Source: a virus
Length of the DNA stretch: 50,416 bases
Strand: one strand, 5' to 3'
IMG/VR virus record: IMGVR_UViG_3300033145_001556
Span: 1-50,416 of that record
Under the pieces are notes generated by a model, which was not told where the DNA came from, made no database searches, and worked only from the letters and a program-made list of their open reading frames with translations. The position numbers and the translations under genes are program-made. Positions within the stretch are counted from its first letter, which is position 1; each line of letters begins with the position of its first letter. Shown here piece after piece: positions 1 to 50,416 of the stretch.

Positions 1-1661
1 GTCCGAGCTGGCCGAGAGCATGCAAAGCGCGGGGGTCATCGAGCCGCTCATCGTCCGGCTGGTGAAGAAGAAGCACGAGATCGTGTGCGGGCACCGGCGC
101 CAGGCCGCGGCCGTGGAGGCCGGGCTCGAGTCCGTGCCCGTCATCCTGCGCGAGCTCGACGACGACCAGGTGCTGGAAGTGCAGCTCATCGAGAACTGCC
201 AGCGAGCGGACATCCACCCGCTCGAGGAGGCGGCGACGTTCGAGCGGCTGGTGGAGCGCGGACACGATGCCGGCCGCATCGCCGAGAAGATCGGGCGGTC
301 GACGAGCTACGTGATGGGCCGGCTCAAGCTGACCACGCTGACCGACGAGTGCCGAAAGGCGCTGGACGCAGAGGACATCACCCTGGGCGTCGCACTGCTG
401 CTGGGAAGGATCCCCGACGCCAAGCTGCAGGACCAAGCGCTGGCCGAGGTGCGCGGCCGTGAGTGGGATGCGCCCATGAAGCTGAAGGACGCCCGCGAGC
501 GGATCGAGGAGGAGTTCATGCACCGGCTCGCGGATGCGGAGTTCAGCCTGACCGACGCCGAGCTCGTGCCCGGCGTCGGCGCGTGCTCCCAGTGTCCCAG
601 CCGCACCGGCAACCAGCGGGAGCTGTTCAGCGACGTGCAGAGCCCGGACGTGTGCACCAACCCCGTCTGTTTCCGGAGCAAGCTAGACGCCGCGTGGAAG
701 GTCCGCGTGCCGGCTGCCAAAGGGGCTTTCGTACGCGAGCGGCTACGAGGCGCTGGACGCCAGCAAGTACGGCAACTCCGGCCGCAAGACCACGCTCCGG
801 AAGCAGCTCGGCAAGGACCTGCCGCCCGTCACCCTCGCGCAGGACCCCCACACCGGGGCCCACGTCGATCTGGTCCGTCGCAAGGACGCCGAGAAGGCCC
901 TCAAGCAGAAGCAGGGCAGCTCGGGAACGTCTGCCAGGGGCACCGAGGACGGCGCGTACGCGGCCGACCGCCGGCGTCAGCAGGCCAAGGAGCGGCGGTT
1001 CAAGGAGAGCATCGAGCACGCGCTCGGGAAGATGCGCGAGGCATCCGTGAACGTCGATGTCGACGTGCTGGTCCAGATGCTCGTGCGCGGCCTCATCGAG
1101 GGGCAGTGGACGGACGCGCTCAAGCACATCGCCCAGGCTCGCGGGCTCGACGCGAGCAAGCAGCACGGCGACTGGCAGAAGGTCCTCCTGAACGAGCTGG
1201 AGTTCCTGACCGTCCACCAGATCACCGAGCTCGGTGTGGAGCTGGCGCTGCGCCGCGCAATACCGCACCCCTACGGCGGGCTGACGGACCACTGGAAGGC
1301 AGCGCTGAAGCTGTTCAAGGTCGACTTCAGCGCGATCGCGAAGCAGGTGGCCGCCGACGACCGCGCCCGCGAGGCGGAGAAGCGGAAGGGCAAGAAGAAG
1401 GCGGCCAAGAAGACCGGGAAGAAGACGCCCGCGAAGGCCAAGCGCTCACGGGCGAAGAAGGCGCCAGCGCCGCCGGTCGAGCCAGCGGGTGAGCCCGGCG
1501 TCTGCCGCGTGTGCGGCTGCACTGACTCCACCCCGTGTCCGGGCGGGTGCGGCTGGGTCGAGGACGACCTGTGCAGCGCCTGCGTGGACACGTCCCAGAC
1601 CAAGCGCGCCAAGCGGGCGCCAGCCAAGAAGAAGACCAGGGCCCGCCGGGCCAGGAAGTGA
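1..1661 (+). pseudogene. ParB/Spo0J-like partition protein, 5' end outside window, apparent frameshift
   Basis: The reading frame is open to the left edge, so the true start lies outside. The visible part has the ParB core: IEPLIVR, then CGHRRQAAAVEAG, an ENxQR-type segment (IENCQRADIHPLEEA) and a helix-turn-helix region (IAEKIGRSTSYVMGRLKL). A CxxC-type zinc motif follows (CSQCPSRTGNQ, then CTNPVCF). Near base 719 this frame loses sense and the coding moves to the +1 frame (GLSYASGYEALD onward), which runs to the TGA at 1659-1661 through a Lys-rich stretch and a second Cys-rich cluster (CRVCGCTDSTPCPGGC). One extra A in CCAAAGGGG, or a small indel, would explain it. Phage ParB-like proteins of this type are known; whether this copy is functional, mutated or misassembled cannot be told here. 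Confidence 0.75.
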
Positions 1662-1668
1662 GAGAGCC

Positions 1669-2961
1669 ATGCGTATCGTTGAACTCCGTGCCGAGAACTT
1701 CAAGCGGCTGAAGGCCGTCAACATCCGCCCCGATGGGTCGCTCGTCATCGTCGCCGGCGAAAACGACCAGGGCAAGAGCAGCGTCCTCGACTCCATCGAG
1801 GCGGCTCTCGGTGGCAGCAAGAGCGTGCCGAGCGACCCTATCCGTAAGGGCAAGCGCCGCGGGCGCAACGTGGTCGACCTCGGGGATCTCGTGGTCGAGC
1901 GGCAGTACTCCCCGACCGGCAGCAAGCTGGTCGTGAAGAACCGGGCGGGCGAGACTCAGAAGAGCCCTCAGTCCCTGCTCGACGACCTGTGCGACAAGCT
2001 GGCCTTCGACCCCCAGGAGTTCGCGCGGCTCGAACGCGAGAAGCGGACCAAGGTCGTGAAGGAGCTGGTCGGCCTGGACTTCACGAAGCTCGACGGTCAG
2101 CGCTCGGCCGCCTACAGCCAGCGCACCGACGTCAACAAGGACGTCAAGCGCCTCGAGGCCAAGCTCGACCTGCTCGAGGTGCACGACGGCGTGCCTGAGG
2201 GAGAGGTCAGCGTTGCCGAGTTGACTGCCGAGCTCGGGAAGCGCGAGGAGCAGCTGGCCGGGAACGGCACGACCCGCAAGGACCTCGAGGATGCGGAGAA
2301 GCAGCTGACCGGGACCGACGAGGCGATCGTCGAGGCGAAGGCGGAGGTTGCGACCCTGCGGCAGCAACTCGAGGAGGCTGAGGGTGCGCTCACGCTACGC
2401 GAGGAGGAGCGGGCCGCCGTGCTCACGGTGCGCGATGACGCTCAGGAGCTCGTCGACGAGCTCAAGGACCCCGACCTCGAGGACGTCAAGCGGCAGATGG
2501 CGGAGTCCGACGAGACCAATCGCAAGGTCCGCGAGAACCAGGAGCACGCCCGGGTGGCCAAGGAGCTCGAGGACAAGGAGGACGAGGCCCAGACGCTCAC
2601 CGACGAGATCGCGGAGGTCGACGACCAGAAGCAGCAGCAGATCGCCGACGCAGAGTTCCCCATCGAGGGCCTGGGCTTCGACGAGGACGGCGTGACATTG
2701 GACGGCGTGCCCTTCGACCAGGCATCGGAGAGCCAGCGCCTGATGGCCAGCGTGGCCGTCGGTGCCGCCCTCCACCCCAAGCTCCGCGTGCTGCTCATCC
2801 GCAACGGGAACGACCTCGGGGAGCAGAAGCTCCAGGCCCTGGCCGAGATGGCCGAGAAGCTCGATCTGCAGATCTGGCTCGAGCGCATCGCTGGTGGCCC
2901 GGGCGCCGTGGTCATCGAAGACGGGGTGGTGGCCGACGTCGAGACCCGGAAGGCGGGGTAG
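1669..2961 (+). CDS. Coiled-coil P-loop ATPase (SMC/RecF-like)
   Basis: 430 aa. Start chosen at the ATG eight bases after the ParB stop, because the N-terminus then reads MRIVELRAENFKRLK, the usual opening of RecF/SMC-like AAA proteins. Walker A lies at about residues 29-38 (AGENDQGKSS). A long charged coiled coil covers about residues 180-330. A signature-like segment (ASESQRLMASVAVG) and a degenerate Walker B (VLLIRNGNDL) follow near the C-terminus. Related phage ATPases usually have RDG where this one has RNG. Such proteins accompany phage recombination or partition genes; the position right after the ParB gene suggests joint action on DNA. The exact role is not determined. Confidence 0.75.
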   Translation: MRIVELRAENFKRLKAVNIRPDGSLVIVAGENDQGKSSVLDSIEAALGGSKSVPSDPIRKGKRRGRNVVDLGDLVVERQYSPTGSKLVVKNRAGETQKSPQSLLDDLCDKLAFDPQEFARLEREKRTKVVKELVGLDFTKLDGQRSAAYSQRTDVNKDVKRLEAKLDLLEVHDGVPEGEVSVAELTAELGKREEQLAGNGTTRKDLEDAEKQLTGTDEAIVEAKAEVATLRQQLEEAEGALTLREEERAAVLTVRDDAQELVDELKDPDLEDVKRQMAESDETNRKVRENQEHARVAKELEDKEDEAQTLTDEIAEVDDQKQQQIADAEFPIEGLGFDEDGVTLDGVPFDQASESQRLMASVAVGAALHPKLRVLLIRNGNDLGEQKLQALAEMAEKLDLQIWLERIAGGPGAVVIEDGVVADVETRKAG

Positions 2962-2964
2962 GGG

Positions 2965-3276
2965 ATGAGTCACCGAACCGACTACGACACCTGGCCGTGG
3001 CGAGGGCATCGCGAGCAGGCACGCGAGGATGCTCGCTACGGGCACCGCAACCGCGACCTGAATGACCGTTACGGGTCCGACTCGCAGCGCGCCTACGCAG
3101 AGGAGTTCAGGCGCGAGGAACGTCGCCTCGAAGACGAGCAGTTCGAGCGGCAGCGGCGTGAGCAAGAGGCAGCGGAGCGGCGGCGCGCGGCAGAAGAAGA
3201 GGCTCAGCGCCGCCAATGGGAGGAAGCCGAGCAGGAGCGGTTGGCGGAGGAATTCGACGAACTGGAGGACGAGTAG
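2965..3276 (+). CDS. Small charged helical protein of unknown function
   Basis: 103 aa, starting three bases after the ATPase stop, with a purine-rich GTAGGGG just before the ATG. The N-terminal half is rich in Asp, Arg and Tyr. The C-terminal half is almost entirely Glu/Arg/Gln/Ala and is predicted to form one long helix or coiled coil (about residues 45-100). No known domain is recognised. Tight spacing puts it in the same operon as its neighbours. Confidence 0.6.
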   Translation: MSHRTDYDTWPWRGHREQAREDARYGHRNRDLNDRYGSDSQRAYAEEFRREERRLEDEQFERQRREQEAAERRRAAEEEAQRRQWEEAEQERLAEEFDELEDE

Positions 3277-3278
3277 CC

Positions 3279-3509
3279 ATGGCCCAGGCGAAAGGCCAGC
3301 GCCCCCTGATGCAGGGCACCTGCAAGAGCTGCGGGGCCTCGATCCTCTGGGTGCGGACCGCGAAGGGCAAGCAGATGCCCCTCGACACGAAGCCTCAGAA
3401 GCTCATCACCCTCGACGACATGCCCGAGGCCACCGGGTACATGACGGACTGCTACACGCCGCACTGGGCCACGTGCCCGCAGGCGGCGCAGCACCGGAGG
3501 AGGAGCTGA
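3279..3509 (+). CDS. Small zinc-finger-like phage protein
   Basis: 76 aa. The ATG two bases after the previous stop is used. A CKSC pair at about residues 15-18 and a C-x4-H-x3-C group (CYTPHWATC) at about residues 61-69 would form one zinc site. Between them is a conserved-looking core (ILWVRTAKGKQMPLD). Such one-finger proteins are common in phage early regions, often of unknown function. It could bind DNA or RNA, but nothing shows this directly. Confidence 0.6.
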   Translation: MAQAKGQRPLMQGTCKSCGASILWVRTAKGKQMPLDTKPQKLITLDDMPEATGYMTDCYTPHWATCPQAAQHRRRS

Positions 3510-3510
3510 C

Positions 3511-3996
3511 GTGCCGGGCGGGTTCATCATCACCGAGCACGCGGTGCACCGCTTCCAGCAGCGGGTCGTGCCGCAGTTGGCCTTCTCGGCCGCGGACGCC
3601 CTGCTGAAGCGCCGCGTCAAGAGCGCCAAGCCCGCCGGCGAGAAGACCCTGGCCGGCGAGACCTACTGGCGCATCACTGCGCCCGACGCCGTGCTCGTCA
3701 CCAAGTCCGAGAACAAGCAGGTCATCGTGGTCACGGTGGTCGAGCCCGAGAAGCTGGGCACCGAGGACGACCCGGACGCCGACCTGGTGGTCGAGTACTA
3801 CCGCCGCGAGCAGGCAATGAACCGCGCCACCTGCAAACTCGACGAGGCGCGCAAGAACTACGAGCGGCGCGTGAAGGCCGCCAAGAATGAGTACCAGCAG
3901 GCGGTGGCCAGCGTGCTCAAGGACTGCACGCCGGACGTGCGGGAGTGCCTCGAGCGGAGCGGCGTGGCCGCGGTGGTGAAGGAGGATCGGACATGA
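3511..3996 (+). CDS. Hypothetical protein, possible small alpha/beta (RelE/DUF4258-like) fold
   Basis: 161 aa from a GTG start one base after the previous stop, preceded by GGAGGAGG. The N-terminal 75 residues (ITEHAVHRFQQRV, then strands ending VIVVTVVEP) recall small proteins with an ITEHA..R..R opening, as in DUF4258/BrnT-like folds, but the match is only visual. The C-terminal part is a charged helix with a Cys near the end. It belongs to the plus-strand operon and overlaps the next gene by four bases. Confidence 0.5.
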   Translation: MPGGFIITEHAVHRFQQRVVPQLAFSAADALLKRRVKSAKPAGEKTLAGETYWRITAPDAVLVTKSENKQVIVVTVVEPEKLGTEDDPDADLVVEYYRREQAMNRATCKLDEARKNYERRVKAAKNEYQQAVASVLKDCTPDVRECLERSGVAAVVKEDRT

Positions 3997-4235
3997 CCGG
4001 CAAGGCGTGCGACCACTCGTTCGTCGACTCGACGGTGTGCCTGAAGTGCGGCAAGCCGTTCGTGGAGTTGCAGGCGGAACTGGACGCCGACGCCCAGGCC
4101 CTGCTCGCCGAAGCTCGCGGAGACACTTACGGGCCCCGGTCGGGGGGTGCGCCTACCCGCAAGGATGGCGGCTCAGCATCGGGCACCAACGTCGGTGACG
4201 CCGAGCCCCCCGACCAGCCCACCAGCGATCTCTGA
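3993..4235 (+). CDS. Small protein with an N-terminal zinc-finger-like motif
   Basis: 80 aa; its ATG overlaps the upstream stop as ATGA, so the two are translationally coupled. A C-x-H-x8-C-x2-C pattern (CDH, then CLKC) covers residues 5-20 and could bind one zinc. A short helix follows, then a disordered Gly/Ser/Pro-rich tail. It is the last gene of the plus-strand left operon. No function can be assigned. Confidence 0.55.
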   Translation: MTGKACDHSFVDSTVCLKCGKPFVELQAELDADAQALLAEARGDTYGPRSGGAPTRKDGGSASGTNVGDAEPPDQPTSDL

Positions 4236-4324
4236 TTGCCGTCCGTCCCTTCGGGCCTTCTCGGCGCTAGAAGGAGCGGGAGCTTCCTGGTCATGCTCGT
4301 GCGGGTGAACACGAGACTCGTCGG
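4236..4324. other. Convergent gap between left operon and cargo pair
   Basis: This gap separates plus-strand and minus-strand genes that run toward each other. It holds a weak hairpin with arms CCTTCT (4256-4261) and AGAAGG (4269-4274), without a U-run on either side. It may help terminate either operon, but the structure is too short to call a terminator. Confidence 0.3.
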
Positions 4325-5248
4325 CTACGCCGTTGCGACCGCCCTTGGCATGTTCAACGGGCGCTCCTGCGTCGTGATGTACTGCTTCGGCAGGCGGCGT
4401 GACCACGCTTGGGGGATGAGCAGCCCTGGTTTCACGACCATCACCTCTCGTCCGGATCGACGCCCGGCAGCCCGGTAGTCGAGAGAGAAGGTGATCTGCC
4501 TGAATCCGCGGTAGAGCGACCGTATTTTCGGGACGTTGTCGTACGTGAGAACCCAAGGGAAAGGGGCTCGGTCCAGGCAGTCTCTGAGCATCCTGTGATC
4601 GTCGTGGTCAGCGTAGCTCAGGTACAGCCGCCCCCCGTTGACGCAGTATGGCGGGTCCAGGTAGGCGAATACGGAGGTGCGTGCAGCCAACGGCTCAACA
4701 ACGCTGCGCAGCAGCTTTCTCCCGTCCAGCCTGAACACGTCAATGCGAGTTTTGTAGAGGGTAATCCTCTCGATCTTACGTTCGAGGTCCACCTTGTTGA
4801 ATCGCGCGTCGAGCCCCCATTTGCCGGTTTGGCGCCTGCCGCCGATCGGGCCGCCGTTTATGATGATCCCGGAGCGACTGGTGCGATTGAGGTAGAAGGT
4901 CGCGAACCCCAGAGCAACTCGGGAACAGCGCCCGGGTCGCTCGTAGATCTCCCTCTGGCGATCCCGGTGCTTCATGTTGATCGGTGTGTCCCGGAGAAGG
5001 CGCAGAAACTCGTCGGTGCGATTCAGAATCGACCACCACATCGAGAAGACACCGCGATCTAGGTCGTTGATGATCACTCGGTCAACGTGCTCGCCGAAAA
5101 GGAGGCTGAGAGCTGCTCCAGCGCCACCGGCGTACGGTTCGACGTACGTGCCGTCCTGAGCCCCGTTCAACCGAACCAGGTGGGCGAGAACGTGCGTCAG
5201 GATCTGCTTACCGCCGGGGTAGCGGAGTGGGCTGAAGCAGACGCTCAC
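4325..5248 (-). CDS. DNA N6-adenine methyltransferase (Dam/D12 class)
   Basis: 307 aa. It carries the class motifs in the expected order: RYPGGK near residue 9, the SAM-binding YVEPYAGGAG near residue 35, and catalytic DPPY near residue 198. Family members transfer a methyl group from S-adenosylmethionine to N6 of adenine in a short DNA site. The gene overlaps the upstream ParB-domain gene by four bases, so they form a two-gene unit. Base composition is clearly lower in GC than the phage core: I counted 55% in 4501-4560 against 73% in 38821-38880. That suggests a transferred cargo module. It may protect phage DNA from host restriction, or work with its partner as a defence or modification unit. 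Confidence 0.9.
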   Translation of the reverse strand: MSVCFSPLRYPGGKQILTHVLAHLVRLNGAQDGTYVEPYAGGAGAALSLLFGEHVDRVIINDLDRGVFSMWWSILNRTDEFLRLLRDTPINMKHRDRQREIYERPGRCSRVALGFATFYLNRTSRSGIIINGGPIGGRRQTGKWGLDARFNKVDLERKIERITLYKTRIDVFRLDGRKLLRSVVEPLAARTSVFAYLDPPYCVNGGRLYLSYADHDDHRMLRDCLDRAPFPWVLTYDNVPKIRSLYRGFRQITFSLDYRAAGRRSGREVMVVKPGLLIPQAWSRRLPKQYITTQERPLNMPRAVATA

Positions 5249-6726
5249 TTTCTCGTCCTGGCCTTTTTGCCTGGCTTGGCCGGGGCCTCACCATCGAGTT
5301 CAGGATCAAGGGCCAGAGCGACGAGGGGCGCGACCGTGTCCCACAGGCTACGGAGTTCCCGGTCGACAGGTAGTGCGAATCGGTTGTGCGCGAACGCATC
5401 CAGGAGATCCACCGACACCAGCGAGTGCTTATCGCTGACGAGAGTGGTCAGCCGTCTCTTCGCCTGTCCCGGAAGGGGCAGGTGGCTGTCGTTCACAAGG
5501 TACCGCAGCATCTGGTTGAGCGTCGGGGACCAAGTTGATGGCCTGTCCCGGTTCCGCGCGTTGCCCTTCAGCAACTTCATCTTGCCGGTTCGGTCCATGT
5601 AGTCAGATACGGCTACGTCGAGCAGCAGTCTCAACATAACGCCGCACGCGTTGGGAAAGGCGTCAACGCGCAGCTTCCTGCTCTCGCCAAATATCTCGCG
5701 GATTCGCTGGTTGTCGATACGGCAGTGGACGTCGCTCGGAATGAGGGCGGCCGACGGGCGAGTGCTTCTCTTCGGCTTCTTCGTCTTCGGAGGCTGCTTC
5801 CCTGGGTCGGGGCTCGGGGGAGAGGTTGGCGCCAGGTCTTTGGTCGTGAAGCGCCCCTTGCTTCTCGGCGTGCCGTCCTTGAGCTTGTCTAGGTAGCTGT
5901 CGATTTGTGAGGCGCTGTTGAGCGATCGAGTGTCGATTCTCCGTCTTGCGATGTCCCGAACGATTTGGCTGAACGACCGCTTGAAGTCCTCGGGCGCGAC
6001 TCTGCCCTCCATTTTGCCGTCTGAGTCGAACTCGATCCCGAGCTTCTTTCGGGCGGCTGGCGAGCTGATGATACGTTCCAGGGTACTTATCTCGAACTGG
6101 CGTGGATTGCGGACGATGGCGGAGACGTCGGAGGGAAGGTCAATGGAGCAAGCCGCCTTGTATGCCTCGTCAAGACGGAGGTTCTTCCTGATCTCGGCAG
6201 CCTTCACACCATACTGCTTCGCCATGTCATCGATTGTGATCCCCTCCCGGTGCAAGCCGGCGTAGAAGCGGGCTTGCATGATCGGACTCCAACGTTCGAC
6301 CTGGGTTCGCGTGTGCCTCGCCATGATGAATGGCGCGGCGTCCTCCCGCGTCGGCGCGTAGAGGACCCTGACCTTTGAAACGGCCTCATTGGGGACCGTC
6401 TTGCCGAGTTTCTTGAAGCGCAACACGTGCGATGTGGGTGCCAGCTCCGGGTTAAGCAGCAGCTTCAACGCGGTCAAACGCCGGTTCCCCTCCAGAACAA
6501 TCGCCTTGCCGTCTTGCTTGAGACCTATCAACGACTCAAGCGGCCAGTACCCCTGCTCGACAATTCCCTTGGCCAGGTCGTAGACGGCGTCGTGCTCCAC
6601 AAGCTCAGCGATCAACTCACGCTGACTGAACTCGCGATCCCTTGACGGGATTCGGGGGTTCAGAGGGTCCAGCCTGAGGCTTGTCACCGATGAGTGCTTC
6701 TGCGGCCACGATGAGTAGTCTTTCAC
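5245..6726 (-). CDS. ParB/Srx-domain protein with helical C-terminal domain, partner of Dam-type methylase
   Basis: 493 aa from a GTG start with a strong Shine-Dalgarno (CTAGGAGGGGG). The N-terminal ~150 residues form a ParB-like domain (ELIAELVEHDAVYDLAKGI, then the EGNRRLTALKLL signature). A helix-turn-helix-like segment (ITIDDMAKQYGVKAAEIRK) follows. A low-complexity Lys/Pro linker lies at about residues 300-345. The C-terminal ~150 residues are helical and end with LLDAFAHNRF...DLRSLW-like text, resembling the terminal domain of several ParB-domain proteins in defence loci. I infer it is not a partition protein but a regulator or effector acting with the overlapping methylase. Its GC content is lower than that of the virion genes. 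Confidence 0.7.
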   Translation of the reverse strand: MKDYSSWPQKHSSVTSLRLDPLNPRIPSRDREFSQRELIAELVEHDAVYDLAKGIVEQGYWPLESLIGLKQDGKAIVLEGNRRLTALKLLLNPELAPTSHVLRFKKLGKTVPNEAVSKVRVLYAPTREDAAPFIMARHTRTQVERWSPIMQARFYAGLHREGITIDDMAKQYGVKAAEIRKNLRLDEAYKAACSIDLPSDVSAIVRNPRQFEISTLERIISSPAARKKLGIEFDSDGKMEGRVAPEDFKRSFSQIVRDIARRRIDTRSLNSASQIDSYLDKLKDGTPRSKGRFTTKDLAPTSPPSPDPGKQPPKTKKPKRSTRPSAALIPSDVHCRIDNQRIREIFGESRKLRVDAFPNACGVMLRLLLDVAVSDYMDRTGKMKLLKGNARNRDRPSTWSPTLNQMLRYLVNDSHLPLPGQAKRRLTTLVSDKHSLVSVDLLDAFAHNRFALPVDRELRSLWDTVAPLVALALDPELDGEAPAKPGKKARTRK

Positions 6727-6772
6727 GAGTTCCCCCTCCTAGGGACAAAGGCGGACTAGACCGCGCTCTGCT

Positions 6773-6778
6773 ACCCTA
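6773..6778 (-). promoter_or_regulatory. Candidate -10 element of the ParB-domain/methylase unit
   Basis: On the minus strand an extended -10-like sequence TGGTAGGGT lies about 47 bases upstream of the GTG start of the ParB-domain gene, leaving room for a 5' leader that includes the strong ribosome site. It is the only promoter-like element I see on that side. No clear -35 box is visible. Confidence 0.3.
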
Positions 6779-7197
6779 CCATGTCTCCCAAATCCATGTC
6801 TCGCACGGGGAGCCCAAGCGATCTGCACTGCCTCCCGCCATTCACGGCGGAAGACAGGATCCGGACCCTTGGGCCGAGGTCGGCATCTTTCAGTGCAACG
6901 ATCTCCGTTCGTCCTCGCCGCGCTCAGGCGCAGCCCGAGGCCGGCCTCGAGCAGAAGCTCGCGGCCGTCGTCGATGACGAGCCTACAGACGCACGGCCCG
7001 ATCTCGACGAGACACCCTGGACGAGACCGCGAAGCGCTGCCTGACCGGTTCCGGGCGGTGCTGAGGGACCGCGGCTGACCTCCCCGACACAGTCCGGCGC
7101 CCCCACCGGCCGAAGCCAATGGGGGCGATCTCCTGGCTTGACGGGGCCAGGTCCCGGCGGGTCTCTCTCCCGCGGTGAGTGGTACAGGGTAGCGCGG
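6779..7197. other. Intergenic stretch with a possible gene remnant
   Basis: No complete gene is convincing here. On the minus strand, about 6920-7020 reads as a coding-like piece with mostly G/C third positions (VEIGPCVCRLVIDDGREL and onward), but it has no clear start and dissolves below about 6920. It may be the stump of a phage gene cut by insertion of the methylase cargo. A plus-strand frame from 6781 (MSPKSMSRTG) is open for 87 codons but looks unlike a protein. Confidence 0.3.
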
Positions 7198-7566
7198 TCA
7201 CTCGCTTGACGGCGGGTCGGTCTCGCCGGCCCCGGGTAGCGTGTCCGCCCGCCGCCGGTACGGCCGGCGCCCGGTCAGCAGCGCCTGCACCGCGTCGCGC
7301 AGCTCGTCGAGGGTACGCTCCACCGACGCCGACCACTGCTTCCACTCGGCCTTGGTGATCGTGTCGCGCTGGGCGCGCTCCAGGCCCAGTACGACGCCGG
7401 CGACGCGCGTGAGCTCGAGCTCAGTCTCGTGGGCCTTGTCCTTCTGGCTCTGGAGCTGCTGCTCGAGCCGGTCGAGCTTCCGGTCGCGCTGCTTGACCGT
7501 GTAGCCGATGAGGGCCACGAAGAGCGCCAGGGCGATGTTCAGACCGAGCTGCAGCTCTGGGGTCAT
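7198..7566 (-). CDS. Membrane-anchored coiled-coil protein of the lysis cassette
   Basis: 122 aa. Residues about 7-24 (LGLNIALALFVALIGYTV) form one membrane helix; a charged coiled coil follows (RKLDRLEQQLQSQKDKAHE). It overlaps the endolysin gene upstream by four bases. Size, topology and position match inner-membrane spanin-like proteins or DUF2730-type phage proteins; no catalytic motif is present. It is the last gene of the lysis operon. Confidence 0.55.
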   Translation of the reverse strand: MTPELQLGLNIALALFVALIGYTVKQRDRKLDRLEQQLQSQKDKAHETELELTRVAGVVLGLERAQRDTITKAEWKQWSASVERTLDELRDAVQALLTGRRPYRRRADTLPGAGETDPPSSE

Positions 7567-8612
7567 CGGAGTCCTGCCTTCCCGCGGGTCTGCGGCCCGA
7601 CCTTGCCATCGATGGTGAGCCGCTCCGCATGCTGGAACGCCACCGTGGCCGCGTGCGTGAAGCCGTCGAACACCCCCGAGCGGCGCGTCTCCGGGAGCAC
7701 CTGCTGCCCGCGGTACCGCCACCCGTCGAGCAGCTCCTGCCACTTGAGCACGTCCGGACCCTCGCGGCCGAGCTTCAGTATGCGCGCCTGGCGCCGGACC
7801 GAGTCGGGGGGCGGCGCCGGGTCGGTGTCGTGCACGGGCCCTGCCGGCTCCTCGCCGCCCTGGAAGCCCTCGGGGACCCAGGCGGGCGGCAGCACACCGA
7901 GCTCGGTCGCGACGCGCCTGACGAGCTCCCAGCCGCTGCCACGGCCGTACACGCGCCGGCCGCGGATGTGCCACCCCTTCGGGCCGTCCGTGATGGGCAG
8001 GTTGTACCGACAGCGGCAGGAATGGTCCGCCCGAGACGCGCCCTCGGGCTGGTGGTGCTGCCCGTACTCGGCGGTGTCGCACGTGACGGGGACGCCGTCG
8101 CGGTAGGTGACGTCCAGGATCACCATCGTGTGGCCGCCGTGCTGGTTCAGGATCTGCACGACGTCGCCGGGCCCGATGTCCCACTCCGTGCGGGCGCCGT
8201 ACTGGCGCCAGCAGGCGCCCCGATAGTGCATGAGCGAGCGCAGGTTCCAGCCGGGGCGCCAGCTCCGCTCCGCTTCGAGGCGGTTGCACCAGCGCAGCAC
8301 GTGCTCCGCGGTGGCCGACGGTACCGGGGGCAGGCCGAGCAGGCGGAGCCAGACCGCAGCATGAAGGTCCTCGCAGGCGCTGTAGGAGCGCCAGCGGCCC
8401 TTGGCGTCCTTCCACCGCGACTGTCGCCCCTCGGTCACAAGCCGGAAGCAGCCGTCGGGGTCGTGCCCCTTGCCGGCCGCCTCACCGTAGTCCCACGAGA
8501 ACCCGTTCTTGCCGCCGGCGAGGAGCTCGGCGAGCTGGGAGGCCGCCACGCGTACCCGGGCCTCGCTGAGCTGGCCTCCCTCGGTCAGGTGTCGGCGGAC
8601 CAGGCCCGGCAT
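7563..8612 (-). CDS. Endolysin: cysteine-peptidase-like domain plus peptidoglycan-binding domain
   Basis: 349 aa. The C-terminal ~75 residues (LKLGREGPDVLKWQELLDG ... GVFDGFTHAATVAFQH, ending KVGPQTRG) match the PG_binding_1 repeat. The central part contains GDVVQILNQHGGHTMVIL, typical of the His segment of NlpC/P60 or CHAP-type amidases. An upstream Cys-bearing segment (YSACEDLHAA) may supply the nucleophile. I infer a peptidoglycan hydrolase for host lysis. The exact bond cut cannot be told. It is flanked on both sides by other lysis genes. Confidence 0.7.
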   Translation of the reverse strand: MPGLVRRHLTEGGQLSEARVRVAASQLAELLAGGKNGFSWDYGEAAGKGHDPDGCFRLVTEGRQSRWKDAKGRWRSYSACEDLHAAVWLRLLGLPPVPSATAEHVLRWCNRLEAERSWRPGWNLRSLMHYRGACWRQYGARTEWDIGPGDVVQILNQHGGHTMVILDVTYRDGVPVTCDTAEYGQHHQPEGASRADHSCRCRYNLPITDGPKGWHIRGRRVYGRGSGWELVRRVATELGVLPPAWVPEGFQGGEEPAGPVHDTDPAPPPDSVRRQARILKLGREGPDVLKWQELLDGWRYRGQQVLPETRRSGVFDGFTHAATVAFQHAERLTIDGKVGPQTRGKAGLR

Positions 8613-8615
8613 GGT

Positions 8616-9470
8616 TCAGACTCGCGGTTCGATGACGTGGATGTCCCAGGCCTCGCGCAACACGCGCTCGTCGACCCAGCAGCAGCCCGGGGCCCAGCGC
8701 CCGTCGGGCAGGTGGATGCCCCCCCAGCCGGTGGCCCGCGCCGGCGGCGTAGCCAGGACCACGGCGCCGTCCGGCCCCCAGGAGCCCTGGATGCCGTAGA
8801 TGCGGCGGCCGTCCTGCCACACTCGAGCGAACACCCGCTGGCCGTGGCCGTCACGGTCTCCGCCCAGGTGGTCGGTGGTGAGGATGGCGTCAGGCTTCGA
8901 GGGGTCGCCCTGGTAGGCGTGGTAGGCGTCGCGCGTCCCCGTGCCGATCATCACCCCGAGGGTGGGGTTGATGAGGGCCGCGTCGACGGCGTCGAGCTCG
9001 CCCGCTGAGATGCGGTATCGACGCATGCCCACGCCGCGCTTGTCGTCCGCGAAGAGCTCGTCCTGGAGGTCGTCGCCAGCTGGGGGCGCCCCCAGGCCCG
9101 CCTCGACCAGGTCGCCGTCTTCGCCCAGGACGTAGGGATCCCAGCCGCGGTGGACCAGGCCGGAGATGACGTACTCGAAGCGGGTGCCGAGATCGATCTG
9201 CTCGATGCGCCCCTGGCGCCGGCGCGCCTCCCGCCAGATGCTGACGGCGCTGGCCCAGGGCAGGAAGAGTCGTGCGGCGTCGATGATCGCGGCCGGAGCC
9301 TGACCGGCGCACGAGGGGTTGACGCGCTGGTCACGGATCCAGGCGATGGACTGGACAATGGGGTCGCTGTCGGGCGCCTCGATCTGCACCGCGAACGGGT
9401 GGCTCTGGGCGTCCAGCGCCCGGCGCTCGGCGCGGTCGGGGAGCAGGCCCGTCTTGAAGAGGCAGGTCAC
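8616..9470 (-). CDS. Papain-like cysteine peptidase of the lysis region
   Basis: 284 aa from a GTG that overlaps the upstream lipoprotein stop as GTGA; a longer upstream frame exists but is not needed. Papain-family landmarks appear in order: a Gln/Cys region (NPSCAGQAPAAIIDAA), a His segment (DGHGQRVFARVW) and GIQGSWG, equivalent to the NSWG motif. That makes a C1-like fold likely. Papain-like proteins appear in some phage lysis or virion modules, where they may cut peptidoglycan peptides or host proteins. Target and export route are unknown; no signal peptide is seen. Confidence 0.55.
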   Translation of the reverse strand: MTCLFKTGLLPDRAERRALDAQSHPFAVQIEAPDSDPIVQSIAWIRDQRVNPSCAGQAPAAIIDAARLFLPWASAVSIWREARRRQGRIEQIDLGTRFEYVISGLVHRGWDPYVLGEDGDLVEAGLGAPPAGDDLQDELFADDKRGVGMRRYRISAGELDAVDAALINPTLGVMIGTGTRDAYHAYQGDPSKPDAILTTDHLGGDRDGHGQRVFARVWQDGRRIYGIQGSWGPDGAVVLATPPARATGWGGIHLPDGRWAPGCCWVDERVLREAWDIHVIEPRV

Positions 9471-9787
9471 CGGCAGAGCTCCCCCCGGTAGGCGCGCTCG
9501 AGCTCGGAGCATGCCTCGATGGTGGCGATGCACTCGGGGTTCCAGTCGCGCCCGTCGAACTGCGCCCGCTCGCAGGCGATGGCGAAGTCGGTGCCCGCCG
9601 GCGTCTTCCACCAGGGCGAGCCGTCCGGCTTGCGGCAGTCGAGCCCCTCGAGGCGCTTGTGGGCGGCGAGGCACGAGCCTGGCGGCGCTGGTGAGGGGTC
9701 GGGTGGCGTCGGCTCCGGGATGGGCTGCACCGGGCCGCAGGCGGCCGCCAGGGCCACCAGTAGGCAGAGCTTCAGTGAACCGAGCAC
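9467..9787 (-). CDS. Small Cys-rich lipoprotein of the lysis cassette
   Basis: 106 aa with the GTG at 9787 as start (a TTG four codons upstream is possible). The N-terminus is a lipoprotein signal with lipobox LAAAC. A Pro-rich linker follows (VQPIPEPTPPDPSPAPP), then a domain with six Cys that could form disulphides in the periplasm. It overlaps the start of the papain-like gene and the end of the upstream gene. The position and outer-membrane anchoring suggest an outer spanin-like role, but it is larger than Rz1. Confidence 0.55.
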   Translation of the reverse strand: MLGSLKLCLLVALAAACGPVQPIPEPTPPDPSPAPPGSCLAAHKRLEGLDCRKPDGSPWWKTPAGTDFAIACERAQFDGRDWNPECIATIEACSELERAYRGELCR

Positions 9788-10494
9788 TCGCGCACCCAAC
9801 TGGCGTCAGCGCTCTGCTCGACGGCGACAGCCACGGCCGCGAGGGCAGCCATCGCCAGCGCTCCGGAGGCGAGACCGATCTGCGCCTCCCGTTGGTCGTC
9901 GGGCACGGGGAGGGTGGAGATCCCGCTCACGCCGCTCAGCACGGCGGCGCCGGCGGCCACCGCCCCCCAGGTGCTGCGGCGCCCGTCGAGTTGAGAGCAG
10001 CGCGAGCTCGGCGCGTAGCCGACCTCCCGGAAGTCCTTGTCGTACTTGTCGGCGATGCCGGCGGAGTGCGCCTCGGTCAGGGTGCCGCTGCAGCCGAGCA
10101 GCAGCAGCGAGCCGCCAAAGACGAGCACGACCAGGCCGACCCGGCCGGCTCCCTTCAGTGCATTGAGCTCCCCGCCGTCGCCGCCCATGCCGAGCAGGCG
10201 CTTGCCGGTGTGGGCGCCGCCGATGGCCGCGGGACCGCCGACGGCCACGGCCCAGGCCGCGACCGCCACCGCGTGCACCGGCTCGAGCCCGGTCTGCCAC
10301 GCGGTGAGGAAGGCGGTCAGCCCGGTTAGCACCAGCGCCGGCAGCCACTGCAGGCGGTACGGGATCCGCTCCCAGAGCACCGGCTTCCAGACGCGCCAGA
10401 CGGCGATGAGCAGCGTGATCGCGTAGCCGAAGACGGCGTACCAGGCGTGGTCTCGAACAGCCTGGATCAAGGGGGCAATCGCTTCCTGTTCCAT
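9772..10494 (-). CDS. Holin-like membrane protein fused to a lipobox-bearing C-terminal domain
   Basis: 240 aa. The first ~110 residues hold about three membrane helices (AWYAVFGYAITLLIAVW; LPALVLTGLTAFLTAW; AVAVAAWAVAVGGPAAIGG), as in holins. After MGGDGGELNALKG comes a further hydrophobic stretch ending in a lipobox (GGSLLLLGCSG). A domain typical of separate outer-membrane lipoproteins follows, with a WGAVAAGAAVLSG segment and more hydrophobic helices. The ATG within GMGGDGG could be an internal start giving the lipoprotein on its own. The gene begins directly after a TGCTAGCCT promoter-like element without a Shine-Dalgarno. Confidence 0.55.
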   Translation of the reverse strand: MEQEAIAPLIQAVRDHAWYAVFGYAITLLIAVWRVWKPVLWERIPYRLQWLPALVLTGLTAFLTAWQTGLEPVHAVAVAAWAVAVGGPAAIGGAHTGKRLLGMGGDGGELNALKGAGRVGLVVLVFGGSLLLLGCSGTLTEAHSAGIADKYDKDFREVGYAPSSRCSQLDGRRSTWGAVAAGAAVLSGVSGISTLPVPDDQREAQIGLASGALAMAALAAVAVAVEQSADASWVRECSVH

Positions 10495-10501
10495 ACTGAA
10501 C

Positions 10502-10507
10502 AGGCTA
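10502..10507 (-). promoter_or_regulatory. TANNCT-type -10 element (TAGCCT) for the lysis operon
   Basis: Minus-strand TGC-TAGCCT ends seven bases before the ATG of the holin-like gene, so transcription would start at or next to the ATG. There is no Shine-Dalgarno. The 16-mer CTGCTAGCCTGTTCAG is repeated with one mismatch before the gene starting at 27046. The remaining gap up to 10624 holds nothing else I can support. Confidence 0.5.
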
Positions 10508-10624
10508 GCAGTCCTGCGGCGCCCGAGGCACGGAATCCCCCTGGATGGGGCGCAACGCGGATCGGACACGGCGTCCGGGCGGGAGCAGCAGGTCCTGAGT
10601 CTGGCCCAACTTTGGGCACTCACG

Positions 10625-11863
10625 CTACAGCGCGAACGCCCGCGTCAACTCGCACTCGACGTCCTGCATCTCGCCCACGCTCAAGAACTCGGGCGTGAAG
10701 GCGGCCGCATTGAGGACGTGGTTGAGGAAGGCCGTGCCGCCGGGCCACCGCCCCAGTTGCAGGGTAGCGCTGGGCGCGCCGGTCGCCGGCGCTCCGGTCA
10801 TCGCCTTGGCCACGGCCTCTGCGCGATCGATTCGCAGCAGGAACTCGTCGGCCGCCCCCTTCTGGTACCGGCACGCGACGAGGTGCGGGTTGCCCGTGCT
10901 CATCTCACCGCCGGAGGTCGAGTGGGAGACGAGGTAGGAGCCCGTCCCGGTGGCGAGCAGGACGTCGAGATTCTGAGTCCCCGACTGGAAGAACATCACG
11001 CCTGTGTCGGTGGCCACAGCGCTGGTCATGGTGGTCAGGATGACGCCGGAGCCAGCGACCGGGGTGAGCACCAGGAACAGCGTTCCCTCCTGCTGCAGGT
11101 CCGCCCACGGCGCCGCGGCCAGGTTGGACGCGGCGTAGTCGTCGGTGCCATCCAGCGTGATGAGGCGGTGGCTGCCGGAGTAGGACACCTGGGGCCGCGC
11201 GGCGCCCGCGGCGCCGCCGAGCGTGCCGCCCTTGCTGCCCATGTTCCCGAGAGCGTCGTAGCGAAGCGGGGAACCGCTCTCGTCCAGCACGGTGCCGTAG
11301 GCAGAGGGCACCATGCCGCCGACGAGCAGCTGCGGGTTGTGGCCCAGTAGGAGCGGGAACGGCAGCTGCAGCTTCCTCAGCGCCGCCACGAGCTCGTTCT
11401 GCGCTTCGCTCCACGTGTCGGCGGAGTACTCGGTGCGCTCCGCCGCGAGGATCTTCCGGACGCCGAACGCCGACCGGAGGCAGAGGACCCGCGAGAAGGT
11501 GTAGTCCTCGTTGACGCGGCCGTCGGCGTCGATGCCGCCGTTGACCAGGCACCGGACCCCCCAGAGGTGGCCGTCGCCGGCGATGGTGGGGATGCCCGAG
11601 GTGACGTCCACCACCGCGCCGGGCGTGGCCGCATCGACGGACTGTCCCGTGGCCGCGCCGTTGTCGAGAGTGAGGGTAGGGGCGTCCTTGGTCGCGCGCG
11701 GGGAGTCTGGCTCGCTGACGTCGTGCACCTGGTAGGTCACCTGCCGGACGACCGCGTTGGGCGTCCCCTCGAGCTGCAGGGCTGGGGTGGCGCCGGGCTG
11801 CACGTCATAGCCGCGGTTGGCGCTGGGGTCAGCGTCGATGGTGAATCGGGCAAGGTTGGTCAT
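10625..11863 (-). CDS. Tail-fibre-like protein with C-terminal LamG/concanavalin-like domain
   Basis: 412 aa. The N-terminal ~130 residues look like a beta-rich repeat domain (TPALQLEGTPNAVVRQVTYQ). The C-terminal ~200 residues contain the LamG-like pattern SHRLITLDGTDDYA, then EGTLFLVLTP, then LQLGRWPGGTAFLNH and a final helix. Such domains bind sugars or proteins at the virion surface. It sits at the downstream end of the baseplate/fibre block, the usual place of receptor-binding proteins. It overlaps the 120-aa gene after it in coordinate (upstream in transcription) as ATGA. Confidence 0.6.
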   Translation of the reverse strand: MTNLARFTIDADPSANRGYDVQPGATPALQLEGTPNAVVRQVTYQVHDVSEPDSPRATKDAPTLTLDNGAATGQSVDAATPGAVVDVTSGIPTIAGDGHLWGVRCLVNGGIDADGRVNEDYTFSRVLCLRSAFGVRKILAAERTEYSADTWSEAQNELVAALRKLQLPFPLLLGHNPQLLVGGMVPSAYGTVLDESGSPLRYDALGNMGSKGGTLGGAAGAARPQVSYSGSHRLITLDGTDDYAASNLAAAPWADLQQEGTLFLVLTPVAGSGVILTTMTSAVATDTGVMFFQSGTQNLDVLLATGTGSYLVSHSTSGGEMSTGNPHLVACRYQKGAADEFLLRIDRAEAVAKAMTGAPATGAPSATLQLGRWPGGTAFLNHVLNAAAFTPEFLSVGEMQDVECELTRAFAL

Positions 11864-12222
11864 AGTGGCCTCGGTTCATCGAGTCGTTCCCCCTCGACGT
11901 CCAAGTGTAGGCGCCCCCACCACCGGTTGTGGGCGGCCTCGCGTAGCGCGACCAGGTGAGGTCCGCCCTCCACCGGCGTGAAGACCAGGCTGCTCGGCGC
12001 GTGCCGGTAGAAGACGCGCTTCTGGTAGCTCTCAGCGCTCGGCCCCTGCACCTCGAAGATGAGCGGCAGCAGGACGCCTTGGGGCAGCGTGCGCGAGTAG
12101 GAGACGTTGACCAGCACGCTCGAGAAGGCGGCCACGGTGGTGACTGAGGCGTCGAGCTCGAGGTCGATGCGGTCCTCGCGCAGGGTGCGCGGCGAGAGCT
12201 CCTCCATCGAGGGGCCGGCCAT
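11860..12222 (-). CDS. Small beta-rich virion-associated protein
   Basis: 120 aa; its start overlaps the stop of the upstream gene by one base and its stop overlaps the next start as ATGA. The sequence (LELDASVTTVAAFSSVLVN, LLPLIFEVQG, YRHAPSSLVFTPVEGG) suggests a small beta-sandwich. Its place in the fibre block suggests a fibre accessory or adaptor. No family is recognised. Confidence 0.5.
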   Translation of the reverse strand: MAGPSMEELSPRTLREDRIDLELDASVTTVAAFSSVLVNVSYSRTLPQGVLLPLIFEVQGPSAESYQKRVFYRHAPSSLVFTPVEGGPHLVALREAAHNRWWGRLHLDVEGERLDEPRPL

Positions 12223-12602
12223 TACGGCGCCTCCGCGTCGACGTGGACCAGGTAGGCGCCGCCGCTCGGCCGCCGGAACCCGAGGCAGTAGTGTCCAGCC
12301 ACGGTCGGCGTGAAACGCTGCTTGGCCGTCCACCCCGAGGGATTCGAGAAGGCGACGGGGTAGGGGTGCGGCGCCTCCACCGTCCAGGGCGCGAACAGGT
12401 CGCCACCGAGGCCGGCGTCGGCGACCGGCGCGGCGCCGATGTACAGGTCGACGGAGATCTCCGTTCCGACGGTGCCGACGTAGCGCTTCATGGGGTAGCC
12501 CGCCATGGGGTTCACGCGGCTCGGCTCGCTGCCGGCGCCGACCGGATCCTCCCACGCCTGGAGGGTGACCCCGGCCGTGACGCGCGCCTCGAAGTTCGGC
12601 AT
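12222..12602 (-). CDS. Hypothetical fibre-block protein
   Basis: 126 aa, translationally coupled to the gene downstream. The text is beta-rich (FEARVTAGVTLQAW, TEISVDLYIGAAP, YCLGFRRPSGGAYLVHVDA), like a small jelly-roll or adhesin domain. Position between the beta-propeller fibre and the LamG fibre suggests a virion surface role. No motif gives a function. Confidence 0.5.
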   Translation of the reverse strand: MPNFEARVTAGVTLQAWEDPVGAGSEPSRVNPMAGYPMKRYVGTVGTEISVDLYIGAAPVADAGLGGDLFAPWTVEAPHPYPVAFSNPSGWTAKQRFTPTVAGHYCLGFRRPSGGAYLVHVDAEAP

Positions 12603-12613
12603 GACCGGGCTCC

Positions 12614-13801
12614 CTACGTCGACGCCGGCTGTAGCGTCTCGCGCCCCGCCCGCAGGCTGTAGAAGAGCTTGGCGTCGTAGGTGGTGGCGACCAGACGGCC
12701 GCTCGCCGGGATGACCGGGCCGAGGGTGTAGGACGCCGCGTCACCGACGTCAGCGCGCCACCAGGTCGCTCCCTCGTCGATCGAGTAGATGAGGGTCGAG
12801 GTGCCGCCGCTCATCGCCACCCACAGGCGGCCAACCACAGCGAGACACCACGGTGACTCGTTGCCGGCAAACGTGGCTCCGGTGTCGCTCCACGAGGTGC
12901 CGTCGTCGCTGGACGTGTAGCACCCCGTCTGGCTGATGAACATCCACAGGTCGAGCTTGGCCGAGTACGCGAGGGCCCGAAGGGAGACCGGCACGTCGGG
13001 CAAGGCGCTGAGGGAGCTCCAGGTCTGCCCGCCATCGGTGGACCGGATGATCTTCGAGTTGGTGAAGACGGCGAGGATGGTGCCAGCATCGTTGCTGGCC
13101 ATGCCTAGACAGGTCTCTCCAGTCACCCCGCCCGGCACCGTGGGCGCGGACCAGCTCGAGCCGGTCGAGCTGAGATAGAGGTGAGGTCCAGCTGCGCCCG
13201 CCACGGTGATGGCGACCACGTCCTTGTAGGGAGAGCCGGTGTAGACCACGTGGCTGGCGTTTTCGGCGAAGGTCGTGGTCGACGACAGAAAGCTGATACT
13301 CGCAGCTGCCGCCGGGTAGGCCCGGGCGGCTTTGGTCCCGCCGACTGCGATCAGCGTACCGTCCGTGCTCATGCCGGGACACCAGCAGAAGTCGGCCACG
13401 GTACTCAGCCCGGAGGCGGCGGTGTTCCAGTCGCCCTCGACCGTGGGCGTCCAGCCGATCAGGCCAGCGCTGTCACCGATGAAGTAGGCTTCCTTGTAGA
13501 TGCCGGTGTTCGGCTTGACCATGGTGGGCGAGTAGCCAAGCGCGGTGGTCGTCGCGAACGTGCCCGACTGGTCATCAGACCATGGCCAGTTCTGGGCCTG
13601 CAGGGCGCCGGGCGTGAAGTCGCCCAGCATGGCGAGGCCGGCGGCGCCCGTCATCACCACGTCGGCGGCCGGCGCGTGGCTGCTGCCGTCCGTGAGGTTC
13701 GGCGCCTTCACGAGCTGCTCGTCGATGTGGTTGATCTGTGCGGGCGTGATGGGGTCGACCCCCACCCAGCCGGTGGGATTGGCTCGCGTGAAGTTGCTCA
13801 T
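12614..13801 (-). CDS. Tail-fibre/receptor-binding protein with BNR (Asp-box) beta-propeller
   Basis: 395 aa. At least four Asp-box-like repeats can be read: SSTGSSWSAP, RSTDGGQTWSSL, SSDDGTSWSDT and YSIDEGATWWR, spaced 40-60 residues apart as in sialidase-like six-bladed propellers. The N-terminus (NPTGWVGVDPITPAQINHID) resembles a phage fibre attachment domain. I infer a surface-binding fibre protein that may recognise host glycans; enzymatic residues cannot be confirmed. It overlaps the gp48-like gene by four bases. Confidence 0.7.
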   Translation of the reverse strand: MSNFTRANPTGWVGVDPITPAQINHIDEQLVKAPNLTDGSSHAPAADVVMTGAAGLAMLGDFTPGALQAQNWPWSDDQSGTFATTTALGYSPTMVKPNTGIYKEAYFIGDSAGLIGWTPTVEGDWNTAASGLSTVADFCWCPGMSTDGTLIAVGGTKAARAYPAAAASISFLSSTTTFAENASHVVYTGSPYKDVVAITVAGAAGPHLYLSSTGSSWSAPTVPGGVTGETCLGMASNDAGTILAVFTNSKIIRSTDGGQTWSSLSALPDVPVSLRALAYSAKLDLWMFISQTGCYTSSDDGTSWSDTGATFAGNESPWCLAVVGRLWVAMSGGTSTLIYSIDEGATWWRADVGDAASYTLGPVIPASGRLVATTYDAKLFYSLRAGRETLQPAST

Positions 13802-14508
13802 TCGGTCAGTCCGGTCAGGGTGAGTGGTGAGACGCTGCAGAGGAAGCCGATCGAGGTAACGATCGTGAAGTTCACCCAGCTCGGGAGCAGCTTGCGCAGC
13901 AGCGCCTTCGCCTCCTCGAACTTCCGGGCGTCGCTCGGTAGGAGGGCTCCCAGGTAGCCGACGTCGAAGAGGACCCGCTGGGTGAAGTCGGTCGAGTAGT
14001 TGGGAGCGATGCTGTAGCCGATGCCCCCGAACGGCGGGCTCTCGCCGCCAGGGTCGTGCGGCCCGAAGGCGCGACCGTGCAGCGTGGTGGCCTGGTAGTC
14101 GTGCGATACGGTGACGACCGAGAAGCGGGAGTCAATGGCCTGCAGGCGCGCCTCGAGTTCCGGCACCACGGCGCTCGCCTGGGTCACCCAGGCGGCCCAC
14201 ACCGCCGCGCGGCGCTGGACGTCGGTGGCATCTGGGGCGGGTGCCAGCCCCAGGGCGCGCTCGTAGGACGGGAGGAAGTCGGTCGCCAGGTGCGGGAAGG
14301 CGTTGTAGATGGCGCGCCGGTAGGCACTGGTGGCCGCGGCGAGCCCCTTGGCGCGGCTACTGCGCCAGAGCCCGTCGATCCCGTCATCGCGGCGGGCCGT
14401 GCCGCCCTTGCCCATGGCGCGGCTGATGATCCCGAACGCCTTCTCGGTCTCACTCGGACCCCCGCCGACGCGCGTCGGGATAGGGTTGCGGGGACCGATC
14501 TCCGCCAT
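13798..14508 (-). CDS. Baseplate/tail protein, Mu gp48 (YmfQ, DUF2313)-like
   Basis: 236 aa using the ATG that overlaps the previous stop (TGATG); a TTG one codon earlier is possible. The diagnostic segment is FPHLATDFLPSYERALGLAP, which matches the xxLLPdWErxLGLP region of YmfQ/DUF2313 proteins. It is transcribed after gp47-like and before the fibre genes, as in Mu. The family links the baseplate wedge to tail fibres. The C-terminus ends in a hydrophobic strand pair. Confidence 0.7.
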   Translation of the reverse strand: MAEIGPRNPIPTRVGGGPSETEKAFGIISRAMGKGGTARRDDGIDGLWRSSRAKGLAAATSAYRRAIYNAFPHLATDFLPSYERALGLAPAPDATDVQRRAAVWAAWVTQASAVVPELEARLQAIDSRFSVVTVSHDYQATTLHGRAFGPHDPGGESPPFGGIGYSIAPNYSTDFTQRVLFDVGYLGALLPSDARKFEEAKALLRKLLPSWVNFTIVTSIGFLCSVSPLTLTGLTE

Positions 14509-15011
14509 CAACCCACCTCGAGCCAGAAGGGCGCGTCCTCACCGGCCCCCGCAGCGTCATAGAGTCGGATCTGGATCTTCAGCGGGTCGCCGGAGTCGAT
14601 CCAGGCGTAGGCGTCGATGCGGTCAGCGAAGGCCGTCAGGACCTTCTGCGCAGTGACGCGGACGCCCTTGAGCTCCGTTGCGACGTCGGTGCCGTCCTCG
14701 TCCTTGTAGGTCGAGGCGAAGGTGTAGGTGTAGGACCCAGCCGCCGTACGCTCGAGGAGGGGGCGGGCCTGGTCGCGCTCGCTGTTCCACGCCTCCTCCT
14801 GGTGGCCGATCACGAACTGCGCCGAGCCGCTGTCCCACTCGGCGATGACGGAAGCGCGTCCGACGGTGGCGAGGTTCAGGCCGGCGATCTGGTGGAAGGC
14901 CGGGTTGTAGTGCTCGGCGCCGACTTCACTCTCAGGGTGCTCGACCGGGCGCGGGTTGACGCGCCTGGGTCCGAAGCTGCTGCGGATGACGCGGGTCGGG
15001 TAGCCTGGCAT
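14508..15011 (-). CDS. Hypothetical baseplate-associated protein
   Basis: 167 aa, placed between gp47-like and gp48-like genes. Sequence is mixed alpha/beta (ASVIAEWDSGSAQFVIGHQ, GSYTYTFASTYKDEDG, DPLKIQIRLYDAAG). No family recognised. An insertion of one gene between gp47 and gp48 homologues is unusual for Mu-like phages and may give an extra wedge or fibre-adaptor part. Confidence 0.55.
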   Translation of the reverse strand: MPGYPTRVIRSSFGPRRVNPRPVEHPESEVGAEHYNPAFHQIAGLNLATVGRASVIAEWDSGSAQFVIGHQEEAWNSERDQARPLLERTAAGSYTYTFASTYKDEDGTDVATELKGVRVTAQKVLTAFADRIDAYAWIDSGDPLKIQIRLYDAAGAGEDAPFWLEVG

Positions 15012-15021
15012 CGGTGTCCTC

Positions 15022-16611
15022 TCAGAGCGCGTAGACGCCAGCGGTCCCGAGCACGAGCATCTTGGGACCGTCGGTCAGCAGGGTTGGGTAGGTGGGTTGG
15101 GTCTTCGAGATCGTGGGGGCTTCGGCGTCCGCGCTCGAGCCGCCCAGGGCTTCGATGACGCGGACCGCCACCTCTGCGCCCGCGCGGTAGGGCCTGGTCT
15201 CCGAGGGGTTGGGAAAGCGGACGCAGCGGTCGCCGCGGGGGTCGGTGTCAATGTCGAACAGGTTGCCGGGGCCTCGCTCGTCGAAGTAGGCGGCCAGCGC
15301 CTGGCCGACGATGGCGCGGCGCGCGGTGTCGGGGCAGACGATCTGGCCCACGCTCACCCCGCCGGACGGAGCAGCCGACAGGATCACGCGGAACTGGTTG
15401 GTCCCCAGGTCTTCGACCGAGGTGATGATGAGGCTCACGAACTCGCTGGAGTTCTGTTTCCACAGCATCATCTGCGGGGCGTCGTCGCCAGTGAGGGTGG
15501 CCAGCGCTGCCTGCCCGGGGAGCGTGGCGTCGCCTGGGCAGGTGATCGTGAAGTCGATGTTGCTGGCTTTCGCCGTCACGGTTGGCGCGGTCGCGTGGTA
15601 GGCCGGGAACGCGGTCACGTCGGTCCAGCCCGCGGCGCTACCGCGGGGCAGGGCGAGCGTCAGCACGACGTTGCAGTCCTCGCCCGTCACGCCCGTGACC
15701 AACACGTGCGGCGGTCGCGGGTACACCGTCGAGGCCGGTGGGGTCATGTGAGCGATGGCTGCCGCTAGCGTGGGGGGCGAAGGGACGCGTGCTTTCGGGT
15801 CGGTCGCGCCTCCCCGCTTCTGGGTGATGGCGATCAGCGTGGTGCCGGCGTGGAATGCGCACGGAAACACGTAGGCGTCCTCGATGGCGTTGCTAGCCTG
15901 TCGAGTCCAGGCGCGGGTCTGCGCATCGTTGCCCGCGCCCTCCCGGTGGCGCTGGGTGCCCTGGACGCGGGACGCGAACTCGGCGTCCGTCTCCTGGTCG
16001 GTACCGCCCCGGAAGTCGCCGACCACCGTGGCCTGCGCCTTCATGTTCGGGTCCTTCTTGATCCAGGTGAGCTTGTCGCCAGTCTCGAGGTTGGTGTCCG
16101 AGCCGGTGTCGACCGCGGCTATCTCGACCTCGACCGAGGTGTCCCCCGCAAGCACCTTGGCGGTGATCCATACCTGGTAGACGTTGCCCGCTGCGTCGCG
16201 CGCCTGGTAGGCGGTCGGATCGCCCAGCGTGGTCGAGCCCACGATGTACGTGCCCTCGATGGCTTCGACGCTGGCCGGCCCGCTGCCACCCGTGGGCGGG
16301 AGCTTCGTCAGTCCCCAGAGCCGCCCGTGGAAGTCCTCGAGCCAGGAGGTCGAGGCGCGCTCGGCCCGGATCTGGTCCGCCATGAACAGCGCCCGGCGCT
16401 GCTCGCCCTGGGCGTAGTCGTCATCGCCCTGGGCCTGCAGGTACCAGCGCGATCCCGGCTGAGTCGCGCGCTGGATCTCGTCCTCGGTGAACAGCGCACC
16501 AGTCTCGGGGTTGACGAGGTTGCGGAGCCCCGAGCGGAAGTTCTGGAGGATGATGTCCCGCACCGCCCCGCGTCGCAGCACCTGGAACTCGCGATCGGCT
16601 GGAGTCGTCAC
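15022..16611 (-). CDS. Baseplate J-like protein (Mu gp47/P2 gpJ family)
   Basis: 529 aa from a GTG overlapping the upstream stop (GTGA). The family signature is clear: GGTDQETDAEFASRVQG, then GAGNDAQTRAWTRQA, then DAYVFP, matching the ETDxxFRxRVxxxxxxxxxxGxxxxxxxWA core of baseplate J proteins. J-like proteins build the wedge ring of contractile baseplates. The protein is longer than P2 gpJ (about 300 aa), with an extra beta-rich C-terminal region. Confidence 0.85.
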   Translation of the reverse strand: MTTPADREFQVLRRGAVRDIILQNFRSGLRNLVNPETGALFTEDEIQRATQPGSRWYLQAQGDDDYAQGEQRRALFMADQIRAERASTSWLEDFHGRLWGLTKLPPTGGSGPASVEAIEGTYIVGSTTLGDPTAYQARDAAGNVYQVWITAKVLAGDTSVEVEIAAVDTGSDTNLETGDKLTWIKKDPNMKAQATVVGDFRGGTDQETDAEFASRVQGTQRHREGAGNDAQTRAWTRQASNAIEDAYVFPCAFHAGTTLIAITQKRGGATDPKARVPSPPTLAAAIAHMTPPASTVYPRPPHVLVTGVTGEDCNVVLTLALPRGSAAGWTDVTAFPAYHATAPTVTAKASNIDFTITCPGDATLPGQAALATLTGDDAPQMMLWKQNSSEFVSLIITSVEDLGTNQFRVILSAAPSGGVSVGQIVCPDTARRAIVGQALAAYFDERGPGNLFDIDTDPRGDRCVRFPNPSETRPYRAGAEVAVRVIEALGGSSADAEAPTISKTQPTYPTLLTDGPKMLVLGTAGVYAL

Positions 16612-17069
16612 GCGGCCTCCTGGAGGAACTGCCCGAGCGGCAGCACGGCCAGGCGCTTCTGCTGGCGAGCCAAGTTGACGTAGCGGACGTAGAGGTTGAC
16701 GGTGTCGTCCTCCGTCACCACCGTGACGCTCTCGAGTCGGATCTGCTTGGACGCGGTGAGGTGCCTGAGGGCTTGCGCCACCTCCTGCTGGAAGAAGCTC
16801 GAGAGCTGCGGGGTGATGTGCGTGGCGTCCCGGAAGCGCTGGCCAACGTTCTGGACAGCACTGCCAGACCCGCGCTCGATGCTCAGCGCGGTCAGGACCG
16901 CCCCGTCCGTCGGGTCGAAGCTGCGGGAGATCGAGAGGTACTCCCCCGTCTTGGGGTCGACCGGGTCGGCCAGCATCGCGGGGGGGCTACCCGGGCCGGT
17001 GTGCTCCTCCAGCAGGAAGGCGCCAACGGGCGACGTCCCTGCAGGCGGGACCACCGTGGGGCTGCTCAT
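16608..17069 (-). CDS. Baseplate protein, Mu gp46/gp25-like
   Basis: 153 aa. The pattern TGEYLSISRSFDPTDGAVLTAL, a Gly/Ser turn and EVAQALRHLTASKQI followed by RLESVTVV matches GP46/gp25-like wedge proteins. It precedes gp47-like as in Mu and overlaps it by four bases. It heads the baseplate/fibre transcription unit. Its ATG follows TACGCT by six bases and has no Shine-Dalgarno, suggesting a leaderless message. Confidence 0.75.
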   Translation of the reverse strand: MSSPTVVPPAGTSPVGAFLLEEHTGPGSPPAMLADPVDPKTGEYLSISRSFDPTDGAVLTALSIERGSGSAVQNVGQRFRDATHITPQLSSFFQQEVAQALRHLTASKQIRLESVTVVTEDDTVNLYVRYVNLARQQKRLAVLPLGQFLQEAA

Positions 17070-17075
17070 GCGTTC

Positions 17076-17081
17076 AGCGTA
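17076..17081 (-). promoter_or_regulatory. TANNCT-type -10 element (TACGCT) for the baseplate unit
   Basis: Minus-strand GCTACGCT ends six bases before the ATG of the gp46-like gene; the six bases are GAACGC, part of the recurring CTGAACGC motif. No ribosome site is present. Confidence 0.45.
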
Positions 17082-17127
17082 GCGCAGTCCCGGGCGTTTG
17101 TGACCTTCCGGGACCCGCGGGAGGGGC

Positions 17128-17133
17128 TACCCT
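17128..17133 (+). promoter_or_regulatory. TANNCT-type -10 element (TACCCT) for the inserted lipoprotein gene
   Basis: GCTACCCT on the plus strand ends six bases before the lipoprotein ATG. Spacing and sequence match the minus-strand elements at 10502, 17076 and 27055, so the inserted gene seems to use the same promoter type as the virion operons. The two promoters here are divergent. Confidence 0.45.
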
Positions 17134-17139
17134 GGGGGC

Positions 17140-18135
17140 ATGCGGTGGGGATGCTTGCTGGTGGCTGGGGTGGCGATGGGGTGCTCGGGAGACGGACCGA
17201 CTGCGACTTCGTCCTCGACGGACGGCGCGAGCGGCAGCGTGAACGACGCGGGCCTCGACGTGAACGCCAGCGGCGGATCCGTGAGCGGAGCGGCGGGTCT
17301 CATGAACGTCGGCGGCGCGAGCGGCGTCGCAGGCGGCGCGGGAGGGCCTGATTCTGGTCCACTCGGGGGCAGCAGCGGGATCGCGGTCGGCGGCATCGGT
17401 GGGCTAGCTGGGTCCGCAACGGGGGGAGAGTCGCCCACGGGGGGTGTCGCTGGCACCTCGGGGAGCTCGGGGGCGAGCGGAGGGCTCGGAGGTACCGGGG
17501 GCGGGTCAGGGAGCAGCGGGGTAGGTGCGACGAGCGGCGTCGCAGGGGCTAGCGGCAGTGGCGGAACCAGCGGGGCCTCGGGCAGCAGTGGCGCTAGCGG
17601 GTCCGGCGGCGACGGTGGAGCCGCTGGAGCCGTTGGTTGTCTGCCTCTCAGCGCGTCCGGATTCGATTGCGCCTCCAACTGTGAGCTGCCCGTGACCTAC
17701 GTCTGGGGGGAGTTCGAGTGCAGCCGGGTATGTGCGGGCGTGCCTCCGAGCTTCGACGAGACCATCCAGAGCGCGGCCCGAGCCGACATCTCCTACGTCT
17801 TTCCGGAGGTGATGCCGTCTCTCGACTGCGCGACCTGCGGGTCGGTAGTCTGGTCGTTCAGCGTGCGGGTCACCACAGTAGGGAGCGACGGCGCGGACGT
17901 GTGCGCCCGCGCCACCACGTCCCCAGGGCGTCTGGTGTCCTCAAGCTACGCGAGCAGCGAAGCACTGTGCGGGGATGTGGCGGAAGCGGCGGACTGCGTG
18001 GTGGGCGACGCGAACGCCTACAATCCGGAGAACCAGCTGCGGTTCACCGCAATGGCAGAGGGTGACGGGCCCGAGGGATGGCTCAGGATTGAAACCGCGA
18101 TCTTCACCGGCTCGTGCCCGCTGACATGTCCATGA
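17140..18135 (+). CDS. Gly/Ser-rich cell-surface lipoprotein (inserted cargo gene)
   Basis: 331 aa on the strand opposite the virion operon. The N-terminus is a lipoprotein signal (WGCLLVAGVAMGC). Residues about 20-165 are low-complexity Gly/Ser/Ala/Val, rich in GASG and GGxGG repeats. The C-terminal ~165 residues form a globular domain with at least twelve Cys (FDCASNC, FECSRVC, LDCATCGS, CPLTC), probably disulphide-bonded outside the cell. Such proteins are frequent in Myxococcota genomes, which hints at the host. I infer a lysogenic-conversion or cell-surface cargo gene; function unknown. Confidence 0.7.
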   Translation: MRWGCLLVAGVAMGCSGDGPTATSSSTDGASGSVNDAGLDVNASGGSVSGAAGLMNVGGASGVAGGAGGPDSGPLGGSSGIAVGGIGGLAGSATGGESPTGGVAGTSGSSGASGGLGGTGGGSGSSGVGATSGVAGASGSGGTSGASGSSGASGSGGDGGAAGAVGCLPLSASGFDCASNCELPVTYVWGEFECSRVCAGVPPSFDETIQSAARADISYVFPEVMPSLDCATCGSVVWSFSVRVTTVGSDGADVCARATTSPGRLVSSSYASSEALCGDVAEAADCVVGDANAYNPENQLRFTAMAEGDGPEGWLRIETAIFTGSCPLTCP

Positions 18136-18344
18136 CCCCGCCCTCCAACGAAGAGTCACAGAAGTCGGTTCTCACGCGGTCGTTGCCGCTGCGCTACTTC
18201 CTCGCCATCGTCCTCACCGCCGCATGCCTCGCCGTCGCTGCCGGCTATGCCGTATGGCAGGACATGAACTCACAACGGGAGAGTGCGGACGAAATGAAGC
18301 GAGCGACGGACGAGGCCGAGCAGTTGCTCGAAGGTTCGCAGTAG
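18132..18344 (+). CDS. Small single-pass membrane protein, partner of the lipoprotein
   Basis: 70 aa from the ATG overlapping the lipoprotein stop (ATGA); an ATG two codons earlier is possible. A polar N-terminus is followed by a membrane helix (YFLAIVLTAACLAVAAGYAVW) and an acidic helical tail. It is coupled to the lipoprotein and ends four bases before the convergent minus-strand gene. It may act with the lipoprotein at the envelope. Confidence 0.6.
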   Translation: MTPPSNEESQKSVLTRSLPLRYFLAIVLTAACLAVAAGYAVWQDMNSQRESADEMKRATDEAEQLLEGSQ

Positions 18345-18347
18345 CGC

Positions 18348-18674
18348 CTAGCCCACCGTCCCCTTGGTGCTCAGCGTCTTCAGCACGTTGGGCCCCTTGG
18401 TGGGCGTGTTCTCAGCCGTGCTGGCCGGCATGCGCTGCAGCTCCGTGTCGCTCGTGCTGACCTTCACGGTGACCTCGGCGTTTGTCTTGACGTGGTCGAC
18501 GATCTTCGCGAGCGAGTTGCACAGGTCGGCGATCTGCTGCTTGCTGGCCGCGCCCGTCGTCCCGACGGGGATGCCGAGCTTCGGCACGTAGTCGTCATAG
18601 AGCTCGCGCGCGCAGCCACTGCCGCTGGGGTCGCCGTTCTCGTCGATCGTTACTGAGCCAGTCGTCATGGCCAT
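18348..18674 (-). CDS. Small hypothetical protein near the spike gene
   Basis: 108 aa (ATG at 18668 also possible). The N-terminus MTTGSVTIDENGDPSG is a common opening of small phage tail proteins. A helix (QQIADLCNSLAKIVDHV) and a Thr/Lys-rich tail follow. A GAGGTG ribosome site precedes the start. It closes the operon that contains spike, hub and tape measure, and faces the inserted plus-strand pair. Confidence 0.5.
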   Translation of the reverse strand: MAMTTGSVTIDENGDPSGSGCARELYDDYVPKLGIPVGTTGAASKQQIADLCNSLAKIVDHVKTNAEVTVKVSTSDTELQRMPASTAENTPTKGPNVLKTLSTKGTVG

Positions 18675-18683
18675 GGGAGCACC

Positions 18684-18992
18684 TCAGTCCAGGGGGCAGA
18701 ACAGCAGGAGCAGCAGCTCCGGTAGGGTGAGATCGGGCAACGCTGGGATCGGGATGCCGGGAAATGCCAGACTCAAGTCCGGGATGACGTAGCCCGGCAG
18801 CAAGATCCGCAAGACCGGCAGGATGAGCGAGGGCAGCGTGGGAAACGGGATCGCCGGGAAGCTGAGCCCGAGGTTCGGGATGACGTACCCCGGCAGGAGG
18901 ATGAGCAGCACCGGCAAGAGCAGCTCCGGCAGCGTCGGGATCGGGATGCTGGGCAGGCTCAGATCCAGGCTGGGGTAGGCGCAATTGCTCAT
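18684..18992 (-). CDS. Pro/Leu-rich protein of three ~32-residue repeats
   Basis: 102 aa. Three tandem repeats of about 32 residues share the form LxLPxIPxPxLPxLxLPVLxILLPGYVIPxL. Hydrophobic stretches are broken by Pro every four to six residues, so they are not ordinary membrane helices. It overlaps the upstream spike gene by four bases (ATGA). It lies between the spike and gp46-like genes. It might be a spike-tip, membrane-interacting or baseplate-packing protein; I recognise no family. Confidence 0.6.
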   Translation of the reverse strand: MSNCAYPSLDLSLPSIPIPTLPELLLPVLLILLPGYVIPNLGLSFPAIPFPTLPSLILPVLRILLPGYVIPDLSLAFPGIPIPALPDLTLPELLLLLFCPLD

Positions 18993-19738
18993 GCCGGCGA
19001 GAAGTAGACGCTGGGCGTCGGCTGGCTGGCAGCGCCCGGGAGTAGGGGCACAGCGGTGGTGGTGTCTGCCCCGAGTGCCACGATCCCGCGCAGATTGATC
19101 GAGTCGGCGACGATGGTGCACTTGCCGGGCTGCAGGTTGGCGTACGTGGTGGCGTCGGCGCGCAGGGTGATCCCATTGTCGGGGTCCATCACCATGGCCA
19201 TGCCGTCCCCGTGCAGCAGCGCCACGGTGTTCTCGACGGGGTTCATGATGAGCGAGTGAGCCTTGGCGTGGACTCCGTTGCTGAACTCCCGCGGGCAGTA
19301 CAGGACGCAAACGGTCGCCTTCTGGTCGCCCGAGTTGCTCGAGTCCTCGAAGGCGAGGAAGCCTCCGCCGTACCCCACCAGGGCCACGCTCCCCGCCTTG
19401 GGGTTGGCGTAGATGCGGTTGAACCGCAGGTCCCGCCACGCCAACGGCACCAGCTTGTCACCGACGCGCGCCGCCATCGCCTCTGCTCCGAGGGTCTCGG
19501 TGCCGTCGGGGACGTCGACCTCTTCGGGAGGTCGCGGCCGGAACACGATGCCCGGGGCGCCGTAGGCTTCCGCGTCCTGCTCGACCTCCCCGTCCTCCTC
19601 CGGATCCTCGCTGAAGGACCCGACGGCGCCGGCGCCGCCGACGAGCACGGCGTTGTGGCGTCCCTCGACGGTCGAGCCGCGGACCTCCATGTAGGAGATG
19701 GCCCAGTCGCTGAACGTGCCGACTTCGCCGAGCGGCAT
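18989..19738 (-). CDS. Baseplate spike/assembly protein V-like (Mu gp45-like)
   Basis: 249 aa. Position between the hub gene and gp46-like, and beta-rich C-terminal text (VENTVALLHGDGMAMVMDP, GITLRADATTYANLQPGKC, IVADSINLRG), fit gpV/gp45-like spike proteins, whose C-terminal beta-helix pierces the outer membrane. An acidic insert (EDPEEDGEVEQDAE) lies near residue 45. It overlaps the hub stop by one base. The call rests on order and repeat-like strands rather than a strong signature. Confidence 0.55.
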   Translation of the reverse strand: MPLGEVGTFSDWAISYMEVRGSTVEGRHNAVLVGGAGAVGSFSEDPEEDGEVEQDAEAYGAPGIVFRPRPPEEVDVPDGTETLGAEAMAARVGDKLVPLAWRDLRFNRIYANPKAGSVALVGYGGGFLAFEDSSNSGDQKATVCVLYCPREFSNGVHAKAHSLIMNPVENTVALLHGDGMAMVMDPDNGITLRADATTYANLQPGKCTIVADSINLRGIVALGADTTTAVPLLPGAASQPTPSVYFSPA

Positions 19739-20880
19739 CAGAGCCTCCAGATCCCCTTCGCGGTGGTGAGTAGCTCGGTAGTGTGACCGCGCTGGGCGCT
19801 GCCGCGCAGCGTGCAGCGGTAGACCAGATACGGCCCCATGACTCCGCCGGCCACCGCGATGTTCAGGTCGGTGACGGTGTCGATGCCGTAGTCGGTCCGC
19901 TCGTGCCCGTCCCAGTAGCTCAGGTCGTAGGTCTCGAGGCGCCAGGCGTCCTTCATCAGGCTGCGCAGGCTCATCTCCCGGCGAGATCGCGCCTCGGCCT
20001 GGGCCTGGGTCTTGATTCCCTCGTCGATGACCACGGCGCTTCGGTCGAGGCCGGGCGACACCGCCAGCAGGACTGGATCGACCGTGAGGAACTTCACCTT
20101 GGCCTTGGACTGGTCGCGCCCGCCGCCGACGCCGTACACCCAGAGGCTCAGAGGGACCTGCTCGTAGTCCTCGGTCTTCTCGGCGCTCAGCAGGTTGTTT
20201 CCGCGGGTGTCGGAGCCGGTGCGCACCAACTGCAGGCGGTAGCTCGGCGGCTGCCCGTCGTAGGGAGCGCCGACGACGATCTTGCCGTTCGGGGCGTCCC
20301 AATGGGTCAGGTGGAAGCGGTTGAGGTGTCGCTCCACGAACGCGTACACGGTTTCCGGCGGGTGGGGCTTGGCGGCGTCTTCCTTCAGAGCTTGCAGGTC
20401 CGGCGGGCGGCTGCGGTCCCCGCCGCGACCGGTGAGCAGGTCGCGGGCCAGGGCCCCGCCCCAGTAGAAGTCGCTCTCGGTGAGGCCCATCCGGGCGTAG
20501 GCCGCGAAGACCACGTCCTCGAGCGTGGCGTTGCGGACGCTGATCTTCGGGTCGCACGTCGTGAACATCGCGTCGGCCAGGCGCGTGCGGATGATGACCT
20601 GGACGGTGGCACCCGAGTCGGCGCTGACGGGGAGCGTCTTGGCGAGGAGGCGTCCGGTCACTCGAGGCCGATCGTTGACCACGATCTGGAAGCGGGTACC
20701 GGTGGCGAGGGCGTCCTTGAGGGCCGACCAGGTGCCGCTGTCGCCCAGCTCGAAGCGGGCCTCGGACGGCTGGGTCAGGTCCGTGGTGATCTCGTACTGG
20801 GTGGCCCGGTCCACCACGATGGAGAAGCCGCCTCCCTGGACGCTCTCGATACGGACGGTGTCGCGCGGTCGGGCAGGCAT
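19738..20880 (-). CDS. Baseplate hub protein (gpD/Mu gp44-like)
   Basis: 380 aa, ATG chosen because homologous text starts at MPARPRDTVRIES and the upstream extension is out of character. The opening beta domain (YEITTDLTQPSEARFELGDSG, FQIVVNDRPRVTGRL), a helical middle (AYARMGLTESDFYWGGAL, VYAFVERHLNRF) and C-terminal beta part follow the layout of late-control-D/gp44 hub proteins. It lies between gp43-like and gp45-like genes, as in Mu. Confidence 0.6.
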   Translation of the reverse strand: MPARPRDTVRIESVQGGGFSIVVDRATQYEITTDLTQPSEARFELGDSGTWSALKDALATGTRFQIVVNDRPRVTGRLLAKTLPVSADSGATVQVIIRTRLADAMFTTCDPKISVRNATLEDVVFAAYARMGLTESDFYWGGALARDLLTGRGGDRSRPPDLQALKEDAAKPHPPETVYAFVERHLNRFHLTHWDAPNGKIVVGAPYDGQPPSYRLQLVRTGSDTRGNNLLSAEKTEDYEQVPLSLWVYGVGGGRDQSKAKVKFLTVDPVLLAVSPGLDRSAVVIDEGIKTQAQAEARSRREMSLRSLMKDAWRLETYDLSYWDGHERTDYGIDTVTDLNIAVAGGVMGPYLVYRCTLRGSAQRGHTTELLTTAKGIWRL

Positions 20881-20884
20881 GGCA

Positions 20885-21838
20885 CTACGCGAAGACCACC
20901 ACCGGGGTGCCGGCCTCAATGAAGCCGAGGTCCTCGATGTGGCCGTTCAGGCTCATCAGGTCGCGGGCGTTCTGGCCAAGCTCGGAGGCGATGCTGTGAA
21001 TGTCCCGATCGGTCGGGAAGGTGCGGGTGGAGGTGGGCGGCAGCGAGGCGACGGCCTCGGCCTCGGCCTGGGCGGCGAGGTCCTCGAGCAGGAAGAGGCG
21101 CCGATAGGCGGGCTCGCCGTTCGGGTCGTTCAGCTGGTCGCGACCGGTGACGCGGGAGGTCAGCGAGTTGCGGATACTGCGCGCGGCCCGTCCTACCCGG
21201 CGCGCCTTGTGGGCGATGTCCGCTGCGAACTCCGCCGGGGCGTTCAGGACGCCCTCGAGCCCGGCAGCGAACTCGGTGATGTCCTCCCAGGAGCCGTCCC
21301 AGCCGCCTTCGCTCTCGGCGTCGAACTGGGCCTCCTCGACCACCCGCTGGATGTTGGCGCGGACGGACACGTTTTCGGCTGCAGGTCGGTCGAGGTTGTC
21401 CTCGTTGTCCTCGACGAACTTCACGGTGAGGGTCTCGCCCTCGCGCTGGCCCTCGATGTCCGCGACCCGCGACCACGTGTCCGCCTTGCACCGGATGTTC
21501 CGCTTCCAGGGCAGGTGCAGGGTGCCGGTCTTGGCGGTGAGGAACTGCGCCTCGAGCGCGTTGAGGCGGTCGGGCCACATCTGGGGCGTGTCCCCCAGGT
21601 CGGGCTCGGTCACCGTGTTGAAGAAAGGGCACTCGAGGTTGTGCTCGCCGGCGTTCGGCCCGGTCTCGTCGAGTTTCTCGCCCGGGCGCCAGGGCACTTC
21701 GCGACGGTTGAGGCGAATGCTGCCGTCGCTCCGGAGCTGGCCCCACACCATGAACAGGATCTGCTCCTCACCGTCAGCCTGCCACGAGACCGGCAGGAGC
21801 GTGTTCCAGCCCTGGCTCTGCTCTTGCTCGTCAGCCAT
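20885..21838 (-). CDS. Tail protein with DNA-circularisation-N-like and LysM-like regions (Mu gp43-like)
   Basis: 317 aa. The N-terminal ~130 residues (EHNLECPFFNTVTEPDLGD, LPWKRNIRCKADTW, ETLTVKFVEDNED) recall the DNA circulation protein N-terminal family of Mu gp43-type tail proteins. A helical middle follows. The last ~45 residues (DIHSIASELGQNARDLMSLNG, then GTPVVVFA) look like a LysM repeat, which in tail proteins joins spike and tube or contacts peptidoglycan. Confidence 0.6.
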   Translation of the reverse strand: MADEQEQSQGWNTLLPVSWQADGEEQILFMVWGQLRSDGSIRLNRREVPWRPGEKLDETGPNAGEHNLECPFFNTVTEPDLGDTPQMWPDRLNALEAQFLTAKTGTLHLPWKRNIRCKADTWSRVADIEGQREGETLTVKFVEDNEDNLDRPAAENVSVRANIQRVVEEAQFDAESEGGWDGSWEDITEFAAGLEGVLNAPAEFAADIAHKARRVGRAARSIRNSLTSRVTGRDQLNDPNGEPAYRRLFLLEDLAAQAEAEAVASLPPTSTRTFPTDRDIHSIASELGQNARDLMSLNGHIEDLGFIEAGTPVVVFA

Positions 21839-21844
21839 GGCGCA

Positions 21845-23833
21845 TCACTTTGGAGTCCAGCCCGGCGTGTTGCCGGGGGAGGGGGGCAGGCCGTGCGAGC
21901 CCCCGGCGGTGCCTGCACCCGGCACGACGGGCATGTTCGTAACGCGCACGTTGACGGTGCGACTTGCGATTCCGTCGGCGGCAGCCCGCCCGACCTTAGC
22001 CTCGTCGACCTTGGGCGGGGGTGGCCCTCCGGCGCCTTCAGCGGGAGCGCTGGCGCCTCCGGTGGGGCGTGCGAGCTCGGCGCGCAAATACCGCGCGGCA
22101 GCCTTGGCCTTGGCGAGTTGGTCGTCGGCGCCGGCGTAGGAGTCAGAGACCGCGGACCAAGCCCCGGCGGTTGCCGTGTTGACCACGCCCGAGCGTCGCT
22201 CCTTCTTCTGGCGATCAACGGTGGCGACCTTCTCCTCGAGCGTGGCCAGGGTCTTCTGCTTGGTGGCCACGGACATGGTCGTGCTGGTGGTGGCAGCCTC
22301 GGCTGCGGCTCTGGCTCCGGCCAGCGAGCTCGCCTCCTCGGAGCGGTCCGCAGCGAGATAGTCAATGCCGAGCGTGCCCAGGTAGCCGACCAGCACGGCG
22401 ATGGCGGCGATCCCGAGCGCGGCGCCGGCGACCCTCCACGGCCCCATCGCCGCTGCCGAGGCGCGGATCTGGACGGCGGCGCTGGTGCCGATGGCAGTGC
22501 CGGCCTTCGCCAACGCGCCACCCGCAAACGAGAGCGCGACCTTCCCGGCCATGTACCCGCCGACGGCGAGCGCCGGGTTCTTGATCGTGAAGCTGACCAG
22601 CTTGCGCATCCCCTCCGCTACTTTCGGGATCTGCTGGGCGAAGTCCTTCAACGCCTCCGTCATCTCGGGGCCCGTGAACTCCTTCTGAAACGTCGTGAAT
22701 GCCTGGCGCAGAATCACCATCGGGTCGTTCGCCATCCGATCGGCGGCCTGGCGCTGGAGTTCCGAGAACTTCATGGTCGACTTGGTCATGTCGCCCATGG
22801 CCTTGTCGTAGGCGCGGTACCCTTCCTCGGTGGCCTCCTCGACGCTCTTGCTCTGCTTGCGGGCGGTGTCGTAGGCATCCTTGAAGGGCTTGACCAGCGT
22901 GTCGTACGCGACGCGAGCATCACCGGTAAACGTTATCTCGGCGGCGATGCGTCCCTTCTGCGTGCCGAGCAACTTGCGGATCTTGTCGAAGGCGCTGGAG
23001 TCCGGCTCAAACTTGATCTCGGACTTCTTCTCCATGGCATTCAGGTAAGTGGTGTTGTCCTTCAAGTACTGGAACATGGTCTTGAGACCAGGCGACGCCT
23101 TCTCCCCGATGGCGTTGTCCAGAGCTCGCATGATCCCGAGCAGGGTGCTGAAGCCCTCCTTGCCCCTCAGTCCCGCCGCGGACGCCTCGCCGGCCATCAT
23201 GCCGAACCGCGCGGTCAAATCGTCGAGCCCTGCGCCACCGCCGTCCGTCTTCTCGATCAGGCGTGCCATGGCGTCGGCGGCCTCCTTGGGGCCGATCCCG
23301 AACTTGCGGGCGGCGAGTTGCGCGCCCGCCGCAAGCGTCTCCATCTTCGCGCCGGTAGCGGTGGCGGCCACGCCCATCGCCTCGAGCGACGCCTTGGTGT
23401 ACTCGATATCGCCGGTGGCCGAGTAGACGAGCTTGAAGGCGCGCGCCATGTCCTGCGGGGCCTGGCCCGTCTTGATGGCGGCGGTCTCGATCATCTTCTG
23501 GATGTGTTGCCACCGGAGACCGGTATCCCCGACGCGGTTCACCTGCTGCGCGAGGTTGCGGTACTCGTGCTGCAGGTTGACGGCTCCCTTGATTGCGGAG
23601 CCCACGGCGAAGGCCCCACCGAGTCCGGCGGCCATGCGCAGGTGACCCTTGAGGGAGGCACCCATGCCGGCGAGGCTGGCCTTGGTGGCGGTCAGCCCGG
23701 CCGCCGCCGACGCGGACATGACGGACTGCATCTTGGCGGCGGTGGCGCGCGCCTTCGCGGTGACCTGGTCGAGGCCTCCGAGGAAGCCCCCAGGCGAGAG
23801 CATCAGGCGGATGCGTGCGACCTTGTCAGCCAT
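21845..23833 (-). CDS. Tail tape measure protein
   Basis: 662 aa. Long Ala/Lys-rich helical text with hydrophobic central segments (AGLGGAFAVGSAIKGAVNL; AGAALGIAAIAVLVGYLGTLG) and the tape-measure-type motif of about residues 90-180 (LRWQHIQKMIETAAIKTGQAP). It follows the frameshifted chaperone gene, as expected. It is on the short side for a tape measure, which by family rule predicts a fairly short tail. Its ATG lies inside the last codons of the chaperone's -1 frame. Confidence 0.85.
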   Translation of the reverse strand: MADKVARIRLMLSPGGFLGGLDQVTAKARATAAKMQSVMSASAAAGLTATKASLAGMGASLKGHLRMAAGLGGAFAVGSAIKGAVNLQHEYRNLAQQVNRVGDTGLRWQHIQKMIETAAIKTGQAPQDMARAFKLVYSATGDIEYTKASLEAMGVAATATGAKMETLAAGAQLAARKFGIGPKEAADAMARLIEKTDGGGAGLDDLTARFGMMAGEASAAGLRGKEGFSTLLGIMRALDNAIGEKASPGLKTMFQYLKDNTTYLNAMEKKSEIKFEPDSSAFDKIRKLLGTQKGRIAAEITFTGDARVAYDTLVKPFKDAYDTARKQSKSVEEATEEGYRAYDKAMGDMTKSTMKFSELQRQAADRMANDPMVILRQAFTTFQKEFTGPEMTEALKDFAQQIPKVAEGMRKLVSFTIKNPALAVGGYMAGKVALSFAGGALAKAGTAIGTSAAVQIRASAAAMGPWRVAGAALGIAAIAVLVGYLGTLGIDYLAADRSEEASSLAGARAAAEAATTSTTMSVATKQKTLATLEEKVATVDRQKKERRSGVVNTATAGAWSAVSDSYAGADDQLAKAKAAARYLRAELARPTGGASAPAEGAGGPPPPKVDEAKVGRAAADGIASRTVNVRVTNMPVVPGAGTAGGSHGLPPSPGNTPGWTPK

Positions 23834-24562
23834 CGCGTTCAGCCCTCTTCAGAACCTGTCGGAGCTTCTCGTGCCACTCGCGTCCGTCCTTGCCGGTGAT
23901 GATTCGCCCGAGCTCCTCTAGCTGGAGGGTTCCGGCGTCGAGATCTCGGACGACAGCACATAGGGTTTGGCCGTCGGTGAGTTGCAGGCTTCCCTGGCCA
24001 TACGCACCATGAAGCTGGGCTGCGCGTGCCCAGCGATATCGGTCAAAGGGAGCAGGTGGCCCGCCCGGGCCACCGCAACGACCTTCGTCCAGAAGTCGTT
24101 CTCGTCCTCGACCGTATCGCGGACGTCGGTCAGCTGCTTGTAGACGGTCATCCGTCCCAGCAGGTCCTGCAGGCTGCCCTCGTCATAGCGCGCGAGCTCC
24201 TCGTGGTCCTCGAGCTGCCCGTGCGGCTCCTCCGGGGTGCGGATGGCGCGAGCGAGGAGACAGACCTGCTCCATCTCGTCGAACAGGTCCTGGTCGTGCT
24301 CGACGCTCAGTCCCTCGTGCTCGCCGAACCAGACGCGGGTGGCGGCGCGCGCCAGCACCTGGTCCTCGGGAGTCGGCACGCACACGCGGCAGTTGCTGAC
24401 CTCGACCTTGCCGGACGGCGCTCGGCGTCGGATCTGGTCCTTGAACATCAGCTTGCCGGAGTCGTGGCGTTTCACCTCGAGCTCGGCCCAGCTGCGGCCC
24501 CCGAGCTCGGGGATCGGCTGGTCCTGCCAGGGTTGCGGTTGTTGCTCGGTCTCGTTTGACAT
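23826..24562 (-). CDS. Tail assembly chaperone, long product by -1 frameshift (G/GT-like)
   Basis: 245 aa: residues 1-173 shared with the short product, then 72 residues read in the -1 frame after the heptamer C-CCT-TTG. The extension begins DRYRWARAAQLHGAYGQGSL and ends EWHEKLRQVLKRAERDG, well-formed protein text that has no start codon of its own. Its stop lies eight bases inside the tape measure gene. Lambda G/GT and most long-tailed phages make this pair by the same device; the T part recruits tail tube subunits to the tape measure. Confidence 0.7.
23918..24562 (-). CDS. Tail assembly chaperone, short (0-frame) product
   Basis: 214 aa. It lies between tube and tape measure genes, the fixed place of the G-type chaperone. 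Text is polar with an acidic middle (SVEHDQDLFDEMEQVCLLAR). The last 40 residues after the slip site have a less protein-like composition than the -1 frame. It has a GAGGAGG ribosome site directly after a terminator-like hairpin. Confidence 0.7.
   Translation of the reverse strand: MSNETEQQPQPWQDQPIPELGGRSWAELEVKRHDSGKLMFKDQIRRRAPSGKVEVSNCRVCVPTPEDQVLARAATRVWFGEHEGLSVEHDQDLFDEMEQVCLLARAIRTPEEPHGQLEDHEELARYDEGSLQDLLGRMTVYKQLTDVRDTVEDENDFWTKVVAVARAGHLLPLTDIAGHAQPSFMVRMAREACNSPTAKPYVLSSEISTPEPSS
24044..24050 (-). other. -1 frameshift slippery heptamer CCCTTTG
   Basis: On the minus strand the 0-frame codons are CTC-CCT-TTG, so the seven bases fit X XXY YYZ exactly. Slipping back one base re-pairs as CCC and TTT and opens the 72-codon extension. 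Confidence 0.65.
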
Positions 24563-24574
24563 TGCGTCCTCCTC

Positions 24575-24629
24575 AAAAACCAGAGCCCCAGCCGACTGGA
24601 GGGGGGGTACAGCCGATCCGGGGCTCTGG
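24575..24629 (-). terminator. Intrinsic terminator between tail tube and chaperone genes
   Basis: A perfect 10-bp inverted repeat CCAGAGCCCC (24580-24589) and GGGGCTCTGG (24620-24629) with a 30-base loop is followed on the minus strand by TTTTT. The GAGGAGG ribosome site of the chaperone begins two bases later. Partial termination here would give much more sheath and tube mRNA than chaperone and tape measure mRNA, matching virion stoichiometry. Confidence 0.65.
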
Positions 24630-24650
24630 AAGCCTTCGTGTGGCGGCGGG

Positions 24651-25025
24651 TCACTCAGCGGTGGTCTTGCCGATGTGGCTGATCTGGAACTCGATCCAGT
24701 TGTCGACGTTGCTGGTGATCTGCGGCTTGGTCAGCGGTCCCACGGTCGTGAACGTCTTGCCCGGCACCTTGAGACGGGTCTGCACCTCTTCGCCCTTCTC
24801 CCACTTCTTCCACCAGTCGCGCTCGAAGCCCGCCGCGCTGATCCCCATCTTGAACGTGACGGTGTCGACCCGCGCACCCGGGGTCCAGCCCGCGGGATTG
24901 GCGCGCAGCGTGGAGACCAGCTTGCGTCCGTCCTCGCACCCCAGCGACACGTCGAACACGTCGATGAGGTCGCCGGCTCCCTGCGAGAGACGGGCCTTCG
25001 GGAATTTGGGCAGCTCGTTGGACAT
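24651..25025 (-). CDS. Tail tube protein
   Basis: 124 aa, directly downstream of the sheath gene and upstream of the chaperone. Beta-rich text (RVDTVTFKMGISAAGFERDW, VQTRLKVPGKTFTTVG, QITSNVDNWIEFQISHIG) and the size fit myovirus tube proteins. A terminator-like hairpin follows. Assignment rests on order, size and secondary-structure pattern. Confidence 0.65.
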   Translation of the reverse strand: MSNELPKFPKARLSQGAGDLIDVFDVSLGCEDGRKLVSTLRANPAGWTPGARVDTVTFKMGISAAGFERDWWKKWEKGEEVQTRLKVPGKTFTTVGPLTKPQITSNVDNWIEFQISHIGKTTAE

Positions 25026-25052
25026 CGTGATCCTCCGCTTTCGGCCCCTCGG

Positions 25053-26585
25053 CTATCCGGTCTTCGCCAGGTACACACCCAGCTTGGCGAAGACCTTGAG
25101 GGCCTTGGCCGGGATGAAGGCGTCCACCTGGTTCTCGTCCGAGGGGTTGACCCGGACGATGAACTCGCCAGCCTCGTCGGCTGCCTCGAAGGCGGGGCCA
25201 TCGATGACGCCCTTGGGGACCCAGTAGTCGCGGATGCGCTTGCTGATGGCGGCCTTGATGTCCCGCTCCTCGACCACGCCCTCGGGTGGCGCCTCCTCGT
25301 CCTCGGTGACGTTGCGCATCACCTTGACCTGGGAGCCGCTGGTGAAGAACGTCTGCGGCAGGTAGGTGCGCAGGTCCTTGCCGAGCTCGAAGATGGCGTC
25401 GACCTCGCTGGTGTCGAAGCAGCGCCGGTCGGGGTTCCCGCCGGCGTCCTGCGACCGCATGGTGACGCTGCGGAGCAGCACGAGGGTGCCGTTGGCGGTG
25501 TACCCGCCCAGGCTGACTCCGTTGGTCAGGGCGTCCTTGCCCTCGGCGTCAGTCGGGTTGTTGGTGACCTTGTCGGCCGCGCCGCGGATGTAGGCGAGTT
25601 CCTCGAAGCACCGGTTGGCGTTCTTCTCTTTGCGTCGGCGCTTCATCCGGTCGCCCAGGTCGGCGCCGGCGAGCTCGCAGGGCAGGCTCTCCGCGTTCTC
25701 GACGCAGAAGTGGGTCATGTACTCGCTGTTGCAGGCGATGGCCCCGGTCTTCGCCTGGGCGATGGTGCCGCTCGAGCCCACGTGCGCCTGCTGGAGCTTG
25801 GCGTTGCGGCCACTCTTCAGCGAGTCCATGTGATCCTCGGTCCGCGAGACGTTGCTCGTGGTGGCCGACTGCGCGTCCGCGTTGGAGCTGCAGATCAGGA
25901 TGAAGTCGTACTCCTGGCCTTCAACGGTGCTCAGGACCGTGGTGAAGTCCGGCTCGGTAGCGCCGCTCGTGAAGTTGGCGCCGCCGGCGGTGCAGGTGCC
26001 GCCCGCACCCTCGACGATCTCGGTCCGCAGCGTGATGTCATTGCCGGCCGGGCCCTTGGTGTTGGCGTCGAGGTCGGTGACTCCGCTGACCCCAGCCGAA
26101 GCCACGCAGAAGATCTCGTCGACCTTCTGGTTGACGGCCAGCACGGCCGCGTCGCGGGCGTCGCTGACCGCCTCGCCGACGAGCCAGGAAACCAGGATCG
26201 GGATGCCCGAGATCCAGACGCGGAAGGTCATGTTGGTGGTCGGCGCCCCCGCGAACGTCAGGGTGTTGGTCGCGACCGCGCCCGCGCTCTCCGCCGGGCA
26301 GACCAGGTCGACCAGCGGTCCCCCGTTATCGTTGGCGAACAGGGCCTTGTACGCGAAGTAGCCCAGGCACCGGCCTGCGGCCGTCTTCACGTCGTCCTCG
26401 GAGAAGACGGCGCGGATCTCCGTGTCGTCGGTGATGTCCCCGATGCCGGTGGCGCGGGGACTCACGATCAGGCCCTTCAGGCCGGCGGTGCCCGGGCTGG
26501 TCGAGCTGCGCAGCAGGTCGACGGTCAGCCAGAAACCGGGCGTCGGGTTGGTGGGGTCGGCGGCTAGCGGGACAGTCGTCGTCAT
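25053..26585 (-). CDS. Contractile tail sheath protein (Mu gpL-like)
   Basis: 510 aa. Opening PTPGFWLTVDLLRSSTSPGT and the later segment PAESAGAVATNTLTFAGAP followed by MTFRVWISG match Mu gpL-type sheaths. The C-terminal domain (KAAISKRIRDYWVPKGVIDG, FIVRVNPSDENQVDAFIP) is the usual handshake region of sheaths. It shows the phage has a contractile tail. It overlaps the 154-aa gene upstream as ATGA. Confidence 0.85.
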   Translation of the reverse strand: MTTTVPLAADPTNPTPGFWLTVDLLRSSTSPGTAGLKGLIVSPRATGIGDITDDTEIRAVFSEDDVKTAAGRCLGYFAYKALFANDNGGPLVDLVCPAESAGAVATNTLTFAGAPTTNMTFRVWISGIPILVSWLVGEAVSDARDAAVLAVNQKVDEIFCVASAGVSGVTDLDANTKGPAGNDITLRTEIVEGAGGTCTAGGANFTSGATEPDFTTVLSTVEGQEYDFILICSSNADAQSATTSNVSRTEDHMDSLKSGRNAKLQQAHVGSSGTIAQAKTGAIACNSEYMTHFCVENAESLPCELAGADLGDRMKRRRKEKNANRCFEELAYIRGAADKVTNNPTDAEGKDALTNGVSLGGYTANGTLVLLRSVTMRSQDAGGNPDRRCFDTSEVDAIFELGKDLRTYLPQTFFTSGSQVKVMRNVTEDEEAPPEGVVEERDIKAAISKRIRDYWVPKGVIDGPAFEAADEAGEFIVRVNPSDENQVDAFIPAKALKVFAKLGVYLAKTG

Positions 26586-27046
26586 CGCGTCTCCTCAGTT
26601 GCGCCCGGGGCGCCGTTCCCCTCGGAGTCGTTCCGGTGGTCTGCCCCCTCGCCCGACGATGCGGGCTGCGTCTGCTTCGTGGCCGCCTTGGCGGCCTTCT
26701 CGGCTTCCGCCTCGCGGGCCTCGAGCTCGGCCTCGTGCTTCTCCTCGCGGGCCTTCTGGACCTGGAGCCACTTGAGGTAGTCGGCGTGGGTGGCCTTCTT
26801 GAGGTCGCCGTTGCGGATCGCCTTCAGGAACTCCTTGCGGTAGGTCCGGAACTCCTGTTCCGAGATGGGCGTGACCCGCTCGATGTCCCACTCGACCACC
26901 GGGGCGCCGGCCCGCCGGTCCTCCTCGGTCACCCCCGTGCGCTGCGCCCCCAGGTATCGGGTCGTGCCGAATCGGCTCACCAGCCGCCCATCGACCGAGC
27001 GGACGAACAGCGCGAACCGGGGGCCAGTGCTCTTCGAGGTCGCCAT
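26582..27046 (-). CDS. Small protein preceding the sheath gene (Mu gp38-position)
   Basis: 154 aa using the ATG at 27046. The N-terminal half reads as a small beta/alpha domain (RFALFVRSVDGRLVSRFG); the C-terminal half is a charged coiled coil and disordered tail. It heads the sheath/tube unit: its ATG lies eight bases after TGCTAGTCT with no ribosome site. In Mu this place is held by gp38/DUF2635-type proteins, but this protein is larger. Confidence 0.55.
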   Translation of the reverse strand: MATSKSTGPRFALFVRSVDGRLVSRFGTTRYLGAQRTGVTEEDRRAGAPVVEWDIERVTPISEQEFRTYRKEFLKAIRNGDLKKATHADYLKWLQVQKAREEKHEAELEAREAEAEKAAKAATKQTQPASSGEGADHRNDSEGNGAPGATEETR

Positions 27047-27054
27047 CGCTGAAC

Positions 27055-27060
27055 AGACTA
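27055..27060 (-). promoter_or_regulatory. TANNCT-type -10 element (TAGTCT) for the sheath unit
   Basis: Minus-strand TGC-TAGTCT followed by GTTCAGCG and ATG. Together with its upstream bases, CTGCTAGTCTGTTCAG matches the element at 10502 in 15 of 16 positions. Confidence 0.5.
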
Positions 27061-27091
27061 GCAGGGGGGTCCAGGATGACCCACCCAAAAC

Positions 27092-28018
27092 TCACATCTC
27101 GATGGTCGTGTCGACGATGTCCAGCTCGGGGTAGGGGGGCTGGTCCTCGGTCTGGATGACCATCCGAGTCGTCAGCCAATCGTTGAAGGTCCGCTCGTCT
27201 CGCTTGGTCAGGACGAACAGCGACGAGAAGCGGACCACGTCCACGTACGAGGAGCCGGTGACCGAACTCAGCCGGGCGTCGATGACCTGGATCCCGACGG
27301 CGCTGCTGAGGGTCAGGCCCCGGTACACGTCCCGGTCACTGAGCAGCTCGAGCATGTCGTCGCGCAGCTGGTCGCCCTCCCGGGTGCGCTGCTCGGCCGA
27401 GGCCTGCCGGCTGGTGATGAGCCACAGCTGCCACTCGTGCTGGTAGATCTTCCGGCCCGCGCCGACGCGCGCGGTATTGGGCCCCAAAGATGGCCCAGCG
27501 GCTCCGTCGCCAGGGCCGGAGCCTACCCAGCAGAGCACCCCCGCCGGGTAGTGCGCGACCTTCGCCCGGAAGAAGTCCTGCGCCTCGGGACGGCTGCCGA
27601 GGCTCTTGTACATGCGCACCTGCCGCAACGTCCCGCGCTCGGTGCGCTGTTGCCCGCCGGTGAGCCCGCCGGTAGCCACCTCGCTGGTCTCCTCGATGCC
27701 GGTCAGCTCAGGGTCCCACCGGCACTCGACGTCGGCGACCTGGTTCACGTGGTTGCCGCCCTGGACGCTCTGCACCGGGATCTCCGTACCGGAGTCGGTC
27801 ACCGGCCAGGAGCCGTCGTCGGTATCGGGGTTCGCCTGCATGAACACCAGGGCGTCCTCGTGTAGCTGGTCGTCGACGATGGGGATCGCGAACGCGTGCT
27901 TGGGCACGGTACCGGAGGCGCCGGTGGAGCGGACGAGCAGGTTGCCGCTCGAGTAGGTGCCCATCTGGGCCTGGAGCAGCGCCTGGATCGCGCGGGCGAA
28001 GTAGGTGGAGGCGCTCAC
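27092..28018 (-). CDS. Head-tail/tail-completion protein (Mu gp37/DUF1834 position)
   Basis: 308 aa from a GTG that overlaps the upstream stop (GTGA). The C-terminal ~130 residues (HEWQLWLITSRQASAEQRTRE, LELLSDRDV, SSLFVLTKRDERTFNDWL) resemble tail terminator or gp37-type proteins. The protein is longer than Mu gp37. Place between the gpG-like gene and the sheath supports a neck or tail-end role. Confidence 0.5.
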   Translation of the reverse strand: MSASTYFARAIQALLQAQMGTYSSGNLLVRSTGASGTVPKHAFAIPIVDDQLHEDALVFMQANPDTDDGSWPVTDSGTEIPVQSVQGGNHVNQVADVECRWDPELTGIEETSEVATGGLTGGQQRTERGTLRQVRMYKSLGSRPEAQDFFRAKVAHYPAGVLCWVGSGPGDGAAGPSLGPNTARVGAGRKIYQHEWQLWLITSRQASAEQRTREGDQLRDDMLELLSDRDVYRGLTLSSAVGIQVIDARLSSVTGSSYVDVVRFSSLFVLTKRDERTFNDWLTTRMVIQTEDQPPYPELDIVDTTIEM

Positions 28019-28182
28019 AGGGCACCGACCTCACTGAGGCGAGAGAGCGGGGGCGGCTCGAACGACTGCTGCACGGCCGGGTCGGATTGCCGGTACCGCC
28101 ACTCGACGTGCGCCCCCTGACGGCCGACCACCACCGTCTGGACGGCGGTCACGGTCAGGCAGGCGTTGGGACGCAGCTTCAA
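28015..28182 (-). CDS. Small hypothetical protein, coupled on both sides
   Basis: 55 aa starting from TTG within the upstream stop (TTGA) and ending within the next start (GTGA). The peptide begins MKLRPNACLTVTAVQTVVV and ends PPPLSRLSEVGAL. G/C-rich third positions and coupling at both ends suggest it is real. No family recognised. Confidence 0.5.
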   Translation of the reverse strand: MKLRPNACLTVTAVQTVVVGRQGAHVEWRYRQSDPAVQQSFEPPPLSRLSEVGAL

Positions 28183-28595
28183 CGGACGACCTCCGCGGCG
28201 ACGACGTCGGCTGCGTCCTCGAGGAAGTCGGCCTCGAAGGGACCGAGCTCGAACGGGTTGCGCTTGGGCATGTGCTTCGTGCCCGTGGCGTGGAACTCGC
28301 CGTAGGCCACGCCCGAGCGCGCCTCGACCCAGTCGGCGCCGGTCGCCATCTCGAGGCTCTGCGCGAACATCCCCGTGTCCTGCAGGATCTTCTCGCTGGT
28401 GCCCCGGCGCTGGCGCACGGTCACCTCGGAGAGCGGTTCCCAGTCGGGGCCCTCCGCGTCGAACACGTCGTTGACCGCGGACACCAGGGCGTCGCCGAGC
28501 ACGGGGAGTACTCCCCGCACGTTCCGGCCGCGCGCCTTGAGCTGGTAGATGGCGCTGATGAGCTCCGACTCGTCGACACGGACGACGCCGGGCAT
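28179..28595 (-). CDS. Virion morphogenesis protein, gpG/phage_tail_S-like
   Basis: 138 aa. The segment WEPLSEVTVRQRRGTSEKIL, then DTGMFAQSLE, VAYGEFHATGTKH and PKRNPFEL follows the WxPLsxxTxxxR...LxxTGxLxxSi...YAxxHxxGt...xPxRpfLg pattern of the family. Members act in tail completion or head-tail joining. One-base overlap with the gp36-like gene. Confidence 0.75.
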   Translation of the reverse strand: MPGVVRVDESELISAIYQLKARGRNVRGVLPVLGDALVSAVNDVFDAEGPDWEPLSEVTVRQRRGTSEKILQDTGMFAQSLEMATGADWVEARSGVAYGEFHATGTKHMPKRNPFELGPFEADFLEDAADVVAAEVVR

Positions 28596-29068
28596 CAGTA
28601 GCCCCCAGGCTTGGGGCGGCTCGCACTCGGCGCGAACACGAACTGCGGACTCTCGGGCGTGCTCACGCTGCCGCCGACGTTCGGGTTGGCGCCGGCGATG
28701 GCCTCGGCTGCCGGTCGGAGGCCCGCCGCGGCGATCCGCTCGAGCTGCTTCTCGGCCTTCTCCTTCAGGCCGTCGTAGATGCCCCGGCCGTCCGCGCCCC
28801 GCCACTCGGGCTTACGCTGGGCTCCGAGGGCCATGACGATCGAGCGAATGGCGCCGTTGACGGCGGGGTCGGCGGCCATCGCCGCGCGGGCGACAGGGTC
28901 GGGCCACGCCTTGGCGAGGATGGCGTCGGCGATCCCGCTGGCCTCGGCGACGGCGTCGTCGAACGCCGTCTGGTTCATCGCGGCGGAGCCGTCGTCCGTG
29001 AACGCTTCGCGCACCTGCCGCGGCGTGAACTTGGCCGCGACCTGGGCGAACGTCACGTAGGCGGCCAC
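28595..29068 (-). CDS. Head-tail connector, Mu gp36/DUF1320-like
   Basis: 157 aa. YVTFAQVAAKFTPRQVREAF, then FDDAVAEASGIADAILAKAW and VNGAIRSIVMALGAQR are typical of DUF1320 proteins, which sit at the head-tail connector. The C-terminal 40 residues are Pro/Ser-rich and end PKPGGY. Order MCP, coiled-coil protein, gp36-like agrees with Mu. Confidence 0.75.
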   Translation of the reverse strand: MAAYVTFAQVAAKFTPRQVREAFTDDGSAAMNQTAFDDAVAEASGIADAILAKAWPDPVARAAMAADPAVNGAIRSIVMALGAQRKPEWRGADGRGIYDGLKEKAEKQLERIAAAGLRPAAEAIAGANPNVGGSVSTPESPQFVFAPSASRPKPGGY

Positions 29069-29071
29069 GGC

Positions 29072-29611
29072 CTACTCCTGCAGCAGGCCGAGCCTGGCGA
29101 GCTCCGCGACGGTCTCCTTGGTGACGGCGAAGACCCGGTAGGCCGTTCCCACCGACTTCTGAAGCTCGTCGGCTTGCTTCTGGGACCCCGCCGCCAGGAC
29201 GTCGCCGGCGTTGGCCTCGACGCGAACGCCCCCGAGACCGCTCGTGGTGACGCTCTCCTTGAGCTGGACGGCCGTCTTGGGCAGGTCCTTGATGGTAGAG
29301 CTCTGGGACTTCTGGAGCAGGTCTCGGAGTTGCCCGGCCTCGCGCTCCGCCTGGTCGGCCCGCGCGCTCTCCTTCTTGAGCTGCTTGGCCTGCTTGGTGA
29401 GGTCGCCCTCGAGGGCCTTGAGGCGGCGCTCGTTGTCGCCGGCGCGCGACGCGGCCTTCTCGAAGTCCTCCGCGATCTTGCGCTGCTTGCTCAGCTCGGT
29501 CTTCAGCTGCTCGTTCTGTGCCTGCAGCTCGAGTTCGCGCTGCTGCACTGGTTGGCGTGCCGGCTCCGCCTGGGCCACCTGGGCCGCTTCCGTGGTCGTC
29601 TCGTCTGCCAT
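29072..29611 (-). CDS. Coiled-coil head protein of unknown role (Mu gp35 position)
   Basis: 179 aa. Residues about 25-100 form a long charged coiled coil (NEQLKTELSKQRKIAEDFEK). The C-terminal ~50 residues (KSVGTAYRVFAVTKETVAEL) look globular and resemble small capsid-associated domains. A CGAGGACGAG ribosome site precedes the ATG, and CTGAACGC occurs in the gap upstream (29653-29660). Confidence 0.55.
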   Translation of the reverse strand: MADETTTEAAQVAQAEPARQPVQQRELELQAQNEQLKTELSKQRKIAEDFEKAASRAGDNERRLKALEGDLTKQAKQLKKESARADQAEREAGQLRDLLQKSQSSTIKDLPKTAVQLKESVTTSGLGGVRVEANAGDVLAAGSQKQADELQKSVGTAYRVFAVTKETVAELARLGLLQE

Positions 29612-29680
29612 GTCGCTCGTCCTCGGGTGAGCGGGGCTGGTGCCCCTCTACTGCGTTCAGGCTGGGCGCCGGACAGAAAC

Positions 29681-30814
29681 TCAGACGGTGCTCAGCACGT
29701 CCTTGATGAGGCCGCCGACGATGTTGGAGGCCATGAATGCGGTCTCCTTGTAGCCGGCCTCGAACATCGTGCCGCCCTCGAGGCCCCGCCCCTGCGGCAG
29801 GTACTCGTTGGTGGTCCACCCGGTGCCGTTGCGGCCGCGGGTGCGGAAGGTGTGGCTGGAAGCGATCTTCCGGCCGTCTCGCGGCGGCGTGGCGGGCCCG
29901 CCCACCAGCACGACGTCGTCCGCCAGGATGTACTCGAGCGCGCCGGTCGACACGTTGAGCTTCTTGGCGGGGCAGATGTGCATCGGCGGATAGCCCACCA
30001 CGTTGATGGTGATGAGCCCCTGCGCGTCCGAGGCTCGCGCCACGTCGGGGCTCGGCGCGCCGTCGCCCATCATCTGCTTCATGTAGGCGCGGACCTCGCT
30101 GTCGGCCAGGTAGTAGTAGCCGACGTCGGGGTTCAGGAAGATGCCGCGCACACGGCCGGCGCTCGCCTTGATCCGGTTGTGCAGGTCGAGGCGGGGGTTC
30201 TTCGATCCGCCGGTGTCCCACTGGTAGCTGCCGGTCAGCGTGGTGCGGTTCGTGGCGGCCCAGCTGGCCAGCGTGGTCATCAGGGTGATGATTCGGACCT
30301 CGCGGGCCAGAGCCAGCTTGTCGGCAATCATCTCGCTGTGCGCCGCCCGCACGTTGTACAGGGTGGCCGCGTCGTTCTCCGCCGCCCAGGGGATGAAGGC
30401 CGCGAGCGCGTGCTCCTCGGTCTCGTAGCTGGTCATCGAGCTCAGGTGCTTGATCTCGTTGATCGAACCCGACCGGCCCGTCCGAGTCTCCACGGGCTCG
30501 TAGGCGTTCTCCTTGTCGAAGTCGCGCCGCTGGGCCTTCTCCTTGTCGACCAGCACCACCGGGCTCATCAGGTCGGCGCAGAAGCCCTCGTCGGCGGAGT
30601 AGCCCCCGAGGTAGGTGTCGAGCTCCTCCTGCTGGTTGGAGGTGTCGGCCGGGGTGATCGCCATCAGGATCTGATCGCCCGCCTTGCCGAGATGGGAGTC
30701 CTCGACCAGCGTGAACATGAGCTGCTTGGGTCCGCCGGGCGTGGCGATGAGGCCCTGGGGATGGGTGACGATTCCGCGTTGCGTCGGGAGGACTAGAGCT
30801 GCGCTGCCGTTCAT
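29681..30814 (-). CDS. Major capsid protein (HK97-type fold expected)
   Basis: 377 aa, placed after the protease and decoration genes. Text includes a long helix region (NEIKHLSSMTSYETEEHALA, EMIADKLALAREVRIITLM) and a C-terminal part (YPPMHICPAKKLNVSTGAL, TFRTRGRNGTGWTTNEYLPQG, KETAFMASNIVGGLIKDV) typical of major capsid proteins in Mu-like phages. Size and order agree. No cleavage site can be named with certainty. Confidence 0.75.
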   Translation of the reverse strand: MNGSAALVLPTQRGIVTHPQGLIATPGGPKQLMFTLVEDSHLGKAGDQILMAITPADTSNQQEELDTYLGGYSADEGFCADLMSPVVLVDKEKAQRRDFDKENAYEPVETRTGRSGSINEIKHLSSMTSYETEEHALAAFIPWAAENDAATLYNVRAAHSEMIADKLALAREVRIITLMTTLASWAATNRTTLTGSYQWDTGGSKNPRLDLHNRIKASAGRVRGIFLNPDVGYYYLADSEVRAYMKQMMGDGAPSPDVARASDAQGLITINVVGYPPMHICPAKKLNVSTGALEYILADDVVLVGGPATPPRDGRKIASSHTFRTRGRNGTGWTTNEYLPQGRGLEGGTMFEAGYKETAFMASNIVGGLIKDVLSTV

Positions 30815-30891
30815 CGTCTGTCTCCTGGTCGCCCCTCAGAATGCGGTTGGTTGGTCGTCTCGGTGGTGGGTGCTGGGTCAGATGGCCGGCG

Positions 30892-31908
30892 CTACGGGGT
30901 CGCCGGGGCCGCGGCCACGAACACCGGGAAGCAGGCGAAGCCCGAGCCCGCGGTGAACACGGAGGTGATGCGGTCGTTCTGGAACTCGCTGCCCTCCTCG
31001 AAGAGCAGCGCGTGCAGGCCCACCTGGTCGCCGAGCTCGTCGCCGATGGTGCCGACGTCGATCCCAGCCACCAGCGTGGCGGCCACGTCGCCCGAGGCGC
31101 CGCCGAGCAGGTCGCCCGCAACCTCGTAGCCGGTGATGTTCGAGCTGATGCCGATGGCCGAGCTCGAGCCGCCGGTGAAGCCCGCGGTCACCTCCCAGTA
31201 AGGCTGCCCACCCAGGCGAAGCGCGAAGCTCTCCGGGATGGTCTCGAGGGCCTCGCCGTCCGTGTTGGTGTAGGCGACGGGGACCTTCAAGACGAACGCC
31301 TTGTCGTCGCGAATCCAGCGGCCGCTGCCGGCGTCGGGCTCGAGGCACAGCTCCTGGGCGGTGTCCTCGCTCATCGTCGCGGTGGAGTTGAAGTGCCAGT
31401 TGCTCTGGTTGGCCCGGCAGTGGACGAGTTGCCCGTTGTAGCGGCTGGACGCGGCCAGGGCCTTCACGGCCGCGATGGTCGCCACGTGCATGATGGCCGC
31501 GTAGGTCCGTCCAAGCTGCTTGAGCTCGACCTCGATGAGCTCGTCGGCGCCGCTGGCGGCGGTGACCGCCCGGCCCACCACCACCTGCGGAGTGCCGAGG
31601 GCCTGCACTGCAGTCACCACACGGCCGGCGCTGTCGACCGACAGCTCGTCGCCGATGCTGATGGCCGCGCCCGAGTAGACCGGGACCTTGCCGTCGACCT
31701 GGATCGAGCGGGTCACGCCGTCTGCCACGAGCTTCTCGACGCAGACGCCGGCGATGGTGTCCGTCGTGGCGGTGGCCAGCGCGACCTCGTCGACGCCGGT
31801 TCCGACCTTCAGGACGTAGTGGGGATTGACGTCAGACCCACCGCTCGGGATGCGTCCCGGACGGAAGTAGTTGGGCTGGGTGATCTCACGGGGCTGGGTG
31901 ACGCTCAT
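30892..31908 (-). CDS. Capsid decoration protein: DUF2190-like N-terminus plus extra domain
   Basis: 338 aa. Residues about 30-130 (YVLKVGTGVDEVALATATTD, VDGKVPVYSGAAISIGDEL, VVVGRAVTAASGADELIEVE) show the DUF2190/capsid-cement pattern. The remaining ~200 residues form a second beta-rich domain that may extend from the capsid surface. It lies between the protease and the major capsid gene. A GGAG ribosome site is present. Confidence 0.6.
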   Translation of the reverse strand: MSVTQPREITQPNYFRPGRIPSGGSDVNPHYVLKVGTGVDEVALATATTDTIAGVCVEKLVADGVTRSIQVDGKVPVYSGAAISIGDELSVDSAGRVVTAVQALGTPQVVVGRAVTAASGADELIEVELKQLGRTYAAIMHVATIAAVKALAASSRYNGQLVHCRANQSNWHFNSTATMSEDTAQELCLEPDAGSGRWIRDDKAFVLKVPVAYTNTDGEALETIPESFALRLGGQPYWEVTAGFTGGSSSAIGISSNITGYEVAGDLLGGASGDVAATLVAGIDVGTIGDELGDQVGLHALLFEEGSEFQNDRITSVFTAGSGFACFPVFVAAAPATP

Positions 31909-31991
31909 CGGGGTCTCTCCTGCGTGGCTTAGCTCTCGTCCTGGTCGTCCTGGGCCCCCTGCTCAGTGGCGTTCGGTGGCGGGTGCTTCCC

Positions 31992-33641
31992 CTACTGCTG
32001 CGCGGCCGGCTGCTTCAGCCAGGCGCTGGCCTGTTGGATCTGATCGGCCCGGTCCTGGCCGTCGAAGCCCTTCCGGTTGGAGCACAGGTAGGACACGGCC
32101 TTCTCGATGCGGTTGCGCCCGGCGTAGCTCTGGCTGAGCATCTCGGAGCTGTTCGGGTCGGGCTCCGTGCCGGCGCGCTGCTGGCTCGCCGTGATGGGGC
32201 CGGTCGGCGGAGCTTGCGGGCCTTGCGGCGCTGCGGTTGCGGCCCCGCCGAGCTGGGTGCCGTTCGGGCCGGCGACGATGCGGCTCGAGAGGTACTGCCG
32301 CTCCTTCTCGGGCAGCGGGTAGTGCTCGCGGAACTTCGCGAGCTTCACCTCGTCGACCGTGCCGTCGCCCTGGAGGCAGGCGCGCCTGGAGCTCTGGATG
32401 CCGGGCAGCAGCCGGGAGCAGAGCTGCTTGTCGTTGCCCGACAGGTGAGCCGCCACCGCCTCGGCCTCCGCGTCGGCCTCGGTCTCGTTGACCGCGCCCA
32501 GCTTGCTGAGGGCGTCGTTGAGGGCCGTCACCATCGTGTCGGCCTTCTTGGCGTCCGCGATGGCCGTGGTCGCCTTGGCCAGGACGTCGGTGAAGTCCTT
32601 GCTCTCGAACAGCTGGAGCAGCTGGTTCAGGGCGTCCTGCGACTCGTTGCTCTGCTCGACGGCCTTCTCGGCCGCGGCCAGGATGGCGTCGTCCTTGTCT
32701 CGGCAACCCAGGATCGTGGCGAGCTTGGCGGTGAGTTGGGTGGCTTCCATTTCGGTCTCCGCAGTCGGTGGCTCGGGGGACTGGGTCGCGTCTGACCCAC
32801 CCCCTTGAGATACCAGACCACTGAGCATCCGAACAGCTTCGGCGAAGATCTCCTCCCGGGTGGCCAGGGTCCTGAGGCCCAAGAGCCCCCGGATGTTGGA
32901 GACGAGGTACTCCGGCTCGAGCCAGCTGGGAGCGGTGCCGTCGACCAGCATCCGCTGGAATTGCTCGAGCTCCACCAGCACTGCCGCGGCGTCGGCTTCG
33001 GCGCCCAGGCCGAAGATGTCCCGCAGGCCGACGACCGCCTCTTCCGGGGATTCCGCCTCGCCCCACACGCTCACGCTGGCCGCGATCCGCTCCAGGCCTT
33101 GGATGAAGGGGTGGTTGGTCAGAGCCACTGAGGTCAGCACTGGCCCGATTGCCTTGCCGCTCACGGGGTCTTTGCCGTTGGGCCAGACGCAGACGCTGGT
33201 GTTCTCGTAGGCCCCGGAGCGGACCTGCTCGAGGGCGGCCGGAAGGAACTCCGTCAGGGCCCAGAGTTGGGCCGTCCCGTCCGGAGCGTCCCGGACCTCG
33301 AGGTCCAGCACCCAGCCCGCCGCGGGCGCTCCTTGCTGCGGGACGCTGCCCCGGGTGGGGTCCATCTCGGACGCGTGCTCGTAGTCGTACGGCACGACGT
33401 GAGACATGCCGACACCGTTCGCCCCGGCCTCGTAGTCGGGGTGGGAGTGGAGGTTCGCGACCACCGCGTCGAACACCTCGCGCCGGAAGTCGACCACCGG
33501 GTGCATGGGGTGGCCGCGGTAGACACCCTCGAGGGCGACGTTCACCCAGACTGGGGAGGCGTCCTGGCTCTGGTCCACCGACAGGCGGACTCCACGACCG
33601 AATTGGGGGCGACCGAGGGGCTGAGCTTTGCGTGCGGCCAT
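31992..33641 (-). CDS. Prohead protease/scaffold (Mu gpI-like)
   Basis: 549 aa. The protease half shows VVPYDYEHASEMD, a hydrophobic APAAGWVLDLEVRD segment, FLPAALEQVRSGAYENTSVC and SVALTNHPFIQGLERI, as in Mu gpI-type serine proteases. After a Ser/Pro-rich linker the C-terminal half (from EMEATQLTAKLATIL) is helical and acidic, like an internal scaffold; its ATG could start a separate scaffold (Mu gpZ-like). The gene heads the capsid unit: TATCCT lies six bases before the ATG with no ribosome site. Confidence 0.8.
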   Translation of the reverse strand: MAARKAQPLGRPQFGRGVRLSVDQSQDASPVWVNVALEGVYRGHPMHPVVDFRREVFDAVVANLHSHPDYEAGANGVGMSHVVPYDYEHASEMDPTRGSVPQQGAPAAGWVLDLEVRDAPDGTAQLWALTEFLPAALEQVRSGAYENTSVCVWPNGKDPVSGKAIGPVLTSVALTNHPFIQGLERIAASVSVWGEAESPEEAVVGLRDIFGLGAEADAAAVLVELEQFQRMLVDGTAPSWLEPEYLVSNIRGLLGLRTLATREEIFAEAVRMLSGLVSQGGGSDATQSPEPPTAETEMEATQLTAKLATILGCRDKDDAILAAAEKAVEQSNESQDALNQLLQLFESKDFTDVLAKATTAIADAKKADTMVTALNDALSKLGAVNETEADAEAEAVAAHLSGNDKQLCSRLLPGIQSSRRACLQGDGTVDEVKLAKFREHYPLPEKERQYLSSRIVAGPNGTQLGGAATAAPQGPQAPPTGPITASQQRAGTEPDPNSSEMLSQSYAGRNRIEKAVSYLCSNRKGFDGQDRADQIQQASAWLKQPAAQQ

Positions 33642-33647
33642 GCCCTC

Positions 33648-33653
33648 AGGATA
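33648..33653 (-). promoter_or_regulatory. TANNCT-type -10 element (TATCCT) for the capsid unit
   Basis: Minus-strand CCCTATCCT is followed by GAGGGC and the protease ATG. CTGAACGC occurs about 30 bases upstream at 33682-33689. Confidence 0.4.
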
Positions 33654-33749
33654 GGGGGCGGCCGTCGGGAAGGCTACTCAGGCGTTCAGTTGCAACATCC
33701 TGAATCACTGGGCAGCTTCGCTGACCAGGAGAGGGAAGAGAGCAAGCGG

Positions 33750-34703
33750 ATGCACGTCAAGCAGGTGATAGACTGTGCGCACCGTTGTTCGTCCATATCC
33801 GAGCTGCTGGTGGGGTTGGCTCCGGAGGACAGCCGATGGGCGCCGCACGCTCGCGATTGGCTCTTTCGCGGGCACGGATCTCGGGAGTATCGCCTCGTGG
33901 CAACCGCCTTTCGCGCGAAGAGTTGGGTGCCTTTCGGAGTCGGAGGGAAGGTCTTCGACCCTACAAAGGCAACCAGCAGGAAGGAGCAGGAAAGCGCAGA
34001 GCGGGAAGTGCTCGCGCGCTTCTACGACGTCGCGAACGCGGCGGGGCTTCCACTACCCGGCGATCCTGCCACGCTGGTGATGCTGAGGAGCGCGTTCTTC
34101 CGCCCGGGGATGAACGGAGATGACGAGTGGCCGACACCGGAATGTGTACCGCTGCTGGCAGTCGCGCAGCACTACGGGGTTCCCACACGGCTGCTTGACT
34201 GGACGCGGTCTCCCCTAGCCGCGGCGTACTTCGCTGCAGACAGCGCTTCGCGGCGTGAGGTCGACGGTAAGGACTACCTTGACATCTGGGCCGTCCGTGA
34301 GTCGGTCCTGCGACGGTGCTTGAAGCGAAGTGGGATCGGTGGTGCGCGGTGGGATCTGGCTGAGGTGCCTGAATCCGCGAACGAGAACCTGCACGCACAA
34401 CGCGGGTTGTTCGCTGTGCTGCGCGGGGAGCCGCGACGCGCCAGGGATGGGCTGCAGCTCGACGACTACGTTGGGTTCCTGGGGTCGGTCCACCAGCAGG
34501 TGCCGAGCGCACCGCAGTTGACCCTTCCCGCCATGCGTCGCATCAGTCTTCCGGCGGCGATGGCGCCTGAACTCCTCATGGCGTTGGAGGCGAGAGGTAT
34601 TTCGGGTGCGAGCATCTTCCCGGGCTTCTCAGGGGTGGTGCGCGCAATGAAGGAGCGATCCTTCTACTTGCCCGACTACCCACCCGAGGTCTCCAGCGCC
34701 TAG
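33750..34703 (+). CDS. FRG-domain protein, inserted cargo gene
   Basis: 317 aa on the plus strand inside the minus-strand head operon. The FRG landmarks are WLFRGHGSREYRLVATAFR (about residues 37-55) and AVAQHYGVPTRLLDWTRSPL with AAYFAA (about 133-158). FRG proteins are of unknown biochemistry but are frequent near phage-defence genes and in mobile elements. A GGAGAGGGAAGAG ribosome site precedes the ATG. GC is lower than in the neighbours (60% in 34561-34620). I infer a prophage-borne accessory gene, perhaps for superinfection exclusion. Confidence 0.8.
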   Translation: MHVKQVIDCAHRCSSISELLVGLAPEDSRWAPHARDWLFRGHGSREYRLVATAFRAKSWVPFGVGGKVFDPTKATSRKEQESAEREVLARFYDVANAAGLPLPGDPATLVMLRSAFFRPGMNGDDEWPTPECVPLLAVAQHYGVPTRLLDWTRSPLAAAYFAADSASRREVDGKDYLDIWAVRESVLRRCLKRSGIGGARWDLAEVPESANENLHAQRGLFAVLRGEPRRARDGLQLDDYVGFLGSVHQQVPSAPQLTLPAMRRISLPAAMAPELLMALEARGISGASIFPGFSGVVRAMKERSFYLPDYPPEVSSA

Positions 34704-34714
34704 AAGACCAGGGA

Positions 34715-34918
34715 CTAGTCTTCCCGCCCCTCGAACGCTTCCAGCACGTCCCGGTACTGCGCCATCGCCTCGCGCCACTCGCCGTACTCGTCGCCGGCGG
34801 CCTCGAATGCCTGCTTCTCGAGCTCGGTGAGCTTCGCCAGCGTGAGCTTGCCGGCGCTAAAGAGTTCGCTCGCCTCGCGCATGACGGGGTTCAGCTTGTC
34901 GAAGTCGGGCTTGGCCAT
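34715..34918 (-). CDS. Small acidic helical protein after MuF
   Basis: 67 aa, three bases after the MuF stop. Text is helical (DFDKLNPVMREASELFSAGK, YGEWREAMAQYRDVLEAF) with an acidic end. It could be a small head protein, or an immunity protein if the MuF C-terminal domain is a toxin; only its position supports the latter. Confidence 0.5.
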   Translation of the reverse strand: MAKPDFDKLNPVMREASELFSAGKLTLAKLTELEKQAFEAAGDEYGEWREAMAQYRDVLEAFEGRED

Positions 34919-34920
34919 GG

Positions 34921-37518
34921 CTACTGACCCAGTCTGCGGATTTCTCGGACGCGTTCAACCATGTCGAAGGCTCCCGCGTCCCGAGCGCGCAGGACGGCCT
35001 TGTCCGTGTGGTACAGCGAGAAGGACTCAGCAAAGTACTCCGCGGGGTCCTGCTCCGCGTACGCGCTGACGCGGTGGGCCGCGCTGCCCTCGCGGCGGAT
35101 GTAGGCGCGCTGGATTGCGTGGTCGACCTGCTGCCACTCCTCGGTGCTCCCCGCGTAGTCCACGCCGCCGGCGCCGAGCTTGCGCCCGCGCATGTGCACC
35201 TCGTGACCGATCTCGTGGAAGGTCGACCGCCGGATCGCCTCCAGCTCGGTCTCGGCCGCCTCGGCCACGTTGAACAGCGCCGGACTGTCGGCGGTGAGTG
35301 CGCCGCGCCCGAAGGGGACGTTGCCGGTGCGGATCTTCATCTGCGCGCGGAGAGTCTGGTTGCCGAGCTGGACCTCCGGGTACCAGCAGCCCGAGCAGCC
35401 GTGTGGCATCGAGTTGCTGACTCGGCGGGAGTTGTTGGCCACGCGCTTCGTGAAGAGCAGGCGCTCGAGGGGCGACTCTTCCAGGAAGCGCAGGGCTCCC
35501 GCCTCGTTGAACGTGCTCATCACCGCGTCGTGCTCGCGCTTGCGGCGGAGCTTGCCCTGGATCCTCGCGAAGTGGCGGCCCTGCTCCGGCATCCCGGGGC
35601 GCGGTCGCGGCGGCGTCGGTACCGGTGGCGGCCGCGGCGGTGCAGATCCACCTCCGCCAGGTGGTGCAGCGGGTGGTGGCTGCCCTCCGCCTGCCGGCGC
35701 CGGCGGCGTCGACGGGATGGCGACGTCGCCCCCTCCGATGAGCCCGGTGGTGCCGGAGTCGAAGCCCGGGTCCGGGAGTTCGGTCGGCGCCGGGCCGATG
35801 GTGGCGCCCGTCTTGTCGACCCAGCGCTTCGAGCGCGAGATGACGCGGCAGCGGCAGTTGCTCGAGACAACGCCGTTCGCTACGATCCACCCGAGTGGCG
35901 ATTCGACGTCATACACATGGCCGCGAAACTCGAACTTCCGGACGCTGACCACCTGGTCGAGCGCTACCTGCGAGGGGTATCGCTGAAGCAGCTCGCGAGC
36001 GAGCGCAGCGTCAGCCGGCCGACCCTCGGTCGCATCCTTGAGGAGCACGGCGTCAAACTGCGAGGCCGTCCCGAGGCGGAGCGTCTGAAGTGGCGCGGCA
36101 TCAAGGGAAACAAGGCCGCCGTCGAGCGGCAATGCTCGGCCGCCTGGGCCAAGTCTCGCGGGCGCGACGTCCCCGTCCTCGAGCGACGAAAGCGAGCCCG
36201 CACCCACGCCCGGCGGCAGACTCGGCTCGGACTCTTCGAGGACGAGTTGGCTGGTCACATCGGCCACCGCGGCCTGGTGGTGCTGCAGCAGGCGCCAGTA
36301 GGACCCTACAACGTGGACTTCGCCTTCAAAGCAGCGCGCCTCGCCGTGGAACTCTTCACCTCGATAGCCGGTGAAGCTGCCACTGCCCGCTTCCGCGAGC
36401 GTACGGAATACCTGCTCGACTCGGGTTGGTGCCTGCTGATCGTCAGTCTCCGCACCGGGCCCCAGCGCGCCGACCCGGGTCTCAGCGACGTGGCAGACCA
36501 GGTGTTCGCCCTGCACGAGCGACTGCGCAGTGGTGAAGCCCTGCACGGTCAGTACGGGGTGATTGGCCGTCACGGTCAGCCGACGACCTACTGCAGTCGT
36601 GAGCTCGACGGCCTCCCCCGCATACCAGGCCTTTGACGCCCCGCAGACTTGGCCCGTGATCTCGGTGCCGGGCAGGAAGCAGTTGTAGCCGAAGGGCGGG
36701 TAGGCATCGCGCCAGAAGGGGTGGTCCGCGGGCAGGATGATCCCGTTGGCCGCCCGGTGCGTCTCGCGCTGCCGGTCATCCCGGACGGTCTGGACCTGCC
36801 AGTAGGGTCGAGCCGCGAGCACCGCGGGCTGGGTCATCTCCGCGAAGCGCCCCGACGAGTAGGCACTCCCCACGTTGGTGCGGAAGATGGTCTCGACGTG
36901 GCTCCGGTTGGCAGGCGTCCACCCAGCGCTTTCGAGTCGGGTGCGGACGTGCTTCTTGAACTCGCGGAAGTTGGGGCCCTTGTAGACCCACTTGTCCGTC
37001 GTCGGGTCCTTGTAGGTGCGCTCGCCAGACTGCCGCACCTGGCGGGCGAGTTCGCCGTGCGCCGTCTGCAGTAGCTCCTGCCGTGCCAGGCCCGCCACCG
37101 TGAAGGCCCGGCGCTTCGCGCCTGCCCGCAGGGCGTCGAACTGCTCCTTGGGCAGGATGGTGCGCGACTCGAACAGGCGCACCGCCTCCGCGTAGGGCGT
37201 CGACGCGAACGGACCGCGATCCCGCTTGAAGAGCACCTTGCTCGCAGTGAATGCGGGGAGCGGGATCTCCTCCTCGTGCTCACGCTCCCAGAGGCTGTCG
37301 AGGGCGCCGAGCATGACGCCGTGGAGGAGCTGCTGCTCAGCGAGTTCGGCGAAGCGCTCGAGGGGGAGCTGGTCCTCGATGCGGTTGAGTGCAGCCTTGA
37401 TGGCGGCCTCGCTGTCCTTGCCGTCGACGGCCTTGACGACCTGGTCGACCCACCGCTCGAGCTCGCGCGCTCCCGCGTCGACGCCAGACTCGACCAGGGT
37501 CTCGGGCGAGCCGTTCAC
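34921..37518 (-). CDS. MuF-like head morphogenesis protein with intein and C-terminal zincin-like domain
   Basis: 865 aa from a GTG without ribosome site. Residues 1-80 look like the C-terminal tail of a DUF935 portal. Residues about 90-280 are MuF (FTVAGLARQELL, ETIFRTNVGSAYSSGR, RDDRQRETHRAANGIILPAD, then YPPFGYN). The MuF motif is cut there by an intein (residues 280-554) and resumes as CRCRV. A Pro/Gly linker (about 595-645) leads to a domain with HEIGH at 768-772 and a downstream AEYFAESF, as in gluzincin metallopeptidases. Spliced length is 590 aa. Phage MuF proteins with C-terminal toxin domains are an established polymorphic toxin group. The gene may be reached by a -1 frameshift from the portal gene. 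Confidence 0.8.
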   Translation of the reverse strand: MNGSPETLVESGVDAGARELERWVDQVVKAVDGKDSEAAIKAALNRIEDQLPLERFAELAEQQLLHGVMLGALDSLWEREHEEEIPLPAFTASKVLFKRDRGPFASTPYAEAVRLFESRTILPKEQFDALRAGAKRRAFTVAGLARQELLQTAHGELARQVRQSGERTYKDPTTDKWVYKGPNFREFKKHVRTRLESAGWTPANRSHVETIFRTNVGSAYSSGRFAEMTQPAVLAARPYWQVQTVRDDRQRETHRAANGIILPADHPFWRDAYPPFGYNCFLPGTEITGQVCGASKAWYAGEAVELTTAVGRRLTVTANHPVLTVQGFTTAQSLVQGEHLVCHVAETRVGALGPGAETDDQQAPTRVEQVFRTLAEAGSGSFTGYRGEEFHGEARCFEGEVHVVGSYWRLLQHHQAAVADVTSQLVLEESEPSLPPGVGAGSLSSLEDGDVAPARLGPGGRALPLDGGLVSLDAAPLQTLRLGTASQFDAVLLKDATEGRPADAALARELLQRYPSQVALDQVVSVRKFEFRGHVYDVESPLGWIVANGVVSSNCRCRVISRSKRWVDKTGATIGPAPTELPDPGFDSGTTGLIGGGDVAIPSTPPAPAGGGQPPPAAPPGGGGSAPPRPPPVPTPPRPRPGMPEQGRHFARIQGKLRRKREHDAVMSTFNEAGALRFLEESPLERLLFTKRVANNSRRVSNSMPHGCSGCWYPEVQLGNQTLRAQMKIRTGNVPFGRGALTADSPALFNVAEAAETELEAIRRSTFHEIGHEVHMRGRKLGAGGVDYAGSTEEWQQVDHAIQRAYIRREGSAAHRVSAYAEQDPAEYFAESFSLYHTDKAVLRARDAGAFDMVERVREIRRLGQ
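35857..36681 (-). other. Intein in MuF
   Basis: 275 codons. Block A is CFLPGTEITG with Cys1; block B is TVTANHPVLT (T-x-x-H); block F/G is GHVYDVES...GWIVANGVVSSN followed by Cys+1. The insertion lies exactly before the Cys of the MuF CRC motif, a typical conserved site. The penultimate residue is Ser rather than His, which occurs in some active inteins. The central ~150 residues, read in this frame, are poor in Lys and rich in Ala/Gly/Leu/Pro/Val, as expected if they are the shadow of an antisense gene. Confidence 0.8.
35917..36636 (+). CDS. Antisense endonuclease-like gene nested in the intein (HTH + PD-(D/E)XK/DUF559/Vsr-like)
   Basis: 239 aa, lying wholly inside the intein coding sequence on the opposite strand, codon-for-codon complementary to it. 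Residues 12-48 form a helix-turn-helix (LVERYLRGVSLKQLASERSV). Residues about 104-180 read as a DUF559/Vsr-like nuclease: acidic residues in FEDEL (108-110), then QQAPVGPYNVDFAF with Asp134, then RLAVELF with Glu145, then ERTEYLLDSGWCLLIVS. That matches the E...D...E order of PD-(D/E)XK enzymes. The start lies in the codons of intein block F; no clear ribosome site. I infer a homing endonuclease; long antisense frames are common at this GC, so the protein-level match is the evidence. Confidence 0.6.
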   Translation: MAAKLELPDADHLVERYLRGVSLKQLASERSVSRPTLGRILEEHGVKLRGRPEAERLKWRGIKGNKAAVERQCSAAWAKSRGRDVPVLERRKRARTHARRQTRLGLFEDELAGHIGHRGLVVLQQAPVGPYNVDFAFKAARLAVELFTSIAGEAATARFRERTEYLLDSGWCLLIVSLRTGPQRADPGLSDVADQVFALHERLRSGEALHGQYGVIGRHGQPTTYCSRELDGLPRIPGL

Positions 37519-37580
37519 CGTGTCCGGCTGCGACGCGCAGCAGACGTGGTCGCCGAAGTACTCGTGCGCCCGCAGGGCGG

Positions 37581-39101
37581 TCAGGAATCGTCCGAGCTCG
37601 CCTGCAACAGCCGCAGCTGTCGTACGTTCCGGGACGCGGCTAAAGGGGCGGCATCCCCCTCGGCAGGCGGCGCAGCCGGGTCACCGGTGGGCGAGCCCCC
37701 GCCCTCGGTGTCGTTCGCGGGGTCGCCGGGCATGGTGCCGACCTTCGGTGCCGGCGCGGCTGCGGGCGCCCCGAACCCGCCCGGCGCTGCCTGCGGCGAC
37801 TGCTGCACGACGGCGTCGCCCGGCTCGGGCTTGGAGAAGCCGATGGCCTCGTAGACCTCGTCCTCCTTGAGAGGCACGCCGATGCTCATGGCCTTCTTGG
37901 TGCGCTCCGTCTCGGCGGTACGGTCCGGCGGCAGTTCAAACTCGACCTTGATGGTCGGGCAGTGCGAGAGAGCCTCGGCTCCGAAGTTCACCTCGACGAC
38001 GCTGGCCGCGATGCCCTCGGTGAGGATCGCGCCGATGTTCCAGCCGTCGGCCGCGAGGACCAGCATCTGCTCGTCCTGCATGACCACGGCTTGCTGCCCG
38101 CCCAGGCCGTCAGCCTTGGCGTCAGTGGTCCGGGTGTTCCCGAGCACGAGCTTGCTGTTCTGGTCGTCGCACTCCGCGGCGACGTCCTTGTGGATTTCGC
38201 CGGCGCCGCGCGCCGGCTGGTCCGTCTTGACGTCCACGCCCTTGGGGAGCTGCGCCGAGCTGTTGGCGCCGAGCTTGTCGACGGTGGCACGCGCCTGGTC
38301 GAGCACGTCCTTCTGAATCGTGGCGTCGGGGGCGACGAACACGATGCGCCACGGCTTGCCGAACACCTCGAGCAGAATCATCCGCTCGCGCCAGTCGAAC
38401 CGCTTGAAGTAGCTGAAGTAGAGACAGCGCGGCCCGAAGCCTTCGCGCTCGGGGTACTCGTTGAACAGCTGGGGCGTGAACTCGATGAACTTGTGGGGGT
38501 AGTCGCGCAGGGCGAGGCCGCGCTTCTCGAAGCCGTACCCGCTGAACAGGTCGTCGCGTACGCGGAGCTCGCGCTCGGGTCCGAACGATAGGCGCCGCGG
38601 GTGGATCCAGCCCAGGTCGTCGATGCGCCACTGCACCTTGCCGCCGCGGTTCTCGCGCCAGTGCTTCTCGAGCGCGGCGCGGCCGTGGCAGTGCCCCCAG
38701 TTGAGCTGCAGCATGCGCTGCGGCAGGTGGGGGATCCAGGCCAGCTGCTGGCGCACGACGTCGGCGAGTTGATTGGCGAACTTGGGGTCGATGCCGTCGC
38801 CCTCGGCCGGGACGACCTTCGGGTGCATGGCGGCGAGGGAGCGGAAGCGCTTGCCGACGATGCTGCCGAGGTGCGGGTCGATGTGGATGGTCTCGTAGGT
38901 GAGATCGGTCAGGTCGCGCATGTGACCGAACTCGGCCGCGCGCAGGACTGTCTCGATGGTGGCCGGGGTGAGCGCGCGCCCGAAGTAGCGCCGGCACTGC
39001 TCGGTCTCGGGGATCTCCCCGCCGAACATCACGTCCTCGAGGTCGCGCCTCGACACCCACGTGCTGCCATCGGCTGCCGTTTTCGTGCCTACCTGTGCCA
39101 T
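37581..39101 (-). CDS. Portal protein (DUF935, Mu gp29-like)
   Basis: 506 aa. Segments such as QCRRYFGRALTPATIETVLR, DPHLGSIVGKRFRSLA, MLQLNWGHCHGRAALEKHW, HRFIEF-like YPHKFIEFTP and YFKRFDWRERMILLEVFGKP fit DUF935 portals. The family forms the dodecameric ring through which DNA enters the head. The expected C-terminal DUF935 tail is missing from this frame and appears in the next (MuF) frame. A slippery CCCTTTA lies 20 codons before the stop. A Pro/Gly/Ala-rich stretch precedes it. Confidence 0.8.
   Translation of the reverse strand: MAQVGTKTAADGSTWVSRRDLEDVMFGGEIPETEQCRRYFGRALTPATIETVLRAAEFGHMRDLTDLTYETIHIDPHLGSIVGKRFRSLAAMHPKVVPAEGDGIDPKFANQLADVVRQQLAWIPHLPQRMLQLNWGHCHGRAALEKHWRENRGGKVQWRIDDLGWIHPRRLSFGPERELRVRDDLFSGYGFEKRGLALRDYPHKFIEFTPQLFNEYPEREGFGPRCLYFSYFKRFDWRERMILLEVFGKPWRIVFVAPDATIQKDVLDQARATVDKLGANSSAQLPKGVDVKTDQPARGAGEIHKDVAAECDDQNSKLVLGNTRTTDAKADGLGGQQAVVMQDEQMLVLAADGWNIGAILTEGIAASVVEVNFGAEALSHCPTIKVEFELPPDRTAETERTKKAMSIGVPLKEDEVYEAIGFSKPEPGDAVVQQSPQAAPGGFGAPAAAPAPKVGTMPGDPANDTEGGGSPTGDPAAPPAEGDAAPLAASRNVRQLRLLQASSDDS
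37641..37647 (-). other. Candidate -1 slippery heptamer CCCTTTA joining portal and MuF frames
   Basis: 0-frame codons GCC-CCT-TTA fit X XXY YYZ. A -1 slip continues without stop through 41 codons (GELGRFLTALRAHEYFGDHV is part) into the MuF frame, giving a 1393-residue portal-MuF fusion before intein removal. Without a slip, translation ends 19 codons later. Confidence 0.5.
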
Positions 39102-39460
39102 GGCAACCACCTCCGCAGCTTGCTCTGACCCTGGTCGAACGCGCTCAGCAGGGTCTCGGCCACCTTCTTGAGTTGCTTGGACTCGCCCTCGCGTCGGGCG
39201 TGCTCGGCCATGATCTGGTCGGCGAGTTGCTCGAAGCGCGTGGCCCAGCGCTCGACCTCGGCCTGCAGGAGCCTGGCGCGTACCGTCGCGACCGGTGAGA
39301 GTCCGGCTTGCTTGAGCTGCGCCTGGGCCTGGGCGCGCCAGTCGCGCGCTTGCTTGCGCAGGTTGTTGGCGCACTGCTCGAGGCCCTGACGGTAGCCGTC
39401 GGCGACGCCGGCGTTGACCATGGCCTGGCTCAGGGGCTGGATGGGGAGGGGTTGGTTCAC
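39089..39460 (-). CDS. Helical hypothetical head-region protein
   Basis: 123 aa from GTG (GTGA overlap with the gene upstream), overlapping the portal start by 13 bases. The sequence is almost all helix (QGLEQCANNLRKQARDWRAQ, VERWATRFEQLADQIMAEHA). No motif is recognised. Overlaps on both sides place it in the packaging/head operon. Confidence 0.5.
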   Translation of the reverse strand: MNQPLPIQPLSQAMVNAGVADGYRQGLEQCANNLRKQARDWRAQAQAQLKQAGLSPVATVRARLLQAEVERWATRFEQLADQIMAEHARREGESKQLKKVAETLLSAFDQGQSKLRRWLPWHR

Positions 39461-39843
39461 GTCTTGGTTACCTTGGTGTCGGCGACCACGGGGGCGGGCT
39501 TCTCAATGACAACCTCAGCGGCCCAATCGGCCGGCAGCTTCTCGGCACTCTTCGCCGCGACCTTCAGCTCGGACTCATCCGCCGTGCTGAGCCGGTCGAG
39601 CTTCGGCGCGTCCTCGCCCTCCAGCTCCGCCTCGGGGATGACAGGTAGCGCAATGCGCTTGCCCTCGGCATCGCGCTCGATGGCTGACCAGTGTTCCATG
39701 CGACAGGGGACGCCAGGCGGGATCGGCTTGCCATCGGCGCGGACGCCGTCGCGTGGGTAGCCGCGGGCCTTGTCCTGCAGGGCCTGCACGCGTTCGAGCG
39801 CTGTGCGGTTCGCCTTGGTGTCGTCGAGGATGATGCGCTTCAT
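39457..39843 (-). CDS. Hypothetical head-region protein
   Basis: 128 aa. N-terminal MKRIILDDTKANRTALERVQ is a likely helix. A middle with MEHWSAIERDAEGKRIALPV and an acidic C-terminal half follow. It lies eight bases after the LamG-like gene. No function recognised. Confidence 0.5.
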   Translation of the reverse strand: MKRIILDDTKANRTALERVQALQDKARGYPRDGVRADGKPIPPGVPCRMEHWSAIERDAEGKRIALPVIPEAELEGEDAPKLDRLSTADESELKVAAKSAEKLPADWAAEVVIEKPAPVVADTKVTKT

Positions 39844-39851
39844 GGCTCAGG

Positions 39852-41144
39852 TCAGGGGTTGGAGGCAGCAACCATCTGGGAAGCGGCGATCATCTGGGCA
39901 GCGGTGACGGGGCCGGTGCCGATGAGGATCTCGCGGATGGGTCCTTCGAACCAGTTATCGATCGTCGTCCGGCGGCGGGCACCTACCGTCACTTGATCCA
40001 CTGTCATGGTTGGGACGTCGAGTGGAGCTGCAACCATATCAGGCACGCCGTTCCTCCATGAGTCGTACTCAGTACCTTTGAATCGCGCCGCATAGATATG
40101 GCGGACCGTTGGCGTATTCACTGCGCTCGCCGCTTCAAGTGACGTGGTGTCGTTTGCGGTCCTTCTGGCCACGTAGCGCGTTGTTGAGCGAATCCCCACA
40201 ACTGGGGTAGCATCGGCTGAGTTGCCCATTGAGAATAGCCGCTGATGTGGACCAGGGTTTAGCCACTTCTGAGCAGAGAGCCAGAACCAAGGCTTGTCGC
40301 TCCCGCTGAACCGCGCCGCCATCGCGTCGACCTGCATCCAGTGGTTCGTGCCGTCGAACTGCCCCGCGCTCAGCGAGCCGCCCCAGATGGTCGGGTGCTG
40401 CCATGGCTGGTTGAGAGGTGTCGCCTGGTTCGCGTGGAACGGGTCGCTGTAGAGCTTGATGTTCCGCGCGGCCAGGACCGGGTCATTCGGGACGGTGACG
40501 AGGCCGGGGAGTTCGATCATCGCCAGGACATCGAACTCCACCCACTGCCCGGCACCGGTGAAGACGCCCGATGGGCGTAGCCCTGCGTGTGTGGCGGTGA
40601 ACTCTCCAGAGAAGTACTGCCAACTGGTTGACGCCGCGCCGATGGCGATGCTCAGACCGGCGCGGTCGCGCATCGTGGGGGTCGCCGTGCCATCGCTGCG
40701 GTACCTTCCAACGATGAGATATCGCGCCCCCATCACCATACAGGTCTGATAGCAGCCCAGGGTGCCCGCACCGGTTGACGTCAAGCGCAGGCACTGCGTT
40801 CCCTCGTAGGGCAGCGTCGAGTCCTTGGTGACGTTGACGCCAGCCAGCGGCGTGTAGTTGGCGATACCCCCCAATTCCATGTCACCGTCAATGATCTGCT
40901 CCCCAGCCCCGTCCTGGTAGTTCAGGACGCACGCCGGGTCGTAGTACTTGTAATGACCGAGGATCTGGGATCCGAAGATGTCCCACATCGTGGTGGGCGG
41001 ACGAGGTCGCACCCTGCCCATCCCGAGGCCGCGCCCCATGTGCCCGGGCATGCACATGACGTCGTCCGGCGCGTAGACCCGTCCACGGCGCCGCGGCCTT
41101 CGCGGCGTGACGAGTCTTCCGCCGTCGACGCGCTCGAGCTGCAC
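39852..41144 (-). CDS. Virion surface protein with CBM-like and LamG-like regions
   Basis: 430 aa from GTG. An Arg-rich N-terminus (PRRPRRRGRVYAPDD) may attach to the particle. Residues about 80-210 (DGDMELGGIANYTPLAGVNV, GTQCLRLTSTGAG, YFSGEFTATHAGLRPSG) resemble a carbohydrate-binding module; residues about 250-425 (QFDGTNHWMQVDAMAARFSG, YAARFKGTEYDSWRNGV, WFEGPIREILIGTG) resemble LamG. Third-base GC is visibly lower than in flanking genes (60% GC in 40081-40140). Its place between terminase and portal suggests a head fibre or decoration. Confidence 0.6.
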   Translation of the reverse strand: MQLERVDGGRLVTPRRPRRRGRVYAPDDVMCMPGHMGRGLGMGRVRPRPPTTMWDIFGSQILGHYKYYDPACVLNYQDGAGEQIIDGDMELGGIANYTPLAGVNVTKDSTLPYEGTQCLRLTSTGAGTLGCYQTCMVMGARYLIVGRYRSDGTATPTMRDRAGLSIAIGAASTSWQYFSGEFTATHAGLRPSGVFTGAGQWVEFDVLAMIELPGLVTVPNDPVLAARNIKLYSDPFHANQATPLNQPWQHPTIWGGSLSAGQFDGTNHWMQVDAMAARFSGSDKPWFWLSAQKWLNPGPHQRLFSMGNSADATPVVGIRSTTRYVARRTANDTTSLEAASAVNTPTVRHIYAARFKGTEYDSWRNGVPDMVAAPLDVPTMTVDQVTVGARRRTTIDNWFEGPIREILIGTGPVTAAQMIAASQMVAASNP

Positions 41145-41148
41145 GGCG

Positions 41149-41466
41149 CTACCTCAGGCCGACGAGCTTCTGCGCCGTGGTCGAGGCGCCGACGCCGACG
41201 ATGATGCCCTCGATGTACATGCCCTTGACGCAGTCCCACACGCGGAAGGCCGAGTCCTCGCGCAGCTTCACGTACACGAGCGGGCCACCCGTGGTGACGT
41301 CGCCGACGTAGATGCCCTTGAGGGGGTTGGTCGAGTAGTCGGCGCCCCCGGTGGGGGAGGCGGCCAGGTCGGCGCTGACGTCGACGGACTCGAGGGCGGT
41401 GGGGTAGGGCCGCGCCACGGGTTGGCCGTCGCGGAGCCAGGCTTTCACGGAATCCCAGGCGCTCAT
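41149..41466 (-). CDS. Small virion-type protein between LamG-like gene and terminase
   Basis: 105 aa. Text (PLKGIYVGDVTTGGPLVYVK, FRVWDCVKGMYIEGIIVGVG, TTAQKLVGLR) is beta-rich and looks like a spike or decoration subunit. It heads a small unit; GTTCAGT occurs twice upstream (41485-41525). No named family. Confidence 0.5.
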   Translation of the reverse strand: MSAWDSVKAWLRDGQPVARPYPTALESVDVSADLAASPTGGADYSTNPLKGIYVGDVTTGGPLVYVKLREDSAFRVWDCVKGMYIEGIIVGVGASTTAQKLVGLR

Positions 41467-41558
41467 GCCACACAGGGTGCCATGTGTTCAGTGGGTGGGT
41501 CCAGAAGTACCCGCCGGGCGTTCAGTGCTCCAGCGGCGCCGGCGAGTGTCCGAACCGC

Positions 41559-41596
41559 GCAGGGCTGTCGCCAGGGTGCAGGGCTGTCGCCAGGGT
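41559..41596. repeat. Two perfect 19-bp direct repeats
   Basis: GCAGGGCTGTCGCCAGGGT occurs twice head-to-tail, followed by a partial third copy (GCAG). It lies in a gap of about 190 bases between a small virion gene and a pair of tiny membrane genes. It may be an operator or a chance duplication. Confidence 0.6.
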
Positions 41597-41660
41597 GCAG
41601 AAGTGTCACCTCGGCCTGAAGTAGGCCCCACGCGCCACCGTTGCTCGACGCCTGGGCGAG

Positions 41661-41813
41661 TCAGTCTCCCCGCTTCCCCCGCCTTCTCCGCACCCGCCGC
41701 CACAATTTGTCAGCCTTCTGGGTATCAGCCCAGCCCCGGTACCAGTAGCCCAGCCCGAACCCCACGAAGAGCACGGCCACGGTCACGACGCGGATCCAGA
41801 CCGGCTCGATCAT
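41661..41813 (-). CDS. Tiny membrane protein with a basic tail
   Basis: 50 aa. The helix VWIRVVTVAVLFVGFGLGYW spans the membrane; the C-terminus is very basic (KLWRRVRRRRGKRG). The ATG overlaps the stop of the 55-aa membrane gene (ATGA). A holin, antiholin or envelope role is possible; the main lysis cassette is elsewhere. Confidence 0.55.
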   Translation of the reverse strand: MIEPVWIRVVTVAVLFVGFGLGYWYRGWADTQKADKLWRRVRRRRGKRGD

Positions 41814-41977
41814 GTGTGCCCGCCAACGTACATCCACGCGACGCAGGCGGCCACCACGCCGATGCCGACCACCAGGAGAACGAGGTAGGCCAGCAGCAGC
41901 GGCTTCCCGAGTCGCCGAAGAGCCGACTGCTTGACCACGGCCCACACGGTGGCAGGTGCCGGTTGCTGCTCGGTCAC
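41810..41977 (-). CDS. Tiny membrane protein, partner of the 50-aa protein
   Basis: 55 aa from GTG. A Gln/Pro N-terminus leads to RRLGKPLLLAYLVLLVVGIG and VVAACVAWMYV, one long membrane helix. Coupled to the 50-aa gene by ATGA, so the two probably act together in the membrane. Confidence 0.5.
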   Translation of the reverse strand: MTEQQPAPATVWAVVKQSALRRLGKPLLLAYLVLLVVGIGVVAACVAWMYVGGHT

Positions 41978-42339
41978 GGGCTCACCAATGCCACGGGGGC
42001 GGGGTCACCCTCATCGCGAGCACCGCTCCAACGAGCAACTCCAGACGCGTCGGCACGGACGGAGGCTAGTGCCGGGCGCGGACGCTGTGAAGGTGCCAGT
42101 CGCCGGAAAGCAGGGGGCCGGGGGAGGCTTCTGCTTCGTCGACGACTGGCGATCCTTGGAACGGTGGATTCGCCAGAAGCTTGAGGGTGCGCCGGCCGGC
42201 AGCGAGGGAGGAACGCGAACTTGAGGGAATCGCGCCCTCGGGGGGAGTATGTATGGCTACCGGCCGGCGCGCGCGGACGCTACCACGCCGCTGCGCGGCG
42301 GGACTGCCGGATCGGTGCCGTGTGGGAACTTGCGCCCAC
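41978..42339. other. Gap downstream of terminase with a GC-rich inverted repeat
   Basis: No convincing gene. It holds GCGCCGGCCGG (42190-42200) and CCGGCCGGCGC (42260-42270), an inverted repeat about 60 bases apart, each arm itself nearly palindromic. A role as terminator or operator is possible; there is no T-run. Confidence 0.3.
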
Positions 42340-43911
42340 CTAGAACCCGCCCGTGTCCGCCATGGCCCGCCCCGTCGCGTCCGAGCTCCCGCCGCTCTCG
42401 CCCTCGAAGGCCCGCTCCCCGTGGTCCCAGAGGTGCACGGTCATGTCGACCTGGTCGTCGGCGGGATCGCCGACCCCGGTGAAGCGACAGACCTCGTCGA
42501 GGTAGCCGTCGAGCCAGGGGAGGTCGGCCTTGGCCAGGTTCACGCGAGCTCGGTCGCGGTCGAGCCAAGGCGCTTCGGGATGCGCGTTCACCTCCTGCTC
42601 GAGAGCCGCGAAGGCCGGGTCAGCGCTGGCGCCCTGCTCGGGCACGATGATGCGCCCGCGGTTCCAGGCGGCGGCGGGCATCTGCGAGCGCACGAACTTC
42701 GACGTGTCGGGGTGCGTCTCGATGATGGTCAGGTCGCGGTTCAGGCGGCGGAGCGTCTGCGGCACCGACTTGAAGGCCCCCACGGACTCGATGACGATCG
42801 GGGTCAGCGGGAAGCCCAGCCGCTCGAGCCGGAACTCCAGCGCCAGCAGGAAGTCGACCAGGTCGGGTACCTCGAGCTGCACCTGCCACACCCGGCGGAC
42901 GTACAGGCGCATCTCGTCGCTCCACCCCCAGTACGCGCCGATCCCGATGGCGGAGTGGTCGGCGGACGTCTTCTCGGTGGCGGCCGGGTCGACGGCGATC
43001 GCGAGGCGGGCGCCCTTCAGGTTCAGCGGTACCGGGTACCGCGCCGGGTCCCGGAACAGCAGCGAGCCCTGGGGCCGCGGGCGCTGCATGTATTGCGACC
43101 ACCAATTGTACTCCTCGATGTCCGCGCGGATGGTGCCAAGGGCGTCCAGCCCGAATCGCTGGGGCCAGAGCGGCTGCCCCTGGGTGTTGATGGCGGGGAG
43201 GGTGATGCGCCGCCAGCGCTTGTCGCCACGCTTGGCGGCCTGGGCGGCGATACGGGCAATGAGGTCGTCATCGTTCCAGCGCTGGTGTGTGATGATGGCC
43301 GACCCGCCCGGCTCAAGGCGGTTGCGTAGCGTGCCCGTGTACCAGTCCCACACCTCCCGCCGACGCGCCGCGCTCTCGGCCTCCGCGCGGTCCTTGAAGG
43401 GGTCATCGATGACCAAGACGTTGACGCCCTTGCCGGTGACGTTGCCCTTGCGGCCGACGGCCAGGAACCCACCGCCGCCGGCGACCTGCCAGAAGCGGGC
43501 GCTCGCCGACGGGTCGAAGGCGTCCTCGAGGGTCTGCTCCTGGCCGACGAAGATGCCGGCCCGGGCCGCGGTGGCTCGCGCGATCTTCGACTGGTCGCGT
43601 GCGAAGTCGCCGGAGTAGGTGGCGTAAGTGACGATGTGGGTGGGGTTCCAGCGCAGGTGGCGCGCGGCGCCGTGGAAGACGATCTCCGACTTGCCGTGGC
43701 GTGGCGGAGCCTCGACCAGGGCGAAGACCTCCTCCCCGCGCTCGATGTCATCCCAGAGGTCGAGCACCGGCTGCAGGTGCCGGGGTGCGACGTACCAGGG
43801 AGTGGTCCGCTCGATGAAGAGCCCGAGGTCGGTGCGGGCGCGTCGCTCGTCGAGGCGCCAGCGCACCATGGCGCGCGACCGGACGCTGCCGTCAAGCTCG
43901 ACTGGGGTCAC
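42340..43911 (-). CDS. terL: Terminase large subunit
   Basis: 523 aa from GTG. Walker A is EAPPRHGKSE (about residues 68-77) and Walker B VNVLVIDDPF (about 163-172). The nuclease part has IAVDPAATEKTSADHSAIGI with the first catalytic Asp, and later VNLAKADLPWLDGYLDEVCRF-type text. The enzyme packages phage DNA into the prohead by ATP hydrolysis and cuts concatemers. It overlaps the small-subunit gene by 20 bases. Confidence 0.9.
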   Translation of the reverse strand: MTPVELDGSVRSRAMVRWRLDERRARTDLGLFIERTTPWYVAPRHLQPVLDLWDDIERGEEVFALVEAPPRHGKSEIVFHGAARHLRWNPTHIVTYATYSGDFARDQSKIARATAARAGIFVGQEQTLEDAFDPSASARFWQVAGGGGFLAVGRKGNVTGKGVNVLVIDDPFKDRAEAESAARRREVWDWYTGTLRNRLEPGGSAIITHQRWNDDDLIARIAAQAAKRGDKRWRRITLPAINTQGQPLWPQRFGLDALGTIRADIEEYNWWSQYMQRPRPQGSLLFRDPARYPVPLNLKGARLAIAVDPAATEKTSADHSAIGIGAYWGWSDEMRLYVRRVWQVQLEVPDLVDFLLALEFRLERLGFPLTPIVIESVGAFKSVPQTLRRLNRDLTIIETHPDTSKFVRSQMPAAAWNRGRIIVPEQGASADPAFAALEQEVNAHPEAPWLDRDRARVNLAKADLPWLDGYLDEVCRFTGVGDPADDQVDMTVHLWDHGERAFEGESGGSSDATGRAMADTGGF

Positions 43912-44398
43912 CGTTGCCCCGCTCCCGTAGGCGCTCGGGCGTCCTGCCAGAGTTGAGGTACTCCCTCATCTCCTCGTCCGTCCACTCCTCGAGTGGATCC
44001 CTGTGGACGTGCACCTCGTGCTTCTGCCGCTGCCAGAGTTCGCCCATGTGCTCGAGGATGGTGCGCAGCGCCTGCACGCGGTCGTTGCCGTCGGCCTCAC
44101 CGATCTGCCGGAGGCGGACTCGCACCAGGTTCACGAGCGCCTGGCGGTCCTCGGTGGTCAGCTCGAGCAGGCGGGATGCCTCCGCCGACATGTCGCGGAC
44201 CGACACCTCCGACAGCTCCCACTCCTCCGCGAGCTCGGCGGCGGTGGTGCCGCGCTCCCACTCGCCCGCGGCCATCAGCATGGCGATTCGGTAGACCCTC
44301 CGGGTCTTGGTGTTGCGGTCGGCACGCGTGCGCGCGCTGCGCGGGTTGCTGGTGGGTGGGGGTGCCTTGGCGCCCCTCTTCTTGGTGTCCGACCGCAT
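43892..44398 (-). CDS. Terminase small subunit
   Basis: 168 aa. A helix-turn-helix (GTTAAELAEEWELSEVSVRD) follows a basic N-terminus; a helical oligomerisation part and acidic C-terminus follow. Small terminase subunits bind the packaging site. The gene sits just before the large subunit and heads its unit, with GTGCTACACT 11 bases before the ATG. Confidence 0.7.
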   Translation of the reverse strand: MRSDTKKRGAKAPPPTSNPRSARTRADRNTKTRRVYRIAMLMAAGEWERGTTAAELAEEWELSEVSVRDMSAEASRLLELTTEDRQALVNLVRVRLRQIGEADGNDRVQALRTILEHMGELWQRQKHEVHVHRDPLEEWTDEEMREYLNSGRTPERLRERGNGDPSRA

Positions 44399-44409
44399 GG
44401 CCGGGTATG

Positions 44410-44415
44410 AGTGTA
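44410..44415 (-). promoter_or_regulatory. TANNCT-type -10 element (TACACT) for the terminase unit
   Basis: Minus-strand GTTCAG-TGCTACACT lies 11 bases before the ATG. Read on the plus strand, CTGAACGC overlaps the same place (44419-44426). Confidence 0.4.
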
Positions 44416-44543
44416 GCACTGAACGCCGGAGCAGTGGCGTCCGGTAGAGGGCTGGATGTTTGACGAGACCCTCGCGGACGCTCACGATCGGGCAGTCCAA
44501 CGAGTGGCGGCCCCCCTCTCGCGATGACCTGAAGGAGGTCCCC

Positions 44544-44717
44544 ATGAAGCGAATCCAGTCCTCGAGGCCGTCAACTCTGAACCAGCCACGCAACGTCTGC
44601 GTCGCACTGCCGGCCAAGCCTTGGTTGCCGATCGAGAAGTTCGGCGCAGTGTTGCTCGGTGCGGCGGTGCTGGCGTTCGCCGTTGGCGCGGCGCAACGCT
44701 TGGCAGCGCAGTCCTAG
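44544..44717 (+). CDS. Small plus-strand membrane protein
   Basis: 57 aa with a perfect ribosome site (AAGGAGGT) five bases before the ATG. A polar N-terminus leads to one membrane helix (FGAVLLGAAVLAFAVGAAQ). It stands alone on the plus strand between terminase and regulator genes, so it may be an accessory gene of the prophage. Function unknown. Confidence 0.6.
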   Translation: MKRIQSSRPSTLNQPRNVCVALPAKPWLPIEKFGAVLLGAAVLAFAVGAAQRLAAQS

Positions 44718-44764
44718 CCCCTGGCCGGGCTACTTCGGGACAGAGAGACTGGCTCCCCGCGCCA

Positions 44765-45760
44765 TCAGCCGTCCCTGAACTCCCTCAGCGCCCCCGGCTG
44801 CGCCTCCAGCTTCGCGAGCGCCTTCTGCTGGATCTGCCTCACCCGCTCCTTCGTGAGGTTGAGCATCACCGCGGTGGCCTCCATGGTCACCCCGCCGAGC
44901 TCGGCCACGTCGAGCAGACAGGTCTCGCCGAGCTCCCAAGGCTCGATGTCCGGGAAGAGGAGCTTGATACTGCCGCGGCCGCGCCCCGCCTCGAGGTACA
45001 GGTGGTACTTGCAGGAGACGAACGGGCAGGGGCGAGGGCCGTCCATGCAGTCCGCTCGGGTCCGCGGCTTCCAGCAGCAGTCGGTTTCCGGGTACTCAGC
45101 CCGGCCCCGCTTGAGCTGGCGCTTCAAGATGCGGGATCCCGTGATGGTCTTGGGCCGGGTCGGATGCCGGCGCTTGGAGGCGCCGCCCTGGATGTCCCGT
45201 GCTCGTGGCGTCTTCGGCGGCGGGAGGGGTTCGGGTGGGGGCGGGGCGGCGGCGGCCTCGAACGACCGGCGCGTCTTCCGCGGCTTCTCCGGGGCGCACG
45301 GGGCGTTTGGCTTGGGCTGGCATGGCGGCGCCTTCGAACGGTCCGTCTCGCTTGGCGTATCGGCGAGCCTTGTGCGGACGGGTGACGGACTTCGGTAGGT
45401 CGGGTCCTCGCGCCGGACCGCCTGCGTCAGCCACTCCCCGAACTCCCCCAGGGTTGGCGTGTCGAGCCACTTCTGCAGCACGCTCTGGAGGAACTGGACC
45501 TTCCAGTGATGGCGACCCGACCGCTTCGCCTTCGCTCGGCGACTCGATTCGCGACTGCTCTGCAGGCACGTCTCGCATCTCGTGTGCCCGGGGACGGGCG
45601 CCTTGCCGCACCGGCAACGCCCGCGGTCCCGATTCTTCCGGCGCTGGCTTCGGCGGTACTCGCGCCGCTTGGCCCGCGCGCACTCGCGACAGGTGTACAG
45701 CTGGCTGGGGAAGAAGTTCTCCGAGTCGTTCTCCCCACAACGGCAGACGTACTTGGGCAC
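44765..45760 (-). CDS. Sigma-region-4-like regulator with N-terminal zinc motifs
   Basis: 331 aa from GTG. The N-terminus has several CxC/CxxC groups (CRCGENDSENFF, YTCRECARAKRRE, CRCGKAPVPGHTRCETC). A Pro/Lys-rich middle follows. The C-terminal ~75 residues (RPCPFVSCKYHLYL, then SIKLLFPDIEPWEL) end with GVTMEATAVMLNLTKERVRQ, the helix-turn-helix of sigma-70 region 4. No region 2 is seen, so it is probably an anti- or co-sigma or a promoter-specific activator. It may serve the TANNCT promoters; that is inference. Confidence 0.65.
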   Translation of the reverse strand: MPKYVCRCGENDSENFFPSQLYTCRECARAKRREYRRSQRRKNRDRGRCRCGKAPVPGHTRCETCLQSSRESSRRAKAKRSGRHHWKVQFLQSVLQKWLDTPTLGEFGEWLTQAVRREDPTYRSPSPVRTRLADTPSETDRSKAPPCQPKPNAPCAPEKPRKTRRSFEAAAAPPPPEPLPPPKTPRARDIQGGASKRRHPTRPKTITGSRILKRQLKRGRAEYPETDCCWKPRTRADCMDGPRPCPFVSCKYHLYLEAGRGRGSIKLLFPDIEPWELGETCLLDVAELGGVTMEATAVMLNLTKERVRQIQQKALAKLEAQPGALREFRDG

Positions 45761-45778
45761 GACCGCATCTCCGCCGCA

Positions 45779-46279
45779 TCAGCGCCGGCGGAGCTCCTGC
45801 TCGCACGCGAAGGCCAGGGCGACGGCGTCCGCGGCGTCCTTGCGGAGCCGCTTCCGACCGGTCAGCAGCTGCACGCGCTGCTTGATGGGCGCCTTGCCGG
45901 CGCGCCCTGCTCCCGGACCGAGCAGGGCGATCTTGGCGCGCGCGGGGCTGACCTCGAGGTAGGGGACGCCGTAGGCGAGGCAGCAGCCCTTGGCGAGGCC
46001 CACCACCTGGTTGACCTTCGAGGTGTCCGCCGTGAACCGGTCGCTCTTCGCTTGGGACACCTGAGCCTGCTCCTGGTGCTCGATGCACAGCGCCAGGGGG
46101 CGGTGAGCCCGGAGCACCCGGGAAAGCGCCGTCCAGATCTGCTCGAGCCGGAGCTTGAGCGGGTCGGCGGGCTTGGTGACGACGGCCTCGACCACCAGCA
46201 CCTCGACGTGCTGGCCCTCGCGCCCAATGACGCTGATGCCAGCCACGAGGCCAGGGTCGAAGCCGCCGTACACGTTCAC
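45779..46279 (-). CDS. RuvC-like Holliday-junction resolvase
   Basis: 166 aa from the GTG overlapping the upstream stop (GTGA); an ATG seven codons earlier is possible. RuvC-type acidic residues appear in order: YGGFDPGLVAGISV (Asp), a central ALCIEHQEQ (Glu), and LRKDAADAVALAFA (two Asp near the end). Such enzymes cut four-way junctions in phage DNA before packaging. Located in the replication block. Confidence 0.75.
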   Translation of the reverse strand: MNVYGGFDPGLVAGISVIGREGQHVEVLVVEAVVTKPADPLKLRLEQIWTALSRVLRAHRPLALCIEHQEQAQVSQAKSDRFTADTSKVNQVVGLAKGCCLAYGVPYLEVSPARAKIALLGPGAGRAGKAPIKQRVQLLTGRKRLRKDAADAVALAFACEQELRRR

Positions 46280-46563
46280 TGTCGCCGGGTCTCCCGGCAT
46301 CGAGCCCGGAACCGCTCCGCCGCCTCCTGGTCGTCCCAATCCCAACTCGTCAGCAGCCACCAGTCGAAGCCCGCCCAATGCTCGCCTGGGTTGCAGTTTG
46401 GACAACCCAGGGGCGCGGTTTGTCGCCGGGTCTCCGGGAGCCAGAACCGGCACTCGCAGTCCGGGCAGACCAACCACTCGGACGCCTCCGGCGGTGGTTC
46501 GGCGTTCTTGCGTGGTGGCATGTCGAGCGCGTAGCCGCCGCGGCTGTTGCGGATGGCGCGCAT
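46276..46563 (-). CDS. Small zinc-ribbon protein
   Basis: 95 aa. LVCPDCECRFW and LGCPNCNPGEHW form a four-Cys zinc ribbon; the rest is Trp- and Arg-rich. Coupled to the resolvase gene downstream and to the 171-aa gene upstream. It may bind nucleic acid or a protein partner. Confidence 0.55.
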   Translation of the reverse strand: MRAIRNSRGGYALDMPPRKNAEPPPEASEWLVCPDCECRFWLPETRRQTAPLGCPNCNPGEHWAGFDWWLLTSWDWDDQEAAERFRARCRETRRQ

Positions 46564-47078
46564 CAGTGAGCGGTGGGGGCTACCGGCTGGCGCTTGCCCT
46601 TCGGGGCCTTCTTGCCGGGTGGGTAGCGCTCCTGACCGGGGTCGCTCCCGGCTTCCGCCTCCGCCGCATCGTCCTCGTCCTCGTCCTCCTGGTCGTCGCC
46701 GGCGTCGTCCTGGTCATTGCTGGCACCTGCAGCCTTGAACAGGTCGCCCTGGCGCTCGTCCGCCGTCATCGGCCGTTCCTCGATGACCTGGTCGTCGCTG
46801 ACCTGAACGAGCTGGACCACGTCCCGGTCCTCGCAGGGCCGCTCGTAGACCTCGATGTCCTCGCCGTCCTTGCCGGTCTGGATGGCCGCGACCAGGTCGC
46901 GCATCGACTGCCGGATGCCCTTGAGGTCGGCGTTGTAGTCCGCCATGGCCTCGCTCTTCTCGGCCTTCTTCGAGAAGAGCGCCTGGTTGACCCCGACCAG
47001 CTTGTCCTTGCGCTGAGCGACCTCCTCGTCGCTGAGGTCGGTCTCCACTCGCTTCTTGAACGTCTTCGGCTTCGCCAT
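46563..47078 (-). CDS. Helical protein with acidic C-terminal tail
   Basis: 171 aa. A helical N-terminal ~80 residues (TDLSDEEVAQRKDKLVGVNQ, DLKGIRQSMRDLVAAIQ) is followed by a short beta part and a long Asp/Glu tail ending in a basic patch. A hairpin GCCGCC/GGCGGC (47095-47111) precedes its ribosome site. No family recognised. Confidence 0.5.
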   Translation of the reverse strand: MAKPKTFKKRVETDLSDEEVAQRKDKLVGVNQALFSKKAEKSEAMADYNADLKGIRQSMRDLVAAIQTGKDGEDIEVYERPCEDRDVVQLVQVSDDQVIEERPMTADERQGDLFKAAGASNDQDDAGDDQEDEDEDDAAEAEAGSDPGQERYPPGKKAPKGKRQPVAPTAH

Positions 47079-47117
47079 CGGATCGGTCCTTTCCGCCGCC
47101 CCTCAGGCGGCCATGAG

Positions 47118-47357
47118 TCAGATTGCGCGCAGGTGCCGCTGCCGGTTGGCCGCGCACCGGTTGGAGTGCTGCTCGGCGATGCGGGCCCGGAGGTGCGCGA
47201 TCTTCCGCTCGAGGCGCCACTTCTGGTCGAGCAGTTCGAGCACCGCGTCGGTGCAGCCGGAGATCAGGCCGAGCTCGCGCTTCACGTGGACGAGCCCCAA
47301 GTGGAGCCCCTGCAGCTCCCTCTGCAGCGACCAGCCCAGCTCGCGCTGCGCCGGCAT
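47118..47357 (-). CDS. Small helical hypothetical protein
   Basis: 79 aa. Mostly helix (VLELLDQKWRLERKIAHLRA). The C-terminus is basic. The start overlaps the upstream stop (TGATG). Part of the replication-region operon; function unknown. Confidence 0.5.
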   Translation of the reverse strand: MPAQRELGWSLQRELQGLHLGLVHVKRELGLISGCTDAVLELLDQKWRLERKIAHLRARIAEQHSNRCAANRQRHLRAI

Positions 47358-47611
47358 CAGTCCTTGTCCTCCACCAGGTCGTCGAGCTCGTCGGGCGGGG
47401 GGCGTGGGGGGCTGACGTTCGGGCAGACGTCCTCGACGTCGAGATCCCAGTCGCGGATCTCCCGCCAGCACAGCTGGCGCACCATGGCCGCGAATGCCTC
47501 CTTCTTGAAACGAGCCAACTTACGGAAGGCCGCCCGTTCCTCGCAGTTGACCATGACCTTCATGACGCAGTTGCGGTGGCGGCCTGGGCCGAGCGCGGGT
47601 TCGTTGTTCAT
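47357..47611 (-). CDS. Small hypothetical protein
   Basis: 84 aa. VMVNCEERAAFRKLARFKKE suggests a ribbon-helix-helix-like or helical DNA-binding part; an acidic tail follows (DELDDLVEDKD). The ATG overlaps the stop of the 57-aa gene (ATGA). Confidence 0.45.
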   Translation of the reverse strand: MNNEPALGPGRHRNCVMKVMVNCEERAAFRKLARFKKEAFAAMVRQLCWREIRDWDLDVEDVCPNVSPPRPPPDELDDLVEDKD

Positions 47612-47781
47612 TCGGGCCTCCTGGGTCGGGCGGGCTTCACCCCGCGGCGAAGTAGCTCCTCGAATACGGCCCGGTGCTGCTGCTCGAGGCGCTTCTGCTC
47701 AGCGCGCAGTTGCGCCAGGTCGCGTCGGCGCGCGTGGTACAGGCCGATCAGGGTCTCGACGGTGCAGTCGATGAGGCTCAC
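47608..47781 (-). CDS. Tiny coiled-coil protein coupled to the helicase gene
   Basis: 57 aa from GTG overlapping the helicase stop (GTGA), ending ATGA with the next gene. Text: MSLIDCTVETLIGLYHARRR then a helix rich in Gln/Glu/Arg. Coupling at both ends supports it; function unknown. Confidence 0.5.
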   Translation of the reverse strand: MSLIDCTVETLIGLYHARRRDLAQLRAEQKRLEQQHRAVFEELLRRGVKPARPRRPE

Positions 47782-49154
47782 AGCGGCTCCTCCCCGTAGG
47801 GCAGCTCCGGCTCTTCCTCGGTGAAGGTCAGGTGCCGCCCGTCGAACTTGCAGCGGTGGACGTCCGGGCCGCAGTGCCGCCCCTTGGCGACCACGAGCTC
47901 GGCTTCGCCCGTCCGCTCCTCCGGCGGCAGATACGGGTCCTGGCGGTGAATGAACATCACCACGTCGGCGTCCTGCTCGAGCGCGCCGCTCTCGCGGAGG
48001 TCGTGCAGCTCCGGGCGCTTGGGGCGCTCACCCTTCTTGGGGCGTGACATCTGCGATAGCGCCAGCACGCACACCCCGAACTCTTTGGCCAGGCGCTTGA
48101 GCTGGCGGCTGATGTGGGTGAGCTCGGTGTTGCGGTTGTCGCCCGGGGCGTCCGCGTCCATCAGCTGGGTGTGGTCGATGATGACCAGCTTCACCTCGAC
48201 CTCCGGGAAGCGCTTGCGCAGCGCCGCGGTGTGGCGCCGGAGCTTGCTGCGGAGCTTGGTGGGGGTGAGCTGAGCGCCGTCGTCGACGATGATGGGTAGG
48301 CGCGCGAGCTCGGCGAGCTGCTCGGTCAGGGCCGACCAGTGAGCGGTGGTCAGTCTGCCGGAGCGCAGGAGCGAGTGCGGGATCCGGGCCCGGCGCGACA
48401 CGCTCCGGAGCATCAGGTCGAGCAGTGGCATCTCCAGGGTGAAGTCGACCACCCCCCAGCCGAGGCTGCCGGCGTGCTCCCCGGCCTGCCTCACCCAGGT
48501 GCTCTTGCCGGCGCCCGGGCGACCCCCCACGAACCACAGGTGACCGGCTTCCATGCCTCCCACGTGGTTGTCCAGGGCGGTGAAGCCCGTCGGCACGCCA
48601 GTGTAGCCCGGTCCGCGCGCGGCGGTCTCGACCCACCGCATCGCCAGGCGGGTCATCTCCTGGTAGTCGGCGACCGTGTCGCGGCCCGGCGCGTCCTCGG
48701 TGGTGATGCGGTAGACGTCGGCCTCGCACCGCTCGAGCCACTCACCGACGTCGCCGACGTCGCCGCGGGCCTCACCCGCCAGCCGCTGGAACACGGCTGC
48801 CGCGCGGCGCGCTCGCGCCAGGTCGAGTACGGTGCGGGCGTGCTGCTCCGGGTGGGCCAGAGTCGGCACGCTGTCGACCAGGTTCAGGATGTACGGGGTG
48901 CCGCCTACCCGTTCGAGCTTGCCCTCGGCCCGCAGGCGGCTGCTGACGGCCACGGTGTCGACCTGCTCGCCTTCGCCCACGAGGTCGACGATGGCTCCCC
49001 ACATCCAGCGGTTCGAGCGGAGGAGGAAGTCGTCCGGCCGTAGCATCGGGAGCAGTTCGTCCAGCGCTTCAGAGCTGAGCATGCAAGCGCTGAGAACCAC
49101 GGCCTCGGCCTCAGGGTCGTGACGGGGCGGAGGTTCCTGGAAGGGGCGGTTCAT
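47778..49154 (-). CDS. dnaB: Replicative DNA helicase (DnaB-like)
   Basis: 458 aa using the ATG that overlaps the upstream stop (ATGA); a GTG three codons earlier also reads in. N-terminal DnaB domain (EAEAVVLSACMLSSEALDEL, YILNLVDSVPT), Walker A GGRPGAGKST, H1a-H2 region (LVIIDHTQLMDAD as Walker B) and H3-like LALSQMSRPKKGERP, then DLRESGALEQDADVVMFIHR. The enzyme unwinds DNA at the replication fork. The upstream initiator gene is its likely loader. Confidence 0.9.
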   Translation of the reverse strand: MNRPFQEPPPRHDPEAEAVVLSACMLSSEALDELLPMLRPDDFLLRSNRWMWGAIVDLVGEGEQVDTVAVSSRLRAEGKLERVGGTPYILNLVDSVPTLAHPEQHARTVLDLARARRAAAVFQRLAGEARGDVGDVGEWLERCEADVYRITTEDAPGRDTVADYQEMTRLAMRWVETAARGPGYTGVPTGFTALDNHVGGMEAGHLWFVGGRPGAGKSTWVRQAGEHAGSLGWGVVDFTLEMPLLDLMLRSVSRRARIPHSLLRSGRLTTAHWSALTEQLAELARLPIIVDDGAQLTPTKLRSKLRRHTAALRKRFPEVEVKLVIIDHTQLMDADAPGDNRNTELTHISRQLKRLAKEFGVCVLALSQMSRPKKGERPKRPELHDLRESGALEQDADVVMFIHRQDPYLPPEERTGEAELVVAKGRHCGPDVHRCKFDGRHLTFTEEEPELPYGEEPL

Positions 49155-50182
49155 CCGCGCCACTCCTTCGTAAGGGCCTCGAGCTGCTCACGCACCTCAG
49201 GGGGCATCGGCACGGCCTCTCCCTCGGGCTCGTCGGCCTCGCGGATCTCTGGGCCGCGGGCTCGGGCAGCCTGTTCCCGGCGCTCCCGGCGCTGGCGGCC
49301 CGCCTCGAGCAGGGTCTCGTAGCGCTCCCGGTTGCCGAAGACGAAGCTCACCGTCTGGCGGTGGCCGTCGCCCTGGTACCACTCATTGGCGCTCACCTCG
49401 AGCAGGACGTCCTCGAAGTCCTGGCGGGTCGCCCCCTGCTGGAAGAGCTCCCGGATCGTCAGGGTGCGCGGGTCATCGAGCCGGGCGTTGGGCTTGCGGA
49501 GGACGTCGCGGTATCGGGCGAAAACCGTGGAGACTTCCGCGTCGATTCCGTCCCTTTCCCTGAATTGTTCTCCAAAGAAGTCTCGTCTTCCCTCACTCAC
49601 TCCGCGGGCGCCTGGGCCTGCGCTGCCTATCAGGTCTTGAGAGTGTGTGTTCAGAACACCGGGAACGGGAACGGGAACGGGCTCCGGGGGGGAGGGGGTC
49701 CGGGGGAGGGGGGTGTCGTTTGCTTGGCGGGTTTGCTCCGCTTTGCTTGGCGGGTTTGCTCCGCTTTGCTTGGCGGGTTTGCTCCGCTTTGCTTCCGCAG
49801 ACCGCCGGCCCCCTCGTCGCCCGGCCTCCGCACGCTTGCGGCTGAGATTGGCATCCGGGGCGGTGGTGAACCGGGGGTCGGGGTCGTACGTCGGCGGGCC
49901 GTACTGGTCGGCGTCGTGAATGAGCCAGCCCCCGTCGGCAGGCTCGATGATGCCTACCTGGTGCAGGGGCTTGCCGGCGTCGCGGAGTTCCTCAAGCAGG
50001 CGAGTGGTCTTGCGCGCAGTGTGCCCCGACAGCTGGCGAACCATGTCGGCCGGGACGAAGCCCGCGGTGCCCTTGCCTGCTGCCCAGCACATGAGGCGGA
50101 AGGCGAACTTGAACGCCTCGCCGGACAGCGGGGCCCACTTCGCGTGCTGGGTCAGGCCGTCGTCGATGCGCAGCCAGCTCAC
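49151..50182 (-). CDS. Replication initiator (DnaD/lambda O-like layout)
   Basis: 343 aa from GTG (GTGA overlap upstream). N-terminal winged-helix-like part (WLRIDDGLTQHAKWAPLSGE, MVRQLSGHTARKTTRLLEEL). A Lys/Pro-rich linker (about residues 115-185) is encoded by the 23-bp repeats and G-tracts. The C-terminal part (RTLTIRELFQQGATRQDFED, EWYQGDGHRQTVSFVF) resembles DnaD/DnaT-like helicase-loading regions. It is coupled to the helicase gene. I infer an origin-binding initiator whose origin lies in its own gene. Confidence 0.65.
   Translation of the reverse strand: MSWLRIDDGLTQHAKWAPLSGEAFKFAFRLMCWAAGKGTAGFVPADMVRQLSGHTARKTTRLLEELRDAGKPLHQVGIIEPADGGWLIHDADQYGPPTYDPDPRFTTAPDANLSRKRAEAGRRGGRRSAEAKRSKPAKQSGANPPSKAEQTRQANDTPLPRTPSPPEPVPVPVPGVLNTHSQDLIGSAGPGARGVSEGRRDFFGEQFRERDGIDAEVSTVFARYRDVLRKPNARLDDPRTLTIRELFQQGATRQDFEDVLLEVSANEWYQGDGHRQTVSFVFGNRERYETLLEAGRQRRERREQAARARGPEIREADEPEGEAVPMPPEVREQLEALTKEWRG
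49661..49678. repeat. Three GGGAAC tandem repeats
   Basis: Three perfect hexamers encode a PVPVPV stretch of the initiator on the minus strand. They lie beside the G-tracts and iteron-like repeats. Confidence 0.8.
49686..49713 (+). promoter_or_regulatory. G-tract cluster, potential G-quadruplex
   Basis: Four runs of five to seven G separated by A, TCC and A on the plus strand. Such a cluster can fold as a G-quadruplex in single-stranded DNA. It flanks the 23-bp repeats and may be part of an origin, or may simply reflect Pro codons. Confidence 0.5.
49719..49787. repeat. Three perfect 23-bp tandem repeats in the initiator gene (iteron-like)
   Basis: The unit TTTGCTTGGCGGGTTTGCTC plus CGC occurs three times without change, then seven bases of a fourth copy. 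Because 23 is not a multiple of three, each copy encodes a different peptide. Conservation is therefore at DNA level. Lambda has its iterons inside gene O in the same relative place. Confidence 0.85.
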
Positions 50183-50416
50183 GCGGATTCGCCTCCAGCC
50201 GTCAGGCCCAGCGCCTCGGCGGCCTCCTCCAGTAGCTCACGCATCTCCTCGGCCGCGGCTGCGTCACCCCGGCCCATCCGGTAGGCGACCTCTACGCCCC
50301 GCTCCAGGGCCTCCGCGGCCACGCTCTGGGCCTGATCCGCGCGATGGACCACGCGGTCCTTGTGAGGCGCGGAAGCCTTCGAGATCGTTGGCCCGCATTC
50401 GGCATTTTTAATCCGT
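50179..50416 (-). CDS. Hypothetical protein, 5' end outside window
   Basis: About 78 codons are visible; the frame is open to the right edge, so the start lies outside. Text: DRVVHRADQAQSVAAEALER, then GDAAAAEEMRELLEEAAEAL, mostly helix. Its stop overlaps the initiator GTG (GTGA). Function unknown. Confidence 0.45.
   Translation of the reverse strand, partial: RIKNAECGPTISKASAPHKDRVVHRADQAQSVAAEALERGVEVAYRMGRGDAAAAEEMRELLEEAAEALGLTAGGESA

What the first reader, a model, noticed from the sequence alone, without database searches (positions are those of the whole stretch)
35917..36636. Antisense nuclease gene nested inside an intein
The intein in MuF has on its opposite strand a 239-codon frame that reads as a helix-turn-helix joined to a DUF559/Vsr-like PD-(D/E)XK nuclease. 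Homing endonucleases in inteins are normally in frame with the splicing domain. Here the sense reading of the middle of the intein looks like a shadow, while the antisense reading has nuclease order E108/E110, D134, E145. If real, the mobile element uses both strands of the same codons. Vsr-like homing endonucleases are known next to inteins (EDxHD family), but I know of no described fully antisense nested case.
Basis: partly seen in the sequence, partly recalled or inferred. Interest (0 to 1): 0.85.

Follow-up and report, generated by a model that had tools for sequence, protein, structure and literature searches.

The report
Homing nuclease hidden antisense in intein
The self-splicing insert (intein) in this phage's head gene carries, read backwards on the other DNA strand, a complete gene for a DNA-cutting enzyme of the kind that spreads such inserts; the same two-strand arrangement is conserved across a wide range of phages and had almost never been annotated.

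Summary
Window 35917-36636 (+) encodes a 239-aa protein (helix-turn-helix plus a Vsr/DUF559-type PD-(D/E)XK nuclease). It lies wholly inside, and antisense to, a MuF intein (35857-36681, -). In all 98 related loci first examined the sense frame is open across the match, always in the same register. In 21 independent pairs the nuclease core varies most at the ANTISENSE wobble position, while the exteins vary most at the sense wobble position, so selection changes strand inside one intein. AlphaFold2 gives the antisense protein pLDDT 93.5. Its closest solved structure is I-Bth0305I, a phage homing endonuclease, followed by Vsr. In E. coli and Salmonella phages the intein is 95.7% identical while the exteins are 68-79% identical, and hundreds of relatives have the empty site: the signature of homing. 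One correction: the sense reading is not all shadow. Sense residues 85-136 are predicted structured and partly sense-constrained, opposite the nuclease active site, so part of the DNA codes for two folded proteins. Antisense expression, cleavage and splicing are inferred, not shown. Antisense homing genes are known in group I introns; I found no described antisense nuclease in an intein.

The parts
34921..37518 (-). MuF-like minor capsid gene (host gene, 865 aa with intein)
   Evidence: Phage_Mu_F E 1.4e-13, Intein_splicing 3.7e-6; PHROG minor head protein 8e-44
35857..36681 (-). Intein, 275 aa, Cys1 (36679-36681) to Asn275 (35857-35859), inserted in ..PPFGYN|CRCR..
   Evidence: Invariant Cys1, block B His, terminal Asn and +1 Cys across 46 relatives; 34/34 relatives match Intein_splicing; AF2 splicing halves pLDDT above 90 and intein structures as Foldseek top hits
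35917..36636 (+). Antisense gene: HTH plus Vsr/DUF559-type PD-(D/E)XK nuclease, 239 aa
35941..36084 (+). Helix-turn-helix region of the nuclease (residues 9-56); some relatives carry a second HTH
   Evidence: HTH_58 11-56; helices in the model; second HTH seen
36238..36405 (+). Catalytic core: E108 (36238-36240), Q125, Y131-N132-x-D134 (36316-36318), A143-V144-E145 (36349-36351), R162 (36400-36402)
   Evidence: Near-invariant columns over 61 sequences; fold match to 3r3p and Vsr
35917..35919 (+). Antisense ATG start, complement of the block-F His codon of the intein (HVYD)
   Evidence: Opposite codon is ATG in 37/43 relatives against 17 expected from host His-codon usage; arrangement shown
35857..35887 (+). 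Weak promoter-like pair TTGCTC-17-TACGAT near the C-terminal splice junction, upstream of the antisense start (position approximate)
   Evidence: Family-wide score above synonymous recodings; not found by the strict consensus scan; tentative
36271..36429 (.). Doubly coding segment: antisense residues about 120-171 (active site) opposite sense intein residues about 85-136 (predicted structured, FHG[DE] motif)
   Evidence: Ala143 codon GCC in 60/60; sense G/D/H constrained at antisense wobble bases; sense pLDDT mostly 70-90
36025..36273 (.). Segment coding mainly on the antisense strand: antisense residues 37-119 opposite sense residues 137-219 (disordered linker)
   Evidence: Sense pLDDT below 50 at 137-219; antisense wobble most variable
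36505..36633 (.). Segment constrained mainly on the sense strand: nuclease C-terminus opposite the N-terminal splicing domain with block B
   Evidence: Entropy AS3 minus AS1 = -0.40, 95% -0.58 to -0.22

Best explanation
This is a mobile (homing) intein whose homing endonuclease is encoded on the opposite strand from the intein itself. The sense strand makes a MuF precursor with an intein that is excised from the protein. The antisense strand, translated from an ATG formed by the complement of the block-F histidine codon, makes a separate HTH plus Vsr-type nuclease. That nuclease is inferred to bind and cut intein-less MuF genes at the ..N|CRC.. site in mixed infections, so that repair copies in the whole element. 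The nuclease gene occupies the place where ordinary inteins carry an in-frame endonuclease domain. Shown here: sequence, fold, strand-switching selection, conserved register, empty sites, and the intein being more similar between phages than its host gene. Inferred: antisense transcription and translation, DNA cleavage, homing, splicing.
For: Homologous antisense proteins in diverse phages, nested in 98/98 loci with the sense frame open in one register. In 21 pairs, core differences at sense positions 1/2/3 are 1556/688/1047 of 4087 codons, against 1338/1147/2075 of 4623 in exteins; 20/21 pairs show the antisense-coding order in the core. Codons that would put a stop in the sense frame: 299 expected, 0 found. 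AF2 pLDDT 93.5. Foldseek top hit I-Bth0305I, prob 1.00, then Vsr; PDB profile hits 3hrl 3e-6 and 3r3p 3e-4. Catalytic E, Q, D, E conserved. Start codon ATG in 37/43 against 17 expected, P 5.5e-11. Intein 95.7% against exteins 68.4/79.0% identical between E. coli phage Snoke and Salmonella phage celemicas. 497 records carry this MuF gene; 70 cover at least 80% of the intein-bearing query, and most of the rest listed cover about 50-57% in two pieces; exact empty site in fFiEco03, HPN|CRS. Two different insertion sites in E. coli phage MuF genes, both with nested antisense nucleases.
Against: No transcript, protein or cleavage data. DUF559 and MTES_1575 scores for single members lie below Pfam cut-offs. 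Promoter signal in the window itself is weak. The DNA target of the nuclease is unknown. Part of the sense middle is also constrained, which the simplest picture (antisense gene over an idle linker) does not predict. Counts of loci are not phylogenetically corrected.
Confidence: 0.88

Rival explanations
1. The antisense frame is a codon-bias shadow of a sense-coded intein in GC-rich DNA, and its likeness to nucleases is accidental.
For: Direct-complement antisense frames are often open in GC-rich genes; some antisense stop-to-stop frames here run over 1,100 codons.
Against: Homology and fold to homing endonucleases; the antisense wobble is the most variable position in 20/21 pairs; members at 41-45% GC with many expected antisense stops and none found; the family also exists as a gene of its own with a closed opposite strand (Acinetobacter IME285).
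Confidence: 0.02
2. The antisense gene is real and was a homing endonuclease, but its present job is different: for example it acts as a repressor (HTH) or its antisense transcript tunes capsid-gene expression.
For: HTH domain; antisense position over a structural gene; T4-type intron-encoded endonucleases can act as autorepressors (section heading in PMC2988022).
Against: Catalytic E, Q, D, E and R conserved in nearly all members; sporadic distribution with an intein more similar than its exteins, as active homing leaves.
Confidence: 0.08
3. The intein is not a working intein; the sense frame is merely kept open as a read-through insertion in MuF (as proposed for ShiLan) while the antisense nuclease spreads it.
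For: The window's Intein_splicing score is just under the Pfam cut-off; splicing was not tested.
Against: Cys1, block B His, terminal Asn and +1 Cys invariant in 46 sequences; splicing halves modelled with pLDDT above 90 and intein structures as top fold hits.
Confidence: 0.03

Closest known systems
I-Bth0305I (PDB 3r3p), Vsr-type homing endonuclease of a phage group I intron
   Same: Same catalytic fold (Foldseek rank 1, prob 1.00; profile E 3e-4), phage mobile-element nuclease
   Different: From memory: encoded in a RecA group I intron, not in an intein and not antisense to a protein-coding sequence
Canonical inteins with in-frame endonuclease domains (for example the VMA inteins of PMC8966425)
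   Same: Splicing domain interrupted at the place where the nuclease sits (profile matches only residues about 9-76 and 228-270 of the intein); homing distribution
   Different: There the nuclease is in frame and part of the intein; here it is a separate antisense protein of another nuclease class
Antisense homing endonuclease genes in nuclear group I introns (Didymium Dsq.L2066 and Dir.S956-2, PMC9548176)
   Same: Homing endonuclease gene on the strand opposite to its host element
   Different: The host element there is an RNA ribozyme with the gene inserted in a peripheral segment (P9.2), so no double protein coding; His-Cys class; eukaryotic rDNA
ShiLan domain (PMC11855218): out-of-frame HNH in a phage methylase
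   Same: Homing nuclease hidden in another reading frame of an insertion that keeps the host frame open
   Different: Another frame starting from a GTG and reading in the direction of the methylase insertion, HNH class, no intein splicing domain
EDxHD nucleases beside split inteins (recalled; Dassa 2009 not held in the library)
   Same: Recalled as Vsr-like nucleases associated with phage-type inteins
   Different: Recalled as separate genes between intein halves, not antisense nested; not compared here

Membership tests
Vsr/DUF559-type PD-(D/E)XK nucleases (MTES_1575/I-Bth0305I group) | Sequence profile match | tested here: met
   Alignment profile hits 3hrl and 3r3p; MTES_1575 in 7/12 and DUF559 in 4/12 members, the window member below the curated cut-offs
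Vsr/DUF559-type PD-(D/E)XK nucleases (MTES_1575/I-Bth0305I group) | Fold | tested here: met
   pLDDT 93.5; Foldseek 3r3p prob 1.00 and TM 0.62 by target; Vsr prob 0.98
Vsr/DUF559-type PD-(D/E)XK nucleases (MTES_1575/I-Bth0305I group) | Conserved acidic catalytic residues | tested here: met
   E108 57/61, D134 61/61, E145 61/61
Vsr/DUF559-type PD-(D/E)XK nucleases (MTES_1575/I-Bth0305I group) | DNA cleavage | not testable with these tools
   Needs a biochemical assay
Intein | Cys/Ser1, block B TxxH, terminal Asn, +1 Cys/Ser/Thr | tested here: met
   Invariant over 46 relatives; window C1, TANH, N275, +1 C
Intein | HINT fold | tested here: met
   Splicing halves pLDDT above 90; top Foldseek hits are inteins
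Intein | Protein splicing | not testable with these tools
   Needs expression of the precursor
Homing element | Empty sites in close relatives, precise insertion | tested here: met
   Snoke HPN|intein|CRS against fFiEco03 HPN|CRS; most of the 497 records listed cover only the exteins
Homing element | Element more similar than host gene between distant phages | tested here: met
   95.7% against 68.4/79.0%
Homing element | Site-specific cleavage of the empty allele and gene conversion | not testable with these tools
   Needs a cleavage assay and a two-phage cross
Canonical intein-encoded endonuclease | Nuclease in frame with the splicing domain | tested here: not met
   Nuclease is on the opposite strand in every nested locus
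EDxHD family | EDxHD sequence motif and profile | not tested
   No model of that family was at hand

The most novel reading that the evidence does not exclude
Phage head-gene inteins have, as a rule rather than an exception, a two-strand design: the intein on one strand and its mobility enzyme on the other, with the active-site region coding for folded protein on both strands. The design is ancient and uncouples the nuclease (possibly with its own promoter) from the late, abundant expression of the capsid gene in which it lives.
Probability: 0.5. Interest if true: 0.92.

Novelty: new variant of a known kind. Interest (0 to 1): 0.85.

Why it matters
It shows that an essential structural gene, a splicing element and a mobility enzyme can share the same DNA on both strands and stay that way across phages of Proteobacteria and Actinobacteria. 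Annotation pipelines miss it because the antisense frame is rejected as an overlap: in most records examined the nuclease is unannotated. It offers a large natural data set on antisense double coding, supplies a family of HTH-Vsr homing nucleases with predictable target sites, and makes testable how a homing enzyme is expressed from inside a late capsid gene. Workable models exist in E. coli phages (Snoke with the intein, fFiEco03 with the empty site).

Tried and rejected
Searching viral contigs with the window protein alone found no relatives, as did the window's MuF N-extein; a small alignment (A2) worked. The strict promoter scan found nothing near the antisense start; the family-wide score was higher than synonymous recodings but sequences are related, so it is only supportive. 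Shine-Dalgarno matches were not clearly better than synonymous recodings (3.9 against 3.6). RNA folding at the start was not unusual (z -0.7). A pure sense-shadow reading was rejected by the substitution pattern; a pure antisense reading of the whole middle was rejected by the invariant Ala143 GCC codon and the structured sense segment. Searches of the open paper library found no antisense nuclease in an intein; Gorbalenya 1998 (Non-canonical inteins) is not held, so prior description cannot be excluded.

Full report
WHAT IS THERE. The window is a virus record of 50,416 bases with a Mu-like head region on the minus strand: portal 37581-39374, MuF 34921-37518 and Mu-like I (protease/scaffold) protein 31992-33641. 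The MuF gene holds an intein of 275 residues, 35857-36681 (-), from Cys1 to Asn275, followed by Cys. On the plus strand 35917-36636 is an ATG frame of 239 codons. Its product matches HTH_58 (2.2e-5, above cut-off) and, more weakly, DUF559 and the MTES_1575 nuclease family.

RELATIVES. tblastn against 50,697 phage records gave 50 records. The eleven regions opened lie in phages of Pseudomonas, Mycobacterium, Gordonia, Vibrio, Cronobacter, Haemophilus, Idiomarinaceae and Klebsiella, and in each the match is antisense inside a head-gene CDS (or a CDS that reads as one) with no antisense gene annotated. Two scans of IMG/VR with small alignments gave about 86 more loci. In all 98 loci then examined the sense strand is open over the whole match, always in the register in which antisense codon position 1 opposes sense position 3. 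Further searches widened the range. Salmonella Jerseyvirus and E. coli Kagunavirus phages carry it; in Snoke the intein was annotated by its depositors but not the nuclease, and in PK2 an antisense hypothetical protein was annotated (XRA40007.1). A Helicobacter prophage and bacterial contigs including Atlantibacter also carry it. Two relatives are not nested: Acinetobacter phage IME285, a gene of its own with a closed opposite strand (annotated AYP68850.1), and a Thermoleophilia contig without an intein. These show that an open opposite strand is not automatic.

IT IS A NUCLEASE. A profile of the family finds 3hrl (3.2e-6) and 3r3p, the catalytic domain of I-Bth0305I (3e-4), among solved structures. 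AlphaFold2 with 51 sequences gives mean pLDDT 93.5 and pTM 0.78: helices of an HTH, then the alpha/beta core. Foldseek against the PDB puts I-Bth0305I first (prob 1.00, TM 0.62 by target length) and Vsr next (0.98), with modest E-values. Over 61 sequences below 80% identity, E108 is conserved in 57, Q125 in 60, Y131, N132, D134 and E145 in all, R162 in 60.

SELECTION SWITCHES STRAND. In 21 pairs using each sequence once, differences in the nuclease core at sense positions 1, 2, 3 were 1556, 688, 1047 of 4087 codons: the antisense wobble varies most, in 20 of 21 pairs. In the N-exteins they were 1338, 1147, 2075 of 4623: the sense wobble varies most, in every pair measured. Antisense amino-acid identity exceeds sense identity in 20 of 21 cores (for example 74 against 48%). 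The sense frame is nevertheless kept open: codons in the nuclease gene that would put a stop in the sense strand were expected 299 times over 72 loci from host codon usage and found 0 times. Per-column entropies over 61 sequences show antisense constraint in nuclease residues 9-119 and sense constraint in residues 197-239 (opposite block B); in between the contrast is small. The alignments for these column counts were made on the antisense reading; pairs above 80% identity need almost no gaps and show the same.

BOTH STRANDS IN THE MIDDLE. AlphaFold2 of the sense intein (34 sequences) gives pLDDT above 90 for the splicing halves, below 50 for residues 137-219, but mostly 70-90 for residues 85-136. 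Those lie opposite the nuclease active site. The sense motif FHGD is the complement of the nuclease VAVE. The codon of Ala143 is GCC in 60 of 60 sequences, whereas six other well-conserved alanines use GCC in about 40-55%. The antisense protein cannot explain that; a required sense glycine (or a DNA-level need) can. So part of this DNA appears to code for folded protein on both strands.

START AND PROMOTER. The nuclease ATG is the complement of the block-F histidine codon (HVYD). A His codon is CAT or CAC, so its complement is ATG or GTG, both usable starts. ATG is opposite in 37 of 43 relatives with that His, against 17 expected from host usage (P 5.5e-11, not corrected for relatedness). Promoter-like scores upstream exceed synonymous recodings across the family (Stouffer 8.8, same caveat); in the window only a weak pair is seen, and a strict scan finds none.

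MOBILITY. Between E. coli phage Snoke and Salmonella phage celemicas the intein is 95.7% identical, the exteins 68.4 and 79.0%. Of 497 phage records with this MuF gene, 70 cover at least 80% of the intein-bearing query; most others listed cover about 50-57% in two pieces. Phage fFiEco03 has the exact empty site HPN|CRS. An intein-less relative of the window's own MuF exists in Meiothermus phage MMP7 (41% identity over part of the N-extein). A record from a further E. coli phage carries a divergent nested element at a second site in the same gene. This is what homing leaves behind.

MECHANISM (inferred). The intein splices itself out of MuF. The antisense gene makes a sequence-specific nuclease that cuts the empty MuF site in a co-infecting phage; repair copies in the element. 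Having the nuclease on the other strand would let it be made at another time and level than the abundant late capsid protein; this is a suggestion, not a result.

KNOWN OR NEW. In-frame endonucleases are the rule in inteins (PMC8966425). Antisense homing genes exist in group I introns (PMC9548176), where the host element is a ribozyme. ShiLan has an out-of-frame HNH without a splicing domain (PMC11855218). I found no antisense nuclease in an intein in the open library, but subscription papers, among them Gorbalenya 1998, could not be read. I therefore rate it a new variant of a known kind.

LIMITS. No expression, cleavage or splicing data exist here. Single-member Pfam scores for the nuclease are marginal. 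Locus counts and P values are not corrected for relatedness.

Noticed in passing
window 36343-36345 (Ala143 codon) and relatives: Ala143 of the nuclease is coded GCC in all 60 relatives that have Ala there, while other conserved Ala use all four codons; the sense strand (FHGD) or the DNA itself must constrain it.
   Followed up: partly
window 34996-35220 (-), MuF residues 767-841: The C-terminal part of the MuF protein weakly matches zinc metallopeptidase families (ATLF 3e-4, Peptidase_M90 1e-3, both below cut-off) with an HExxH-like FHEIGHE motif; a MuF-fused peptidase.
   Followed up: no
window 33702-34703 (+): FRG-domain protein (3.7e-17) on the strand opposite to the head genes, probably a moron or defence-type gene.
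   Followed up: no
L117 (E. coli phage Ec1-ASingh): A divergent antisense-nested intein at a second site of the same MuF gene (STT|C...VKN|CRARDG); the record is marked unverified.
   Followed up: partly
L115 455-1348 (Acinetobacter phage IME285): Free-standing homologue of the nuclease with two HTH-like units, opposite strand closed; a possible ancestor form or an escaped copy.
   Followed up: partly
L104 2004-2813 and L107 1626-2027: The antisense region was annotated as a hypothetical protein in Salmonella phage PK2 (XRA40007.1); in phage vB_StyS-sam a smaller antisense hypothetical (BBO65996.1) lies in the same region, its frame not checked.
   Followed up: partly
relatives L004, L005, L007-L011: The nuclease has one or two N-terminal HTH units in different relatives, which may reflect different target recognition.
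   Followed up: no
A4 sense proteins (6 to 8 of 46): Several relatives have the portal and the MuF parts read as one frame (Phage_portal or Portal_Mu plus intein), perhaps natural fusions.
   Followed up: no
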